Positions 1 through 64,000 of a stretch of DNA of 64,000 nucleotides are shown in pieces (the stretch's first letter is position 1; the number at the start of each line of letters is the position of its first letter). The translations under genes and the position numbers were made by a program. The notes under the pieces were generated by a model, which was not told the origin of the DNA, searched no databases, and saw nothing but the letters and a program-made list of their open reading frames with translations. The DNA is from Candidatus Methylacidithermus pantelleriae (GTDB lineage Bacteria; Verrucomicrobiota; Verrucomicrobiia; Methylacidiphilales; Methylacidiphilaceae): NCBI RefSeq assembly GCF_905250085.1, contig NZ_CAJNOB010000034.1, positions 62,001 to 126,000 of the forward strand, read 5' to 3'.

Positions 1-657
1 GCACTCCTTTGGTTTTACCTGGGACTCGCCTGCAAGCCTCTGGGAGTGGTCCCTCTCGTCGTTGCCTTTGTTCTTTACCCCTCCGTACGACTTCCTGCGC
101 TCAAGCTTGCTCCGGTCTTTTTCCTGCTGCCTTTCCTGCATCCCGACCCAGGGTATGTGGCCAGGGAATATGCTCGGGTGGGGGAAGTTTTGGTGACCGC
201 TGCCCATCCAGGTGCCGAAGAGTTTGCTAACCTGGGAAGTCTTTTATGGCGACTGGGGATACTCCCAAGCCCATCTTTGGGTATGCGGATTGCGATGGTG
301 ATGGGGGCTTTTGTCCTAGCCCTGATTACTTGGCACCACAAGCATGTAGGTTCCCAAGTTCGGCCCGTCTGGATTCTAGGAAGTTTGGCGACCTACCTCA
401 TGTTATGGAACCCGCGGACCGAGGAGAATAGTTACGTGATTCTAGCGGTTCCCATGGCCTTTTGGGCGATCCACGAAGCGCTAGAAGGCCAAAGGATAAA
501 GGGTTGTTGTACGGGTTTGGGTTGTCTTCTTCTGGGGATCGAAAGCTACGGCCTTGGCCTGTATCCCCTGGCGAGAAACTGGTTAAAACCTCTTGTTGCT
601 CTTGCTTTCCTTTTGTCGTTCCCAGGGGGCTCGAACAAAAAGGAAACCTTGCACTAG
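1..657 (+). CDS. polytopic membrane glycosyltransferase, GT87/DUF2029-like (5' end outside window)
   Basis: The reading frame is open from the first base, so the N-terminal part lies outside the window; about 218 residues remain. They are strongly hydrophobic with several membrane segments, and contain a Lys-Pro pair near the start (ACKPLG) and the segment NPRTEENSYVILAVP before the last helices. Both are typical of the C-terminal half of GT87/DUF2029 enzymes, which use a polyprenyl-phosphate-linked sugar at the membrane. The donor and acceptor cannot be read from this fragment. A GTG at 46 is an internal codon, not a start. The assignment rests on pattern recognition of a partial protein and is moderate. 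Confidence 0.6.
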   Translation, partial: ALLWFYLGLACKPLGVVPLVVAFVLYPSVRLPALKLAPVFFLLPFLHPDPGYVAREYARVGEVLVTAAHPGAEEFANLGSLLWRLGILPSPSLGMRIAMVMGAFVLALITWHHKHVGSQVRPVWILGSLATYLMLWNPRTEENSYVILAVPMAFWAIHEALEGQRIKGCCTGLGCLLLGIESYGLGLYPLARNWLKPLVALAFLLSFPGGSNKKETLH

Positions 658-838
658 CCACTGGCCTGAGAACACTTACCGAAAAAATGGAGTCTCCTCT
701 CTCAAAGAGAGCCCTTCTACGGTCGGGAAAATCCGGGTTTCCCCGAAAAGGGTCAAACGGTTGGGAGTGGAGAGCCGCAGAGGGAAGGAGGTTTCCTCAA
801 AGCCTCAGTCCTTGTAGGTTTCTAGGGGATGGCTCGCG

Positions 839-1327
839 ATGAGAGAAAAGATGCCAAGACTTCTGGTTTTCTATGACGGTACCTGTGGATTGTGTCACCG
901 GTGGGTCCAGTGGGTTCTCCAAAGGGATCGAAGCGGCATTGTGCGATTTGCAACCCTCCAGGGGCGTTGCTTTGAAAAGCTTGCGCGGGACTATCCTTGG
1001 CTCAAAGAAATGGACTCACTCGTTGTAGTGGATCTTACTCGTCCCGATCGTCCTCCCTTGGTTCGAGCCCAGGCCGTTGCGCGGGTTTTGGAAGAGTTTC
1101 CGGGTTGGAGAATAGTAGCTAGGTGCATCCGGAGCTCTCCCCAATGGGTGTGGAATTGGCTATACGAAAAGACGGCACAGAGGCGGTACTCCCTTTTTTC
1201 CAACCAGGGGTGGTGTCGAGCATTGACGCCTCAGGAAAAGAAAAGGTTTGTGGAGGAGAGCACTTCCGGCGATCCTTGCGCGGGGCTTCTCTCTCCTGGG
1301 GGAAGGGTAAGGGAGAGGCAAACATGA
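839..1327 (+). CDS. DCC-family thiol-disulfide oxidoreductase-like protein (DUF393)
   Basis: A 162-residue protein whose N-terminus carries the family signature YDGTCGLCHRW (about residues 11-21), the DxxCxxC motif that gives DCC proteins their name. The family has a thioredoxin-like context and is predicted to act in thiol-disulfide exchange, but substrates are unknown. Either ATG 839 or ATG 851 could be the start; the second has GAGAGAAA just before it. The stop overlaps the start of the dUTPase gene by four bases (ATGA), so the two are translationally coupled. The C-terminal half has no motif I recognise. Confidence 0.8.
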   Translation: MREKMPRLLVFYDGTCGLCHRWVQWVLQRDRSGIVRFATLQGRCFEKLARDYPWLKEMDSLVVVDLTRPDRPPLVRAQAVARVLEEFPGWRIVARCIRSSPQWVWNWLYEKTAQRRYSLFSNQGWCRALTPQEKKRFVEESTSGDPCAGLLSPGGRVRERQT

Positions 1328-1722
1328 CGGAAACCCGTCTTGGAACCATGGCGGACAAACTGGATGAAATTTTCCGGCTGCAGAGGGAATTAAATCTCCG
1401 GATTGGGGTGGACACAGAGAAACTCGATGAGAGTGGCAAAATCGAGTGGTTACTGAACTACGCACGCGCGATGAGCCAGGAAGTCGCTGAGCTCACCGAT
1501 TGCGTTCCCTGGAAGTGGTGGGCTCGTTACCAGACGTTTAACGCACAGAATGCTCAGGTAGAGCTGGTCGATCTACTACATTTTCTTGTGTCGGCGGCTC
1601 AGGTTCTGGGGATGACTTCGGAGGAGCTTTTTGAGGTCTATCGCCGGAAACACCAGATTAATTGCGAGCGGCAGGAGCGTGGCTATCGGGAAAAAGATCC
1701 CCAGGACTGCGAATCGGTCTAA
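1324..1722 (+). CDS. dimeric dUTP diphosphatase (all-alpha, MazG-like fold)
   Basis: A 132-residue protein that hydrolyses dUTP to dUMP and pyrophosphate, keeping uracil out of DNA and feeding thymidylate synthase. It shows the all-alpha NTP pyrophosphatase pattern: an ExxE pair (SQEVAELTD) followed by an ExxD pair (VELVDLLHFLV), which bind Mg2+, plus the PWKWW segment common in dimeric dUTPases of the PF08761 type. It is therefore unrelated to the trimeric Dut family. The start is ATG 1324, inside the stop of the upstream gene; longer upstream extensions of this frame overlap the DCC gene and are unlikely. A thyA gene sits at the far end of the window. Confidence 0.85.
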   Translation: MTETRLGTMADKLDEIFRLQRELNLRIGVDTEKLDESGKIEWLLNYARAMSQEVAELTDCVPWKWWARYQTFNAQNAQVELVDLLHFLVSAAQVLGMTSEELFEVYRRKHQINCERQERGYREKDPQDCESV

Positions 1723-1734
1723 AGTCAGGGGAGT

Positions 1735-4700
1735 CTAGGGACGAGCCTTGGCCACCTCGACTTGGGGTTGCCCGACTGCAGCTGGAGGATGGGGAACCAC
1801 CTTCCAGAAAAGGGGAAGATAGCGGTCCCACTCCTTGAGAATTCTCCGGGCCGTTGCACTTTCCGTGTATTCCAGGTGCTGGTAGACAAGACCAGCCAGG
1901 CGCTTGCCTTCTTCCTCCCCCGCAATCCGTTCCAGTCCAACCGTATCGCGATTGCAACGAGCCGGAAACGTCTCCTCTTCGTCCAACACGTAGGCGATTC
2001 CCCCCGTCATGCCTGCAGCGAAATTCTTACCGGTCCGTCCCAAAACCACAACGGTTCCCCCTGTCATGTATTCGCATCCATGATCTCCAATCCCTTCGAT
2101 TACCGCGATCGCACCACTATTGCGTACAGCAAATCGCTCTCCAGCGCGCCCTCGAGCAAAAAACGACCCACCGGTTGCTCCGTAGAGGACCGTGTTCCCA
2201 CAAATCCAATTTTCCTCAGGCACGAAGGGACTATTGTTCCAGGGACGTAGAACGATTCGGCCCCCGCTCATTCCCTTGCCCACATAATCGTTGGCCTCCC
2301 CTTCAAGCACAATCTCAACACCCTGAACAAGGAAAGCCCCTAGGCTTTGACCAGCACTTCCGACCAGGTAAAGCTGGATGGTCCCTTCCGGCAGTCCCTG
2401 GTCTCCATACCGGAACGCAATTTCACCGGAAAGTTTGGTCCCAATACTTCGCTGGGTATTCTGCACCCGATATTCCAGGCGGATGGGCCGTTGCGTTTGG
2501 AGAGCTGTTTTCGCATCTTGAAGAATCACGTCATCCAGCGGGCGATCTTCCTTTCGATTATTCCTTTCCCAGGTGTGGTATCTCGGTACCGTTTCATCCA
2601 CGGGGGCCGTCACCAAAAGTCGCTTAAGCTCCAGGGTGTTTGCCTTGGGGTGCCCTGGAATCATTTGTTGTTCCAGCCATTCCGTCCGGCCAATGATTTC
2701 GTTTAGCGTCCGAACACCCATGGAGGCCAAGATCTGCCTCACTTCCTCGGCGACCGCCGTCACGTAGCGGATAACACCTTCGGGTTTGCCTCGGAATTTG
2801 GCACGCAGCTTTTCATCCTGGGTTGCAATCCCGGTCGGGCAGGTGTTGAGATGACACTGCCGCACGTAGACGCAACCAAGAGCAATAAGGGCCATCGTCC
2901 CAAAGTTAAACTCTTCTGCGCCTAGAATGGCCGCTAGGACAATGTCCCACCCCGTCCGGATGCCCCCGTCGACACGCAGGGTGACTCTCTCACGAAGCCC
3001 ATTGGCCAGAAGAACATACTGTGTTTCTGCAAGCCCCAGTTCCCATGGAGTCCCCGCGTATTTGATGGACGAGAGCGGAGAAGCACCTGTTCCCCCATCA
3101 TGCCCGCTGATCAAAATCACGTCTGCGTGGGCTTTGGCCACGCCTGCAGCAATGGTTCCCACCCCCGCTTCGGAAACAAGTTTGACGCAGACCCTAGCAC
3201 GCGGGTTTACCTGTTTAAGGTCATAGATTAGCTGGGCCAGATCTTCGATGGAATAAATGTCGTGATGGGGAGGGGGGGAAATAAGCGCAACTCCGGGCGT
3301 ACTATGACGTAGCCGGGCGATAAGGGCATTGACTTTGTGACCGGGTAGTTGTCCTCCCTCTCCGGGCTTGGAACCCTGCGCCATCTTAATTTCGATTTCC
3401 TCGGCGCTGGCTAGGTACTCTGCGGTGACACCGAAGCGCCCCGAGGCTACCTGCTTGATCGCGCTATTTTTCGAATCGCCATTTTCTAGGGGGAAAAAGC
3501 GTGCCCTGGCCTCTCCCCCTTCTCCGGAATTGGATTTGGCCCCGATACGATTCATGGCGATGGCCAGCGTTTCATGGGCCTCTGGCGAAAGAGCGCCCAG
3601 GGACATCCCGGCTGTTGTAAAACGCTTCCGGATTTCCTCGACCGGTTCGACCTCTTCCAGGGGAATGGGTTTGCCAGGCCGGATCGCAAGACAGTGACGC
3701 AGCGAAAGCGGCCTACTTTCGCTAATGGCCTGCGAATAGCGCAGGTAATCCTCCCACCGCCCAGCCTTGTCTTCTCCTTTAAATCCCAGAAAGGTGTGGA
3801 GCGCTTGGAGAACCGGCGGGGTAATCGCATGGCGCTCCCCTTCTCTTCGGTAGCGATAGACGCCGGGGTCGGGAAGTTTTTTCGTTTCCCCAAAAGCGTT
3901 CTTGTGGCGTCGCAGCGTTTCCACGGCGATGTCTTCGTAGTGTAACCCCCCGATCTGGCTGGCAACCCCACGAAAACACTCCTCAACAACCTCCGGGTGA
4001 ATTGCGACCGCTTCAAAAATCTGGGCGCCGTGATAACTCTCAAGGGTTGAAATGCCCATTTTCGACAGAATCTTTAAGAGTCCCTTCTCCAGTGCGTTCC
4101 GGTAGTTTCTAAGGAGGCTTTCCCGGTTCGAGACCGAAAGCTGCCCCTTTTGGTAAAGATCCACAAGGGTCGCCAGCGCCAAGTAAGGGTTGACCGCGGA
4201 GGCTCCGAAACCGATCAGGCAAGCAAAATGGTGAACATCCCAGCATTCGCCTGTTTCGCAAAGAAGGCTTGCTTCCATGCGAAGCCCTGCTCGGATCAGA
4301 TGATGATGGATGGCTCCTACGGCCAAAAGCATGGGAATAGGGGCTTCGTCCGCTGTCACTCCCCGGTCGCTTAGGATAAGAAACGTCGTCCCCGCCCGTA
4401 CGGCCTTCTCCGCTTCTTTCCGAAGAGCTTCGAGACGATGGCGGAGCCCTTTCGGGCCTTCGGACACCGGAAAGAGGCACGAAAGAACTTGGCTCCGGAA
4501 ACCCGGCTCATCCCATTGTTTGATTTCTGCCAGTTCCGCGTTGGTCAAAAGCGGCCCCGCTAAGTACAAAAGCCGGGCGTGCTCCGGACCCTCTTCGAGC
4601 CAATTGGCCCGGCAGCCACACCGCATGGAAAGCGACATGACAAGCTTTTCCCGGATAGGATCAATCGGAGGATTGGTAACCTGGGCAAAGAGTTGCCGGA

Positions 4701-6264
4701 AGTACCAGTAGAGAAGCCGCGGTTGGGAAGAGAGAACGGCCAGGGGAGCGTCATCGCCCATGGAACCCACCGGTTCTTCTCCCTTTTCGGCCATGGGCTT
4801 AAGGATGAGTTTAAGCTCTTCCTCGTTGTACCCAAAGGCAAGCTGTTCCGTTACCAGATCCCCGGTTGTGATCCCTTCTTCCCCGAGACTTGCTTGGCTT
4901 TTGAGTTTCCGTTGCTGGCTTTGGACCCAACTGGCATAGGGACGACGTCTGGCATAACGCTCTTTGAGTTCCCGACTCCTCCAGAGTCGACCCGTGTGGC
5001 AGTCAATGGCGAGGATCTCTCCAGGTCCCAAGCGACCCGATTCGATGACCTCCTCTGGATCTACTCCCCCAATCCCTACCTCGGACCCCAAAAGGACCAT
5101 CCCATCCACTGTAATCTTAAACCGGGCAGGCCGAAGACCATTCCGATCCAAGCAAGCCCCTACGAAGCGCCCGTCGCTCCAGACAAGCGCCGCAGGTCCG
5201 TCCCAAGCTTCCATGATCGCTTCGTGGTACTCGTAAAAACCGCGTTCCTCTCCACTCAGATCCACTTCCGCCTGCCAGGCTGGAGGCACCATCATAAGAA
5301 CCGCATGAGGTAGTTCTCGACCTGACAGGGTTAATAGCTCGACCACGTTATCCACATGGGCCGAGTCACTCCCCCCTCCTTGAAGGATCGGCCGTAGCCA
5401 CCGGCTCTCATCTCCCCAGCGGGTTGCTTCCAGTTGACTTTCTCGTGCCATCGTCCAGAGCCGGTTCCCTAAGATCGTATTAATCTCGCCGTTATGAGCC
5501 ACCATGCGGAAGGGTTGGGCCAGTGCCCAAGAAGGAAACGTGTTGGTGGAGTAACGCTGGTGATAGATGGCCAAGGCCGTCTTATAGGCCGGGTCTCGCA
5601 AGTCGCAATAAAACTTATCGAGTTGCGGGGAAACCATGAGCCCCTTGTACACAAGGGTCCGGCTGGAAAAGGAAGGGAGGTAGAGCTCCGTTAAGCCTTC
5701 CTCTTGGGCTCGCTGTTCAATCTCGCGCCGACACAAGTAAAGCCTTCGCTCGTATTCGTCCGTGTCGACCCCATCCTCGGGACGGCCGATGAGCACCTGC
5801 TCCATTTCGGGACAAGTGGCTAAAGCCTTGTCTCCCAAGACGTGGCGCCGGACAGGAACTTTGCGCCAGCCAAAGAGGAAAAGACCTCGCCTCTCAATCG
5901 CTTGAGCAATCAGTTTCCGGCAGTGTGCCTGCACGTAGGCGTCATGAGGGGGCAGGAAGCAAAAGCCCACCCCAAGATCCTCGTCTTGGTAGAGGCGATA
6001 CCCCAAAGCTTCGACTTCCTTGCGGAATAGGTCGTGGGGAATCTGGGTTAACACTCCCGCTCCATCCCCTGTTTTGGCATCTGCATCCATGGCTCCCCGG
6101 TGGGAAAGCGCGCAAACACACGACAGAGCAACCTGCAGGATTCGGGAGGATTTTTCGCCGGAGATGTTCGCCACAAACCCGACCCCACAGGAGTCCTTAG
6201 GTTCCGGGAGACCATCCGGTGGAACAAGCAGGGAGCTTTTCCAACGAGGAGGCATAGCAGGCAT
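1735..6264 (-). CDS. gltB: glutamate synthase, large subunit
   Basis: A protein of about 1509 residues, normal for the large (alpha) subunit. It transfers the amide of glutamine to 2-oxoglutarate, producing two glutamates. A short propeptide precedes the catalytic N-terminal cysteine (DSCGVGFV), which must be exposed by processing. The amidotransferase domain is followed by the central domain, the FMN-binding synthase domain (SGEGGEARAR, GHDGGTGASP), a 3Fe-4S cysteine set in GCVYVRQCHLNTCP (about residues 1130-1142), and the C-terminal GXGXG domain (GEANDYVGKGMSGGRI). ATG 6264 is preferred; a TTG at 6294 would add ten residues. The small subunit gltD is not in the window. Its end is 12 bases from the convergent dUTPase gene. 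Confidence 0.96.
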   Translation of the reverse strand: MPAMPPRWKSSLLVPPDGLPEPKDSCGVGFVANISGEKSSRILQVALSCVCALSHRGAMDADAKTGDGAGVLTQIPHDLFRKEVEALGYRLYQDEDLGVGFCFLPPHDAYVQAHCRKLIAQAIERRGLFLFGWRKVPVRRHVLGDKALATCPEMEQVLIGRPEDGVDTDEYERRLYLCRREIEQRAQEEGLTELYLPSFSSRTLVYKGLMVSPQLDKFYCDLRDPAYKTALAIYHQRYSTNTFPSWALAQPFRMVAHNGEINTILGNRLWTMARESQLEATRWGDESRWLRPILQGGGSDSAHVDNVVELLTLSGRELPHAVLMMVPPAWQAEVDLSGEERGFYEYHEAIMEAWDGPAALVWSDGRFVGACLDRNGLRPARFKITVDGMVLLGSEVGIGGVDPEEVIESGRLGPGEILAIDCHTGRLWRSRELKERYARRRPYASWVQSQQRKLKSQASLGEEGITTGDLVTEQLAFGYNEEELKLILKPMAEKGEEPVGSMGDDAPLAVLSSQPRLLYWYFRQLFAQVTNPPIDPIREKLVMSLSMRCGCRANWLEEGPEHARLLYLAGPLLTNAELAEIKQWDEPGFRSQVLSCLFPVSEGPKGLRHRLEALRKEAEKAVRAGTTFLILSDRGVTADEAPIPMLLAVGAIHHHLIRAGLRMEASLLCETGECWDVHHFACLIGFGASAVNPYLALATLVDLYQKGQLSVSNRESLLRNYRNALEKGLLKILSKMGISTLESYHGAQIFEAVAIHPEVVEECFRGVASQIGGLHYEDIAVETLRRHKNAFGETKKLPDPGVYRYRREGERHAITPPVLQALHTFLGFKGEDKAGRWEDYLRYSQAISESRPLSLRHCLAIRPGKPIPLEEVEPVEEIRKRFTTAGMSLGALSPEAHETLAIAMNRIGAKSNSGEGGEARARFFPLENGDSKNSAIKQVASGRFGVTAEYLASAEEIEIKMAQGSKPGEGGQLPGHKVNALIARLRHSTPGVALISPPPHHDIYSIEDLAQLIYDLKQVNPRARVCVKLVSEAGVGTIAAGVAKAHADVILISGHDGGTGASPLSSIKYAGTPWELGLAETQYVLLANGLRERVTLRVDGGIRTGWDIVLAAILGAEEFNFGTMALIALGCVYVRQCHLNTCPTGIATQDEKLRAKFRGKPEGVIRYVTAVAEEVRQILASMGVRTLNEIIGRTEWLEQQMIPGHPKANTLELKRLLVTAPVDETVPRYHTWERNNRKEDRPLDDVILQDAKTALQTQRPIRLEYRVQNTQRSIGTKLSGEIAFRYGDQGLPEGTIQLYLVGSAGQSLGAFLVQGVEIVLEGEANDYVGKGMSGGRIVLRPWNNSPFVPEENWICGNTVLYGATGGSFFARGRAGERFAVRNSGAIAVIEGIGDHGCEYMTGGTVVVLGRTGKNFAAGMTGGIAYVLDEEETFPARCNRDTVGLERIAGEEEGKRLAGLVYQHLEYTESATARRILKEWDRYLPLFWKVVPHPPAAVGQPQVEVAKARP

Positions 6265-6307
6265 GATGCTCACAGGAACACCTTTCTGCAACAAGATTGT
6301 AGCAATT

Positions 6308-7426
6308 CTAATGCCTGGGCTCCTTTGGGGCTCCGTTTTTGGGAGGCAATGTAGCCAACCTCCCTTTTTCGGAAGGAAAAAGCAAGGATTTCTGCAAGCG
6401 TGACCAAAGAGTCCAACCGAATTGGTAGAGACAAAAGCATTCTACCCCAAAGGGCAGGAAACCCAAAAAGCCAAGCCAGGGCATTTCAAAAATCCTTGGT
6501 CCTCGGTCGAAGGGGGGAGGAAGAGTATAGTGCCACTTGGCCCCTGCCCAGAAATTCCAAAACTCCCACAGAAACCCGCAAAGGGCTCCAGCAAGCAAAA
6601 GCCGGCAGTGCCGGGCGGCTTGCCCCTGTTCCCAGTCCGAAAGAATCCCTGGTGCTTTAAGCTCGTAAAGAATGGGTTCGCAGAGAAAGATAAACCCGAT
6701 CCATACCAATCCAAAAAGATAGCGAGCCAATCTCTCTGGGACGACTAGGGGTAGAAGAAGGAGTGCCCCGCCGGTAGCGAAGTAGGATCGTCTCTGAACC
6801 CGAGTCACCCGGACCGGCCGTACGGGAACATCGACACATAGCTTGCAAACCTCTAAGAGTTCTTCGGTTTCTAAGATTGCTGGAAGAATGGTCGCAAAGG
6901 CCCAGAGGTAGCCCGTGATTTCCCAAAACCGGTGAAGGGGTAGACCCACGTAATACCAGTTTTTGAGTCTCAGGTTGTAGGCTTCAAAAACGAGCCACAC
7001 CACGATGGACCACACCGCCATAAAGATGGCTTCCGCGCGCCGGGTGGAGAGCAAAGAGGCCCTCTTGCGCGATCGAACGACGGAATCGGCCCAGAGGATG
7101 TACCCGGTCCAGACCGTAGGCGTAAAGAAGGTGTAGATGGGCTCCGTTTTGGTCCAAAGCAAAATTTCTGCCCCGGCGACGACCGCTAAACCTACCCAGC
7201 CGTAGAAGGGCAGGGAAGATCGAGCTAGGGAAAAGGGCGAAAGCCAGCCCATGAGCCACACAAAGGATGCCTTGCCTTTTGGTTTGGTCTCCGCAAGCGC
7301 CAATCGCTTGGCGGATGGATCGAAGGAATGGGCTCGGGGTCCCTTCTTTCTTCTCTCACCCTTCTGTTGCGATTCCTCGGCCAACCCATGAGTCCGACGG
7401 GTATCCCTTTGCCCGATGGGCACCAA
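6308..7426 (-). CDS. conserved multi-pass membrane protein of unknown function
   Basis: The frame encodes up to 372 residues. The first 55 or so are charged and low in complexity; the true start may be further in (for example the Met of MGWLSPFS). About eight hydrophobic segments follow. Notable conserved-looking motifs are WLVFEAYNLRLKNWYYVG in the middle and CGFLWEFWNFWAGAKWHY near the end, suggesting a catalytic or cofactor-binding role for clustered Trp, Glu and Asn residues at the membrane face. I do not recognise the family. It lies 13 to 40 bases upstream of gltB on the same strand and may be co-transcribed, but nothing ties it to glutamate synthesis. Confidence 0.6.
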   Translation of the reverse strand: MVPIGQRDTRRTHGLAEESQQKGERRKKGPRAHSFDPSAKRLALAETKPKGKASFVWLMGWLSPFSLARSSLPFYGWVGLAVVAGAEILLWTKTEPIYTFFTPTVWTGYILWADSVVRSRKRASLLSTRRAEAIFMAVWSIVVWLVFEAYNLRLKNWYYVGLPLHRFWEITGYLWAFATILPAILETEELLEVCKLCVDVPVRPVRVTRVQRRSYFATGGALLLLPLVVPERLARYLFGLVWIGFIFLCEPILYELKAPGILSDWEQGQAARHCRLLLAGALCGFLWEFWNFWAGAKWHYTLPPPFDRGPRIFEMPWLGFLGFLPFGVECFCLYQFGWTLWSRLQKSLLFPSEKGRLATLPPKNGAPKEPRH

Positions 7427-7502
7427 CGTGCTTGCTCGTACCAGCGCTTCATCCCCAGGGGCTTGATCGAGAAACCTTCTAGTGCCGGGATCCGTAACCT
7501 CG

Positions 7503-9074
7503 TTAGTCCCTTGCCCATCTCCCCAGAAGATACCTCTTCCGATGTCCTGTGGTTACATTGGAAATCGTGACCTCGACCGTCCCGGTCGAATCACACGCGT
7601 AACGTTCTTCGATTTCCCAGGAACATCCCTCCAGCCGTCGTACCGGGACGTTAGCCAGGTCCTTTTCATTGGCGAACGCTGGATCGAAGGGAAATGTGAG
7701 CTCGTCCCATAGAAGCACGTCTCCCACCGGGAGCTGGTCAGGACCCAGCTGGTTGCATTCCAAGAATCGAAACCGGCCCACGTTATGAACTGCCCGGTAA
7801 CGCCGAACCAGCCGCACCGGAGGGTCCCCAGGCAGGGGAAGCTCTAGCCCTTTGGGGAAAAGCGTGTCAAAAGTAATCACCTTTCCTTCTTCCCCTTCGC
7901 GCCATACACCAAAGTAACGATGGAAACGTTCTCGTAGGCGATATTCGCTCATCGTTTCAGCAGCAATCGCAAGCCCGACAGCTGTAGCGGTTCGGGCATA
8001 GGCACTGCGACGCACCTTTCGACCAAAAGCTTCCCGTAGTTTCCGTTGAACAAGCGGCAGCTCACTGCCTCCTCCCGTGACGTAGAGGGCTTCTAGAACC
8101 CCTTCCACCAACGATTCCTCGAGGAGCCGGTCGGCCAGCTCCAGCGTTTTTTCAATCAGGGGAGAGCAACGGCGGTAATACTCTTCCACACTCACGGAAA
8201 CCAGTGGCCAACCCCCTCGTACGTTTCCAAGGTCCACAACAATCTTTCGACTATAGGGTGTGAGAGCTTCCTTTTTCTGGCGACACTCTTCTAGCAAAAG
8301 AAATCTTTCCTGAACATCCAGTTCCTCCCAGCCAATCGGTCCGGGTTTGGCTTCTTCTAGGGAAAGCTCCGCTAGGATCCGGTCAAAATCATCTCCTCCT
8401 AGCTCGGCAATTCCTTCTGAAGCAAGAATCTTGTGTTCCTCCCCTCCTGCCTCGACCAACGAGGCATCAAACGTTCCCCCACCCAAATCGTAAACAAGGA
8501 TTTTTGCGGGGCTTTGCTTGCGAGTTTTACGCCATTGGGCAAACTCCAAGCTGGCTGCCGTAGGTTCGTTCACGAGGCCTAAGACATCAAAACCCGCTAG
8601 CCGGAAAGCTTCGGCCGTAAAAAACCGCTGGTTTGTACCCGCATGGGCCGGAACCCCGAGCATGATTTGAAGCGTTTCGTGTTCGATTTCTGGGCCGAGA
8701 CTGAGACACAGGCGGCGCCGAAGTTCCTGGGCCATTTCGACCAGAACCGAAAAAAGCGGAACTCTCTCGGACCCAAGGTCTATTTCGGTATCCGGAGAGG
8801 CATGGGCCAATAGACGTTTCAGCGATCGCAGAAGTTTCCACTCTGGTGACGCCTGAGCTCGCCAAGCCTGGTGGCCAAAGAGTCGCTCTTTCCCGCGGAT
8901 GGCCACAAGCGACGGGAAATAGGGGAAGGCTTGGCTTCCTTCTTCTCCCTCCAGGGAAACAATGGGGTAGTTGCCCCGGTCAGCCCAGGCAGTGACGATC
9001 CGGGTCGTTCCAAAATCAATCCCCAGCCGGATCGTCCCCGTTACTTCTTCACTGCGTTTAGCCTTCCGGTCCAT
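7503..9074 (-). CDS. Hsp70/DnaK-like ATPase with a non-standard C-terminus
   Basis: A 523-residue protein with the complete actin-like ATPase fold of Hsp70: phosphate-1 loop LGIDFGTTRIV near the N-terminus, NEPTAASLEFA, phosphate-2 loop VYDLGGGTFDASLV, and the adenosine motif YVTGGGSELPLVQ. It is shorter than DnaK (about 630), and after the nucleotide domain the sequence does not look like the usual beta-sandwich peptide-binding domain plus lid; it ends in a beta-rich segment (RYLLGRWARD). It is therefore an Hsp70 relative with a specialised client, not the housekeeping chaperone. No dnaJ or grpE adjoins it. The ATG at 9074 is chosen over the upstream TTG at 9104. Confidence 0.82.
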   Translation of the reverse strand: MDRKAKRSEEVTGTIRLGIDFGTTRIVTAWADRGNYPIVSLEGEEGSQAFPYFPSLVAIRGKERLFGHQAWRAQASPEWKLLRSLKRLLAHASPDTEIDLGSERVPLFSVLVEMAQELRRRLCLSLGPEIEHETLQIMLGVPAHAGTNQRFFTAEAFRLAGFDVLGLVNEPTAASLEFAQWRKTRKQSPAKILVYDLGGGTFDASLVEAGGEEHKILASEGIAELGGDDFDRILAELSLEEAKPGPIGWEELDVQERFLLLEECRQKKEALTPYSRKIVVDLGNVRGGWPLVSVSVEEYYRRCSPLIEKTLELADRLLEESLVEGVLEALYVTGGGSELPLVQRKLREAFGRKVRRSAYARTATAVGLAIAAETMSEYRLRERFHRYFGVWREGEEGKVITFDTLFPKGLELPLPGDPPVRLVRRYRAVHNVGRFRFLECNQLGPDQLPVGDVLLWDELTFPFDPAFANEKDLANVPVRRLEGCSWEIEERYACDSTGTVEVTISNVTTGHRKRYLLGRWARD

Positions 9075-9821
9075 AAAAATGGTCGCTTCCCAAACTTGCC
9101 CCAAAAAGCTCTCCCATGGCCAGAAAAGAGAGCCTTGCGTTTACACTGAAGACGAGAAGCGGCTGGTGCAAGGAGAGAAATCCCTTCGGGTATTTGGCAA
9201 CTTTTGCTTTCCAATCGGGCCAGCTGAAAGAAGAGATGCATTCCGAGAACCCCGGGAGAACCCCCAAAAACTCATGCTGACGGAACGATCAAGCGCGTGG
9301 GAGTGTTCCGGTGAACCGAAAATGCCCTAGGCCAAAGAACCGGGCACTGGCTTATCAAACTTTTTCTTCTCCCTGGCCTTTGGGAAAACACCCCACCCCA
9401 AAAGGAAAAGATGGTTCACCTCTGTTCCGTTTTCCCTCACCGCCTGCGTGTCTAAAGAGAGGGAGGGAACGGGCCCCAACCCGCCTTGAAAGAAAAGAAG
9501 ATATCTGCAAAAATCTTCTCCGCATTCCCTCTTGCAGGCTTGCGGAAGCCTCGTGTTCTTCCATGTCGTCTTCCGCTATACGCAGCAAGCTTGCGTAGCA
9601 ATCCCAGGTGTACTCGTCATGGAATAAGGTTACCGGTTCAAAAATCCTTGTAACGCTCCATCAAAGCCTGGGCAAAGCCTGGAACTCCTTCTTTGATGTC
9701 CGCCCAGTATGCTTGCTCTTTTCTAGCTCTGAGTGGTTTGAGCGACTCAAAACGGTTGTTCCTGCTTCGAGCACAAGGGCCGGTGTTGCCCGAGTCGGCC
9801 CAGAGCGTTCTGACTCCCTCT
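9075..9821. other. intergenic region, no supported gene
   Basis: About 750 bases between two minus-strand genes. Short frames exist on both strands, but none has a good ribosome-binding site or a recognisable product. A small minus-strand frame at 9638-9844 from a GTG codon reads like protein at its end (KEQAYWADIKEGVPG) but overlaps the next gene. A near-palindrome, ACGCAGCAAGCTTGCGT, lies near 9582. I see no tRNA, riboswitch or terminator that I can defend. Confidence 0.3.
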
Positions 9822-11093
9822 TTAGAACTTAATTTGCCAGCCACCTGTTACCCACCAATTGGTTCCCAGCTGGACTCCATTGAGTCTTTGATAAATAGGA
9901 AGACCGGCTTCCGCGGCGAACCGGTTTTCCTTAAGAATTCCCTCAGGGATCAAGAGGTTGAGTCCCACCGATACATCAACCCGTTCGCCCCCTTGGAATT
10001 CGGGCTGAAAGTCTGGATCTTTGAAAGTAGGGTGCACGTTAAAAAAGAGGGCATTGAGCCGGTCCTGCCCTTCCACACGGTCCCACGCGAGCCCCTGTAC
10101 GCGCACGGAAGCGCTTACCCAGTTGGGGACCACCTGATAGGCAACCCATCCAGTGCCCAAGTAGCGGTCCCCAAACGTATACCCTTCATCGTTGGTCCCG
10201 GTGTGAATCACCCCTAGATGCTGCATCCCCCACGAAAGATTCCCTCGCTGGCCAAGATAGGTTAGTCCCGGAAGAAAATCGACAGTCCCAGACCCTAGCT
10301 GCATCAGAAACATTCGCAAGGGAACCTCATGTTCGTGGATTGGCTCTGGAAAGGTTTCCGTGATAGAACCGGTCGGTACGCTGAAACCCAAATTCAATTG
10401 GACTCGCTGCCGATCCCAATCCAGCATCTTCCAAATGGCCGTAAAGGATACGTCCCCCACTCCCTCGGCGTGGTGGGTATGAGTCATGAGCATCCCCTCG
10501 TGGCTGTGAAGCATGAAATGATCCATGTCCATATAAGGAACCATAGCCATGAGGGTGAGATTATCCGTAGGAGCGTACATAAGCTCAAACATGTGCATGT
10601 CCATATTCATGTGGTCGGAAAAAACATGCCCATGGGTTTGGGGATTACCGGTGATTGCTTTTAAGATGTTATTGATAAGAGTAGGATTAAGAGGCACTTG
10701 TTCCTCACCATGGAAATACTGGCCCATCAACGTGTACATGAAGTGATAACCTAACATCACCTCTCCGTGCCGGTGCACGTGATCCCCCATGACCCCAAAA
10801 GGTGCGTGACTATCGGGGCGTGCGTCTGACCAAATGTCCGGGGAATTAAGATCATAGTCGGCGTTCTCCCACGGGAGAAGGAGGAAAGGTTTTCGTAGGT
10901 CTCTTGCCTTTTTTTCTTCCGCTGTTTGCTTCGACTCGGGTTCTTGCACTTCCTTCGATGAAGGATCAGCCTCGTCGGCTGCAACGATCGCAGTCTCTGG
11001 GGAAGGCGGGTTTATGGCGAAGATCCTTGGAGAAAAATAAAGTATCCATAGGGGGAGAAGAGCCCTAGAGACGATAAGGGATAGACCTTTCAT
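9822..11093 (-). CDS. His/Met-rich outer-membrane beta-barrel-like protein, possibly metal related
   Basis: A 423-residue exported protein. A signal sequence covers about residues 1-27, followed by an acidic, low-complexity linker (residues 30-70). The mature part alternates short amphipathic strands ending in aromatic residues (final residues GGWQIKF), as in porin-like barrels. Its first half is packed with His, Met and Asp: GDHVHRHGEVM, SDHMNMDMHMFE, YMDMDHFMLHSHEGM, THTHHAEG. Such clusters bind copper or other soft metals in known proteins, so a metal-linked role is an inference. An AAAGGAGG site 9 bases before ATG 11093 fixes the start. It stands alone, with large gaps on both sides. Confidence 0.65.
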   Translation of the reverse strand: MKGLSLIVSRALLPLWILYFSPRIFAINPPSPETAIVAADEADPSSKEVQEPESKQTAEEKKARDLRKPFLLLPWENADYDLNSPDIWSDARPDSHAPFGVMGDHVHRHGEVMLGYHFMYTLMGQYFHGEEQVPLNPTLINNILKAITGNPQTHGHVFSDHMNMDMHMFELMYAPTDNLTLMAMVPYMDMDHFMLHSHEGMLMTHTHHAEGVGDVSFTAIWKMLDWDRQRVQLNLGFSVPTGSITETFPEPIHEHEVPLRMFLMQLGSGTVDFLPGLTYLGQRGNLSWGMQHLGVIHTGTNDEGYTFGDRYLGTGWVAYQVVPNWVSASVRVQGLAWDRVEGQDRLNALFFNVHPTFKDPDFQPEFQGGERVDVSVGLNLLIPEGILKENRFAAEAGLPIYQRLNGVQLGTNWWVTGGWQIKF

Positions 11094-11370
11094 GACTATT
11101 TTTCCTCCTTTGGTTTCCGCGCAATCCGGATGGTTGAATACGGCAGGGAAGAGGGTAGCGCTTTTAAGGGAAAAGAGTCTACTGACGTATAACTATAAAT
11201 ACCTGCGTTTCTGACAAAAAAGAAGCGCGACTAAAAGGAACTGAGTTACTCATTAGGGCGCTGGTAGAGCAGGAGCCGGCAAGGGAAAAAGGGGAAACAA
11301 AACCCTCTTGGTTCGGATCAAAAGGAGAGAGTTCTCGAAAGGAGATTGGACAAGGGTGGCCTCACAGCGC

Positions 11371-11826
11371 TCACGAGAGGAGGGTTCGATTCTGGCGGAG
11401 GGCTTCGTAAAGAACAAGAGCAACGGAGTTAGAAAGATTAAGGCTTCGAACCTCTCGTTGGGAAATCGGGATATAAAAGCAGGGTCCTGCCGAAAGGAGA
11501 CGGGTGGGAAGGCCAAAAGTTTCCGAGCCAAAAACGAGAAAGTCTCCGGGCTGGAACTGCGCATCCCAGTACGGAAGGGACCCTTCTGTTTCAAAGAAAA
11601 GAAAGCGGGCTTGGGAGAATGTTTTTTGTAATTCCTCCCAGGATGACCAAAGGGAAAGATGAACCCAGGGCCAGTAATCCAAGCCCGCCCGCTTGAGGTA
11701 GCGATCGGAAAGGGCAAAACCTAGTGGGCCCACCAGATGCAGATGGGTGCCCGTTGCCGCACAAAGGCGGGCAATATTTCCCGTGTTGGGAGGGATCTGC
11801 GGGCGGTAAAGGACGATCGAAAACAT
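11371..11826 (-). CDS. trmL: tRNA (cytidine(34)-2'-O)-methyltransferase
   Basis: A 151-residue SPOUT-class methyltransferase, the usual TrmL length. It methylates the 2'-OH of the wobble nucleotide in certain leucine tRNAs using S-adenosylmethionine. The N-terminal RPQIPPNTGNIARLCAATG and the knot-forming C-terminal motifs FGSETFGLP, CFYIPISQ and RSLNLSNSVALVLYEALRQ are all diagnostic. It follows truA by 56 bases on the same strand, so two tRNA-modifying enzymes are probably expressed together. A tRNA-Leu(UAA), a typical substrate type, is encoded at 15067. Confidence 0.93.
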   Translation of the reverse strand: MFSIVLYRPQIPPNTGNIARLCAATGTHLHLVGPLGFALSDRYLKRAGLDYWPWVHLSLWSSWEELQKTFSQARFLFFETEGSLPYWDAQFQPGDFLVFGSETFGLPTRLLSAGPCFYIPISQREVRSLNLSNSVALVLYEALRQNRTLLS

Positions 11827-11882
11827 GAGAGCTTGCCCAACCGAATGTCGAGATTCTTCTACCGAGGCGTTCTTTCGAAAGG

Positions 11883-12695
11883 CTACCCCTTCGGTCTATT
11901 GTCTCTTCTTCGGGTTCTTTCTTCCGGCGAAGGGTACAGGGCGTGGCAAAAATATAGCCCCCAGGGAGGAGCGGCGCCAAAAAGGGTATGTCCCCGGGGC
12001 TCGCGCAAGAGTTTCTGGACGCACAGGGGAGAAAGCTTTCCTTTCCCTATCCGGACAAGGGCTGCCGCGATCTTCCTTGCCATGTGATAAAGAAAACCGT
12101 CCGCCTGGACACGGATGACGATCCAGGGTCTTCTTTCCTCTAGGGTAAGGGAAAAGACGGTCCGGACAGTGTTGCGGACGGGTCGCCCCGTTGAGGAGGC
12201 AAACGACCCAAAGTCATGCGTGCCGACCAAAGTCGAGGCTGCTTGCTGCATGGGTTCGAGCTCCAGTGGGTGGGGGATGTGCCAGGCCCGCATCCACTCA
12301 AACGGATCCAGCACGGGGGCGTTCCAGATTCGGTACTCGTAGGTTTTGGCTCGGCAGTCGAAACGCGCATGAAACTCCGGCTCAACCCATTCCACGGCCA
12401 TCACGCGGACATCTGGGGGAAGATGGTAGTTGAGGGCAAAAACCAATTTTTCGGGGGAAAGCTTCCCTGGGGCCGCAAACGAGGCAACCTGTCCCAGAGC
12501 ATGGACTCCAGCATCGGTCCTTCCAGCGGCCGCTACCAAGATGGGGGCCTCCCAGATCCGCTGGATCGCCTCTTCCAAAACCGCTTGGACGGTTCGCCTT
12601 CCTTTTTGGCGTTGCCATCCAGAAAAAGCCGTTCCTACGTAGGCCAGCGTGAGCTTGTGCCCAAGAATCCCCTTACGCGAGTGTTCTCCGGCCAC
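11883..12695 (-). CDS. truA: tRNA pseudouridine(38-40) synthase
   Basis: A 270-residue protein of typical TruA length that isomerises uridines at positions 38-40 of the anticodon stem-loop. The first motif is AYVGTAFSGWQRQ; the catalytic aspartate lies in AAGRTDAGVHALGQV (about residue 60); FLYHMARKIA is the conserved C-terminal motif. The frame opens with a GTG at 12695, only two bases past the stop of the PagL-like gene, so coupled translation is likely. Its last 40 residues are basic and poorly conserved. Confidence 0.93.
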   Translation of the reverse strand: MAGEHSRKGILGHKLTLAYVGTAFSGWQRQKGRRTVQAVLEEAIQRIWEAPILVAAAGRTDAGVHALGQVASFAAPGKLSPEKLVFALNYHLPPDVRVMAVEWVEPEFHARFDCRAKTYEYRIWNAPVLDPFEWMRAWHIPHPLELEPMQQAASTLVGTHDFGSFASSTGRPVRNTVRTVFSLTLEERRPWIVIRVQADGFLYHMARKIAAALVRIGKGKLSPLCVQKLLREPRGHTLFGAAPPWGLYFCHALYPSPEERTRRRDNRPKG

Positions 12696-12697
12696 CC

Positions 12698-13420
12698 CTA
12701 TCGGAAGAGGTACGACACGCCCAGAAGCGCACCGACTTGGTTTACGCCAACGTTTCGGGAATACAAACCGGCGTTAGAGATATGATGGTACATGCACTCC
12801 AACTGAATCGACCATTGTGGGTCAACCATAAACCGGAGCCCTCCACTGGCTTGAGGGGTAAATTCTACCGGACCACCGATTAGGCGCTGGGTGTGGTCTT
12901 CCCAGGCATCCGTGTAAACGATCCCCGCTCCAATCTGCAGATACGGCACAACCCACCAGCCAGGCTGAACGAAATTGTATCGGATGAGAGCTTCGGGCCC
13001 AATGACCACGTTTCCTGGTCCATGAAAAATACCACTTCCATATAGGTCAAGAAGCACCTCCCAGTTTCCCCTGTAAAAAGCGTCTCCCTGTGGGGTCGAG
13101 AGCATCCATCCAAACCGGAAAATAGCCGGCGCTTCGTTAAAAGCAGGGTGGTCGAAAAGCTCAAAAAGAACCCCCGAGTGGATCTCAGCTTCCATGGAAC
13201 CTTCTTGGAAAAAGTCGGTTGGAGCGGTTGCCTCTAAAAGCTCTTTCGAACTTAAAACGCCTGCTAAGCCCTGGTTTGCTGCCCATCCAACGGCCAAAGC
13301 CATCCCGATTGCTAGCAAAAAACTCCTCGCGCGCATGAACTTGGTTTGTAATGGGATGGGGAAAAAATGCCAAATCATTTTTGGTGATGTTGGAGTAAAA
13401 CGTTTTGTCATTGAGAGCAC
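12698..13420 (-). CDS. acyloxyacyl hydrolase, PagL-like lipid A 3-O-deacylase
   Basis: Up to 240 residues; starts at GTG 13420, ATG 13411 or ATG 13336 are possible. The last would begin directly at a signal peptide (MRARSFLLAIGMALAVGW). The mature part is a small beta barrel of about 180 residues ending in an aromatic (SYLFR). The signature YHHISNAGLYSRNVGVN near the C-terminus contains the His-Ser pair of PagL, which removes the 3-linked acyl chain from lipid A in the outer membrane. Such remodelling alters envelope permeability and is reasonable for an acid- or heat-stressed cell, but that is inference. It sits between yqgF and truA with gaps of only 15 and 2 bases. Confidence 0.82.
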   Translation of the reverse strand: MLSMTKRFTPTSPKMIWHFFPIPLQTKFMRARSFLLAIGMALAVGWAANQGLAGVLSSKELLEATAPTDFFQEGSMEAEIHSGVLFELFDHPAFNEAPAIFRFGWMLSTPQGDAFYRGNWEVLLDLYGSGIFHGPGNVVIGPEALIRYNFVQPGWWVVPYLQIGAGIVYTDAWEDHTQRLIGGPVEFTPQASGGLRFMVDPQWSIQLECMYHHISNAGLYSRNVGVNQVGALLGVSYLFR

Positions 13421-13435
13421 TATCCCTCTTCCCTC

Positions 13436-13882
13436 CTAAAGGCGATTTTCCCCACAGTTTTGCGCCTGCCTCTCTTCTAAGAATGTCTGTAGAATAATGG
13501 CGGCACTTACGCCGTCTTTTTTTTTCCTTCGCTTTTGGGATCGGCTCTTTCCCGGATAAAGGGCTTGAAGTTGCCGGAGGGCTTGTCGGGTCGTCCACCG
13601 CTCGTCCCTCAGTTCGACCCGTAGGGAAAGTTCGGCTTGTATACGAGAGGCAAAAAGAAGAACCCGATGGGCGGATGGGCCTACAGTCCCATTCATGTTT
13701 TTGGGCCAACCAATAAGAATTACTCCCACCTCATAACGTGCCGTGATTTGGCGCAGTTCCTCCAAGAACTTGGAAAAGGGTTCTGCCGGTAACGTGCCAA
13801 GCGGGGTTGCCAGAGTCCCAGTTGGGTCGCTTACGGCAAGACCGACCCGTTTTGAGCCATAGTCTAAGGCTAAGATGCGCAT
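13436..13882 (-). CDS. yqgF: YqgF/RuvX-family pre-16S rRNA nuclease / Holliday-junction resolvase-like protein
   Basis: A 148-residue RNase H-fold protein of normal family length. It opens with the catalytic Asp motif ILALDYGSKRVGLAVSDP, has the second motif VILIGWPKNMNGT, and closes with the region ALRQLQALYPGKSRS and DGVSAAIILQTFLEE, whose Asp completes the metal site. Family members mature the 5' end of 16S rRNA in Escherichia coli and may act on DNA junctions. It is the first gene of a tight minus-strand cluster with the PagL-like gene, truA and trmL. Confidence 0.92.
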   Translation of the reverse strand: MRILALDYGSKRVGLAVSDPTGTLATPLGTLPAEPFSKFLEELRQITARYEVGVILIGWPKNMNGTVGPSAHRVLLFASRIQAELSLRVELRDERWTTRQALRQLQALYPGKSRSQKRRKKKDGVSAAIILQTFLEERQAQNCGENRL

Positions 13883-14051
13883 CGGTTTGTTTCCACAAAA
13901 GTGTAATCCCTAGGATCCTCAAACTCCAAGGAGAGAAAATGGAGAGATCTCTACCCTTTTCCTCTCGTTCCGGCCTCCTTGCAACGGTAGCCGCAAAAAA
14001 GGGCTTGGAAATCCCTCCGGTGTCCGTAGGTTTACAAAAGAAGCGATGGAG

Positions 14052-14504
14052 ATGCGCAAAGCTGGACTGGCCCTTGCGCTCGTTGCGCTCTGGACAGTTT
14101 CCGGAGGCCAGTGGATGGCCTTGCAGGGGATTGCCTGGATGGGCATGCTAGCCCGTTACAGTACTGAGTTCGGGCTTAGCGAGGGCTTGCGCAAAACGTT
14201 TGATGGCAAACACCCCTGTACTCTTTGTCGCCGGATTTCCCAAGAGGGAGGGCATCACCAGACGCGCTTGTCCCAGCTGGCTTGGGAAAAACAGGCAGAG
14301 ACATTGATTCCAGCACCGGTTACCCCGACTGTTGAAAAGGCTCGTCCCTCTTTGGAGCGGGTCGTTCCGAAAGCGTTTCTTTTTCTCACCCGTTCGGAGC
14401 CTCCTCCCGTACCGCCGCCTCGCGGGATAGCCCTTGACGATAGAGGGACCCAGGGGGCCACCGAATTTGGGTCGGAAAGCGCAAGGTGGGCGGCGCGATC
14501 CTGA
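14052..14504 (+). CDS. small secreted protein with an HPCTLC motif, unknown function
   Basis: About 150 residues. The start is ATG 14046 or ATG 14052. A signal-peptide-like hydrophobic segment (LALALVALWTVSGG) leads into LQGIAWMGMLARYS and then KTFDGKHPCTLCRRI, which holds two cysteines in a CxxC arrangement. Similar small exported proteins with a FDGxHPCxLC motif occur in other Verrucomicrobia, often near metal-handling genes; this is from memory of the family and has no assigned function. The rest is Pro-rich and low in conservation. It diverges from yqgF with a 160-base gap that would hold both promoters. Confidence 0.6.
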   Translation: MRKAGLALALVALWTVSGGQWMALQGIAWMGMLARYSTEFGLSEGLRKTFDGKHPCTLCRRISQEGGHHQTRLSQLAWEKQAETLIPAPVTPTVEKARPSLERVVPKAFLFLTRSEPPPVPPPRGIALDDRGTQGATEFGSESARWAARS

Positions 14505-14654
14505 CGGGCTCCCTAGGGTTGCCTTAGATAGTGGGGGTGAGCTCCGTAGGAAGGTTGGCTCCCGCACAAAAGCTTGTCTTCCTACAATCGGCCAAGGGGC
14601 TCCAAAAAAGGGTGTCTATTCTTGCAATGAGCGCCGCCCGCAAAGGAGTAGATC

Positions 14655-14876
14655 ATGAAGAAGCTTTTGAGACCGGATGAGGCGGCTCATCTTTTAGGTG
14701 TCAGCCGGTGGACGATTTATCGCTGGGTCGACGAAGGACGACTGCGTGCCGCAAAGGTGGGGCCAAGGTCGTTACGAGTTCTCAGCGAGTCGGTCGAGGA
14801 GCTTATTGAGCGGAATGCGACCGGACGCCGAGCTACTGCGTCAGGGATAGTGAAACTGCAGGGCCAAGCTTGCTAG
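14655..14876 (+). CDS. helix-turn-helix DNA-binding protein, excisionase/MerR-like
   Basis: A 73-residue protein that is essentially one winged helix-turn-helix: LRPDEAAHLLGVSRWTIYRWVDEGRLRAAKVG, then a short wing and the C-terminal helix VEELIERN. This is the excisionase-family domain (HTH_17 type), used by phage excisionases and by small regulators. An AAAGGAG lies 8 bases before ATG 14655. No integrase is intact nearby, but a tRNA-Leu gene and a decayed IS607-type element follow immediately, so it may be a survivor of a mobile element or a stand-alone regulator. Confidence 0.72.
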   Translation: MKKLLRPDEAAHLLGVSRWTIYRWVDEGRLRAAKVGPRSLRVLSESVEELIERNATGRRATASGIVKLQGQAC

Positions 14877-14918
14877 GCTCTCAAGATTTTTCCCTGTCGT
14901 AACAGTTCCGGCTAGTAG

Positions 14919-15002
14919 AAAAAGGCTGCCGGGATGGGCCCATCGGCGTCTCCAAGGAACCTCAGAAAGAAAGAAGCCGCTGGGCGAGCCGGCAGCCTTT
15001 TT
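14919..15002 (+). terminator. perfect 14-bp inverted repeat ending in T-run, long-loop terminator candidate
   Basis: AAAAAGGCTGCCGG at 14919-14932 is exactly complementary to CCGGCAGCCTTTTT at 14989-15002. The stem follows the helix-turn-helix gene by about 40 bases and ends in five T residues, as in a bidirectional intrinsic terminator. The 56-base loop is unusually long and includes a smaller GATGGGCCCATC palindrome, so this may also be a structured RNA. Confidence 0.55.
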
Positions 15003-15066
15003 GCCATTGATCTTATCCGAAATGGCACTTCCATTGGGGAGAGGGATTGAGTTCCAAATGGCCCAA

Positions 15067-15153
15067 GCCCACGTGGTGGAACGGTAGACACACAGGACTT
15101 AAAATCCTGTGGGCCTGGAAAGGCCCGTGCGGGTTCGAATCCCGCCGTGGGCA
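15067..15153 (+). tRNA. tRNA-Leu (anticodon UAA)
   Basis: An 87-base class II tRNA. The acceptor arms GCCCACG (15067-15073) and CGTGGGC (15146-15152) pair fully, with A as discriminator. The anticodon arm is CAGGA-CTTAAAA-TCCTG, giving UAA. The long variable arm GGGCCTGGAAAGGCCC is typical of leucine tRNAs, and the T arm contains GGTTCGAATCC. CCA is not encoded. The decayed IS607-type element begins about 290 bases downstream. Confidence 0.95.
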
Positions 15154-15444
15154 GGAAAAGCGAACCCCCATGGAAGGTGGTTGAATGCCCCCAAAAAAAT
15201 CCCGCTCCCTAAAATCCCTTTTGTCTAACTTGTCTGCTTGCTTTCCGTTTGGAACAGCTGGCCATTCTGACATCCAAGAGAGAAACCCGACATTTGAAAG
15301 ACTTGCCCTCATGGCAGGCCATCCATGAGGCTAGCGGAAGGGAAAGCCTTGCTACCTTGTTGCTGTGGCACTCTTTTTCTCCTCTTTGGGGGTTGCTGAC
15401 AGCGAAAAAGCGACACACAAGGTGATTTATGGCAGCATATGAGA

Positions 15445-16021
15445 ATGAAGGTAAGTGTGTGGGCCAGGCGGCAGGGTGTTTTATAGAAGACATAGAAGAC
15501 GGCTTGGCGGACGGAGAAGGAGGGGTGTTTGGTTCTTCCGGCAGAAGAGTTGCCAATTGGCACGGTGATGGTTCATAGGGAGTCTTCACAACCCGACGGC
15601 GTGGCTCTCTACGCGCGGGTGTGCAAGCGCGCATGAAAAAGCGGATGAAAGAAAGACCATTGGCCTCGGTTGTCTGAGTTGGCCTCGAACAAACCGTTTG
15701 CAGATCCTCAAGGCCGTCAAGGAGGTCGGCTTTTCGGGATGCTCTCCGATCCTGGAGGGATTGTTGGATAGGTCTACGATCCCGAAAGTGGGCATCATCC
15801 TGGTCGAGTAGTGGGACCGGCTGATGCGTTTCGGTTTCGAGTACCGGCAAGCGGGATGGGCCGCGCAGAGTCGATCGATCCTGATGATGGATCTTAATGA
15901 GACGACGGCCCATATCGTACGCGACCTGCACGAGGTCAGCGTTTCATCGTGTACCAGTTCTTACGAGAAGAAATCGGCGCAGAACCAGGCTAAAAAGGCG
16001 CTCGAGGCCATTCATGACTAA
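15445..16021 (+). pseudogene. IS607-type serine recombinase TnpA, degenerate
   Basis: From ATG 15445 the frame gives MKVSVWARRQGV, then two in-frame TAG codons, then VALYARV at 15601, the opening of the serine-recombinase domain. A frameshift moves the rest to another frame, where MRFGFEYRQAGWAAQ (from 15824) and IVRDLHEVSVSS and KKALEAIHD (to 16021) match the middle and end of the family. The catalytic Ser expected just after YARV reads Cys. The protein cannot be made or active. Confidence 0.75.
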
Positions 16022-16044
16022 GCTCCCAAGTTTGACATAAGAGA

Positions 16045-17560
16045 GACGTTTGACGCTGACACTGGAAAAGATTTCGCGTCTGGACGCCCATGAGCCACTC
16101 TCCGGGCGGGTAGGGGCAGAGTTTGCTAGACGGGGGCTCGTGTTTCACTCACCCAGAGCAATTGATCCTTCCTTGCACCGTCTGGTTTGACTGCTCAAGG
16201 GTTTCATGGCCTCCGGGTCCCGAGCTCAAAGGAAAGATCGGTTCGATCCGCGAACGGCGGCCCGAGCTCATGGAGGAAGCTACGGAGCGGGCTCTGGAGA
16301 GCTGAAAAGCTGCTCCGTGAGCTCAAACAAAAGAAGCCCAGATCGAGCGTTCTGGACCGAAAAAGGGGGCTAGCCATCTAGCGGACCAAGCTTCACGCGC
16401 GCCTAGCCCATCGGCATTGCCGTGTGCGTGGGTGTCTCTTTCGGTTCGCGCCGCTTCTTCTCGTAAGGAGTTTTCCATGGAGGAAAAAGGGGTACGCCAG
16501 CCATACGGACGGAGGAATTGGCAGGCGGAGCGGAAGAGCCCGTTTTTTCCTGCTCGGGTCGAAGGACAAAACTGCCGGCAGCCAGTCCTGGCAAGCCACG
16601 GTATCCCCGGACGGGAGCCTACCGGCTTTGTGGTTGCGGTTGCCGGACGGATGGGGGAGCTCGAGCCAATATTTCGTTCTTACGGGCATCCGCTTGCGCT
16701 TACGACTAGGACGCGATCGTTCGGGTTCTCTCCGCCCCAGCCGGATGGTGAGGGCGCCAACCAAGAGGGGGAAACTCCTCCGGAAGCGAAAGGGATTTCC
16801 GCTTGAGCTACCGCTTCGTGCGGGAGCGGGAGGGGCAGCGAGTGCTTGCCAAGCGTCGAGGCGCGGACCCGTTTCCCTGGTGAAACGCCGCCTTGCCCGA
16901 GCGGTTGGCATCGAGATCAACCGAGGATCATTGCGGCTTAGGCCCAATGGACCGCTTCGACGCTCTGGGGGAGATCCGCGGTATCCGATTGAATCTCCAT
17001 GGTAAAAGTGAAAAGGAGGCCGAAGCGATGGTTACTGATGCGTACAAAAAGGTTAGCCGGGCCTTGCGCCGAGGCGGATAAGGCGCTTGTGATCGAAGGG
17101 TTGAGTCTTGGTAAAAGGAAGGCTTGAGCTTGAGTCGCTGGATCGCTTCAGGGCCCGCTCGCTCTTTTCCTTCGCCTAGCGCCAAGGCGATTGCGATGGT
17201 GAAGTCGGCTTTTTGCTGCCGGAGTCGAGGGGATCGAAGTTGGACCCGGCCTACACTCCTCTGATCAGCGCGGTCAACCACGTGCGTCGTCATGGCATTA
17301 CGTTCTTACCGGGGCCCGCTTTGGCGCCGTCGGCCGGGAAGGATTGGGTCTTTCCCAACGCGCGTCCGTGCGAGGGACAGTTGTCCCAACTCGCAATGGC
17401 GGTCGTATTCCTTTCATCCTACCCGCAAGGAATCGGACGAAACATGTGGGGTCGTTTCTATGGTGCAAGGTTCGGAAGAGACGGAAAGCGGCGCAAGGAG
17501 CGCGCATGTCCGGTCGGGAGGAAATCGACGGCCGTTGGCGCCTTGGGCCGCAAAAACGCG
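16045..17560 (+). pseudogene. IS607-associated TnpB-like nuclease, degenerate
   Basis: Pieces of one TnpB protein appear in order but in different frames: LTLEKISRLDAHEPL (about 16050), GSKDKTAGSQSWQATVSPDG (about 16550), the RuvC-I area VGIEINRGSLRL (about 16900) and DRFDALGEIRGIRLNLHGKS (about 16950), then EAEAMVTDAYKKV, DPAYTPLISAVNHVRRHG (about 17240), and RNRTKHVGSF (about 17430). In active relatives RuvC-I is a DxN motif; here Asp reads Glu. Many stops and shifts interrupt it. Intact homologues are RNA-guided nucleases. Confidence 0.72.
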
Positions 17561-17575
17561 GCAGTAAGCTCCACC

Positions 17576-17665
17576 CGGGCTTTCCCGGTGAAACCCCGGC
17601 ACGCAGGTTGTTGGCAGGGGTCTTGGGCCGGAGTGCCGGACGATCTTGCCTGGTAGAGGAATGGT
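17576..17665 (+). other. conserved right end of the decayed element, possible guide-RNA scaffold remnant
   Basis: After the last TnpB-like codons, the sequence GGTGAAACCCCGGCACGCA (17587-17605) is repeated almost unchanged in copy 2 (complement of 63463-63481). It can form a small hairpin (CCCGG-TGAAAC-CCCGG). TnpB elements encode their omega RNA at exactly this place, overlapping the end of tnpB and running to the right end. That role is inferred from position and conservation. Confidence 0.4.
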
Positions 17666-17794
17666 TGTCTAGGGTTGTAGCAACGGTAGCGAAGAAGTGC
17701 GAGCTGGATGCCAATCCTATCCAAATGGCTTTCCTGCGGCTGGAAGAGGGTGGTGCTTTCGATCTCTCCATGGGAGAGTCGTTTGAGCAGAGGG

Positions 17795-19225
17795 ATGGAA
17801 CCAGCCAGGCTGACCACAACGCCTAAAGGGGGTCAACCTTCGCTCAAGGAGGGAGTCCTTGATTTTGCCGAAACGGTCGCGCAGTCCCTGGGGGCTATAG
17901 CTCCTTCCGTCACTCCGGCCCTAACCATCCCACTGATCTACCGGCTGGTAGGGCCAGCTACGTGGCTTGCTTTTCTTTTGGCAACTCTGGGAGTTGCTTG
18001 CCTCTGGAGTTGCTGCCTTCCTTTTGCATCGCGGTTAAAAGACTCTGGGTCTTTATACCGATTTGTTTCGGAAGGGCTTGGGCAAAAGGCGGGCGTCGCT
18101 ACCGGTTGGATGCTTTCCTTCGGGTACCTGGGCGCGGTAGCTTCTCTCTGCTCAGGTGTACCTCTCTGTTTGGAATCCTTTGTAGGAGAAAGCCGAAACT
18201 TCTGGCAGAACCAGGTGCAAGCACAATGGGTGGTGTCCTTTACTGCTTTGCTTGCGGCTTGGTTTATGAGTTCTCGAAATGTCCAATTTTCCATTCGAAG
18301 TCTTCTGGCGAGCGAGCTTTTTTCCCTGGCCTGCATGGCCCTGGTTCTTGTCCAGGTGATCCGGGCCGCACCCGGGCCGCTGCCTCTTGAAAAGTTCTGG
18401 GAACCGACGCAGACCAACCGGCTGGGGTCGGGGGTTATGCTTGCGGTTCTTGCGTTTGCGGGCTTTGAAAGCGCTGCCTCGCTGGCAGTGGAAGCCAAGC
18501 GTCCCCAGCAATCGATCCCGTGGGCCATGGGTGTGAGTCTTTTCTCAGTAGGTGCCTTTTTTCTTTTTGCTTCCTACGCTTTGGTTTTGGGATTTTCGCT
18601 GCAAAAATCTCTCCCCTCCGATTCGACAATTCCCCTGGTTGGACTGGCTCGGCACCTTGGACTTGGATCACTCCAACCCGTCTTGCTATGCGGCCCACTG
18701 GTCAGCTCATTTGCTGGATCGATTGCCTGCTTCAATGCCGCCAGTCGTTTGTACTATGCGATGGCATTGGATGGATGGCTTCCCAGATGTCTGACGCACG
18801 TGCACCGCAAGCACGTGATCCCCGATCGGGCCCTGGGGCTAGGCGGGCTTTTGGTCCTTTCCGGTTTATCGTTTGGGTTTGTTGTGGGTGGTAATAGCTG
18901 GAGTCTTTTTGAATGGTTTGCCCTCCTTTCAGGCTACGGGTTTGTGGCGGCCTATCTTGGGGTGTCCTTGGCAGCCCTGCGAGTGCGGACCGGGGGCCGG
19001 GGACGAGGCCTCAGCAAGAGGATGGTGCAAGCTTTCGCTGTTGTCTTTGTGGCTGGGGTATTGTGGGGAAATGTCTTTCCTTTGGAGTTGGGTTCGGAAC
19101 GTTGGGGTGCACTTCTCACCTTCCTTGGGGCTTTGGGTACCGGATGGGGAGGAAGTCTCCTTTTTAGGAGATCCATGGGAAAAAGGGTTGTGGGCTTTTC
19201 TAACCAAGGCGGAGCTTCCCCGTGA
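17795..19225 (+). CDS. APC-superfamily amino acid permease
   Basis: About 476 residues from ATG 17795, which has AGAGGG just upstream; the frame extends further up into the decayed element but that part is not protein-like. Twelve or so hydrophobic segments are visible, beginning after FAETVAQSLGAIAPSVTPALTI, a typical APC transmembrane-1 motif. TM6 carries AFAGFESAASLAVEAKRPQQSIPWAM, matching the Gly-Phe-Glu and glutamate loop of the family. It probably imports or exchanges amino acids; the substrate cannot be told. No partner gene adjoins it. Confidence 0.85.
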   Translation: MEPARLTTTPKGGQPSLKEGVLDFAETVAQSLGAIAPSVTPALTIPLIYRLVGPATWLAFLLATLGVACLWSCCLPFASRLKDSGSLYRFVSEGLGQKAGVATGWMLSFGYLGAVASLCSGVPLCLESFVGESRNFWQNQVQAQWVVSFTALLAAWFMSSRNVQFSIRSLLASELFSLACMALVLVQVIRAAPGPLPLEKFWEPTQTNRLGSGVMLAVLAFAGFESAASLAVEAKRPQQSIPWAMGVSLFSVGAFFLFASYALVLGFSLQKSLPSDSTIPLVGLARHLGLGSLQPVLLCGPLVSSFAGSIACFNAASRLYYAMALDGWLPRCLTHVHRKHVIPDRALGLGGLLVLSGLSFGFVVGGNSWSLFEWFALLSGYGFVAAYLGVSLAALRVRTGGRGRGLSKRMVQAFAVVFVAGVLWGNVFPLELGSERWGALLTFLGALGTGWGGSLLFRRSMGKRVVGFSNQGGASP

Positions 19226-19358
19226 AAGACGAGCTATCCCTGGTGCGGGAAGGACTGAAAGGGTGGGCTTGGGGGTGGAAAGTTTGTGGCGCTTTGCTAT
19301 CCTACTGTGACTTCAAAGTTGAGGCGAACTTTTGAGTCGAAGTACGGCAGGGTTAGGT

Positions 19359-19835
19359 ATGGAGAGGGAAGTCGAGCAGGCAATCCGGCGGATTCGAAAG
19401 AGGCAGGAAAAACGGATGGGAATTACCCGACCCCCGTGCTATCCGGACGCGCTGGCCGCGGCGATTGAGGAGTGCCGGTCACGATTAGGGTTTGAGCTGC
19501 CCCAGTTTTACAGGGATTTTCTCCGCTTGACTAACGGTTGGACCGTAGGAGCAAGCTCCTTTTATTACGTTGTTGACCCGGACTCGCCTCTTGAGTGGCT
19601 TCGGGTCCCGGAGGGGTCTCTGGAGCTTTTCTGTGCCAACGAGGCTTGTCGAGCTTGTGGGATGGATCCCAAGCTTTTCGCCTTTGGTGACAATGAATTC
19701 ATCCTGTACTGCTACGACACTCGCACTGGGCAATTTGAGTGGAGGGAAAAGTCAGGTCTGGAAAAACAAGTGGCCCGTTTCAATAGGGAGTGGGAATTTT
19801 TTCGACGGATCTTCGAAATGGAAGGAGAAGCATAA
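19359..19835 (+). CDS. SMI1/KNR4 family protein
   Basis: About 158 residues from ATG 19359 (a TTG at 19332 is an alternative). The SMI1/KNR4 core is clear: LGFELPQFYRDFLRLTNGWTV, then FYYVVDPDSP, and FGDNEFILYCYDTRTGQ. In bacteria this fold is often an immunity protein against contact-dependent or polymorphic toxins, but it also occurs in other roles. No toxin gene is adjacent, so an orphan immunity protein is only a possibility. The N-terminal 30 residues are basic and helical. Confidence 0.75.
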   Translation: MEREVEQAIRRIRKRQEKRMGITRPPCYPDALAAAIEECRSRLGFELPQFYRDFLRLTNGWTVGASSFYYVVDPDSPLEWLRVPEGSLELFCANEACRACGMDPKLFAFGDNEFILYCYDTRTGQFEWREKSGLEKQVARFNREWEFFRRIFEMEGEA

Positions 19836-21112
19836 AGAGAAGCTCGCTTGACCTCTGGGAACTCGGGCTATTTGCTGGCGTCTGTTGCTGTGTCAGAGTC
19901 GGGTCACAGAAAAAAATGCCCGTAGGTCTTTGGCCGAGGCGTGCGCTCGCCTCTTTTCCCCTGAGCTTCCGAAAGAGCTTCCCGTGGAAAGATTCCTGGA
20001 AGACCCTTCTGGAAATCTTCCAAAGCCCAATTGACGTCTGCCCGAACCGTCCCTTTGGCGGAAAAAAAGCAGTATAATTTTTTTTCGGTTTTGGCGTTAC
20101 TCGCCGCCACTGGCCCAACAGGCGCAGGAATGGCTGCATGGGTCTGGCCCATGATAAGGCTGGGGGGTCTTGAGGGAGTCCCGGGACGCCGTTCCTTGTG
20201 CCGGAGCGCGTGCCGGAGCTTCCAGTACGGTTAGGTCAGAAAGGCTTTTGGGGTCCTTCGGTAGCCAGAGTCCAGACTCTGTTCGAATACCGCTTGAATC
20301 GCCGGCGACTATTTTTTCTCCTCACCCTGGCCAACACGTGTCCTTCCAAAGGAAGAGCTTGCGCCCACCGCGGAAGGTACTGGAGGTGCCTTGTGTTCCT
20401 CGAGGGCTTTTGCCTTCCACCCTTGGCACTACTTCTTCCAACGCGGTCGTACCCTCTATTCATCCCTGCGGAGGACCTGAATCGACCTTCGGGAAGAAAT
20501 CAAGCCCTTCTTGTGCTTGGAGACTGTCGTAAGGCGCCGGACTTCTCCCCCGCTTGAGCCCCGTACGGCGCGGACCCTGGTTCTGGTGGGACTTGTGTGC
20601 GGCGACGGGGCGGGTTTCCGGTTGTCCGGGCTTCTCTCCGTAACGAATCGAAAGTTCCTTCACCGGGGACCCGGTCAAGAAATGGCGCTCGATGGGGTCT
20701 CTCCAGCGAGCGAGGCTGATCCTGACCACTTTTTCCATGCGGCATCGAGGAGCCGTGGGTCCTGGAGGTGACCCTAAAACCCATGATCGATCGTACGTTA
20801 GAACGGCGACAATTGGTAAGAATAAGTGAGGGAACGCCTCTTGGCTATGCCCGCTGGGGGGCACAGAGAGGGTTTGTTTGGGAAATCTTAGAATCCTCCA
20901 GCTTCTGGGAAGGTACGCGGCAAGGTGGACGGAGGCTCTTCTCGCTTTTGAGAGTGCCGAAAGGCTTTTCTAGAATTCCTCTCTTGAGAGACCGGGGCGA
21001 AGGGAAAGCTTGTCGATCGGACAAAAAAGGATAACAAGCGCTTTTACCAGCCAGACCCGTCAAGCGGAATTTTGCTCTTTCCTTGCGGGGCAAAAGTCGT
21101 TATTGTGTTGGT
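19836..21112. other. 1.3-kb region without a supported gene
   Basis: Frames up to 134 codons exist on both strands (for example minus 20460-20864), but they overlap each other, are rich in Arg, Ser and Pro in the way of non-coding GC-rich DNA, and match no family I recognise. An AT-rich patch, ATAATTTTTTTT at about 20074-20085, could be promoter-like. The region may be the remains of a lost gene. Confidence 0.3.
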
Positions 21113-21268
21113 ATGCCGGATGAGACAACCACTGCTATTGTTTTTGCTACCGTTGTAGCTTTTGTACTGGTTGGGACTGCGGCTTTTGCGGCGATCGTGA
21201 GTCGGAAAGACCGAGAGGCCAGGCAGAAAGCCATGGCTCAAAAGCGGGCTCAGGAGCAGGCTCGATAG
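21113..21268 (+). CDS. small single-span membrane protein, unknown
   Basis: A 51-residue product: a short N-terminus (MPDETTTA), one hydrophobic helix of about 22 residues (IVFATVVAFVLVGTAAFAAIV), then a charged tail rich in Lys, Arg, Gln and Ala. This is the layout of small regulatory or assembly membrane proteins. The ribosome-binding site is weak and no relative is recognised, so the gene is tentative. Confidence 0.45.
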   Translation: MPDETTTAIVFATVVAFVLVGTAAFAAIVSRKDREARQKAMAQKRAQEQAR

Positions 21269-21351
21269 CACAGTGCTACGTGGGTGGTGCGGGTCTTCTG
21301 AGGGTCTGGCTAAGAAAAGTCGCAAAAGACCCAGGAGAAAAGCTTTGTGCG

Positions 21352-22434
21352 CTAATTGAGGAGCTGGTACCAGTTATTCCGGCGACGCGGGAGATACCCG
21401 GCTTCGCGGATCAATCGCTCGATTTCGTTTGCATCGAGCCGGTAAATAGTCCCCGCGCTAGCGACCACGTTTTCTTCGATCATCACGCTTCCAAAGTCGT
21501 TTGCCCCAAAAAAAAGTGCCAATTGCCCGATCTCCGGACCTTGGGTTACCCAAGACGATTGGATATTGTCAAAATTATCCAGATAAATCCTGGCTAGCGC
21601 CTGCATGCGCAAGTACTCTGCTGCACCCGTTTTTTCCATCGGCATCGCGGTCCGATCCGGTTGGAACGTCCAGCAAATAAACACGGTGAACCCACCCGTC
21701 TCATCCTGAAGGGACCGAATCTTATCTAGGTGCTCCACTCGATCTTCAAGGCCTTCCTTGTGACCAAACATCATCGTAGCACTGGATCGAAGACCCATGC
21801 GGTGGGCTATCCGCATGACCTCCAGCCACTCCTCCGAGCTACATTTGCGTGGCGCAATGGTTTTGCGGACAGAGTCCACAAGAATTTCTGCCCCCCCTCC
21901 AGGGATTGACCCCAAACCTGCTTCGCGGAACCGTTGCAGGACTTCCGCTACGCTCATCCGAAACACCTTAGCCAAATGCTGAAATTCAGGGGGAGAAAAC
22001 CCATGAATATTGATGGTGGGGTGATGAACCCGGATGTGGTGCAGGAGACCCAGGTAGTAGTCAAGCCCCAGTTTGGGATGATGTCCCCCCTGGAGCAGGA
22101 TCTGGACGCCCCCCAGCTCCTCCAGTTCACGAATCTTTTTGCTGATTTCCTCATAGGACAGGACGTAGGAGTCCGGATCCCTCTCCCTGCGGTAAAAGGC
22201 ACAAAATCGGCAACCGACATTGCAGACATTGGTATAGTTGATGTTTCTTTCGATGATATAGGTTACGATTCGGTCCCCTTGACCTCCGTAAGCCTCTTTC
22301 TTTTTTTGGATGCGTCGCTGGTGGGCCAGTTCTCCCAGTTCGGGCAAAGGTAGGCGATAAAGCTCAAGCGCTTCCTCCTTGTCAATCCGTTCCCCGTTTA
22401 AAACCTTTTTCCGGATTTCGCAGAGGCTTTTCAT
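21352..22434 (-). CDS. mqnC: cyclic dehypoxanthinyl futalosine synthase (radical SAM)
   Basis: A 360-residue radical SAM enzyme of usual MqnC length. The cluster-binding motif is CNVGCRFCAFYRR (about residues 71-83). Other matches are ILLQGGHHPKLGLDYY, GFSPPEFQHLAK, SIPGGGAEIL and FGANDFGSVMIEENVV. It closes the spiro ring of dehypoxanthine futalosine in the alternative (futalosine) route to menaquinone. It starts 26 bases after the end of mqnA on the same strand. mqnB and mqnE or mqnD are not in this window. Confidence 0.94.
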   Translation of the reverse strand: MKSLCEIRKKVLNGERIDKEEALELYRLPLPELGELAHQRRIQKKKEAYGGQGDRIVTYIIERNINYTNVCNVGCRFCAFYRRERDPDSYVLSYEEISKKIRELEELGGVQILLQGGHHPKLGLDYYLGLLHHIRVHHPTINIHGFSPPEFQHLAKVFRMSVAEVLQRFREAGLGSIPGGGAEILVDSVRKTIAPRKCSSEEWLEVMRIAHRMGLRSSATMMFGHKEGLEDRVEHLDKIRSLQDETGGFTVFICWTFQPDRTAMPMEKTGAAEYLRMQALARIYLDNFDNIQSSWVTQGPEIGQLALFFGANDFGSVMIEENVVASAGTIYRLDANEIERLIREAGYLPRRRNNWYQLLN

Positions 22435-22459
22435 TTGCCTGGGTCAGCTTTCCGCCTTC

Positions 22460-23215
22460 CTAAATCCATGTCAAGCTAGGCGTCTGGGGAAAAATTCCAA
22501 GCTTTCGAAGTTGAGAAAGAAAGCATTCAATTCCTGCGTGTTCCTGAGGTCCAAGTTCGTAATGGATGCAATGGCTTAAGTAGTCTCTTTCCTCGGCCAC
22601 GTTGGTAATCTCATCAATCCGGGCTAGCCCCAAGTCTTTCGCTTCCCGTAAAAGATTGGCCAGCTGAGAAACACCGGAAACGTTTCGAACGGTCCACACG
22701 GCAAAGACAAAAGGATATCCTGTGATTTTGTTCCATACCTCCCCAAGATCGACCAGTTGCCTTGGTGGCCGCAAGGATCGCCGCACCGCTAAAGCGGGGT
22801 CCCCGATCCAAAGATGGGCATCGGAAATGGATTCTCTTGATACGTAACGAATTTCCCTGCCCAAAAATCCTTCCAGCCAAACTCGGACCAGAAGGGCCGA
22901 AGTCCGGGATGCGGGGTCTAAGGCAACGGTACGAACTTGATCCAAGGGCACCTCCAAAACAAGGATCACGCTGCGTACGGGTCCTCGGGCTCCGATACCC
23001 ACCCCGTCGACCAAAAGGAAATCAGGGTGTTGGAACGCAAACACAATGGGAGCCAAAGCAGCGTCAACCTGTCGCTCTTGCAGGGCTTTACACAGCGCGT
23101 TAGGTGTGCCGCGGAAAACGACGGCGTGCTCAAGCGTCCATGTGAGAGGGCGGGCATTTAAGTAGGGAACGGAACCAAGGCGAAAAGGAAAACCCGAAGA
23201 AAAGCCGGCTTTCAT
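22460..23215 (-). CDS. mqnA: chorismate dehydratase of the futalosine menaquinone pathway
   Basis: About 251 residues from ATG 23215; a longer frame to 23248 exists. The family pattern is clear: RLGSVPYLNARPLTW at the start, DAALAPIVFA, and the hinge region HLWIGDPALAVR and DLGEVWNKITGYPFVFAVWTVR. MqnA is a periplasmic-binding-protein-like enzyme that dehydrates chorismate to 3-enolpyruvylbenzoate, the first committed step. It is followed directly by mqnC, so two pathway steps are co-expressed. Confidence 0.92.
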   Translation of the reverse strand: MKAGFSSGFPFRLGSVPYLNARPLTWTLEHAVVFRGTPNALCKALQERQVDAALAPIVFAFQHPDFLLVDGVGIGARGPVRSVILVLEVPLDQVRTVALDPASRTSALLVRVWLEGFLGREIRYVSRESISDAHLWIGDPALAVRRSLRPPRQLVDLGEVWNKITGYPFVFAVWTVRNVSGVSQLANLLREAKDLGLARIDEITNVAEERDYLSHCIHYELGPQEHAGIECFLSQLRKLGIFPQTPSLTWI

Positions 23216-23248
23216 GCGGTCTTGAGGTTTACGATGGGCACGGAGCAA

Positions 23249-23791
23249 GGCTCACGGTTTTTTTACGGTTCATTGCACCGAAACTCTATCTTTGGAAACG
23301 TTCTTTTGGGAATTCCCTTTTTGGCCAAGAAGCTTGTACTTCCGGTGCAACGCGCGGCTTCTTTTGCTTGGCGCCTTCTTTGCGTCTGACAATCGGTGAC
23401 CACCCGGAATTCCTTAGCTCCCAAATTCTACCCCACGATCCAGGAGGCGGGAAGTTAGCCAACAGACGCTCCTCTATGGTCGCGGAAAACCGCAAACCGA
23501 CGCGACAATTTGCCGCATTGTGGAGATTGGCAACTCGGCCGAGTTTTTCTGTCTTGGAATCCAAGCGAAGGCACGGGCACCCAACTGTGAGAAAAAGGTT
23601 CTTTAGAGGCTCAAGCCGGAACGGGGGGAGCGAAACCTCTTCCCTGGCCGGTACGGGTACTTTAGAGAACAGGCCCGGTGGCTTGTGTGCTTGGAGGAAG
23701 AAAAAGGAAGAAAAGCCTTGAAACATTCCCGCTGGGTAAGTGGGAAATCAAGGAGGCTTTGTTGGCAATGAGCAAACTCATGGAGGCTCCT
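23249..23791. other. intergenic region, no supported gene
   Basis: About 540 bases between the divergent mqnA and the secreted Cys/His-rich protein gene. Overlapping frames on the two strands (23286-23726 minus, 23368-23721 plus) have no recognisable product or ribosome-binding site. It must hold the promoters of both neighbours. Confidence 0.3.
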
Positions 23792-24058
23792 ATGATCCAA
23801 TCTTTCACAAAACCCGGGTGGGCACGACAGGCAATCGTGTTCGCTCTATTTGTCGGTGCAGGCTTGCTTGGGAGTTCCCTTAGCGCGTATGGCGAGGAGG
23901 CTCACGAAAAGATGCCAGGAATGTCAGAGCAAGCACAGCCTACCCCATCTTCGGGCCACAAGACCAAAAAGGGGGCCAAAGGTGCTTGTTCCCATTGCAG
24001 TTCCAAGCATCACCGGTCCCACGCTTCCCAAAAAGCCTGCCGGTGTCCCAAGGAGTAG
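23792..24058 (+). CDS. small secreted Cys/His-rich protein
   Basis: An 88-residue product from ATG 23792, which has GGAGG five bases upstream; ATG 23768 is an alternative with its own GGAGG. A signal peptide runs to about AYGEEA. The mature part has a short Met/His segment (HEKMPGMSE) and a C-terminal basic segment with four cysteines among His and Lys (CSHCSSKHHRSH, KACRCPKE). It could bind metal in the periplasm or be a structural Cys-rich protein. I know no family. A strong terminator follows. Confidence 0.55.
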   Translation: MIQSFTKPGWARQAIVFALFVGAGLLGSSLSAYGEEAHEKMPGMSEQAQPTPSSGHKTKKGAKGACSHCSSKHHRSHASQKACRCPKE

Positions 24059-24069
24059 TTCCTTTTTGC

Positions 24070-24107
24070 CCCTAGCAAGCCTGCTGGCACAAGCAGGCTT
24101 GCTAGGG
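24070..24107 (+). terminator. hairpin terminator after the Cys/His-rich gene
   Basis: A perfect 16-base stem: CCCTAGCAAGCCTGCT (24070-24085), a 6-base loop GGCACA, and AGCAGGCTTGCTAGGG (24092-24107). It lies 12 bases after the stop codon. There is no T-run immediately after it, so its termination efficiency is uncertain, but the structure is very strong. Confidence 0.6.
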
Positions 24108-24162
24108 TGGCAGCCTTTGCTTTAAGAAAAAAAAAGCGAGGGTTTTCTCTGGGGAAACCGAG

Positions 24163-24819
24163 ATGGTACAACTTTTCCTTAAGGGGGGCCCTGTCATGTG
24201 GCCCCTATTGATTTTATCCTTGGTGACGGTTGCGGTCATCGTGGAGAGGGTCCTTTTCATCGTCCGGGACCGGTTTCGAGAGGAACCCCAGACTTTGGCG
24301 CGAGTACTTTCCCTCATTGAGGAAGGAAAGACAGAACAGGCCTTACAACTGGGCAGGAAGAGCCGGGATCCACTGGTCGAGGTGGCGATGCGAGCCCTGG
24401 AGTATCCAGGGGGATCGGGCGTTCGCATTTTCCTGGAGGAAGCCATGGAAGCCCAGCTGCAAAAGCACGAACGAGGTTTAGTCATCCTTGATACAGCTGT
24501 CACGCTGGGGCCGCTCTTGGGACTCCTTGGGACCGTCACCGGGATGATGCGGGCCTTTGGAATGGTTGGCTCAACCGACTTGGCAGGACAACAAGCAGTG
24601 ATCACAGGGGGTGTTGCTGAGTCTCTGATTGCTGTCTCTTTTGGACTTGTGGTTGCCATTGTCGCCATTGTGCCCCTGAACCTTTTTGGTGCCCGCGCCG
24701 AAAGGGTCCGCCGCAGGCTTGAGTCGGTTGCCTATCGCCTGGAAATAGCCCTCTCGAGGGAGCTTATGGGAAGAGAAATCCAGCCTGCCGGAGTTTCCAT
24801 CTCGAAAGCGATCTCTTAG
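24163..24819 (+). CDS. MotA/TolQ/ExbB proton channel family protein (without adjacent ExbD)
   Basis: A 218-residue inner-membrane protein. One N-terminal helix (MWPLLILSLVTVAVIVERVLFI) is followed by a cytoplasmic helical domain and then the two conserved helices: AVTLGPLLGLLGTVTGMMRAF and AVSFGLVVAIVAIVPLNLF. ExbB-type proteins form proton channels with ExbD or TolR and drive TonB or TolA. Here no ExbD-like gene is next to it; a complete tonB-exbB-exbD set lies at 29-32 kb. It may share that ExbD or serve a different partner encoded elsewhere. Confidence 0.85.
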   Translation: MVQLFLKGGPVMWPLLILSLVTVAVIVERVLFIVRDRFREEPQTLARVLSLIEEGKTEQALQLGRKSRDPLVEVAMRALEYPGGSGVRIFLEEAMEAQLQKHERGLVILDTAVTLGPLLGLLGTVTGMMRAFGMVGSTDLAGQQAVITGGVAESLIAVSFGLVVAIVAIVPLNLFGARAERVRRRLESVAYRLEIALSRELMGREIQPAGVSISKAIS

Positions 24820-24838
24820 GTGAAAAGAAAATCATTTT

Positions 24839-24863
24839 GCTTGGGAGAGCTTTCTTCCCAAGC
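24839..24863 (+). terminator. short hairpin between the exbB-like gene and hemQ
   Basis: GCTTGGGA (24839-24846) pairs with TCCCAAGC (24856-24863) across a 9-base loop, followed by TTTAAT. It lies 20 bases after the exbB-like stop and 18 bases before the hemQ start, so it may act as a weak terminator or attenuating hairpin. Confidence 0.4.
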
Positions 24864-24880
24864 TTTAATGAACGGCAACC

Positions 24881-25696
24881 ATGGTTGATAGTCCCCTGCG
24901 AGCTCGGGAGGGCCTTTTTGTCCTCCATCTTTTCTATGACTGGGATCGGACCGTTTGGGGGAGGTTGAGCCCCAAGGAAAAGGAAGTGGCCTGTGCCCGC
25001 CTGGGCGAGCGGCTAAAGGATTTTCGCTCGGGAGAGCAGTGCCAGGTTGTGTCACTAGCGTGCATCGGTCGGGCGGATGTGGGTTGGATCTTGTTGAGCC
25101 CGGAACTCCATTCTCTTCAGCAATTGGAGAAAGATCTCGAGAGGATTCCAGGCCCCGGTGTGTTGCGGCCTGTATATGCGTTTTTCTCCATGACGGAGCG
25201 CTCGGAATATCTTCCCACTGAGGAAGAAGTGGTTCAGGGTCTAGCAAACCGTGGGATTCCTCCGGGAAGTTCGCAGTGGGAGTCGGAACTGGCGGAGGCT
25301 CGGCAGCGGCAAAAGTATCTTACTGAGATGCGACTTTATCCCACCTTGCCGGATTGGCCGTTTGTCTCCTTTTACCCTATGCGCAAGAAACGGGTTCCCG
25401 GAGCTAACTGGTATGCCCTTTCCTTTGAGGAACGGCGAAAGCTCATGCAGGGTCATGGAAGCATTGGCCGGAAGTATCAGGGAAAGGTCCTGCAAATGGT
25501 CACCGGAGCGACCGGTTTTGAAGAGTGGGAATGGGGGGTCACCCTTTTTTCCCAGGACCCAGCCGAAATCAAATCGATTGTGTATGAAATGCGATTTGAC
25601 CCTGTAAGCGCGTGGTACGGAGAATTTGGGCCGTTCTTTTGTGGCCTGCAGCTCCCTCTCCCAGATCTTTGGGTGCGTCTTGGTCTTCTTGGCTAA
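24881..25696 (+). CDS. hemQ: HemQ, coproheme decarboxylase (chlorite dismutase family)
   Basis: A 271-residue protein of the chlorite dismutase family. It converts coproheme III to haem b with peroxide, the last step of the coproporphyrin-dependent route. Conserved parts are YPMRKKRVPGANWYALSFEE, then RRKLMQGHGSIGRKYQGKV, whose His (in GHG) is the expected axial haem ligand, and GVTLFSQDPAEIKSIVYEMR with the tail YGEFGPFFCG. These match HemQ rather than true chlorite dismutases. It is not next to other haem genes. Gene ends converge with the iron-exporter gene 18 bases later, so iron handling genes face each other. Confidence 0.9.
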   Translation: MVDSPLRAREGLFVLHLFYDWDRTVWGRLSPKEKEVACARLGERLKDFRSGEQCQVVSLACIGRADVGWILLSPELHSLQQLEKDLERIPGPGVLRPVYAFFSMTERSEYLPTEEEVVQGLANRGIPPGSSQWESELAEARQRQKYLTEMRLYPTLPDWPFVSFYPMRKKRVPGANWYALSFEERRKLMQGHGSIGRKYQGKVLQMVTGATGFEEWEWGVTLFSQDPAEIKSIVYEMRFDPVSAWYGEFGPFFCGLQLPLPDLWVRLGLLG

Positions 25697-25714
25697 AAGT
25701 TCAACGACCTCCTT

Positions 25715-26890
25715 CTAGTCCAGGTTCCCAAACCATTTTCCAAGGAAATAGGTGACGACTGCCTCAAGAATGCCGACAAGGGTCATCTCCAGACCACTTG
25801 CCCACCAGGATCGGAGGGTGAGCAGGCTTTTGGCGGCACCGATAGCAAAGTGAGCGACGATGCTGACCGCAAAGGAAGTCGCTACTGCAAGGACACCAGG
25901 AAGAAAGAAAAACGGGACTAGCGGCACAAAGGCTCCCGAAGCTGTGGAAAGAAGGGCTGAAAAGCATGACACCCATGGGTTGGGAAGTTGGGACATTGTC
26001 AGTCCGAGCTCATTTTGGAGCATCATTTCTAGAAAAGCTTCCGGCTGCTGGGACATCTTTTCGGCCAGTTCTTGGGCCTGGTGGGGAGCCAGGCCTTGAA
26101 GCTCGTAAAAAAGACTGAGCTCTTCTTTTTCCTCTTGGGGGTTGGTGTGCAGCTCCTCCTTTTCCCTTGCAATTTCTGCCTCCATGAGTTCGCGCTGGCT
26201 CTTGGCCGCAAGGTAGGCGCCTGCCCCCATGGACAAGCTGGAAGCCAGCATACCAGCCAGTCCCGAAAGAATCACATAATGCTCCTGGTTGCCCGTCGCC
26301 CCGGCCATACCGGAAACGATTCCAAAGACCGCCCCCAAACCGTCGTTGGCTCCATAGACCGCATCGGCAATCCAGCTACCCCCTCTTTTGTGCCAGGGTT
26401 CCCGCCGGAGAATCCCTTGCAACCGCCGTTGAGTTTCGCTCTGGGTGGCCAGGGCATGTACGACGCCAGCATGGGTACGCTCCTCCTTGAGGATCTGTTC
26501 CCATACCTGCCGCGACGGGTGGGGTAACAAAGCTCGCGTATCTTCCCCAACGGCCGAGTCCTCTGCCAGTTTTCGTTCCCGAGCTTCCATTTCAAGCAAG
26601 GCTTGCTCCGGGCTAGTCCAACTCCACCGCCAGCCATACCAGAAGCGGAGCCCCGTTTCCCAAAGAATGGGTACCTTCGCACCCAGTTTTTCCAATTGTT
26701 CTCGACACCGCGTTGCATGCGACCGCTCAATTTCGGCAAGTCGCTGGAAGATTTCCCGCCTCCGGGAATGAGGCTCTCGCTTGGCGAGAAGCTCGTAGAT
26801 CCGGGCATTTTCCATTTCCAAACGCCATTGTTCCGTCCAAATCCTGACCGCAACGTTCTTGCCGGTGCTCGACTCAGGCTTTTTCTTCAT
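25715..26890 (-). CDS. MbfA-like iron/manganese exporter: ferritin-like domain fused to VIT1/CCC1 transporter
   Basis: About 391 residues from ATG 26890, which has AAGGAG 12 bases upstream. Residues about 15-150 form a ferritin-like (rubrerythrin-type) helical bundle with EMENARIYELLAKRE and RLAEIERSHATRC supplying Glu/His ligands. The C-terminal part is a VIT1/CCC1 transporter: WIADAVYGANDGLGAVFGIVSGMAG, GMLASSLSMGAGAYLAAKSQRE, and three more helices. MbfA proteins with this architecture export iron in proteobacteria and protect from peroxide. It lies between hemQ and a divergent glycosyltransferase gene. Confidence 0.88.
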   Translation of the reverse strand: MKKKPESSTGKNVAVRIWTEQWRLEMENARIYELLAKREPHSRRREIFQRLAEIERSHATRCREQLEKLGAKVPILWETGLRFWYGWRWSWTSPEQALLEMEARERKLAEDSAVGEDTRALLPHPSRQVWEQILKEERTHAGVVHALATQSETQRRLQGILRREPWHKRGGSWIADAVYGANDGLGAVFGIVSGMAGATGNQEHYVILSGLAGMLASSLSMGAGAYLAAKSQRELMEAEIAREKEELHTNPQEEKEELSLFYELQGLAPHQAQELAEKMSQQPEAFLEMMLQNELGLTMSQLPNPWVSCFSALLSTASGAFVPLVPFFFLPGVLAVATSFAVSIVAHFAIGAAKSLLTLRSWWASGLEMTLVGILEAVVTYFLGKWFGNLD

Positions 26891-27105
26891 GGAAAGTGTT
26901 TGCTCCTTCCAAAGCCGTCCTTTTGTCTTCCCTTGGTTGCTATCCCATGGCAACTATGGTCTTTGCGCCAATGGATCGATCGGAAAAGCTATCCAAGAAG
27001 CCTTTGACTCAGTCCCGGCAGTCCTCGGTCAACGGGCTTCCTTACCTAGGGCGTCCGCCGTTTAGAAAGATCGTACTTCAAAAGATTCCCGTTGTCTCGA
27101 CTCGC

Positions 27106-27921
27106 ATGGACGCTGGGCGAAAACATCCTTGGTTGCCGTATGTCTCCTGCCTGGGGGCTGGCTTCCTTTTCCTTGTGCTCCTTGGTCTGGCTTTTGGGAT
27201 TTTCCTCCCACTCCCGCCCAGTCTCGATAATCCCCTTACCAACCAAAGGGGATCCGGTTCGGACACCAACGCAAGAGCTAGCTCTTCGCTGACCCTTCGC
27301 GTTCCCCTTTCGCTGGTTTCTCCCTGGCTCATCCGAGCCACCATCGCAGCGGAGGATCGCAACTTCTGGAAGCATCATGGCGTAGATTTCTGGGCGACCC
27401 TCCGCGCCCTGCGGGATGCGCTCCGCTACGGAAAAGCAGTCTCAGGGGCCTCTACGATTACGCAGCAGTTAATTAAGATTAGTGAAAACCCTCCCAGACC
27501 GAGAACGTTGCTGACCAAACTTCGGGAAATGATCCTTGCAGTTCGCCTTGAGTGTCGATGGACGAAAGAACGGATTTTAGAGGAATACCTAAACCGTCTT
27601 TATTATGGCAATGACCAGATAGGGTGCGCGGCGGCGGCTCGATTCTACTTTGGGAAAGACGTCGGGCGATTGACGGCTGCAGAAGCTGCCCTACTGGCAG
27701 GCATTCCTCAAGCTCCTGCTCGTCTTAATCCCTACGTTCACTGGGAAAGGGCTCGGAGACGGCAGCGATGGATTTTGGGACAAATGCTGGCCCACCAATT
27801 CCTCTCGCAGGAACAATACCGCAGGGCTTTGGGGGAGACGGTCCAGTTGCTCCCCCATGAGCTCGGTGGATCTCTCCGCGGGTCTCGCCAGCCCTTGAGA
27901 GGGCTGGGTGCGCTAAGGTGA
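27106..27921 (+). CDS. GT51 peptidoglycan glycosyltransferase (transglycosylase domain only)
   Basis: The frame runs from 26896, but ATG 27106 gives a natural protein: short cytoplasmic tail, one membrane helix (about residues 10-38), then the GT51 domain. Motifs are IAAEDRNFWKHHGVDF with the catalytic Glu, GASTITQQLIK, LECRWTKERILEEYLNRLYYGN and AALLAGIPQAPARLNPY. It polymerises lipid II into glycan strands. The sequence resembles PBP1C, but the transpeptidase domain is absent and the frame ends after about 270 residues, so it is a monofunctional enzyme or a shortened PBP1C. A small hairpin follows the stop. Confidence 0.85.
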   Translation: MDAGRKHPWLPYVSCLGAGFLFLVLLGLAFGIFLPLPPSLDNPLTNQRGSGSDTNARASSSLTLRVPLSLVSPWLIRATIAAEDRNFWKHHGVDFWATLRALRDALRYGKAVSGASTITQQLIKISENPPRPRTLLTKLREMILAVRLECRWTKERILEEYLNRLYYGNDQIGCAAAARFYFGKDVGRLTAAEAALLAGIPQAPARLNPYVHWERARRRQRWILGQMLAHQFLSQEQYRRALGETVQLLPHELGGSLRGSRQPLRGLGALR

Positions 27922-27924
27922 TTC

Positions 27925-27950
27925 AAGGGAAAACGGAGCAATTCCCTTTT
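27925..27950 (+). terminator. weak intrinsic terminator after the GT51 gene
   Basis: AAGGGAA (27925-27931) pairs with TTCCCTT (27942-27948) across a 10-base loop, with two further T residues. It begins three bases after the stop codon of the glycosyltransferase gene. Confidence 0.4.
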
Positions 27951-28126
27951 GCTCCCACCTTTCCCCCAAAACGGGAGGCCAGCTTGCCGGGTTGGCGAAC
28001 GATCTCCCAGGGCAGTCAGGTCAGAAGAGCTACGGGGAGAAGTGTTTAGGAAAAAAGTCCACAAGAAGCGCCCTATCCCTATCGTTTACCCGATAGAAAA
28101 AGTTGCACGACTTGCTGGGGTTTCCC

Positions 28127-28384
28127 ATGCTTGAGTCCATGGCTCGGGTGGTTCTTTATGTCAGAACAGGGTGTCCTTGGTGCGCGGAGGTGGAAAAAAT
28201 TTTGGATCGATATGGCCTTTCCTATGACCGGGTGGATATTCTTCGCAACCCCCAGGGTGGTCGAAGACTTGCCAAGATGATTGGCAAGGCGAAAACACCT
28301 GCCCTGGAGTGGGACGATGAGGTGTTAGCGGCGTTTAGCGAAGCGGAGCTCAAAAGCTTCTTGGAATTACGGGGAATCGTTTGA
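28127..28384 (+). CDS. glutaredoxin-like protein
   Basis: An 85-residue protein (81 if ATG 28139 is used) with the thioredoxin fold of glutaredoxins. The redox motif is TGCPWCAEVEK near the N-terminus, with YGLSYDRVDI as the next strand, KTPALEWDDEVL containing the cis-Pro, and a final helix. CPWC differs from the common CPYC of class I glutaredoxins. It probably reduces disulfides or handles mixed disulfides in the cytoplasm. The next gene, DUF309, begins 11 bases later. Confidence 0.85.
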   Translation: MLESMARVVLYVRTGCPWCAEVEKILDRYGLSYDRVDILRNPQGGRRLAKMIGKAKTPALEWDDEVLAAFSEAELKSFLELRGIV

Positions 28385-28395
28385 GTGGGTGACGG

Positions 28396-28893
28396 ATGAG
28401 AGGAGTGCCCGCGGGGATCGGGTCTCCAAAGACAAGAATAACGATGGCAGCAAAAACCGAGCGAGTCAGTCGCCTTTTATCCAGTCAGCCAGGAAACGGC
28501 GGTTGGGATCCACGATATCGAGTGTTTTTCCAGCTGTTGGAACAGTCCCGTTACTATGAGGCCCACGATGTTCTGGAAGATCTCTGGTTACAACGGCGCA
28601 AAGAACCGGACGGCAACTTTTACAAAGCGCTGATTCAAGTAGCTGGTGCGTTTGTCCATGCGACAAAAGGAAGATGGGAACCTGCTCGAAAACTCCTAGT
28701 CCTTGCTTCGGGCTATTTTGCCCAGTATCCAGCCATGGTGGCGGGTCTTCCCCCGCAAGAGCTTGCACGCTGGTGCCGGAATACGGCTCAGGACTGGCAG
28801 GATAACCCGCCAGTGGATTTGCCACCTTTTCCCTTCTTGCCGGAAGGGCCCCCACCGTCCCCAGCTCCTCAGCAGGCACAGGTGTCCGGCTAG
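28396..28893 (+). CDS. DUF309 domain protein
   Basis: Up to 165 residues; ATG 28444 is an alternative start. The DUF309 pattern is clear: FFQLLEQSRYYEAHDVLEDLW, then NFYKALIQVAGAFVHATKGRW, a small all-helical domain with invariant Glu-His and Gln residues, of unknown biochemical role. The C-terminus is Pro-rich. It overlaps the convergent peptide deformylase gene by four bases. Confidence 0.82.
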   Translation: MRGVPAGIGSPKTRITMAAKTERVSRLLSSQPGNGGWDPRYRVFFQLLEQSRYYEAHDVLEDLWLQRRKEPDGNFYKALIQVAGAFVHATKGRWEPARKLLVLASGYFAQYPAMVAGLPPQELARWCRNTAQDWQDNPPVDLPPFPFLPEGPPPSPAPQQAQVSG

Positions 28894-29453
28894 GCGGGTG
28901 GTAAGACTGTTCCCTCGCGAATTTTGTCCAGGATTTCCCGCAGCGATTGTCGCTCCATCGGGTCCAGGTAATCGATGAAAAGCCTTCCCATTAGGTGATC
29001 CCATTCATGCTGGATCACGATGGACAGAAACCCGGAAGCCTCAAAGACCAGAGGTCTTCCCTCAAGATCTTGACACCGCACCAGCACCCGGCGGGCACGG
29101 GGGACGGTCAGTCGTAGACCAGGGAAGCTTAAGCAGCCTTCTTCAGAAGGCTCTTTACTTTTGGTTAATTCCAACTTCGGGTTGATGAGAACCAGAGGCA
29201 TCCAATCGGCAACGGGAATTTTCTTGCCGTCAGCAATGAAACTGGAGGGCCGATCGGTTACCCCCCGGACGTCAATCACGGCTACTTGCAGGGCCACGCC
29301 GACCTGCTGTGCTGCCAAGCCCACCCCTTTATGGGCGTGCATGGTCTCAACCATATCCTGCGCGAGTCGCCGCAAGGTATCGTCGAAGCGCTGGACTGGT
29401 TCCCCCTTTTTCCGAAGGATCGGATTTCCGTAAAGGACGATGGGTAAAATCAC
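28890..29453 (-). CDS. def: peptide deformylase
   Basis: A 187-residue metalloenzyme that removes the formyl group from nascent proteins. All three motifs are present: GVGLAAQQVG (motif I), EEGCLSFPG with the metal-binding Cys (motif II), and QHEWDHLMG with two metal-binding His and catalytic Glu (motif III). Trp replaces the usual small or aliphatic residue after HE in motif III, a mild oddity. Its start overlaps the exbD stop by four bases, so a housekeeping gene is translationally coupled to an energy-transducing operon. Confidence 0.95.
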   Translation of the reverse strand: MILPIVLYGNPILRKKGEPVQRFDDTLRRLAQDMVETMHAHKGVGLAAQQVGVALQVAVIDVRGVTDRPSSFIADGKKIPVADWMPLVLINPKLELTKSKEPSEEGCLSFPGLRLTVPRARRVLVRCQDLEGRPLVFEASGFLSIVIQHEWDHLMGRLFIDYLDPMERQSLREILDKIREGTVLPPA

Positions 29454-29866
29454 GGTCGTTGTGGTTCTTCTTGGGTAATGGTAGGCAACGCAGCGATACC
29501 CGCAAATTTTGCGGCGTCCATCACGTGCACGATCGTTTGGAAGGGTGCCCGTTTACTTGCCTTTAAGACGAACTGGCAGGTAGGATCTCGCGCCCTCCGC
29601 TCTTTGAGCTCGGGACCCAAGCGGTCAGGTTCAATCGGCGTGTCGTTAAGGAAAATTCGCTCATCGGCGGTCACATAGATGACAACCGGTGCGTCCATGG
29701 GAGAAAATTTGGCTTGGCCCGAACGGGGTAGTTCGATTTGAACGACCGGCTCTTCTTTTCGAAAGGTAGTGGTGACAACAAAAAAGATGAGCACAATGAC
29801 AAGGATATCGATAAGCGAGACGATGTTAACGACAGGGACCCGGCGCTTCCGTGGGAAAAATCGCAT
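29450..29866 (-). CDS. exbD: ExbD/TolR family protein
   Basis: About 138 residues from ATG 29866 (a longer frame to 29905 is less likely). A short basic N-terminus is followed by a single membrane helix, NIVSLIDILVIVLIFFVVTTTF, in which the Asp (in LIDIL) is the proton-carrying residue of ExbD and TolR. The periplasmic domain has YVTADERIFLNDTPI and ends with VMDAAKFAGI. It forms the channel complex with ExbB and energises the TonB-like protein of the same operon. Confidence 0.88.
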   Translation of the reverse strand: MRFFPRKRRVPVVNIVSLIDILVIVLIFFVVTTTFRKEEPVVQIELPRSGQAKFSPMDAPVVIYVTADERIFLNDTPIEPDRLGPELKERRARDPTCQFVLKASKRAPFQTIVHVMDAAKFAGIAALPTITQEEPQRP

Positions 29867-29944
29867 GGTCCGTTTTCCCTTTCTTCTGGTTCTTGTGGTG
29901 AGCAAAAGGTGGTGAAAAGCAATTCCAGCCCAAGCAACCGCCGA

Positions 29945-30598
29945 TTAGAAGCGGGCAACAGCACCTTCTCCGTAGAGCTTTGCCAGAAGTTCTAGGCAAA
30001 GGTCCTCAAGCTCAACCGAGTAGAGTTCGACCCGTCTTGAGTAGATACTGTGGGCTACCAGGCAGGGTACAGAGACTCCAAGCCCGAGAAGCGTGGTATG
30101 AAGTGCCTCGGAAATCCCCCGCGCAATCATGCCTCCTTGGCTGCTCAGCCCCTGTTCTCCAACCTGTCCAAAAATCGTGATCAGCCCGGAAATCGTTCCC
30201 AGTAGTCCAAGGAGAGGTCCAATACCCACAATGATCTCTAGGACCACAAGCCCCCTCTCCAAGCGAGCGATTTCAGCTCGAGCTTTTGTTTGAAGGGCTT
30301 CCGCGTTTTCAAATTTGGATAGTGCCAGGTTGCGCAGGGATGCAAGGACCAGTCTTTCCAGAACACTTTTTTCCCTCGCGCATAGCTCTTCCAGTGCGCC
30401 AAGCGTGCGGGCCGATCCAAGCTCCGAAATCGCTTGGGCTACTTCACTCGGAACTACCTGGCCGCGGCGAAGGGAAAAGGCTTTTTCCAAGATGATGGCA
30501 ACCGCTACCACGGAACATCCCACAACCAGATAACTAAAGACGCCCCCTGCCTCTAAGAAGCGACCCAAGGGTCCCCAAGCTTCCAGAAGGAGATTCAT
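29945..30598 (-). CDS. exbB: ExbB/TolQ proton channel protein
   Basis: A 217-residue inner-membrane protein with the usual three helices: FSYLVVGCSVVAVAIILEKAF, IIVGIGPLLGLLGTISGLITIF and TTLLGLGVSVPCLVAHSIY. It is paralogous to the ExbB-like protein at 24163 but clearly different in sequence. It lies between the TonB-like gene and exbD on the minus strand, in the order tonB-exbB-exbD-def. Confidence 0.9.
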   Translation of the reverse strand: MNLLLEAWGPLGRFLEAGGVFSYLVVGCSVVAVAIILEKAFSLRRGQVVPSEVAQAISELGSARTLGALEELCAREKSVLERLVLASLRNLALSKFENAEALQTKARAEIARLERGLVVLEIIVGIGPLLGLLGTISGLITIFGQVGEQGLSSQGGMIARGISEALHTTLLGLGVSVPCLVAHSIYSRRVELYSVELEDLCLELLAKLYGEGAVARF

Positions 30599-30699
30599 GG
30601 CTCTTATTAGGTATTGCCCATCCGGGCCTCTTGCCCCTTCCCTTTTTTAGACTATCCGGCTTCGATCGAGTGGAAAGAAGATTTCCGTAACGAGCACTC

Positions 30700-31830
30700 C
30701 TAATAGATGGTAAAGCTGCACTCTTCCCAGAACCCATCTCCTACCTGTCTTTTCAAACTTTCGGAAAACGGCTCCATGGGAAAAGCTTTCCGGATGGATT
30801 GTAGGGAAATCGCCCGCAGAACGGCAGTCTCCCCGCTTTCCGTCATTACCGAAAGGTCTCGAACCGTCCCGTCGGCGGTCACATAAAATTTAATCCGCAC
30901 GGTTCCCAAAGCCAGAAGGGTCATATTTTGGTCGACTAACCAATACCATGCCGAGCCGATTGCGCGATACATCTTGGCTTTGTACCGCCCCAGTTCGGTT
31001 TCCGCGGCTTCGGGAGAGGAGGGACCGATCTCTGCGGTTCGACCTCCATGGATCTCCCTTCGATAGCGTTCCTGAGTCCGGACGGATCCGGGCGATCCGG
31101 TAGCTGGTTGCTGCCAGCGGAACGTTTCTTGGGATGAACTGTTGGAAGATTGGCGTTCAGGGGCGCGTCGTTCGGGTCCGACCCCGGGAGAGGGCGCTTG
31201 GGAAGGAGAATCCGCACGAACAACAGGGAATTCCGCGTTCTCGAAGGTTTCTTTGCGGGGAGGACGGGTGCTGGGAGCTTCTCTGGGATTCGCCGTTGCT
31301 TGCGCTTGGCTTTTTCCATTTTGGGGAAGATTTCGGTCCATGGGAGACCCCTGAGAGCTAGGCGACCGACTGGATTGCCCGGGGTGGGTTCGCGTTGGAG
31401 GAATATCGACATACTGAATGCCGGCCTTGGGGTGGCCGCGCATTTCGGGAAGGGCTGATTGAGGGTCTTTTCCCGGAGCTTCACTTTGGAGCCTCGTCGA
31501 GCGGTCCGATTCTAAAGGAGTTTCCTTTTTTGGAGTAAGCCTTTGCGGTTGCCAGGACTCCGTTGGAACAAAGAACTTCTGTGGGAGGGAGTCAGGCGGT
31601 GTGGAAAAAAGCGTCAATTTCGGAGGCGACACCCTGTGGCCAGCTCTTTGCGCAGGCAGGGTTCCTTTGAGCGGGATGAGCTGGGCCAGCGGAAAGAGGG
31701 TGAGATGAAACAAAACGGAGATTACAAGGAAGGGAAGAAAGCGAGAGCTTTGCCGCCGAGTGGAAAGCATGCCAACTGGGGATCCTACCCAAAATGTAAG
31801 CTTGCGACCATCCTCTGTTTCGGGGTGCAT
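30700..31830 (-). CDS. tonB: TonB-family energy transducer
   Basis: Up to 376 residues (ATG 31770 is an alternative start). A single N-terminal helix (LPFLVISVLFHLTLFPLAQLI) anchors it; then comes a long linker, rich in Pro, Ser, Arg and Gln, of about 200 residues that can span the periplasm; and a C-terminal domain of the TonB/TolA fold (ALGTVRIKFYVTADGTVRDLSVM, RAISLQSIRKAFPMEPF). It should carry proton-motive energy from ExbBD to outer-membrane receptors. No receptor gene is in the window. The linker is longer and more serine-rich than in classic TonB. Confidence 0.82.
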   Translation of the reverse strand: MHPETEDGRKLTFWVGSPVGMLSTRRQSSRFLPFLVISVLFHLTLFPLAQLIPLKGTLPAQRAGHRVSPPKLTLFSTPPDSLPQKFFVPTESWQPQRLTPKKETPLESDRSTRLQSEAPGKDPQSALPEMRGHPKAGIQYVDIPPTRTHPGQSSRSPSSQGSPMDRNLPQNGKSQAQATANPREAPSTRPPRKETFENAEFPVVRADSPSQAPSPGVGPERRAPERQSSNSSSQETFRWQQPATGSPGSVRTQERYRREIHGGRTAEIGPSSPEAAETELGRYKAKMYRAIGSAWYWLVDQNMTLLALGTVRIKFYVTADGTVRDLSVMTESGETAVLRAISLQSIRKAFPMEPFSESLKRQVGDGFWEECSFTIY

Positions 31831-31954
31831 TTTTTTCGGGTCAACTGAAAGCGAGGTCTTGCACTGCTAGGCAAGGTTTGACAAAAAAGCGAGCCACGGT
31901 AGTCTGAAACGACGAGTCTGGGGGGAACCTTTGAACGATAGGAGAGAGCCAAAA

Positions 31955-32185
31955 ATGGAGGCGGATCTCAAGAACATAAAGAGTGAAAAGATCACGGTAG
32001 AGCGGAAGCACTTCTTTTTTGACCTCAAAGAAAATCAAAGAGGTCGCTTTCTTCGGATTACCGAAGACGTGCGAGGACGGCGGGACACGATCATTATTCC
32101 AGCACCGGGCCTCCATGAGTTCCGGAGGGTTCTGGATTCGATGATCGAAGCCTCCATGAAGGATGGAGATCAGGCGCAAACCTGA
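31955..32185 (+). CDS. PUR-domain (DUF3276-type) nucleic-acid-binding protein
   Basis: A 76-residue protein from ATG 31955, which has AGGAGAGA 8 bases upstream. One PUR repeat fills it: SEKITVERKHFFFDLKEN, RGRFLRITEDVRGRRDTIIIP and FRRVLDSMIEA. Bacterial PUR-domain proteins bind single-stranded DNA or RNA and in spirochaetes (BpuR) regulate gene expression. They are frequent in Bacteroidetes and Verrucomicrobia. It stands alone and is divergent from tonB. Confidence 0.8.
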   Translation: MEADLKNIKSEKITVERKHFFFDLKENQRGRFLRITEDVRGRRDTIIIPAPGLHEFRRVLDSMIEASMKDGDQAQT

Positions 32186-32585
32186 GGGATGTATCCCACA
32201 ACCCCTCGGTCCGGTTCGAATCTCTCGGATTAGGGAAAAAGAAGCTTTCTTGGCCTTTTTCCCCATCTGGAGTTCTCCACTTGTGCAAGTCTCGGAAAGG
32301 ACCATACGCTCACGGCCTATCTTTTGGAAAGGAAAAGCCTCATGGGCGAGCGGATCTACGAACGATCCCGCCGTGAGTCGGATCTTTCGTCACGGAAAGC
32401 TCTCCGTTAGCTCATGGGGAGTTGGGGACCCTTTCCCTAGAACTTGATAAGAATCAAAGAAAGGAACCAAGCCAAGGCCACCGGCTGTTTTTCAGGGAAG
32501 AGAGCTCGGGAGCCTGCCTCGGCTTGCTAGGTTTGACACAGGAAGGCAAGCCTGGCTAACCTTCCACAAGGAAAGCCCAGCATCT
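32186..32585. other. intergenic region with a possible promoter
   Basis: No gene is supported in these 400 bases. TTGACA at 32533, followed 18 bases later by TAACCT, is a possible promoter for the polyprenyl synthase gene. The partly palindromic GGAAGG...CCTTCC pair overlaps it (about 32541-32566). Confidence 0.3.
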
Positions 32586-33683
32586 ATGCAAGGGGGCGAT
32601 TTTCGGGAGAATTCACCATTGGACACCTCAAATCCGTGTCAATCGTATCCTGCGGGGGTGCGTGGCGCCGGCCATTGGACAAAACTTTTGGTCCCCTTCG
32701 AAGCGTGGCTTCAAGCTTTGGATCGCAGGGTGTTGGAGGAGATCAGCGCGTTTGACCCAGCGCTTGCTCCCCAGCTTGGCGACACCCTATCCAGTCACGG
32801 CAAGAGGCTTAGGCCGGTTGTTGCCCTTCTTTCCGCTGAGGCTACCGGTGGGATTCGACCGGCACATTTGGATCTGGCTCTCATCGTAGAAATGATCCAC
32901 CTGGCAACTCTGGTCCACGACGATATTGTGGATGGGGCCGTTACCCGGAGAGGAGCCCCGACCGCTTTTCTTCGTTGGGGAGCGGATGTTTCGGTACTGC
33001 TGGGTGACTGCCTCTTTTCCCATGCCTTGAAAATATGCGCTGATTTGCCGCGAGAAGTGTTTCGATCGGTTGCTGCTTCCGTTTGCGTGGTCTGTACGGG
33101 AGAAATTCTCCAGCTCCAACGACGGTTCGATCTTCGATTGGGAGAGGGCGAATACTTGCGGATCGCTCAAATGAAGACAGGGGAACTTTTTGCAATGCCT
33201 TGCCAGCTGGCAGCCTCCCTTAACAGCTCTCCTAGTGGGATACAAGAGGCCCTGGGGGAGTACGGAAGACTGGTGGGGACCGCTTTTCAGATTTATGACG
33301 ACTGCTTAGACCTACTGGGGAGCGAGGAGGAGACCGGCAAAACACTGGGTACCGACCTTGGGCAAGGCCGGTTGACCCTGCCGCTTCTCTATCTACTTGA
33401 TTCTCCCAATGGTGGGGCCAAAGAGTGCGTGCTGTCCGTTCTGGGCAATGGTTCTCCTGAAAAGCGTTCCGAGCTGTTGGAGTTTCTTTTCTCCCATGGA
33501 GCGTTAGAGCGGGCCGGGGCAACGGTTCAAAGACTCTTAGAGCAAAGCCGCAACACGCTGCGTTGCCTTCCAGAAAAGGAGGCCGGGGATCGTCTTTGCC
33601 ACTTAACCTACTTGTTGGAAGAGGAATTCCAGACGCTTGTCCATCGGCCGGTCCGACATAGCTTTTTTCCTCGCAACTCCTAG
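32586..33683 (+). CDS. polyprenyl diphosphate synthase (long-chain, octaprenyl-type)
   Basis: Up to 365 residues; the first 40 or so are not conserved and the start may be further in. It is a trans-prenyltransferase that adds isopentenyl units to an allylic primer. The two aspartate-rich motifs are LVHDDIVDGAVTRRG (about residue 115) and YDDCLDLLG (about residue 238), with GKRLRPVVALLSAEA before the first and GKTLGTDLGQGRLTLPLLY after the second. Small residues before the first motif fit a long-chain product, suitable for the side chain of menaquinone made by the mqn genes here. Confidence 0.9.
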   Translation: MQGGDFRENSPLDTSNPCQSYPAGVRGAGHWTKLLVPFEAWLQALDRRVLEEISAFDPALAPQLGDTLSSHGKRLRPVVALLSAEATGGIRPAHLDLALIVEMIHLATLVHDDIVDGAVTRRGAPTAFLRWGADVSVLLGDCLFSHALKICADLPREVFRSVAASVCVVCTGEILQLQRRFDLRLGEGEYLRIAQMKTGELFAMPCQLAASLNSSPSGIQEALGEYGRLVGTAFQIYDDCLDLLGSEEETGKTLGTDLGQGRLTLPLLYLLDSPNGGAKECVLSVLGNGSPEKRSELLEFLFSHGALERAGATVQRLLEQSRNTLRCLPEKEAGDRLCHLTYLLEEEFQTLVHRPVRHSFFPRNS

Positions 33684-33781
33684 AAGCCCATTTTCTTGCT
33701 TGCGGGTGGGAGGAGTTTTGAGGAATTTGGTCTATCCGCGGCTAGGAGCGGTTTGATCCAGGAGACGACAATCAGGCAACG

Positions 33782-33955
33782 ATGAAGCGGACGTATCAAC
33801 CCTCCAAGAAACGCTGTCTGAGACAGTACGGTTTTTTGGCGCGCACACGAACCCGCCTGGGGCGCTTGATCTTGCGGCGAAGAAGGAAAAAGGGACGGTA
33901 TCGATTGGTACCAGCGCGAACCCGACACAAGTTTGCCCGACACACCCGGACCTAG
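33782..33955 (+). CDS. rpmH: 50S ribosomal protein L34
   Basis: A 57-residue very basic protein starting [18 protein letters not shown], the invariant L34 beginning, and continuing with [20 protein letters not shown]. Typical L34 has about 44-46 residues; here an extra basic tail ([14 protein letters not shown]) follows. The end overlaps the start of rnpA by 23 bases in another frame, as in some thermophiles. Confidence 0.93.
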
Positions 33956-34313
33956 ACCGAAACGCGAGCGGCTTCCTAGAGCCTGCATCGTTAGAAAAAA
34001 GGCTTTAATGGAGCGGCTTTTTTCCGAGGGAACACGATGGTCTGACCCGGCAGTCCTGCTTTTTACCCTTCCCAAGGAGGATCCTTCCGAGCCGGCGGAG
34101 GTGGCTTTCCTGGTGAGCCGGAAACTTAAGAGGGCAGTTCTGCGGAACCGGTTGCGGCGGAGGATGCGGGAAATTTATCGCAGATGGGTCGGGGTGGGAG
34201 ACAAACCGTATTATCTTGCCTGGGTAGCAAGGGAACCGGCTACTCAGCTCGACTTTTGGTCGTTGCGGGAAAAGATGCTACGATTGTATCGAAAGTTCTC
34301 CTCCCAGCGATGA
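33933..34313 (+). CDS. rnpA: ribonuclease P protein component
   Basis: A 126-residue basic protein that binds RNase P RNA and helps mature tRNA 5' ends. The signature [25 protein letters not shown] is the conserved RNR motif helix. The N-terminal part [21 protein letters not shown] corresponds to the usual start of RnpA, so translation must begin upstream of ATG 34008. The best candidate is TTG 33933, inside rpmH. The stop overlaps the yidD start by four bases. Confidence 0.9.
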
Positions 34314-34573
34314 GTCCGGCTCGAAAGCTTCTTTGGTTGTATCGTGTGCTGGGCACTCCTCTCCGTGTTTTCTGGCTTGGAGGGCTCGGTCATTGTCGAT
34401 ATTTTCCCACCTGTTCCGTGTATTTCGTCGAAGCAGTGGAACGGCATGGATGGGGAGTCGGAGTCTACTTGGCAATGCGGCGATTGTTGCGTTGCCATCC
34501 TTGGGGGGGATATGGGTACGATCCTGTCCCGCCCAGGTTGCCTGGCCCACGCAAAAGAAACGGAAGGTCATAA
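34310..34573 (+). CDS. yidD: membrane protein insertion efficiency factor YidD
   Basis: An 87-residue protein with the YidD signature [20 protein letters not shown] and [18 protein letters not shown], including the conserved Cys residues. YidD lies on the inner face of the membrane and assists YidC. ATG 34310 overlaps the rnpA stop (ATGA). It is followed after six bases by yidC, so rpmH, rnpA, yidD and yidC form one transcription unit in the universal order. Confidence 0.93.
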
Positions 34574-34579
34574 AAGGCG

Positions 34580-36283
34580 ATGGATCGATCCAATTGGACC
34601 GCCGTATTGATCTGTCTTCTTCTCCTTTTGGCCTGGCAACTCTACCTCCAGCAACGCTATCCGACCCAGCCAGCGGAAGAGCCGAGCCGGGCGCTTCCGC
34701 GCAAGAGTCTCGCAGCCGGCCCCGGAGTGAGCCAGTGGCCTTTAGGCCATGCTTCCCCCGAGACGGCACCTTCGATTGTTTTGGAAAATGAGTCTATCCG
34801 TGCGGTGCTAACCAGTGCGGGCGGTGGCGTTTTGAACGTCGAGTTAAAGAAACACTGGGGGAATCGGGGTCATGTCATTCTTAACCGGGATGCTCGTGAT
34901 CCGGTCTTGGAAATGATTCTTTGGAAGGGGGGAGAACAAGGGCCGCAGCCGTTGACCCAGTTTGAAACCGACCAAAAGCCTGGAGAGGTCATCTTTCGCA
35001 CAACCCTCCCGGGAGGGATCCTGTTGGAACGGCATTATCGGTTGGCCGGCGATTACCTCATTCGCATGGAACAGCGGCTGACGAACCCGTCCGACCATGA
35101 CGCATCAGTTTCCGAATGGTGGCTGAATCTAGGAATCGGTTCTCCTGCAGCGTCACAGGAACCCCCAAGGGAGCTTGCGGCTAACTGGTTTTTTGCCAAG
35201 GAGCTGCGGGTGGGCCGCGCCAGCGTCCTGGACTTTAATCCCTCCAGCTTTCTTGGGGTCACATGGCGGGAGGCTAGGGATCGCATTGTGAGCCAGGAAG
35301 GGGAGCTCGGCTGGGCGGCCGTCAAAAGCCAGTATTTTCTCCTTCTTCTCTTGCCGGATTCCCAGTTTCCTCCCGACGAGGTCCTTTGTTTCCGGCAACC
35401 GATCTGGGTTTTCGATCGAAAAGGGAATCGGGTTGAAACTCTAGCCATCCAGGCCCTGGCACGGTTTCCCTCCCTGTCAGTCCCGAAAGGGAAAACGACG
35501 GCCCAGGAGTTTCTTCTGTACGCGGGCCCAAAGGAATACCGCAGGCTACAGGCTTTGGGCCGGGACGCAGAAATGGCAATGGAGTTTGGAATGTGGGGCT
35601 GGATCATCAAACCCCTGTTGGGCATTATGAATGGCCTTCACCGGCTCATTCCCAACTATGGGGTGGTCATTATCGTCTTTACACTTACCTTAAAAGCTCT
35701 TGCCTGGCCGCTGCAGTCTCTCGCCAATCGGCAGATGAGAGCCATGCAGCTTTTAACACCCAAAATCAGGGAGATCCAAGAGCGATACAAAGACGACCCC
35801 CAGAAAATCCAATCAGAAACGTTTAAATTGTACAAAGAATACGGAGTGAACCCCACGGGTGGTTGTTTGCCGATTCTCATCCAGATCCCCATTTTTATCG
35901 GCTTCTATCGTTTACTTCAAACTTCCGTGGAATTGCGTCACCAGTCTTTTCTCTGGATCCAGGATCTCACCCAACCTGACACCGTGTACACTTTGCCGGT
36001 TGTGGGTTTTGACGTGAACGTTCTCCCATTGATCATGGCGGGGACGCAATTCATTCTTGCTCGATTACAACCTTCTTCCGGAGATAACCCGCAGCTAAAA
36101 TTGATCCAGTGGTTGCCGTTTGTGTTTGTCATCTTTTTGTACAATTTCGCGTCAGCCTTATGCCTCTACTGGACCGTGAACAATATCTGTACGATTTTCC
36201 AGACCTATTGGAATCTCAAACAACCCCCTCCCACGTTGCAAAAGCGAAAGAAGCGTCCCGGGTTTTCCGCCTTGCGTCGGTGA
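34580..36283 (+). CDS. yidC: membrane protein insertase YidC
   Basis: A 567-residue protein with one N-terminal helix (WTAVLICLLLLLAWQLYLQQRY), a large periplasmic beta domain (about residues 65-335) as in Gram-negative YidC, and the conserved five-helix core beginning MWGWIIKPLLGIMNGLHRLIPNYGV, with KIREIQERYKDDPQK in the cytoplasmic hairpin and GGCLPILIQIPIFIGFYRLL. It inserts membrane proteins alone or with SecYEG. The size and periplasmic domain support a diderm organism. An AAAGG lies just before the ATG. Confidence 0.95.
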   Translation: MDRSNWTAVLICLLLLLAWQLYLQQRYPTQPAEEPSRALPRKSLAAGPGVSQWPLGHASPETAPSIVLENESIRAVLTSAGGGVLNVELKKHWGNRGHVILNRDARDPVLEMILWKGGEQGPQPLTQFETDQKPGEVIFRTTLPGGILLERHYRLAGDYLIRMEQRLTNPSDHDASVSEWWLNLGIGSPAASQEPPRELAANWFFAKELRVGRASVLDFNPSSFLGVTWREARDRIVSQEGELGWAAVKSQYFLLLLLPDSQFPPDEVLCFRQPIWVFDRKGNRVETLAIQALARFPSLSVPKGKTTAQEFLLYAGPKEYRRLQALGRDAEMAMEFGMWGWIIKPLLGIMNGLHRLIPNYGVVIIVFTLTLKALAWPLQSLANRQMRAMQLLTPKIREIQERYKDDPQKIQSETFKLYKEYGVNPTGGCLPILIQIPIFIGFYRLLQTSVELRHQSFLWIQDLTQPDTVYTLPVVGFDVNVLPLIMAGTQFILARLQPSSGDNPQLKLIQWLPFVFVIFLYNFASALCLYWTVNNICTIFQTYWNLKQPPPTLQKRKKRPGFSALRR

Positions 36284-36531
36284 AGGACCAAGCCGGATCC
36301 TTTTGGTCCTGGAGAGGATACCGGCCAGTGGCCCGGGAGGAACCCAGTCAAGCACCAAGGTGTCAACCTGTTGCTTGCATGGGTGGGACCGGTGAGCGGC
36401 TTGTCTTGCTTTTTGGGCAAAGAAATGAACCGGATGATATCCCTGCAGAAAACGGGACCGGGCCAAGAGGTTAGCGGGTTTGTGGGGATACAAGATACGG
36501 TTGGATCCGAAAAAAGGCTGGGTAAGGCGTG

Positions 36532-38172
36532 ATGGATGATTCTACTCCTTCCTTTCAAGCCGCCCGGGAGTTTGATTTTGTGGTGGTAGGCAGCGGCTTG
36601 GCAGGGCTTTTTTTTGCTTGGAAGAGCGCTCAAAGGGGAACTGTAGCCCTTCTGACCAAGGGAAACCCGCAGGAAAGTAACACCCGCTATGCCCAGGGGG
36701 GGATAGCGTGCGTGATGTCTCCGGATGACTCGTTGGAACTCCACATTCAGGACACTCTCTTGGCTGGGGCTGGTCTTTGCAAAGAACCCGTCGTGAGAAC
36801 GATCGTGGAGGCGGGGCCGGGTGTTGTCCGTGAACTTGTGGAATTAGGGGTTCCGTTTACTGCTCGAGAAAGTGGGGAAGGGGACGAATTTGACCTGGGC
36901 AGGGAAGGCGGGCATTCCCGAAGGAGAATCCTTCATGTGGATGACGCCACAGGAGAGGCTATCGAAAAGGTGCTCTGGGACCGCGTTGCCTCCCATCCGA
37001 GGGTGAGTGTTTTTCCTGGTTGGATGGCCGTAGAACTCATCACGTTGCGCCGGTTGGGTTTCGATGCGCAGGATCGATGCATCGGGATCTATGCTTTGGA
37101 ACGGGCTACGGGAAAAATGGCTGCTTTTTTGGGCCAACACACGGTTCTGGCCACGGGCGGCTGTGGGAAAACCTATCTTTACACCTCTAACCCCGATGTG
37201 GCGACGGGGGATGGGGTTGCTATGGCTTTTCGCGCGGGGGTGCCCATCGCAAATATGGAGTTTATCCAGTTTCATCCTACCTGTTTGTATCATCCGGCAG
37301 CCAAAAATTTTCTCATTAGCGAAGCCGTGCGAGGGGAGGGAGGGATTTTGCTCAATGCCCAGGGCCAGAGGTTTATGGAGGCGGTTCATCCTTTGAAGGA
37401 GCTAGCCCCGAGAGATGTGGTAGCGCGGGCGATTGAAGCGGAGATTAAGAAAAGCGGTCACCCGTGTGTCTATTTGGACATCCGGCACAAGGGAAGAGCG
37501 TATCTTACGAAGCGGTTTCCCACGATTTATGCTAAATGTCTTTCTGTCGGCCTGGATATTGCCGAAGAACCGATTCCGGTGGTACCGGCCGCCCATTACC
37601 AGTGCGGGGGGATTGTCACAGATTGGGAAGGCCGCACCCCGCTGCCCGGTCTTTGGGCAATTGGAGAGGTGGCTTGCACGGGGTTCCACGGAGCCAACCG
37701 GTTGGCAAGCAATTCCCTTTTGGAAGCCGCGGTGATGGCAGACCGAGCTGCCCGTGCCGCACAGAAGGAACAGGCTTCGCGCTTGGCCGTAACCCTTCCC
37801 GAATGGGATCCGCGGGGAAAGACTCTCTCCGACGAGCGTCTCATCATCGCTCAGAACTGGCGGGAAATTCGACAGCTCATGTGGGACTACGTTGGCATTG
37901 TGCGAACGGTCTCCCGGCTACAAAGAGCGCGCCAGCGGCTTAACGGAATCGTATCGGAAATCGAGGAAATGTTTGAAAGCCAGTCCCTTACTGCTGATCT
38001 CGTCGAGCTTCGCAACCTAGCATGGGTCGCTTGCCTGATTGTGGACTGTGCGCTTTCACGGCGGGAAAGTCGAGGACTTCACTACGTTCTGGACTATCCC
38101 GAGCCAGACGCTACAAGGCCCCCGCAGGATACCGTGCTCTGGCGGGAGCCTCTTCCGTTGAGGGGTCGGTGA
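36532..38172 (+). CDS. nadB: L-aspartate oxidase
   Basis: A flavoprotein of about 546 residues that oxidises aspartate to iminoaspartate, the first step of de novo NAD synthesis. The FAD-binding motif VVGSGLAGLFFAWKSA is at the N-terminus; NTRYAQGGIACVMS, EFIQFHPTCLYHP and GLWAIGEVACTGFHGANRLASNSLLEA are all diagnostic of NadB rather than succinate dehydrogenase. GTG 36529 immediately precedes ATG 36532. nadA and nadC are not in this window. Confidence 0.94.
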   Translation: MDDSTPSFQAAREFDFVVVGSGLAGLFFAWKSAQRGTVALLTKGNPQESNTRYAQGGIACVMSPDDSLELHIQDTLLAGAGLCKEPVVRTIVEAGPGVVRELVELGVPFTARESGEGDEFDLGREGGHSRRRILHVDDATGEAIEKVLWDRVASHPRVSVFPGWMAVELITLRRLGFDAQDRCIGIYALERATGKMAAFLGQHTVLATGGCGKTYLYTSNPDVATGDGVAMAFRAGVPIANMEFIQFHPTCLYHPAAKNFLISEAVRGEGGILLNAQGQRFMEAVHPLKELAPRDVVARAIEAEIKKSGHPCVYLDIRHKGRAYLTKRFPTIYAKCLSVGLDIAEEPIPVVPAAHYQCGGIVTDWEGRTPLPGLWAIGEVACTGFHGANRLASNSLLEAAVMADRAARAAQKEQASRLAVTLPEWDPRGKTLSDERLIIAQNWREIRQLMWDYVGIVRTVSRLQRARQRLNGIVSEIEEMFESQSLTADLVELRNLAWVACLIVDCALSRRESRGLHYVLDYPEPDATRPPQDTVLWREPLPLRGR

Positions 38173-38568
38173 AGGAAGAGCGCGTTGATTTTTCCGTGTC
38201 CAAGTGGCTATTACGAGGAGCTTTTTTTGCGACGGGTGCGCAGGGGAAGAAGGGGTGGTTTTCCCAGCAAACTCTGGTTTGGAGGAAGAGGCGGGTTTCC
38301 GAGACGATTTTTTTCTAGGGAAAAGGGGGATCAAACAGCGAAGACGCGGTCCAGGCTTACGGGGAAAATCGTGACCCTTTCTGGATTTGACCACATTCGC
38401 TGCCTCTCTTTCCCTCGGGCAGAAAGAGGCGGAAGAGAGAATCTTTTTTCTCTTCTTTCATAGATCCTCCCCAAAGAAACGCGCGATTTCCATCGCGGGA
38501 AAAACGGCGGATCCATGAAGCGCTCCCCATGGGGTGTAGAATGTGGTAGATCATCGAGAGGGTCACCA
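38173..38568. other. intergenic region between nadB and the decayed IS200/IS605 element
   Basis: No gene or RNA is supported in these 400 bases. The frames present are short and overlap on opposite strands. The left end of the decayed element must lie towards its right side but cannot be fixed. Confidence 0.3.
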
Positions 38569-38952
38569 ATGGCAACGGCGTACATCCCAACGGCCGACCA
38601 ACTGATCTGGTGTCCGCAGGATCGGTGCAACGCGTTGGCCGGAGCGGTGGCTAGCGAAACGGGAGCGATTCCAGATGCGATCTGCGCCGAACGTGGGTAG
38701 CCTGTGATCTCCCAGGAGCTCCAGCCAGATGACAGTAACCTTTTTGTCGGGATCCTGCCTGGTATCGCCGTGGCCGATGCCCGTTAAGCTGCTCCAGGGT
38801 GTGACGGCGAGGGGCGGTTCCAGCGTTTCTTTGAGTGGAAGAAGCCGCTGTGGGGCGGCAAACTGTGGTCGCCGTCGTAGTCCGTTGGCACGGCCGGCAA
38901 TGGGAGCGCCGAGACCGTCTGCCGCTCTATCGAGGGTTCTTAGCATGTCACC
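38569..38952 (+). pseudogene. IS200/IS605 Y1 transposase TnpA, degenerate
   Basis: The frame reads LIWCPQDRCNALAGAVASE, then DAICAERG followed by a stop, then ELQPDDSNLFVGILPGIAVADA, another stop, and KKPLWGGKLWSPS. This follows the Y1 transposase order. The HUH motif, normally PDHVHLF, reads PDDSNLF, and the catalytic tyrosine region, normally RRYIE, reads CRSIE, so both metal-binding histidines and the nucleophile are gone. Confidence 0.7.
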
Positions 38953-38967
38953 CCAAGGAGGTAAGCC

Positions 38968-40056
38968 ATGATGGGGAAGGCGTCGATCCAACGGGATGTT
39001 ACGCCGGTAGAAGCAAGACTTACTACACTCTGCTCGGCCTACGCCGACGCTTGCCACCGGGTCAATCCCGTGGTGCGCGAGCATTGCGTCTGGAACAGGG
39101 TAGCCCTGCACCAGTGGCGCGCCTACACCCTGCTGTGCTAGTCCAACGCCGTTGGGCACCCAGATGTGCTGCAACGCCATTTCTACGGTGTCCAAGGCCT
39201 ACAGGGGAGACAAGGGAAGGGGATGCATTAGGTAGGAGACACCCGTTCCGACCATCCGCTTTGCCCATGTCAGCATGCACTTCGACAAGCGCACCTACAC
39301 ACGTAAAGGTGAGAGGGTCTTGCTTTCCACGATCGATGGCCGCATCAAGTTCCCGTTGCATGGGGGCGACTACCCAACGCGCATCCCTGCCTCGGGTCGG
39401 CCCAAGGAAGCAGAATGGGTCGTTCGCGATAGGACATGGTATCGGAACCCCGTCGTCGAAAGGAAAGAAAGCCACGCTCTGGGATCCAGCCCCATGCTGC
39501 GCCGAGAGGTCGGGTGAAAAAGTTTTGCCCCACAAGCACGGGCAAAATCTTTGGCGGCGGATAGTTGCGCGACAAGGGCGACTTGCTCCCTTGCGCTGCG
39601 TCGTCGTTTTCCCTCCAATGGCAGCCAGAGCGCTAGACAAAAGCCTCCGGCAGGACTCCGACAAAAAGATGCGGCTGCGTTCGGTACATGAACCCCAAAG
39701 CGAGGAGAGCCATCGTCGGGGCCGCCATCAAGGCCGACGTTGCCAGGATCGGGATGGACGACCTCACGAACGCCGCAGAGCGGAGGAAGGCCGGCAAGCG
39801 GGTTCGCGCCCGTTAGCACCGCTGGGCGTGGCGGCAGCTGCCATCCTTCCTCGACTACGTCGAGCCAGTAGCTTCCATGCGCCCGACCTGCCTGTGTTGG
39901 GGAGGTCTGGGGACACGCTCGAGCGATCGCTTCGATGTGTCCTCACGGTGGTCCCCCGGCGCACAGCGACGTCAATACAACTCGGAATTTTGCTTGGATT
40001 GGCGAGGCTCTGGTTTCGCCCAGGGCGGCCGTAAAGACGCCTGATGTTGGGAGCAT
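38968..40056 (+). pseudogene. IS605-type TnpB, degenerate
   Basis: A good ribosome-binding site (AAGGAGG) precedes the double ATG at 38965-38970, and the opening QRDVTPVEARLTTLCSAYADAC is well kept. Downstream the protein continues in other frames: MHFDKRTYTRKGERVLLSTIDGR (39275), SGRPKEAEWVVRDRTWY, TSTGKIFGGG (about 39530), and the C-terminal CPHGGPPAHSDVNTTRNFAW (about 39936), which is part of the zinc-finger region and RuvC-III. Multiple stops show it is dead. Confidence 0.7.
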
Positions 40057-40589
40057 GAGGAAGGTCAGCCATCTTTGCGTTCGACAAGAAAGCTTGCGAG
40101 TTCACTCGCGGGTCGTTTCTTTCCCACAAGTGAAAATCGCTTCACGGCGAGCTTTTTTCGAGATAGATGTTTTCTTTTGCGTACTTTCTCTAGTTGGCTG
40201 CCCGACCACAGTCCACAGGCGTGCGAGTGGCACGGCATGGTGCAACCTGAGCCTCGAAGAGGATGTATTCGAGCGCTCTTCCGGGGAGCAATCGCCCATT
40301 ACAAATTTGAAGGCGGCTGTGGAGGATAAGCCGGCGTTTTCCCAACCAAACAAAACGCGTCTTTCCTGAACTCCTTCGCTCCCCGCGCCTGCGTTTCTTG
40401 TCGCAGGAAACTTTTTGCCTTTTGAGAGGATAACCCTCCCGAAGGATTCCTTCTCGAGCCCCTTACGGGATCTCAAATCCCTAGTCCGACTTCCTCCTAT
40501 TTCGAGGGGGAGGAAGGTGCGAAAGCGTTTGGCGCAATACGGTTAGAGGCGGAGAGGGGCGGCCCGCAAAGCGGCAACTCCTCCTGCGG

Positions 40590-41540
40590 ATTGGTAAGGA
40601 GAATGGCTGACCGATCGCCCATCATGTCTTTCGGAGCAACCGGCGACGATTCGGAAATGGCCCAAGAGGTTATCACGGATGGGGGAGAAGCGTTTTTTAA
40701 GTTACTGCGGATGGTTTTTGTATGGGACCGGCGGTTGGTGAGCTTGGCCAACTTGCGCGCGCTGGGGCACCAGGAGCGGGGAGATTTTGGATGGGCTTAC
40801 GACTGCAAAGGAGTCCGTAAGTCTTGGAGGATATCCGCAAGGGTAGACGATCGAACTTCGCAGGTCTCTTCTCCCGAAGGAAAGGAGCGAGTGTTGGACG
40901 TCGAAGGAATTCTTCCTGGACAACGGATTTTTGGAGTCGAAAGAGCTCCAGCCCCTGGCCTATGAGCGGGCCATGCGGCAGAGCGATACGGCCGAGATCC
41001 CGGAAGAACGGGAATGGATCACCCAGCGCATGGAAAAAGGAGAGCTAAGGGATCCGGAAAAGATTGACCGTTCGGTGAGCCACATTTTTTCCTTGTATCG
41101 TGGTCATGGGTACTCTGCGTAGAGCCTAGAGTGAAGTCAGGCTCTAAGTTTTCGAAGAGGCCCTGGAGACGGAAAAAAGTGCTTGAGGGGAAGGATCAGA
41201 TCCTAACAGACTAAAAGGGCCTTCCCCCTAGAGAAGCCGTCCGGCCCGAAAACCGACTCTCCGCGGTGGGAAGAGGTTTCTCGAAGCTCTAAAGATGGGC
41301 TACAAACTCCGCCCGATCTCCCACAACGATCCGCAACGGGTCCCTTGCGCACGTCTTTGTGCCCACGTGAGCCTTCCTGCTGGACCGGTATCTTAAGAAA
41401 CTCCAAGCCGCCAAGCTTCCTTTTTCCCGAGGAAAACCCCTGGATCGCCCTCCAAACGATCCCCGTGGTCCAGCTACCATGCGATAACGAAACACCCAGC
41501 GGCGTTACCGCCAGCGGCTCCCACGCCCGCTGAGTCGGCT
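40590..41540 (+). pseudogene. IS1634-like (IS4 superfamily) transposase, degenerate
   Basis: Pieces of a DDE transposase occur in order and in different frames: MAQEVITDGGEAFFKLLRMV, then VWDRRLVSLANLRALGHQE (about 40720-40780), which fits the second-Asp region VGDRGMxSxxNLxAL of IS1634 transposases; LAYERAMRQSDTAEI and RMEKGELRDPEKIDRSV (40955-41080), the helical connector; and near the end LDRYLKKLQAAKLPF with TIPVVQLPCDNET (about 41380-41490), the C-terminal core. The Asp survives but the reading frame does not. No inverted repeats were identified. Confidence 0.5.
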
Positions 41541-41979
41541 CCACCCTCCGAATCCCTGCATGAGAGCCGTGGTCGACCCCAAGGGCGGAAAACATTAGGC
41601 CCTATGGGGCCAATGGCCATTTTTTCTGTCACGTATCAATCAGTTACGACGCAATCACCCAACATGACTAGCTCCACCCGATCCAGGGAGGCGAGTTCTT
41701 TGCCTTGCAGCCTAACTCCAAGCCGCTTCCATAGGGCTTGACTGCAGCTGGCACTAAACCTCTCCATGGCTATAGCCAGGGGCGTGCGCGGCGCTTGTGG
41801 GTTAAAAACTTCAAGAAGGGTGGCTAGCTTCCGTGGGGCCAGTGATATTCCGGCACGGAAACCGTGGGTGACACGGTTCAAGGGTCGTCGTCGGCGAGCT
41901 TTCCTGGGGAGTGGAGCCGTTGTTTAGGGTGTGGGGAACGGTTGCGGAGGGGAAATAACTCTTTTAGCCTTTCCTTCAA
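41541..41979. other. intergenic region, no supported gene
   Basis: A minus-strand frame of 81 codons (41636-41881) has no recognisable product. The region probably contains the right end of the IS1634-like remnant and the promoter of the following methyltransferase gene. Confidence 0.3.
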
Positions 41980-42429
41980 ATGATCGATTGGATGGCGCGG
42001 ATTCCAGCCATTGTCTGGGCCTTCTGTCTTGTGAGTTTTGCTTTGGTGATGGATCGATGGATTCCCATTGCCCATGGAGTTGTCTGCCAAGCTTGTGGAG
42101 CCATCCTTTTTCTTTTAGGTTTGGGGACGAGTTCCTGGGCTTGGCTCCTTTTGGCAAGGCATCACTGTTTGGGGCTCCCGACTGACGCCCCGCCGAGACT
42201 CGTCCAGGAGGGGCCTTTCCGTTGGTCTCGAAACCCAATGTACTTGGGGACGTTGGCGATAATGATGGCTTTTCCGTTCTGGACTGGCTCCGCGTATTTC
42301 TGGCTAGCCTGTGTGCTCTATTTTGCGATTGTCGGCGAGTGCCACATCCCGCTTGAGGAAGCAACGCTGCGGGAACGATTTGGAATGGCTTTTGATTCCT
42401 ACTGCCAGAGAGTCCGCCGGTGGCTGTAA
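41980..42429 (+). CDS. integral-membrane methyltransferase of the ICMT/PEMT type
   Basis: A 149-residue protein with about four membrane helices. The S-adenosylmethionine-binding signature is in the second half: GPFRWSRNPMYLGTLAIMMAF, and EEATLRERFGMAFDSYCQRVRRWL closes the protein, as in isoprenylcysteine or phospholipid methyltransferase relatives (the RNPxY...EExxLxxxFGxxYxxYxxxVxRW pattern). The substrate in bacteria is generally unknown; a lipid or isoprenoid is likely. Confidence 0.82.
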   Translation: MIDWMARIPAIVWAFCLVSFALVMDRWIPIAHGVVCQACGAILFLLGLGTSSWAWLLLARHHCLGLPTDAPPRLVQEGPFRWSRNPMYLGTLAIMMAFPFWTGSAYFWLACVLYFAIVGECHIPLEEATLRERFGMAFDSYCQRVRRWL

Positions 42430-42559
42430 AAAGAAGGAGCAGGGATTTCTTTCTCCGGCAATGCTCTACTCGGGCCGCGCGCGCCGACCTTTCTCCCATC
42501 GATCCCAAGCTGGCTCCCACGCCAAAGCCTGGGGATCGGAGGCAAAAGGGTTCTCCCTT

Positions 42560-44251
42560 TTAGTTCGGAGAAGCGGTTGGTTTTGGGGGAACGGCAGGAG
42601 CGCTTCGTGGGCATTTCCACGTGAGCCACACCCAGGAAAAACGAGCCACGTTTAGCCCCTGGAAAACAACTGCTCCGGGAGTTTCTTTCCCTTTGTTGGG
42701 AAAGTATTGGGAAATCTCGGGGGAGCTCTTCTTTTCTAAGAGGATTCGAAGGTAGGTAGAAAGAGACTTTTCCTCCACCGCCTGGAGCTCTCCCTTGCAC
42801 TCGGCAAGCTTGGTGGGAGGGGAGGCAAGAGGGGAACCCTTGGAGCTAGCATCCTCAAAGATCCAGAGGTGGCGAGAGTAAAAGACAAGACTCGGTTCTT
42901 CAAATCCCTTGGCTACGTAAGGACAAGGACAGGGATGTGCGCGAAGCGCTTGGCCCAAGATCAGGCTGGGGGAAAGATTCCGAAGTTCCGATGCAAAGAT
43001 TCCCATACTGATTGCTCCCACAAGGACGGGAAGGTAGGCCCAGGATTCCTTCCCATGAAAGGCAAGAAGCCCCAAAACACACCATGCTAGAAGCAGAAGG
43101 GAGAGGCTTGCCAAAAGAAAAGAAAGCTTTTGAGCACACGGAGAGAGGGCTTTTGCCAGAAAGCTCAATACTCCTGCCAGAAGAACAAAAATGATGAGAA
43201 ACACGCAAAGAAACGCCCGGTCAAACGAGGAGGGGGAAGGTTTTTCTTTCCATGCCGCCCCGAACAAAAGAAAGAAAGCTGGGAAGCCGGGCAGGATGTA
43301 GTGCGGTAGCTGGGTGGCATAGAAGGAAAAAAGGAGGATGGGAGAAAGAAACCACGCCCAGAGAAAGGAAATGCGAGGGTCGTGACGATGCTTGAGGGAG
43401 TATTGGACAACGGCTGGGATAAATCCGGACCAAGGGAAAAGACTGATCCATAGAGTGACAAAATAGTAAAAGGGGATGTACAAGCGCCCGTTAAACGCTT
43501 CCCAACCCCTGGCCAAAACGTGTTCCCCCAAGCCAACTCTCGCCCATTGTCCATGGGTCAGTTGAAGGGCCGGTACAGCCCAAAGGGATGTAAGAGCCAG
43601 GCAAAAGGGGATTCCCCAAGCTAGGCCGACGTGTCTCCAGGGTAAAGGGGAACGGCAAAAGACGTAGCGATGGAGAAGGACACTCCCAAGGGGGACAAGC
43701 CAGGCTACCGGTCCTTTGAAAAGAAAGCCCAGGGCAAGGGAGACATAAAGGAAGAGCTGCCACCGAAGGAGCGAGGTAGCAGGTCGGTGCAGCAGTCGAA
43801 AAAGGGAGTAGTGGGTCAGGGAAACGAAGAGGACCATGGGTGTGTCGGCCACCGCAAGCCGTCCCTGCAAAAGGAGCTGGAGACTTGTTCCCAGCCCAAG
43901 CATTGCTAAGAAGGCAGCTCTTGGGCCAAAAAGCCTGGTGCTCGTTGTCCCGACAAAGGCAAGGAGAGCAAAGGTGGATAAAACCACGGGAAGACGGGCA
44001 GCCAACTCTCCTGGACCCAAAACCCGGTAGAAAGGAATCATCGTCCAGTAGATCCCCGGAGGTTTGTCGTAGCGCGGCACTCCATTAAAATGCGGGACAA
44101 GGTACCGGGATTGCTCGATCATCTCCCGCGTCGCCTCGGCAAATCGTGGCTCGTCGCGGTCCAGGAGAGGCAGGGTGGAAAGACCGGAGAAATAAAGGAA
44201 AAGGAGACTAAGAAAACCGGCAATCCACCCAGGTGAGTTCCAACGGGCCAT
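42560..44251 (-). CDS. ArnT/PMT-like glycosyltransferase (GT39/GT83 type)
   Basis: About 563 residues from ATG 44251; the frame extends to 44320. Roughly twelve hydrophobic segments. The first periplasmic loop has the catalytic region LPLLDRDEPRFAEATREMIE, with the DE pair of lipid-linked-sugar transferases, and VPHFNGVPRYDKPPGIYW, which is diagnostic of ArnT-type enzymes; LQGRLAVADTPMVLF follows. It would transfer a sugar from an undecaprenyl carrier to lipid A or another surface molecule. Together with the PagL-like deacylase it may remodel the outer membrane, which is inference. The next feature is the rRNA promoter. Confidence 0.88.
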   Translation of the reverse strand: MARWNSPGWIAGFLSLLFLYFSGLSTLPLLDRDEPRFAEATREMIEQSRYLVPHFNGVPRYDKPPGIYWTMIPFYRVLGPGELAARLPVVLSTFALLAFVGTTSTRLFGPRAAFLAMLGLGTSLQLLLQGRLAVADTPMVLFVSLTHYSLFRLLHRPATSLLRWQLFLYVSLALGFLFKGPVAWLVPLGSVLLHRYVFCRSPLPWRHVGLAWGIPFCLALTSLWAVPALQLTHGQWARVGLGEHVLARGWEAFNGRLYIPFYYFVTLWISLFPWSGFIPAVVQYSLKHRHDPRISFLWAWFLSPILLFSFYATQLPHYILPGFPAFFLLFGAAWKEKPSPSSFDRAFLCVFLIIFVLLAGVLSFLAKALSPCAQKLSFLLASLSLLLLAWCVLGLLAFHGKESWAYLPVLVGAISMGIFASELRNLSPSLILGQALRAHPCPCPYVAKGFEEPSLVFYSRHLWIFEDASSKGSPLASPPTKLAECKGELQAVEEKSLSTYLRILLEKKSSPEISQYFPNKGKETPGAVVFQGLNVARFSWVWLTWKCPRSAPAVPPKPTASPN

Positions 44252-44386
44252 CTTGGACCAGAGGGGACAGGAGCGAGGATTCAAGGAGGAAAGTTTCCTG
44301 GGACGACGGTGCAGTTGCAAGCGCGGGAATCCTGCTTTTTATATTGGTACAAAGAAGCGCTGCCAGGTTGGGCAAACAAAAGGGGG

Positions 44387-44415
44387 TTGACTTGGCGGCT
44401 CGGAATTGGTTTATT
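44387..44415 (+). promoter_or_regulatory. candidate rRNA operon promoter
   Basis: TTGACT (44387-44392) and TTTATT (44410-44415) are separated by 17 bases, the ideal sigma-70 spacing. It lies about 255 bases before the 16S gene and just before the boxA-like sequence. Confidence 0.45.
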
Positions 44416-44461
44416 TCTTTCCCCCGAAAGGGGAGGACAGGATTGGGCCAACCGGCCCGGT

Positions 44462-44474
44462 TGCTCTTTGAAAA
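44462..44474 (+). promoter_or_regulatory. boxA antitermination signal of the rRNA leader
   Basis: TGCTCTTTGAAAA closely matches the bacterial boxA (TGCTCTTTAACA), which recruits Nus factors to protect rRNA transcription from termination. A related TTCTTTGAAAA lies before the 23S gene at 46741. Confidence 0.6.
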
Positions 44475-44544
44475 CGCGTGGGAGAAAATGGGTGTCCCGA
44501 AATGGGATTCCTGGTCCTGGGTGAGGCTTCCGTTGGGGAAGTCA

Positions 44545-44568
44545 GAACAGGATTGAATTGTGCGGAAC
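44545..44568 (+). repeat. 5' arm of the 16S processing stem
   Basis: These 24 bases are complementary to 46354-46377 after the 16S gene, with three G-U pairs and no mismatch. The two arms would close a long stem around pre-16S rRNA, the usual RNase III target. Confidence 0.75.
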
Positions 44569-44669
44569 ACCCGCGCCAGTTCTTTGAGTTCCTGCGGCTT
44601 GTCCCTTGCCCTCTTCGTTCGGAGAGGGTAGTGGGAAAAAGAGCCGTTAACGGAATCGGACTTTCCTTT

Positions 44670-46207
<1,538 letters not shown>

Positions 46208-46353
46208 CGGAGTTACAGTTCGGCCCTTACTCGGGGGTGCTTGGGGCCTCCGGGGAGGTGTCCGGGCGAGGTCGAACTGCTACGTCCTGTGCCTGGTGAG
46301 GGTGCCAGGGGTGGCAGAAGTTCTTCCCTTTTGTACAAGGGAAGTCGCGGGGA

Positions 46354-46377
46354 GTTCCGCACAGTTCAGTCTTGTTC
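46354..46377 (+). repeat. 3' arm of the 16S processing stem
   Basis: Complement of 44545-44568 (see that entry). It lies about 148 bases after the 16S 3' end and before tRNA-Ala. Confidence 0.75.
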
Positions 46378-46454
46378 GGATTCGGGACTTGCCAATCGGG
46401 GCTTGGAGTCCGGCCGGGAAAAAGTTTTGGACCCTTTCCCCCAAAAGGGCGCAA

Positions 46455-46527
46455 GGGGGCATAGCTCAGCTGGTAGAGCGATAGCTTTGCACGCTATAGG
46501 TCAGGGGTTCGAGTCCCCTTGCCTCCA
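46455..46527 (+). tRNA. tRNA-Ala (anticodon UGC)
   Basis: 73 bases in the 16S-23S spacer. The acceptor arm GGGGGCA pairs with TGCCTCC (one G-U pair); the anticodon loop TTTGCAC gives UGC; the T arm has GGTTCGAGTCC. CCA is not encoded. It precedes tRNA-Ile, the reverse of the common Ile-Ala order. Confidence 0.95.
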
Positions 46528-46602
46528 GTTTTGGGTGTTTGGGTCTTGAAGGGATGGCCCATTGACTTCTCCGGGTCGACTTGGGTACTTTGGAATGGAC
46601 CG

Positions 46603-46679
46603 GGGCCTGTAGCTCAGTTGGTTAGAGCATGCGCTTGATAAGCGCAGGGTCACTGGTTCGAGCCCAGTCAGGCCCACCA
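46603..46679 (+). tRNA. tRNA-Ile (anticodon GAU)
   Basis: 77 bases including an encoded CCA. The acceptor arm GGGCCTG pairs with CAGGCCC; the anticodon loop TTGATAA gives GAU; the T arm has GGTTCGAGCCC. It is the second tRNA of the 16S-23S spacer. It is the only tRNA of the three in this window with CCA in the gene. Confidence 0.95.
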
Positions 46680-46728
46680 GGGTAAGTTGGTCCCTCCTTG
46701 TGAGGCAAGTGTGCGGGAGGGGCGCATT

Positions 46729-46763
46729 AGCCTTTGAGCGTTCTTTGAAAACTTCCGATGGAT
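46729..46763 (+). repeat. 5' arm of the 23S processing stem, with a boxA-like core
   Basis: These bases are complementary to 49764-49797 after the 23S gene, with one bulge and a few G-U pairs, giving a stem of about 33 pairs. The core TTCTTTGAAAA resembles boxA, so this arm may act both in antitermination and in RNase III processing. Confidence 0.75.
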
Positions 46764-46841
46764 GGGTATGTGCCAGGGTCTGGCGTTTCGCGGAGCCTAG
46801 GGGCCAGGGCGGTCGGAAGCGACCGTTTCTTGTTGTCCGAG

Positions 46842-49718
<2,877 letters not shown>

Positions 49719-49763
49719 TCGGTCCTCTAGGCTTTTTGAGCGACAGGGTTCTGGTCGCATGCA

Positions 49764-49797
49764 ATCCATCGGAGTTTTCAAAGAGCGCTTAAAGGCT
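49764..49797 (+). repeat. 3' arm of the 23S processing stem
   Basis: Complement of 46729-46763 (see that entry), lying between the 23S and 5S genes. Confidence 0.75.
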
Positions 49798-49841
49798 GGT
49801 AGGGGGTCACCAGGTGCCTTTAGCCCGAAGGGAAAAAGGGA

Positions 49842-49956
49842 TCTGGTGACCATAGAGACGTGGAACCACCCGGTCCCATTCCGAACCCGGAAGTGAAACG
49901 CGTCATCGCCGATGGTAGTGTGCCGCTAGGGCACGCGAGAGTAGGTCGTTGCCAGA
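49842..49956 (+). rRNA. rrf: 5S ribosomal RNA
   Basis: 115 bases. The ends TCTGGTGACC and GGTCGTTGCCAGA pair as helix I; the interior CCCGGTCCCATTCCGAACCCGGAAG is the conserved 5S loop B/C region. It closes the rRNA operon and is followed at once by a terminator. Confidence 0.95.
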
Positions 49957-49957
49957 G

Positions 49958-49990
49958 TTCCGCTTGGGTATTACCCAAGCGGAATTTTTT
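49958..49990 (+). terminator. intrinsic terminator of the rRNA operon
   Basis: TTCCGCTTGGGTA (49958-49970) pairs perfectly with TACCCAAGCGGAA (49972-49984), followed by six T residues. It begins two bases after the 5S gene. Confidence 0.93.
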
Positions 49991-50821
49991 ATGTAATTTC
50001 TCGGTATCATTGGAGCCAAACGCCGGAGCTGCCGGACATTTGTCTTGGGAGTGCATCCTCTGTTAGAGGGATCTCCCCTGATGGCCCTTTCTATCCCCAA
50101 AAAGGGCGCTTATGGGCTCGGGGGAGCAAAAGACTCCACCAATCCGGTGTCCAGTTTTACCAAATAGACTGAGATGGGCTATTGCTCGTACACTGTGGCG
50201 CAGGACGTCCTTCGACTGATGTAAGTGGCCTTGCTACCGAGCCGGCCTCTGGCTGGACCCATCCGGTGTGCGTGTGCCTGAAACTGAGGTCCAATGGGTG
50301 GGAACCGTAGAGATGGAGTCCCCGTTAACAATGGAAAGCCAGAACGTTGCGGGAATAAATGAACTTGATCTTTCTGGACATCCCACTTGGTTTGGATGGC
50401 AGGCTGAAACCGCAAGCCTCTCTTTCACGGTAGGAAATGGGTTCGATCGGGCTTATTCGGGCCGACTTGCTCTAACGTGTCCTCCGTGCACCATCGGCTG
50501 GCTTCAGAAAGATGCCCAAAGTGGAGAGGCCAGTGCCAGCAGGCTTGTTCTACTTGTACGGTGGAGCGCCTACCAAGTTTATGGCAATCCATACACCTGG
50601 TTTTTTCATGATCGTTTTGCCAAAAATCATCCTTCTCAAAAGCAACAGCGGCAAGGTGCGAGCAGCCTCTAGCCTGGAGTTCGTCCGAACGCAAACATGT
50701 CAATTTTTTTTCTTATCCCGAAACCTCTTCCCTTCATGGGAAAGTGCCGACCGAATTGTGAACTGTTCTGGTCTGAAGCAAGGCAGCCTACTAACGTTCA
50801 TGGTTGTCTACTTTATGAATT
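49991..50821. other. 0.8-kb gene-poor region after the rRNA operon
   Basis: A plus-strand frame at 50268-50672 and a minus-strand frame at 50425-50703 overlap each other, and neither has a recognised product. A second reading, WFGWQAETASLSF, looks partly protein-like, but I cannot assign it. The region may hold remains of an inactivated gene. Confidence 0.3.
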
Positions 50822-51189
50822 ATGAACGTGGGCAAGTACGCGTTTTTTCTGTTGGTAACGGGTTCGCTTGTTCTTAGCGTAAGTGTTGCAGCGTCTGCAC
50901 GGGAAACACCGTTTGTCTTTACCCGAGTTGTAGCGATTCGATTTAAGGGTTCGGAAAAACATTCTTGCTCCGCATCGCGGGTCAAACGGGCTTCTCCGGA
51001 CTCTTTTCAGTCCCGTGGAAAATCCAGGGGCCCGAAGGGTTCGGAGCGACCCATCTTATCCCCTTGATCGACTCTGAAGGGCTAGCTTACCTTCGACACT
51101 GTCTGAAGCTACATTACTGCAACCGAACGAGTGAATGGTTTCCTTTTGCCTATGTGATCCACTTGGGCCCGCGAAAAAAAGAGGAATGA
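50822..51189 (+). pseudogene. secreted protein of unknown family, apparently frameshifted
   Basis: ATG 50822 opens with a convincing signal peptide (KYAFFLLVTGSLVLSVSVAASA) followed by RETPFVFTRVVAIRFKGSE. The frame then turns basic and unstructured and stops at 51067, while the neighbouring frame from about 50965 reads GLFSVPWKIQGPEGFGATHLIPLIDSEGLAYLRHCLKLH in a protein-like manner to a stop at 51189. One frameshift near 50960-51000 would join them into a product of about 120 residues. It is either a recent pseudogene or a sequencing error. Confidence 0.35.
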
Positions 51190-51949
51190 GACCCAGTTTT
51201 TTGGAGTAGCTCGGTTTCCTTCTTTGGGTATTTCGCAACGCATTCGGTGCTCTACAATTTGCCTTCGGACTAAAGCTGCGCTACGCGGATGGCTTAAGGG
51301 CGACCAAGGGGTTTGCGGGACTTCTCCGTGGAAACCTTTCGAGATCCATTCGGCTCGGAGGCTGGTGGTGAGCCCGTAGACGAGGAAAAAGATCCGTATG
51401 GAATTGAGGACTCGGGATCGCCACCTACCAGGGATACAGGGGACGGGCTTCCAGGGAGCTTGTGAGCTGGGGAACGGCCGGTTCAAACCTCGGCGAGTCG
51501 CTCATAATGAGTGAGGACTGCCCCGGGGGAAACTTCCGGCGGCCAGAGGTGAACCTCCAGGAGATACCAGCCATGGATCGCTTCCTCTTCTGGGAGCCGC
51601 TCCTCTCTGTACGTTTCCGCCAGAAGCGGCCGCGAGGCTCGACCCCCTACTCCCAAGTATTTATGGGGTTGCAGGCAAGAGAACGCCCCGACCGAGCGCG
51701 CGCTCCAGTTTGAGCGGATCGGCTGTTTTTTCGGCGATCATTTTGGGAATCTCAGCCGATACCTCGATGGCAGAAGGCACCCGGCTTACCCGCCGGGCCC
51801 GATCGCGCAAGGACTAGGCCATTCTCCTCCGGGCATCACAGATCGAACCCCATTGCCTTGTACCTTCATAAGTTACGTCCGGTCGGTGAGCCAATGCTGC
51901 CGCTCTTCTGGCCAAATCCCGACGATCGCTCTTGGAGCTTGGGTTCTCT
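51190..51949. other. gene-poor region, possible mobile-element debris
   Basis: Only scattered short frames are present, none with a product I can name. On the minus strand there are protein-like snippets (LVYGLTTSLRAEWIS near 51390; EIPKMIAEKTADPLKLERALGRG near 51700) separated by stops, consistent with old insertion-sequence debris continuing from the next entry. Confidence 0.25.
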
Positions 51950-52400
51950 TAGCTCAAGTGACATACGGAAGCCCTCTCTCCTTCGAGCGCTTCGACGTTC
52001 GACGGGCTTTTTCCTTCCTCCATCAAAAACGATCTTTGGATTCCCAACCGTCTTGCAGTCTCACAACTAACGCCACAAGCGTCTTCGAATCCGCCCGGGT
52101 TGCCCGCAACATTTTTCCAACAAAACCGGAACTCCTTGAGCATGGGTCGCAATTGAGAAGAAAAACCTGCCGCCAATCCCCCTCGCTGAACCCGGCTGTG
52201 TCCATAACCGGCCACTCCCTCCAGTCCTGCCCCCTCAAGGTACACACGGGGGTAGATCATAAGGGACCAAACTCGTTCCCGGGAGGCGACCCTCGCGATA
52301 GAGCTTCTTTTCCACCTAGCTCTAAACCCCCTTTTCACCCAGCCAATCGTTCGGTATAGCTCTTTTTCCTCCAAGTCCTTTTTCCTCCACCCCCACAGTG
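51950..52400 (-). pseudogene. possible IS66-like transposase remnant
   Basis: On the minus strand, FVGKMLRATRADSKTLVALVVRLQDGWES (52160-52030) followed in another frame by LMEEGKSPSNVEALEGERASV (about 52020-51960) resembles the IS66 transposase stretch before and around the conserved motif EPTNNxAERAL, with that motif eroded to PSNVEAL. Stops and shifts are frequent. The match is short and the call tentative. Confidence 0.3.
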
Positions 52401-52937
52401 CCCCCAAACCCGTCTCCCTTGTTTTTTTGGCAACGCACACCGCGGAGAGAAAAACATCCGCCCCAAAAGGGATCGCTTTACGCTTTACTCAACCGTTGGT
52501 TCTGCTCCGTTCTCACTCCTGCACGCATTTGCACTGGACCCCACCTTCTTCGGCGCACCTCTTTCCGTACCCCTAACGCCCCATCATCTAAGGGCTCCCC
52601 TACTTCTTAAGCCCTTCAGGGGGACCAGCTTCCAGCGTTTCAAGCTTGTGTGAAGAAGCTGTTGCGTTTCGACCGGGAGCGGCCTCTCCCATTGGCCCAA
52701 CTCCTCTCTCCACCTTTTTGGCCACCCACTAGGACGGCCGGACGTCCACCTGCCGGTACACCTTCCCGTTGCCATCGGTACGGACCTCCTGGACCTAAAT
52801 GTCTACACCTTACAACATCCAAGATTTTTCCTGTGGAAGAGTTAGCTAGGGACAGTCCTCTGATTTATCGACCCTACGCACTTTCCCATGAGTCGTTGAT
52901 TTGCAAGTACAAAGGTGAAAAGGGTCGCGAAGTTACA
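52401..52937. other. gene-poor region
   Basis: A minus-strand snippet, RCRHLGPGGPYRWQREGVPAGG (about 52810-52745), resembles the GxGPYWYxxxREGGR segment found in small proteins and leaders tied to transposases, but no intact gene is supported. The plus-strand frame at 52650-53033 is low in complexity. Confidence 0.25.
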
Positions 52938-53366
52938 TTAGGACTGTTTGGCGATCCAGCGCAGGAGGGCTATGGCAATTGCATTAGCCAAAAGGAAACC
53001 CGCAAGAGTTCCTATCGTCTCGTGCCAGCATAAGTGACCGCCAGCGAAAAAGACTCCAAGAATCATCCCCACAAGCGGAAGCCCAACCCATAACAACGGC
53101 AAAAAGAAGAAGAGCCCCACAATCCCCCATGTTTTCCATCGCTGCCGCGGATGCAAAACGATAGGAGACCCCCACCCTAGGGAGATGACCCATGGGTCGG
53201 GTGGCGATGTTTCTTGCGCTTCGCTAATCAGAGACGAGGTCTTCTGCGAACCAGGAGCAGATGGGGTTGAGGTAAAAGGATCCGGTATTTGCGTTGCGCC
53301 GTTTCGCCCAAAAGAAGGGGCTTTGGCAAACTCTCGGATGCTTTCTTTTCGTCTGGAAAGCTCCAT
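52938..53366 (-). CDS. small two-helix membrane protein, unknown
   Basis: A 142-residue product with a polar, Ser/Pro-rich N-terminal half (residues 1-75), then two closely spaced hydrophobic segments (GIVGLFFFLPLLWVGLPLVGMILGVFF and GTLAGFLLANAIAIALLRWIA) separated by GGHLCWHET. The cysteine and histidines between the helices may bind a metal, which is speculative. I recognise no family. It is separated from its neighbours by large gaps. Confidence 0.5.
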   Translation of the reverse strand: MELSRRKESIREFAKAPSFGRNGATQIPDPFTSTPSAPGSQKTSSLISEAQETSPPDPWVISLGWGSPIVLHPRQRWKTWGIVGLFFFLPLLWVGLPLVGMILGVFFAGGHLCWHETIGTLAGFLLANAIAIALLRWIAKQS

Positions 53367-54109
53367 AGGGGCGCTGCGCTTAAAATGTGCTTCATGAGCG
53401 CAAAAGACTCAAGTGCAACTCGGCCTGGAGGCGGGAGGCTTAAGGATAACCTCATAAGGGCTTTCGGCTATTGGGTGCTATTGAAAAAAGGGGAGGCAAC
53501 CCTCCCAATGTCGCGGGATGGTTTCCAACCGTTTTTTTTTCCAACCGAGGCCGACAGCTGGCATGATTGCTGTGAGGGCTCTCCCCTTTTTTATTGGGTT
53601 TAGGCACCGGGCAGGGTTTTGTGTCTCCTGGTCGGGCTTTAGACCTCTTCCATGGTTAAAAACCAAGGGGGCTTGTAGGGCACTTTCCGGTCAAAAGCTC
53701 CCGTTGGATTGCCGATCGTCGGAACTTTTAGGGGAACTTATGGCGCAAGACCAACGCCTTTTTTTCGATTTCCGTTGTTTAATTCTCGGCGTCTCAGGAC
53801 CGTGACCAGTTGGGGGACGGTTGGACAGGAGGATTGGAGATAGACCCCTTTTCCGAGAGGAGCGGTGTTGGCTGGAGAATGGGGCAACCATTGTAAGGGG
53901 TACGTTTGGAAGGTCTTCGTCGATCAAGCGGTGGAGACTTTGGAAGAAGGGTTCAATGGATCGGAAATGTGCGCGTGGGAAAAGCGGGAGAAAAGAAACG
54001 CCAGCGGCATTAAGAGGAAAACCAAAAGCTTATGAGAAACGTCTTATGCAAAAAGCCGCTTTTTTGGTAGGTTTGGTTTGCGGGGAGCTGCTAATAGCTC
54101 TTTTTCAAC
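53367..54109. other. 0.7-kb region without a supported gene
   Basis: Plus-strand frames at 53518-53805 and 53821-54327 have no recognised product, and the latter overlaps the following gene in another frame. A minus-strand terminator-like hairpin is listed separately. An unannotated small RNA on the minus strand, upstream of that hairpin, is possible. Confidence 0.3.
53484..53506 (-). terminator. minus-strand intrinsic terminator without an assigned gene
   Basis: Read on the minus strand, GGGAGG and CCTCCC form a 6-base stem with a 4-base loop, followed by CTTTTTTC. This is a good intrinsic terminator, but no minus-strand gene is supported upstream of it (53507-54100). Confidence 0.5.
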
Positions 54110-54658
54110 GTGAAGACAGAGGAGCTTCTCGGTACCTCAGCGCTAGGGATTTTTGCGGTCGCTATTCTGCTCCTGACGGGAACGCTTCTTTACAGAGAAT
54201 ATCGAGAGGACCAAAAAGAAAAAGCCAAGGCAGAATTTGCAGTTGCACTGGACCGGATCATTTCGTCAGCACCCGGAAGCGAGGCCCAGAGGCGGTTAGG
54301 GGAGCGAATCCGAAGCATTTTGGCTGATCCCCAAAAGCTCACGGAAAAGTCGGTCGACGAACTTCGTTCGGTCGGTCAGGAGGCCAAAAAATTGGCCAAC
54401 CAGCTTCGTTCCGCCTTGCGGGAAGCCGAATCGGCGAAGGAGGAGATTGCACGCCGTCGAAAAGTGGCTTCTCCCGATGAGGTGGTGACTTTTTTCCAGG
54501 CGGGCCGCATGGGGGAACTTTCCCGTAGAGCGGTTGCCTTTGACCAAATGGCCCATCAGATTGACGAGAGTCTTATCCCAATGGTGGAGGAGGCAATCGC
54601 GTCGGCAAAACAGCAATCCGAAAAGCCTCAGGAGAGGGGTCGCTCGGTTAAGAGATAG
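54110..54658 (+). CDS. membrane-anchored helical protein, short paralogue of the Trp-rich protein
   Basis: A 182-residue product from GTG 54110. One N-terminal membrane helix (LGIFAVAILLLTGTLLY, about residues 11-27) is followed by a charged, helical domain likely to form a coiled coil (KEKAKAEFAVALDRII, ADPQKLTEKSVDELRSV, REAESAKEEIARRRKV). The helical domain aligns throughout with residues 30-150 of the next protein (shared: AKAEF...DR...AP, ADPxKxTxxxVxEL, AKExIARR, DExVxxxQ). No family is recognised. The two genes are 116 bases apart and arose by tandem duplication. Confidence 0.65.
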   Translation: MKTEELLGTSALGIFAVAILLLTGTLLYREYREDQKEKAKAEFAVALDRIISSAPGSEAQRRLGERIRSILADPQKLTEKSVDELRSVGQEAKKLANQLRSALREAESAKEEIARRRKVASPDEVVTFFQAGRMGELSRRAVAFDQMAHQIDESLIPMVEEAIASAKQQSEKPQERGRSVKR

Positions 54659-54774
54659 CATATCGCAAAAAGGAATCAGAGAGGATATCGGGAAAAGGAA
54701 TCAGAGGGGAGTCGATTCGACAGGAGAAAGAGCAGGCGTTAGATTATGTTCAAGAACCTGGAACGGTGGCGACA

Positions 54775-56709
54775 ATGAAAACGATGCGTTTGAGTCTCCT
54801 ACTAGGGGCAGCGGCGGCTTTGGCGGCTATTCCGACAGGAGTTGCTGTGTACCAGACTTACCAGGGTCACCAGCGAGAAGTAGCCAAGGCGGAGTTTTCG
54901 CGCACGTTCGATCGTTTGCTTGCCAAGGCTCCCCGGCGCGAGGATCTAAACCAACTGTCCGAACAACTACGAGCGCTTATGGCAGATCCGGCGAAGATCA
55001 CGCAATCCACTGTAGGGGAGCTAGAGCAACTGGCGAGCCGTGCAGCGGACAACGCAAGGCAGGCGCAAGAAGTGGTTCGGCAAATCGAGCAAGCCAAGGA
55101 AGACATTGCTCGCCGGTATCATTTAGTGGCCTCCGATGAACTTGTGAGCTATTTACAGACACAAAGGATCCAAGAGATCCAGCGGTTAGGAGATGCTTTC
55201 GAACGCTTCGCTAGTGATGTCCGGAACCAGTGGATTCCCCTTGCCCAGAATGCCTTGGCCAACCCGCCTCAAGGGCAAACGGTTTCAGAAGGTGTAACGT
55301 CGGGGCAGGTTCCAGGCGGGTCTCAGCCCTCTGGGGTAGCGCGCTCCCTGGGGGGGTCCCATAGTTACGTGCGGAGATACGGGTATGCCGCAGCCGGGTC
55401 CGGTTATCCGGACGAGTATGGTTATCTAGCAAGTGGTTCGACTTACGTCGGCAACTACGCCGATTTTGCGACGGGACCGATCTACGCCGATTACTACGAC
55501 TACGATTACGACGACGCATATGATTATGGCGATCTCGATTACGACTGGGATTACGGGTACAGCTATGCCTATGCCCCCACGGTTGCTATTGGCCTCTGGC
55601 CATGGTGGTGGAGTTGGTGGCCTTGGTGGGGCTGGGGGTGGTGGCCCGGCTGGGGCGTCGGGATCGGTTGGTGGTCCCCAGGTATTAGCATTTCCTTTGG
55701 ATGGGGTTTTCCTTGGGTCGGTTGGGGAGGCTGGTGGAGTCCGTTTTGGTGCTGGAGACCTTGGTGGTGTGGTCCCTCCTGGTGGGGATGGAATGGATGG
55801 TGGGGAGGGAACCGGTGGTGGGGATGGAATGGGGATCCTCCTGGTGGTCGATGGTTTGGCTGGGGCAATCGGTGGGGAAATTTCTGGGCGAACCGGTGGG
55901 GAAATTTCGGAAACATGGCCCGCTGGAACCAGTTGGGCGGGGCGACTAACATCGCAAACTTTAATCGGATGACTCCCTGGAACCGGTTTCAAGCCTTAGG
56001 CAACCGGGGGTTTGTGGGCAATGGTCTGGGGAATCGTTTTTCGGCTTTGTCCGGCGCGCAGGATCCTTCCCGAAACTTGGCAGGGCTCAATGGGCGATTG
56101 GGTAATGAGATCGGACAGCGGTCGACAGTTCTTTCCGGAGGAAATCGAGGATTCTCCTCGAGTCTCCCAGCTTCCCGGGGCTTCCAGTTTGAGCGTGCCC
56201 CGCAAAACCGTTTTGGGAATGTGAACCCAAGGGGAGGAGCAAACTTGGGCAGGGGCGGTTTTCGGTTCAGCCAGCCACCGAGCAGGTCCTTCGGAGGAGC
56301 CTCTGCGGGTAGAACATTTCAGCCGGCAAGAGGGATGAGTGCCTTTCGGTTCTCCCCTCCTCGGAGCTCGGCTGGTTTGTCGCGCGCTCAAACGTTGCGA
56401 CAGTTTTCCGGAGGTAGGTCGCGCTTCTGGAGTGGAGGAGTTCATTCCTTTGGTGGAGCCAGATCCTGGGGCACGTCTAGGAGCTTCGGGGGCTTTCGTG
56501 GGATTTCTCCGGTGGGTCGTGGGGGATGGGGAGGCGGCTGGAGACCGAGCCATGGGGGCTTTCGGTCCTTTGGAGGTATGGGTGGTTTTCGAGGCGGTGC
56601 TTTCCGTGGATTTGGAGGGGGATTCCGTGGTGGCGCTTTTCACGGAGGAGGTTTCCGGGGAGGAGGGTTTCACGGGGGAGGCTTCCGCGGAGGGGGTTTC
56701 CATCGCTAA
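54775..56709 (+). CDS. membrane-anchored protein with Tyr/Asp, Trp-rich and Gly/Arg/Phe-rich low-complexity tail
   Basis: About 644 residues from ATG 54775 (a GTG lies at 54766). An N-terminal membrane helix (LLLGAAAALAAIPTGVAVY) leads into a helical domain (residues about 30-150) shared with the upstream gene. Then follow a Gly/Ser/Tyr stretch; a Tyr/Asp tract (residues about 236-268, for example DYYDYDYDDAYDYG); a block of about 120 residues (272-392) with about 37 Trp, mostly in WW and WGW groups with Gly, Pro and Asn; a Gly/Asn/Arg/Phe segment; and a tail of FRGGGFHGGG-like repeats (residues about 580-644). I know no family with this set. Aromatic and Gly/Arg tracts of this kind favour self-association or surface adhesion, which is inference. 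A terminator follows. Confidence 0.7.
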   Translation: MKTMRLSLLLGAAAALAAIPTGVAVYQTYQGHQREVAKAEFSRTFDRLLAKAPRREDLNQLSEQLRALMADPAKITQSTVGELEQLASRAADNARQAQEVVRQIEQAKEDIARRYHLVASDELVSYLQTQRIQEIQRLGDAFERFASDVRNQWIPLAQNALANPPQGQTVSEGVTSGQVPGGSQPSGVARSLGGSHSYVRRYGYAAAGSGYPDEYGYLASGSTYVGNYADFATGPIYADYYDYDYDDAYDYGDLDYDWDYGYSYAYAPTVAIGLWPWWWSWWPWWGWGWWPGWGVGIGWWSPGISISFGWGFPWVGWGGWWSPFWCWRPWWCGPSWWGWNGWWGGNRWWGWNGDPPGGRWFGWGNRWGNFWANRWGNFGNMARWNQLGGATNIANFNRMTPWNRFQALGNRGFVGNGLGNRFSALSGAQDPSRNLAGLNGRLGNEIGQRSTVLSGGNRGFSSSLPASRGFQFERAPQNRFGNVNPRGGANLGRGGFRFSQPPSRSFGGASAGRTFQPARGMSAFRFSPPRSSAGLSRAQTLRQFSGGRSRFWSGGVHSFGGARSWGTSRSFGGFRGISPVGRGGWGGGWRPSHGGFRSFGGMGGFRGGAFRGFGGGFRGGAFHGGGFRGGGFHGGGFRGGGFHR

Positions 56710-56719
56710 TCGTCCTTTT

Positions 56720-56742
56720 GGCGAGGCTCTCGCCGGTTTTTC
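56720..56742 (+). terminator. intrinsic terminator after the Trp-rich gene
   Basis: GGCGAG (56720-56725) and CTCGCC (56729-56734) pair across a 3-base loop, followed by GG and six T residues. It lies 10 bases after the stop codon and supports the gene's reality. Confidence 0.75.
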
Positions 56743-57061
56743 CTAGGAAGTCTACTCCCCGTGGAGCTTTTCCAGCGCTCGGGATACTCGTGGTGGCTAG
56801 GGGGTGTCGTAGAATGGGTAGTTGAGGTCTCATTTCTTGGTCTTTGTCGCAGGATTCTGCGGAAGCCTGTCGTCTTTTACCAGGGATAACGCTTTTTGGA
56901 TCCAAGATCGCGGCGCAGCTTCCTCTGGCTGTAAGTCCTGGTGGAAAGCCTGCTTTCTTCTTCCTCATCTGGAGAGGTATGCGTTTGCGAAACGCAAAGA
57001 GGGCTCCATAGGAGGAAATGTGGACCCGCGGACCTTTGGAGGATAGAAAGGACTTCTGTAG
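56743..57061. other. intergenic region before the ABC exporter
   Basis: About 320 bases without a supported gene. GCGTTTGCGAAACGC (56981-56995) is a small hairpin or operator-like palindrome, about 65 bases before the ABC ATPase start, and could be a regulator site. Confidence 0.3.
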
Positions 57062-57826
57062 ATGCAAGAGCCGGTTGTTGAGGTTGAAGCACTCGGAAAA
57101 CGATTCGGGCCCACGGTCGCAGTTGAAGATCTTACGTTTCGGGTTTGGGAGGGAGAAACCGTCGGATTACTTGGCCCGAATGGGGCTGGAAAGACTACGG
57201 TGATCCACATGCTTTTGGGCCTGACCTTACCGAGCTGTGGGACGATCCGGGTGTTTGGTCTTCCGATGAATGGACACCGGGTCCAGATTCTCCAAAGGTC
57301 GAATTTTGTCTCGGCTTACACGAATTTACCCACCAACTTACGTGTTTTGGAGAATTTGCGGATCTTTGCTCTCCTGTACGGACTCCGGCGAGCGGAACGG
57401 AAAATTTGGGAACTTTTGGAACTGGTGGAAATTCCCCATCTCGCTCGAAAGGTCACCGGGGTGCTTTCTTCGGGTGAAATGACCCGGGTTAATCTGTGCA
57501 AGGCTCTTCTAAATGATCCCGAGCTTCTCCTCCTGGACGAACCTACTGCAGGGTTGGATCCCGATATTGCAGACAAAGTTCGTAGGCTTCTTCAACGGCT
57601 GCAGAAAGAAAGAAGGATCACCATGATCTATACATCTCATAATATGAGGGAAATTGAAGAGCTTTGTGATCGAGTCCTTTTTCTCTACCGAGGCAGACTT
57701 TTGACGGAGGGACCTCCGAAGGAGGTTGCCGTGCGTTTTGGAAGGAAGTCCTTGGAGGAGTTTTTCATTTCCCTGGCAAGGGAGGGTAAGTCAGCAGTCG
57801 AACCTCCCCGTTCCGCTAGTCCATGA
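57062..57826 (+). CDS. ABC-2 type exporter, ATP-binding protein
   Basis: A 254-residue ATPase subunit. Walker A is GPNGAGKTT (about residues 40-48), the signature is LSSGEMTR, Walker B is LLLLDEPTAGLDP, and the switch His lies in YTSHNMREIEELCD. The Q-loop region reads NFVSAYTNLPTNL and lacks an obvious Gln, and the signature differs slightly from LSGGQ; both occur in ABC-2 (NodI-like) exporters. It overlaps the permease gene by four bases (ATGA). The cargo (polysaccharide, lipid or drug) is unknown. Confidence 0.9.
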   Translation: MQEPVVEVEALGKRFGPTVAVEDLTFRVWEGETVGLLGPNGAGKTTVIHMLLGLTLPSCGTIRVFGLPMNGHRVQILQRSNFVSAYTNLPTNLRVLENLRIFALLYGLRRAERKIWELLELVEIPHLARKVTGVLSSGEMTRVNLCKALLNDPELLLLDEPTAGLDPDIADKVRRLLQRLQKERRITMIYTSHNMREIEELCDRVLFLYRGRLLTEGPPKEVAVRFGRKSLEEFFISLAREGKSAVEPPRSASP

Positions 57827-58614
57827 AGTTGTGTCGAATCCAGGCGCTTCTCCTGCGGTATCTTTTCGTTTACCGCAACCCCCTCCGCAGTCTGGAGGCC
57901 TTTTTCTGGCCGGTCATGGACCTCTTGGTGTGGGGTTTTGTCACCCACTACCTAGAAAGTGCCCACCGAACCCTGCCTGCCGGGATCACGTTTCTCATCG
58001 GAGCCATGATCTTTTGGGACATCCTTTACCGCTCTCAGCAAGGGTTAACCCTAGCCTTTCTCGAGGATGTGTGGTCTCGTAACGTGTTAAACCTTTTTTC
58101 TTCTCCCCTTCATCTCCGGGAATTTTTAGCGGCTACCTACTTGGCTGGTTTGCTCAAAACGACCGTGATCGCGGTCCTTTTGACGCTGTTGGCGTACAGT
58201 CTATGGGGGTTTAACCTCTGGGCCATCGGAACCCGGTTAGCTCCTCTCACGGGCAACCTCATCCTTATGGGATGGAGCTTGGGTATGTTGACCACAGGAT
58301 TAATCCTTCGCTGGGGCCAAGCCGCCGAGGCATTGGCCTGGGCCGTTCCTTTTTTCATTCAACCCTTTGCTGCGGTGTTCTATCCCTTGGCGGTCCTTCC
58401 TAGCTGGGTGAGAAGGTTTGCCTGGTTCATCCCGGCCACCCACGTTTTTGAGGGCCTTCGAGAGGTACTGTCGTCCGGGCAGCTTTCGTGGAATCATCTC
58501 CTTTGGGCGAGCGGTCTTAATGCGATCTATCTGCTTTTAGCAGGAGTGTGTTTTTACCGGTTGTACACTTCGGCGCGAGTACGCGGGCTATTAACGAAGC
58601 TAGGCACTCATTGA
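57823..58614 (+). CDS. ABC-2 type exporter, permease protein
   Basis: A 263-residue membrane protein with about six helices, the ABC-2 permease layout. The conserved C-terminal region PFAAVFYPLAVLPSWVRRFAWFIPATHVFEGLREVL contains the amphipathic ABC-2 signature (YPxxxLP...P.TH..E..R). It pairs with the ATPase immediately upstream. Its last seven bases overlap the convergent DUF2939 gene. Confidence 0.9.
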   Translation: MKLCRIQALLLRYLFVYRNPLRSLEAFFWPVMDLLVWGFVTHYLESAHRTLPAGITFLIGAMIFWDILYRSQQGLTLAFLEDVWSRNVLNLFSSPLHLREFLAATYLAGLLKTTVIAVLLTLLAYSLWGFNLWAIGTRLAPLTGNLILMGWSLGMLTTGLILRWGQAAEALAWAVPFFIQPFAAVFYPLAVLPSWVRRFAWFIPATHVFEGLREVLSSGQLSWNHLLWASGLNAIYLLLAGVCFYRLYTSARVRGLLTKLGTH

Positions 58615-59225
58615 AGGGGCTTGGGGTTGTCTTTAAGCGTGGAAGATCGAAACTCGATACGCACGAGCCTCCAGCCCGTCCATCTCCATTGAAACCATAG
58701 CCGGAGATTGGACTCGTCCACCCGAAAAGCTCCCCACCGTGGGAAGGAGAAACGCCAGGGATGTCCTCTTTGCTTATCGCCGAGAGGGTTGTCCTTTTGC
58801 CAGGAAGGATGAGGCAATCGAAAAAGTGGTTCCTCGTTTCCCTCCTTTTGCTTTAAAAGTTCGGCAAGAGTCGTAGGGGTCACAAGGAAATCCACCAAGG
58901 GATCGACGAGAGCTACCCCTAGTTTTCCGGCCAGTGCCTGGAAAAGTTGCTCCCAAGGGTCTTCTTCCTCCGGTTGCCCAGGCGGAGGATTGCGCAGGAT
59001 CCGGGCCTTAAGTTCCTGTTTGAGCGAAGCCCGTAGGCTCGCGAAATCGACCAGTTTTTCCAAGCTTACGGCATCCCCTTCCTTAACCGCGCGCCGGAGA
59101 GCCTCGTACGCGAAGAAGGGAGAAAGAAAGTACCAGAGGGCAAAAGCCAATAAACCCAGACTTGCAAGCGCCCCTACCTTTTTCACCTTTTCGACTCCCT
59201 TGCCGAGCTCTTGCGCGGGGCACAA
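58608..59225 (-). CDS. DUF2939-type membrane-anchored protein
   Basis: Up to 205 residues; the first 10-15 may not be translated. One N-terminal helix (VGALASLGLLAFALWYFLSPFFAYEAL) is followed by RRAVKEGDAVSLEKLVDFASLRASLKQEL, the DUF2939 pattern, and a beta-rich end with several Trp (RLWFQWRWTGWRLVRIEF). The family is of unknown function and is probably exposed to the periplasm. It is convergent with the ABC permease. Confidence 0.72.
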   Translation of the reverse strand: MCPAQELGKGVEKVKKVGALASLGLLAFALWYFLSPFFAYEALRRAVKEGDAVSLEKLVDFASLRASLKQELKARILRNPPPGQPEEEDPWEQLFQALAGKLGVALVDPLVDFLVTPTTLAELLKQKEGNEEPLFRLPHPSWQKDNPLGDKQRGHPWRFSFPRWGAFRVDESNLRLWFQWRWTGWRLVRIEFRSSTLKDNPKPLQ

Positions 59226-59367
59226 ACGGTAACTTTCCTTTTGACTGCCCTATCGTGGGGGTGAACCATCGCGCCTCCCAAAAAGGGCGCTTTGGCCCTC
59301 AAAGGAAAAGAATTTCTCAAGGGTTGGAATAAGAGAAACCTTTCCGGTCTGGAAAAAAACCCAATCG

Positions 59368-61935
59368 CTATGCAAACATACCGCCGCGGCCCGGATGGGA
59401 AAAAAGTTCCAGGTCTTCTTGGTGGTTTTTCGTTACAAGTCGCCTTCCCGGAGGCGCCATTTTTTTCCGTATCCGCTGGGACCCTCGCTGCCACTGCTCG
59501 AGAAGAGCTTGGGCACGAGCCAATACCGCAGCTGGCAGCCCAGCCAGCTTGGCGACAAAAATTCCATAGCTTCGATCCGATTCGCCCGGGCGAACCGTAT
59601 GAAGAAAGCGAATCCCTTCTGGCCCCTCTTCGACGCTCATCTGCCAGGTTTCGATTCCGGGCCGTTCATGGGATAAAGCGACAAGTTCGTGGTAATGGGT
59701 CGCAAAAAGCGTGAGGCATCCAATCCGGTCGTAGAGATGTTCGGCAACCGCCCAGGCAATGGCCAGGCCGTCGTAGGTATCTGTGCCGCGCCCCACCTCG
59801 TCCAGAAGAACCAGGCTTCGTTGTGTGGCTTCCGCAAGGATCTGGCTGACCTCTGACATTTCTACGAAAAAAGTGCTCCTTCCCCGAGCCAGCTCATCGG
59901 AAGCTCCTACGCGAGTAAAAATGCGGTCCAGTAACCCGAGGCGCGCGCGGCCAGCAGGCACAAAGCAACCGATTTGAGCCAAAAGACAAATGAGAGCGAC
60001 CTGCCGCAAATACGTGCTTTTGCCGGCCATGTTGGGTCCGGTAAGGAGAATGAAACGACGCTGGCGATTTAAGAACGTGTCATTGGGAACAAATCGCGCC
60101 ATACCCAAAACCTGCTCAAGGACAGGGTGCCTCCCCTGTTCGATCTCGATACAAGGCTCCTCGACAAACTCCGGACGGACATACTTTCGTTCGGTAGCTA
60201 GTACCGCCCATCCCAAAAGAACATCCAATTCCGCCAGCGCTTCGGCAGTCTTATGAATGGCTTCTCCTCTCTGAAGAATAGCCTGGCAGAGTTCTTCTAA
60301 AATGGATTTCTCCCGTTCCCTGGCCTTTTGCTGCGCTTCCAAAATCTCCCATTCGACCTGTCTTAGTTCCCGAGTGGTGTAGCGCTCTACGTGGGCTAGG
60401 GTTTGCTTGCGCTCGTAATAGGGCGGTACAAGCGAAAGATTGGGCTTGGTAACTTCCAGATAGTAACCGAGAACCTCGCTGTACCCAATTTTCAGCGATC
60501 GGATGGCGGTCTTTTCCTGTTCTTCTCGAAGGAACTTTGCCATCCAGTTTTTTCCTTCCTGAACCGTCTTCCGGAACCGGTCCAGCTCCGCATCCCTTCC
60601 TTCCCGTATCACCCCTTCCGAAGACCCGCGGGAGGCGCTTTCTGGATCAAGCGTTTGTTCCAGTAGCTCCACCAGCTCCGCTTGAGGCAGGATCGTTTCG
60701 CGTAGTTCCGAGATCCGCGCGACCGAAAACCCTTGCAGATACTCTCGAACGGGCCCAAAGGATCGAAGGGATTCCTTGAGAGCCAAAAGATCCCGGGCAC
60801 TGGCCATCCCATGAAGAATTCGTGTTAACTGCCGCTGGGGGTCTCCCAGCGTCGCAAGGACCTTTCGGAGTTCCTCCCGCCGTTCGGGATGGGACAAAAA
60901 ACCAGCAATGGTTTCGTGGCGTTTTTCAATTGCCTTGCGGTTTCGTAAAGGATGCGCAAGCCAGCGTCGTAAAAGCCTTCCCCCGCCAGGGGTTACCGTT
61001 CGATCGATCGCCGCTACCAGCGTGAAACGACGATCCCCGGAAGAACTTTCCCATAGCTCGAGGGTTCGTTGTGCCGCCGTATCTAAAACCATCCAGTCAG
61101 GGCAGCACAGCCAGCGAGGGCGCGCCAAGGACGGAAGTTTCTGGTGAAGTTCCTCCTCAAGATACTCCAAGAGAGCCCCGGCTGCGCGCAAGGCGGCGGT
61201 AGCGTTTCGTAATCGGAAGCTCTCAAGAATTTCCCTTCCCCATCGTCCAGCCAGCCGCTCTTGGGCCAGGTTTTGATCAAACCGTTCCGGTGACCGAAAG
61301 ACCAAAAGCGTACGGGCGCTTTCCACATAGTGGCTGGGTGGCTCACAAGGAAAGATGTTTTCCTCTTTTTCTCCGAGCCACTCGGCCAGAACTTCCGCCT
61401 TCGCGCCGTGCGAAAGAAGTACCTCGCGGGGCCGCAGAGAAAAAAGAATCCCTTTGGTCTCTTCTCCCCGTTCCTGGGTGACAAAAAATTCTCCCGTTCC
61501 CAGGTCTGCATAGGCAAGCCCCCAAAGATCGCCTTCTCCCCACAGGGCAGCGCAAAAACGATTCTCGACCACGCTCGATCCCTCTTCCTCCCAATAGCTT
61601 CCAGGACTCCAAACTCGGGTGATCATGCGCCGCACAAGCTGTCCCGGCCGGGCCGGTTCCGCCTGCTCGCATATGGCTACGCGTTTCCCCTGCTGCACGA
61701 GTCGTCCGATGTAATGAAGGGCATTCTGACAGGGCAGTCCGCACATCGGTACTCCCTGTCGGCTGGTCAGCGTGAGCCCCAAAAGCCGCGACGCTTCGGT
61801 AGCGTCCTCATAAAAAAGTTCAAAAAAGTCCCCAAGCTGGAAAAAAAGGAGACAATCGGCTGAAAGTTTCGCTTTGAGTTCCTGGTACTGTTGCAGCATC
61901 GGGGTAAGACTGGCAGAAGAGGACGATTCGACCAT
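59368..61935 (-). CDS. mutS: DNA mismatch repair protein MutS
   Basis: About 855 residues from ATG 61935 (the frame extends to 62025 without supporting signals). The mismatch-recognition domain has FFQLGDFFELFYEDA with the Phe-x-Glu reading motif; the ATPase has LTGPNMAGKSTYLRQ (Walker A), STFFVEMSEV, LVLLDEVGRGTDTYDGLAIAWAV (Walker B and signature) and LFATHYHELVAL. It detects mismatches and small loops and recruits MutL. mutL is not in the window. The last 25 residues are basic. Confidence 0.96.
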   Translation of the reverse strand: MVESSSSASLTPMLQQYQELKAKLSADCLLFFQLGDFFELFYEDATEASRLLGLTLTSRQGVPMCGLPCQNALHYIGRLVQQGKRVAICEQAEPARPGQLVRRMITRVWSPGSYWEEEGSSVVENRFCAALWGEGDLWGLAYADLGTGEFFVTQERGEETKGILFSLRPREVLLSHGAKAEVLAEWLGEKEENIFPCEPPSHYVESARTLLVFRSPERFDQNLAQERLAGRWGREILESFRLRNATAALRAAGALLEYLEEELHQKLPSLARPRWLCCPDWMVLDTAAQRTLELWESSSGDRRFTLVAAIDRTVTPGGGRLLRRWLAHPLRNRKAIEKRHETIAGFLSHPERREELRKVLATLGDPQRQLTRILHGMASARDLLALKESLRSFGPVREYLQGFSVARISELRETILPQAELVELLEQTLDPESASRGSSEGVIREGRDAELDRFRKTVQEGKNWMAKFLREEQEKTAIRSLKIGYSEVLGYYLEVTKPNLSLVPPYYERKQTLAHVERYTTRELRQVEWEILEAQQKAREREKSILEELCQAILQRGEAIHKTAEALAELDVLLGWAVLATERKYVRPEFVEEPCIEIEQGRHPVLEQVLGMARFVPNDTFLNRQRRFILLTGPNMAGKSTYLRQVALICLLAQIGCFVPAGRARLGLLDRIFTRVGASDELARGRSTFFVEMSEVSQILAEATQRSLVLLDEVGRGTDTYDGLAIAWAVAEHLYDRIGCLTLFATHYHELVALSHERPGIETWQMSVEEGPEGIRFLHTVRPGESDRSYGIFVAKLAGLPAAVLARAQALLEQWQRGSQRIRKKMAPPGRRLVTKNHQEDLELFSHPGRGGMFA

Positions 61936-62178
61936 AGAGACCCAATTCCTTTTTATCGCTCCCGGAGGCGTTTTGTCTATCGCCAACGCTCCCCCTACGG
62001 GGAGGGAGGTGCCTTTTTGCCGCAAAAATTTTTTTTTTAGCTTTTCCTTGGGCTGCCTAGAAAATCAGGAAACGACGCACGAAGGACAGTGGGCTCTCTC
62101 CATTTAGGGTTTTGTCCTGGCTGCAACCGTTCCTGGCAGGGGAAGAGAAGGGCGGTGCTCGTCTGCCAACTTTTTTCT

Positions 62179-62194
62179 GGAGAAAGCTTTCTCC
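62179..62194. promoter_or_regulatory. perfect 16-base palindrome between mutS and thyA
   Basis: GGAGAAAGCTTTCTCC is a perfect palindrome 45 bases upstream of thyA and about 245 bases upstream of mutS. It could be an operator or simply a hairpin; the AT-rich flanks are promoter-like. Confidence 0.35.
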
Positions 62195-62239
62195 TTGCAT
62201 CGAAAGAAAAATCTTTTCCAATGAACCTGATAATCCTCC

Positions 62240-63034
62240 ATGGAGATCTATTGCCGGGCTTTGGAACGACTCTTAACGCAGGGGAAGCGGAAACCTGATC
62301 GCACCGGGGTTGGCACCTATGCCCTTTTTGGAGAACAATTCCGTTTCCGGTTGCGGGAGGGCTTTCCGCTTCTAACAACCAAGCGAATCCATTGGAAGTC
62401 CGTGGTGCACGAGCTTTTGTGGTTTCTTCGAGGAGATACCCACATTGGTTATCTTCACCAGCACGGGGTAACCATTTGGGATGAATGGGCCGATCCGGAG
62501 GGGAGTCTTGGCAGAATCTATGGTGCGCAGTGGCGCCGATGGAGGGGCCCCGATGGGCAGGTGGTCGATCAGATCGCAGAGCTGGTACATGGAATCCGGA
62601 CTGACCCCTACAGCCGGCGTCTGTTGGTGACGGCGTGGAATCCAGCGGAGCTGCATCTTATGGCTCTTCCCCCATGCCATGTCCTTTTCCAGGTCTGTGT
62701 GCTTGACGGGGAGCTGTCCCTTCAGGTCTACCAGCGGAGTGCCGATTTTTTTCTTGGGGTTCCTTTCAATATCGCTTCTTACGCTCTTCTTACCCATCTT
62801 CTGGCTCATATCGGCGGGTTTGTACCAGGAGAGCTTGTGTACACGCTCGGCGACTACCATCTCTATTTGAACCACATAGAACCCGCTCGGATTTTGCTTT
62901 CCCGAAAGCCTCGCCCGTTACCAAGGCTGGAAATTTCTCCCGACGTCCGTGAGCTGGAAGAGGTACGTTTTGAACACTTTCGGCTGGTCGGCTATGACCC
63001 TCATCCCCCGATTCCCGCTCCCGTTGCCGTGTAA
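62240..63034 (+). CDS. thyA: thymidylate synthase
   Basis: A 264-residue enzyme, the usual bacterial ThyA length. It methylates dUMP to dTMP with methylenetetrahydrofolate. [17 protein letters not shown] is the phosphate/folate motif; [17 protein letters not shown] contains the catalytic Cys; [21 protein letters not shown] and GDYHLYLNH are the dUMP-binding motifs. The dUTPase at 1324 makes its substrate. ATG 62240 lacks a strong ribosome-binding site but matches the family start. Confidence 0.96.
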
Positions 63035-63409
63035 ACCGTTTCCCCTCTTGGTGGTTCGGCGGGATGGCGGTGAGTCCGGTTCCCCGGGTTCTGGAAAGCT
63101 CGTTTTTCGACAACCGTTTTTGGCCTGCCACGGTTCCTAGGGCAACTCCAACACGTCTCTTACCGGTTGTTGAGGGTGCCGGGATGCCTAATCAACCCCA
63201 ATTCGGGTCATCATGGAACCTAAAATCCAGAAGCCCCATGGGAAGGGTCTCATCCGGAAGAGACAAACTCTCTAGGGAAAAAGAGTCAAAGGGCTCAAAA
63301 GAAGGCCAACCCGGTTTCCATCGGCTTCTTAAAAAAAATCCATCCATTCGCGTTTGTGCCCGAGAAAAACCGTTCCGAAAACCATAAAACGATACACAAC
63401 TTTTCCCCT
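63035..63409. other. intergenic region, no supported gene
   Basis: A plus-strand frame (63064-63387) has no recognised product and is low in complexity. It ends where similarity to the decayed element's right end begins. Confidence 0.3.
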
Positions 63410-64000
63410 ACCAGGGAGGATGCTCCGAGACGCCGGTCGAACAGGGCTAGCGACCATTTGCGTGCCGGGGTTTCACCGGCAAAGCCTAGGTGGCGTCCAG
63501 TCCCGCCGTTTCCGGGACAGAGGCGCGGGAGGCAAGTTGATCGCCTCCCGACCGGACATGTGCCGCATGCGCCGCTTTCCGTCTTCCCCGGATCCCGGCC
63601 ATAGAAACGACCATTCGAGTTTGCTCCGGTTGCTTGGGGGTGGGGCAAAAGGTGACATACGCGCCCTTGCAAGTAGGCACGGCTGCCTCTGGTACGGAGG
63701 GCCGCTCGCCGACACTCCATCCTTTCCGGCCGAGGGGAGAAAGCCCCCCCTCCTAAAAACTTTCGCCTTGACGACGCGCGTGGTTGACGGCGGCCGATCA
63801 CACACCTGGAGGCCCGGGTCGACTTTGGTCAGCTCGACTCTGGCAGGAAAAAAGCCGACTTCGCCATCGCGACCGCGTTAGCATGGGCGAAGGAAGAGAG
63901 CGAGCCCGAACGGGATCCACCGACTCCAAGTTTGAGCTTCCTCTTGCGAAGATCCCATCGTGTTCGATCACAAGCCCCTTGGCTAATGGAGCACAAGGCC
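63410..64000 (-). pseudogene. IS607-associated TnpB, degenerate copy 2 (inverted, runs past the window end)
   Basis: Read on the minus strand, this segment matches 17080-17665 closely at the DNA level: the CTTGTGATCGAA stretch, AAGTCGGCTTTTT, GTCAACCACGCGCGTCGTCA, GTCGTTTCTATGG, ACGGAAAGCGGCGCA and CATGTCCGGTCGGGAGG all recur. It holds the C-terminal third of tnpB plus the right end, in broken frames. The hairpin sequence near 63463-63481 is nearly identical in both copies. Its tnpA and most of tnpB should lie beyond base 64000. Confidence 0.7.

Follow-up and report, generated by a model that had tools for sequence, protein, structure and literature searches.

Thermoacidophilic methanotrophs encode a family of membrane-anchored proteins, with Trp/Gly-rich tails, that had not been named before. 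It is represented by two adjacent genes in a 64,000-nucleotide stretch (the window) of Candidatus Methylacidithermus pantelleriae DNA. The domain plan is well supported and is conserved across three genera in two groups of orthologues; the function is one that we infer. The source genome consists of 71 contigs and 2,459,655 bases, and the published metagenome-assembled genome of Ca. Methylacidithermus pantelleriae PQ17 has 71 contigs, the largest of 401,379 bp (PMC8170126).

Both genes are open reading frames on the forward strand. The first (54110..54658, GTG start) encodes a 182-amino-acid protein with a membrane helix predicted by hydropathy scan (LLGTSALGIFAVAILLLTG, 54125..54181) and a helical domain, without a tail. 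The second (54775..56709) encodes 644 amino acids from an ATG located by alignment of the paralogues, three codons inside the GTG at 54766 where the listed reading frame begins. We adopted the starts at 54110 and 54775 because an MKT start is common to three local paralogues. In the long protein, a predicted membrane helix with positive charge on its N-terminal side (54793..54849; N-in by hydropathy and charge) leads into a helical domain of three long helices plus short ones (54850..55278), modeled with AlphaFold2 from alignment A1. There follow a Tyr/Asp-rich tract (55381..55584; 28% Tyr, 18% Asp), a Trp/Gly block (55585..55980), whose relative in Methylacidiphilum is under purifying selection, and a cationic Gly/Arg/Phe/Ser tail (55981..56706) ending in GGFHGGGFRGGGFHR. 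There are 44 Trp in the long protein, 37 of them in the densest 120 residues (55540-55899), in agreement with the earlier count, and the C-terminal part is 32% Gly, 14% Phe, and 14% Arg. Its GGGFHR C-terminus recurs in a third local copy and in Methylacidiphilum orthologues. The N-domains of the short and long proteins share 36% identity over 168 amino acids (E 2e-34), so a sequence-only reading that saw tandem paralogues with a common helix and helical domain, one of them extended by tract, block, and tail, was correct on both counts. In the same window, downstream of the pair and beside ABC transporter genes, lies a gene for a DUF2939 protein (58608-59225, reverse strand, E 8e-23).

The sequence-only reading also took a terminator after the long gene as support for a real gene. 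The hairpin itself is present (56718..56736, forward strand), 8 bases past the stop, with 8 pairs followed by TTTTT. It is only a pattern match, from a scan that found 5 terminator-like sites where 6.2 were expected in shuffled sequence (no excess). No Rfam families were found in the region of the pair. Low complexity and several overlapping reading frames on both strands are what would be expected if the long frame were a spurious product of TGG/GGC-rich repeats, but we consider this extremely improbable. The selection test in orthologues contradicts it, since dN/dS stays far under 1 throughout the block; the plan is conserved in five other genomes; and the codon-position G+C of the N-domain is like that of mutS and the ABC gene. 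The earlier inference of a real gene is supported.

The five other genomes belong to Methylacidiphilum, a genus name that we took from one member, Methylacidiphilum sp. Yel (G003), which was also the only match in a peptide-pattern scan of genome contigs. Each of the five encodes one orthologue with the same plan (group 1). These orthologues are 441-448 amino acids long, contain 17-19 Trp, and end in GGGGFHR. Homology of the N-domain to these proteins reaches E 5e-20 for the short protein and 2e-22 for the long one. The group 1 Trp/Gly block and the FHGGG tail ending in FHR are present in the long gene and in the third copy; the short gene is without them. The third copy appears to be in two pieces: an N-domain, Tyr/Asp tract, and start of a Trp block that runs off a contig end (G000:C2:1-833, reverse strand) and a matching tail at a contig start (G000:C16:2-508, forward strand). 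Most likely, these are one gene, with the assembly broken at the repetitive Trp block. Among the genomes searched, we found the tandem arrangement and a paralogue without a tail in this one alone, and Methylacidiphilum has a single full-length gene, which argues against the pair as a conserved unit. Nor does the family extend across the Verrucomicrobia: the group 1 profile (A1) found no true relative outside the Methylacidiphilaceae among 286 genomes of the class, and we rejected weak matches in G157, G112, and G144, which are flagellar-hook-protein-like and AraC-like. A SolV lipoprotein (WP_009060351; PMC10260701) is likewise a different protein, of 139 amino acids.

A search for the group 1 C-terminus uncovered a second group of proteins with the same plan, in all five Methylacidiphilum genomes and in six of seven genomes of a genus that we take, from its family membership, to be Methylacidimicrobium. 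The seventh genome is 83% complete. Like group 1, these proteins have a membrane helix, a three-helix domain, and a Trp/Gly block, and their predicted helices come in the same order, down to a short one at SDEL/SDLF. Their tails are Gly/His rich and end in FHR, GHR, or FHH, and those of both genera contain a VHPQHL motif. By hhalign, the likeness of the N-domains of the two groups is only suggestive (p 0.0035). With the membrane helix left out, the profiles score 19.38, which none of 199 column shuffles reached, although the best came to 19.37. Homology of groups 1 and 2 is therefore likely, not proven. As for group 1, a search of the 286 genomes gave no true relative outside the Methylacidiphilaceae; profile A3 had weak matches in G078, G160, and G219 (E 0.002-0.01). 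Group 2 differs from the window protein in its His-rich tail and in adjoining fdhD, which lies upstream of it at both loci scanned (one in each genus). Group 2 tails contain 32-43 His (L129, L130, L131, and Methylacidimicrobium L132-L136). This His content and the neighboring fdhD bring to mind metal or cofactor binding tied to the demands of methane oxidation. We regard this role as very unlikely for the family, given that the window protein tail has 5 His versus 41 Lys/Arg and that the pH expected in the periplasm would leave His protonated.

AlphaFold2 gave confident helical domains with the same order of elements for the N-domains of both groups (mean pLDDT 86.9 for the long paralogue, with alignment A1), and in the long paralogue the membrane helix is continuous with the first helix of the domain. 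Neither group's model had a significant structural relative. For group 2, Foldseek returned MIC60 (E 0.013) and syntaxin (E 0.04-0.2), none of them at 0.001 and thus not significant. MIC60 and syntaxin Habc are, as in group 2, membrane-anchored three-helix bundles, but they have no sequence similarity to the family, there is no Mitofilin Pfam match, and the bundle is generic. Similarly, the family had no match in Pfam or NCBIfam, and a sequence search of the PDB gave only weak matches (best E 0.037), in keeping with the suggestion that it belongs to no known family. Plasmid records held no match for the short protein, and none of the papers searched links Methylacidiphilum with Trp-rich proteins; co-mentions with "glycine-rich" concern other topics. 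In composition, the tail recalls DUF3300-type and other Gly-rich exported proteins as well as sulfur-globule proteins, which are low in complexity and rich in Gly and aromatic residues. Unlike the DUF3300-type and sulfur-globule proteins, the window protein has a membrane anchor, a helical domain, and far more Trp. The DUF3300 domain (PF11737) was not matched up to E 10 in the Pfam search. Sulfur-globule proteins are small and Gly/Tyr rich, have a cleaved signal peptide, and associate with sulfur globules; the large size, membrane anchor, and folded domain of the window protein speak against its being one of them.

In Methylacidiphilum, constraint on the protein is strongest in the Trp/Gly block. 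Methylacidiphilum infernorum V4 and M. fumariolicum SolV are published isolates, which we take to be G009 and G001, respectively; in G001, the two orthologues lie on contig C1 close to 2188000 and 1159000. Between V4 and SolV, the block is 87% identical in group 1 and 98% in group 2, versus 75% and 53% for the helical domain, at synonymous change that is high or saturated. Over four genome pairs, dN/dS for the block is 0.00-0.08 (0.04-0.08 in group 1, at most 0.03 in group 2), and columns that bear Trp are Trp in all five Methylacidiphilum at 15 of 21 positions in group 1 and 16 of 18 in group 2. We conclude from this constraint that the block is a real protein segment, selected for in both groups, as had been supposed from the cost of its Trp. 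The evidence is stronger in Methylacidiphilum than here, because the blocks of the two local copies are only 73% identical, with dN 0.20 and dS 0.66 over 33 codons. Glycine alternates significantly in the Methylacidiphilum blocks, but the window block lacks significant alternation (p 0.38). A Trp-codon DNA pattern was uninformative across the 286 genomes, where many matches were TGG/GGT repeats and a reversed control was similarly frequent. In a rival reading, the tail would be of low complexity and would condense or form a gel, with Trp, Tyr, Phe, and Arg as stickers and Gly as spacer in a periplasmic or surface matrix, the membrane helix merely localizing it. The aromatic, Arg, and Gly composition fits such a matrix, as does a diverging repeat tail beside a conserved aromatic block. 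However, the group 2 Trp block is conserved almost perfectly, residue by residue, which suggests a fit more specific than stickers alone need, and we judge a gel to be unlikely.

Recurrence of the Trp-rich tail, which had been put forward as a check, is seen in the Methylacidiphilum orthologues, in group 2, and also on proteins of another kind. Methylacidimicrobium FecR-domain (PF04773) proteins carry a similar Trp/Gly block and tail, with an NRTxI-Asn stretch and a GGFHGGG tail as in the family. Their block resembles that of Methylacidiphilum group 1 beyond composition (p <=0.0005, local-composition shuffles), and in the same kind of test the window block resembles that of V4 (p <=0.0015). 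There is weaker similarity (p 0.009 and 0.008) to the region at and after the end of DUF6600 in a FecR protein of the genome itself; between the window Trp block and DUF6600 there is none (p 0.93). By Pfam, both window proteins lack FecR (PF04773) and DUF6600 (PF20245) domains. The FecR/DUF6600 protein of this genome (G000:C30:6615-7232, L128; DUF6600 E 4.7e-23, FecR weak) has a Pro/Ser-rich tail. The N-termini of the FecR-domain tail carriers are signal-peptide-like, and Gly plus aromatic composition resembles, in general terms, sulfur-globule and cell-surface proteins, both of which would suit a tail exported past the outer membrane to act as adhesive or coating. We find this improbable: the predicted N-terminal anchor of the window protein has no obvious cleavage site and runs straight into the domain, and no secretion genes are among the neighbors examined.

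Our leading interpretation, held tentatively and at somewhat less than an even chance, is that the long protein is an inner-membrane-anchored periplasmic envelope scaffold. The charge pattern around the membrane helix is mostly N-in (the short paralogue has no charge bias), which makes the earlier placement outside the inner membrane probable, with the N-terminal helix in the cytoplasmic membrane and the rest in the periplasm. The three-helix domain would be a folded stalk, probably oligomerizing, and the Tyr/Asp tract a linker ahead of the Trp/Gly block. Per 50 residues, the calculated interface free energy is about -29 to -36 kcal/mol for the window protein and for Methylacidiphilum, a very strong affinity, and weaker for Methylacidimicrobium (-13 to -21 kcal/mol). 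The block would most likely lie on a membrane surface, with the inner leaflet of the outer membrane or the inner membrane itself as candidates, and/or pack against its own copies. Low periplasmic pH is expected in an acidophile. The nearly acid-free Arg/His/Gly tail (Methylacidiphilum group 1 tails have zero Asp or Glu) would be cationic there and would bind anionic partners in the wall or outer membrane. A YkuD L,D-transpeptidase gene is divergent from the group 1 orthologue in Methylacidiphilum (L058:4227-5171, reverse strand), identified by Pfam scan in L058 and by position plus N-terminal similarity in L055, L056, L057, and L059. YkuD enzymes cross-link the wall, so this gene, though a mere neighbor, points to the wall. 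No YkuD gene was found in the stretches examined around this genome's own loci, and group 2 adjoins fdhD; the neighbors therefore offer no single functional theme. Overall, the scaffold would serve a thermoacidophile by tethering, spacing, or stiffening its envelope. In this lineage, the short paralogue has presumably lost its tail; as a subunit without one, it may join the assembly by way of its helical domain. A bolder version, which we think has a rather small chance of being right, is that the family is a dedicated inner-membrane-tethered class and that, at low pH, its Trp/Gly blocks build an ordered aromatic layer or a condensate spanning the periplasm; the block would be a portable module also borne by FecR-domain proteins, with tail-less paralogues tuning its density.

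Low-complexity tails of bacterial envelope proteins are usually dismissed as fast-evolving filler. Here, in a family that our searches found in only one ecologically distinct methanotroph group, no part of the protein evolves more slowly than the aromatic block, despite its costly Trp. The block thus gives the question of how such segments function in an acid periplasm a defined target.
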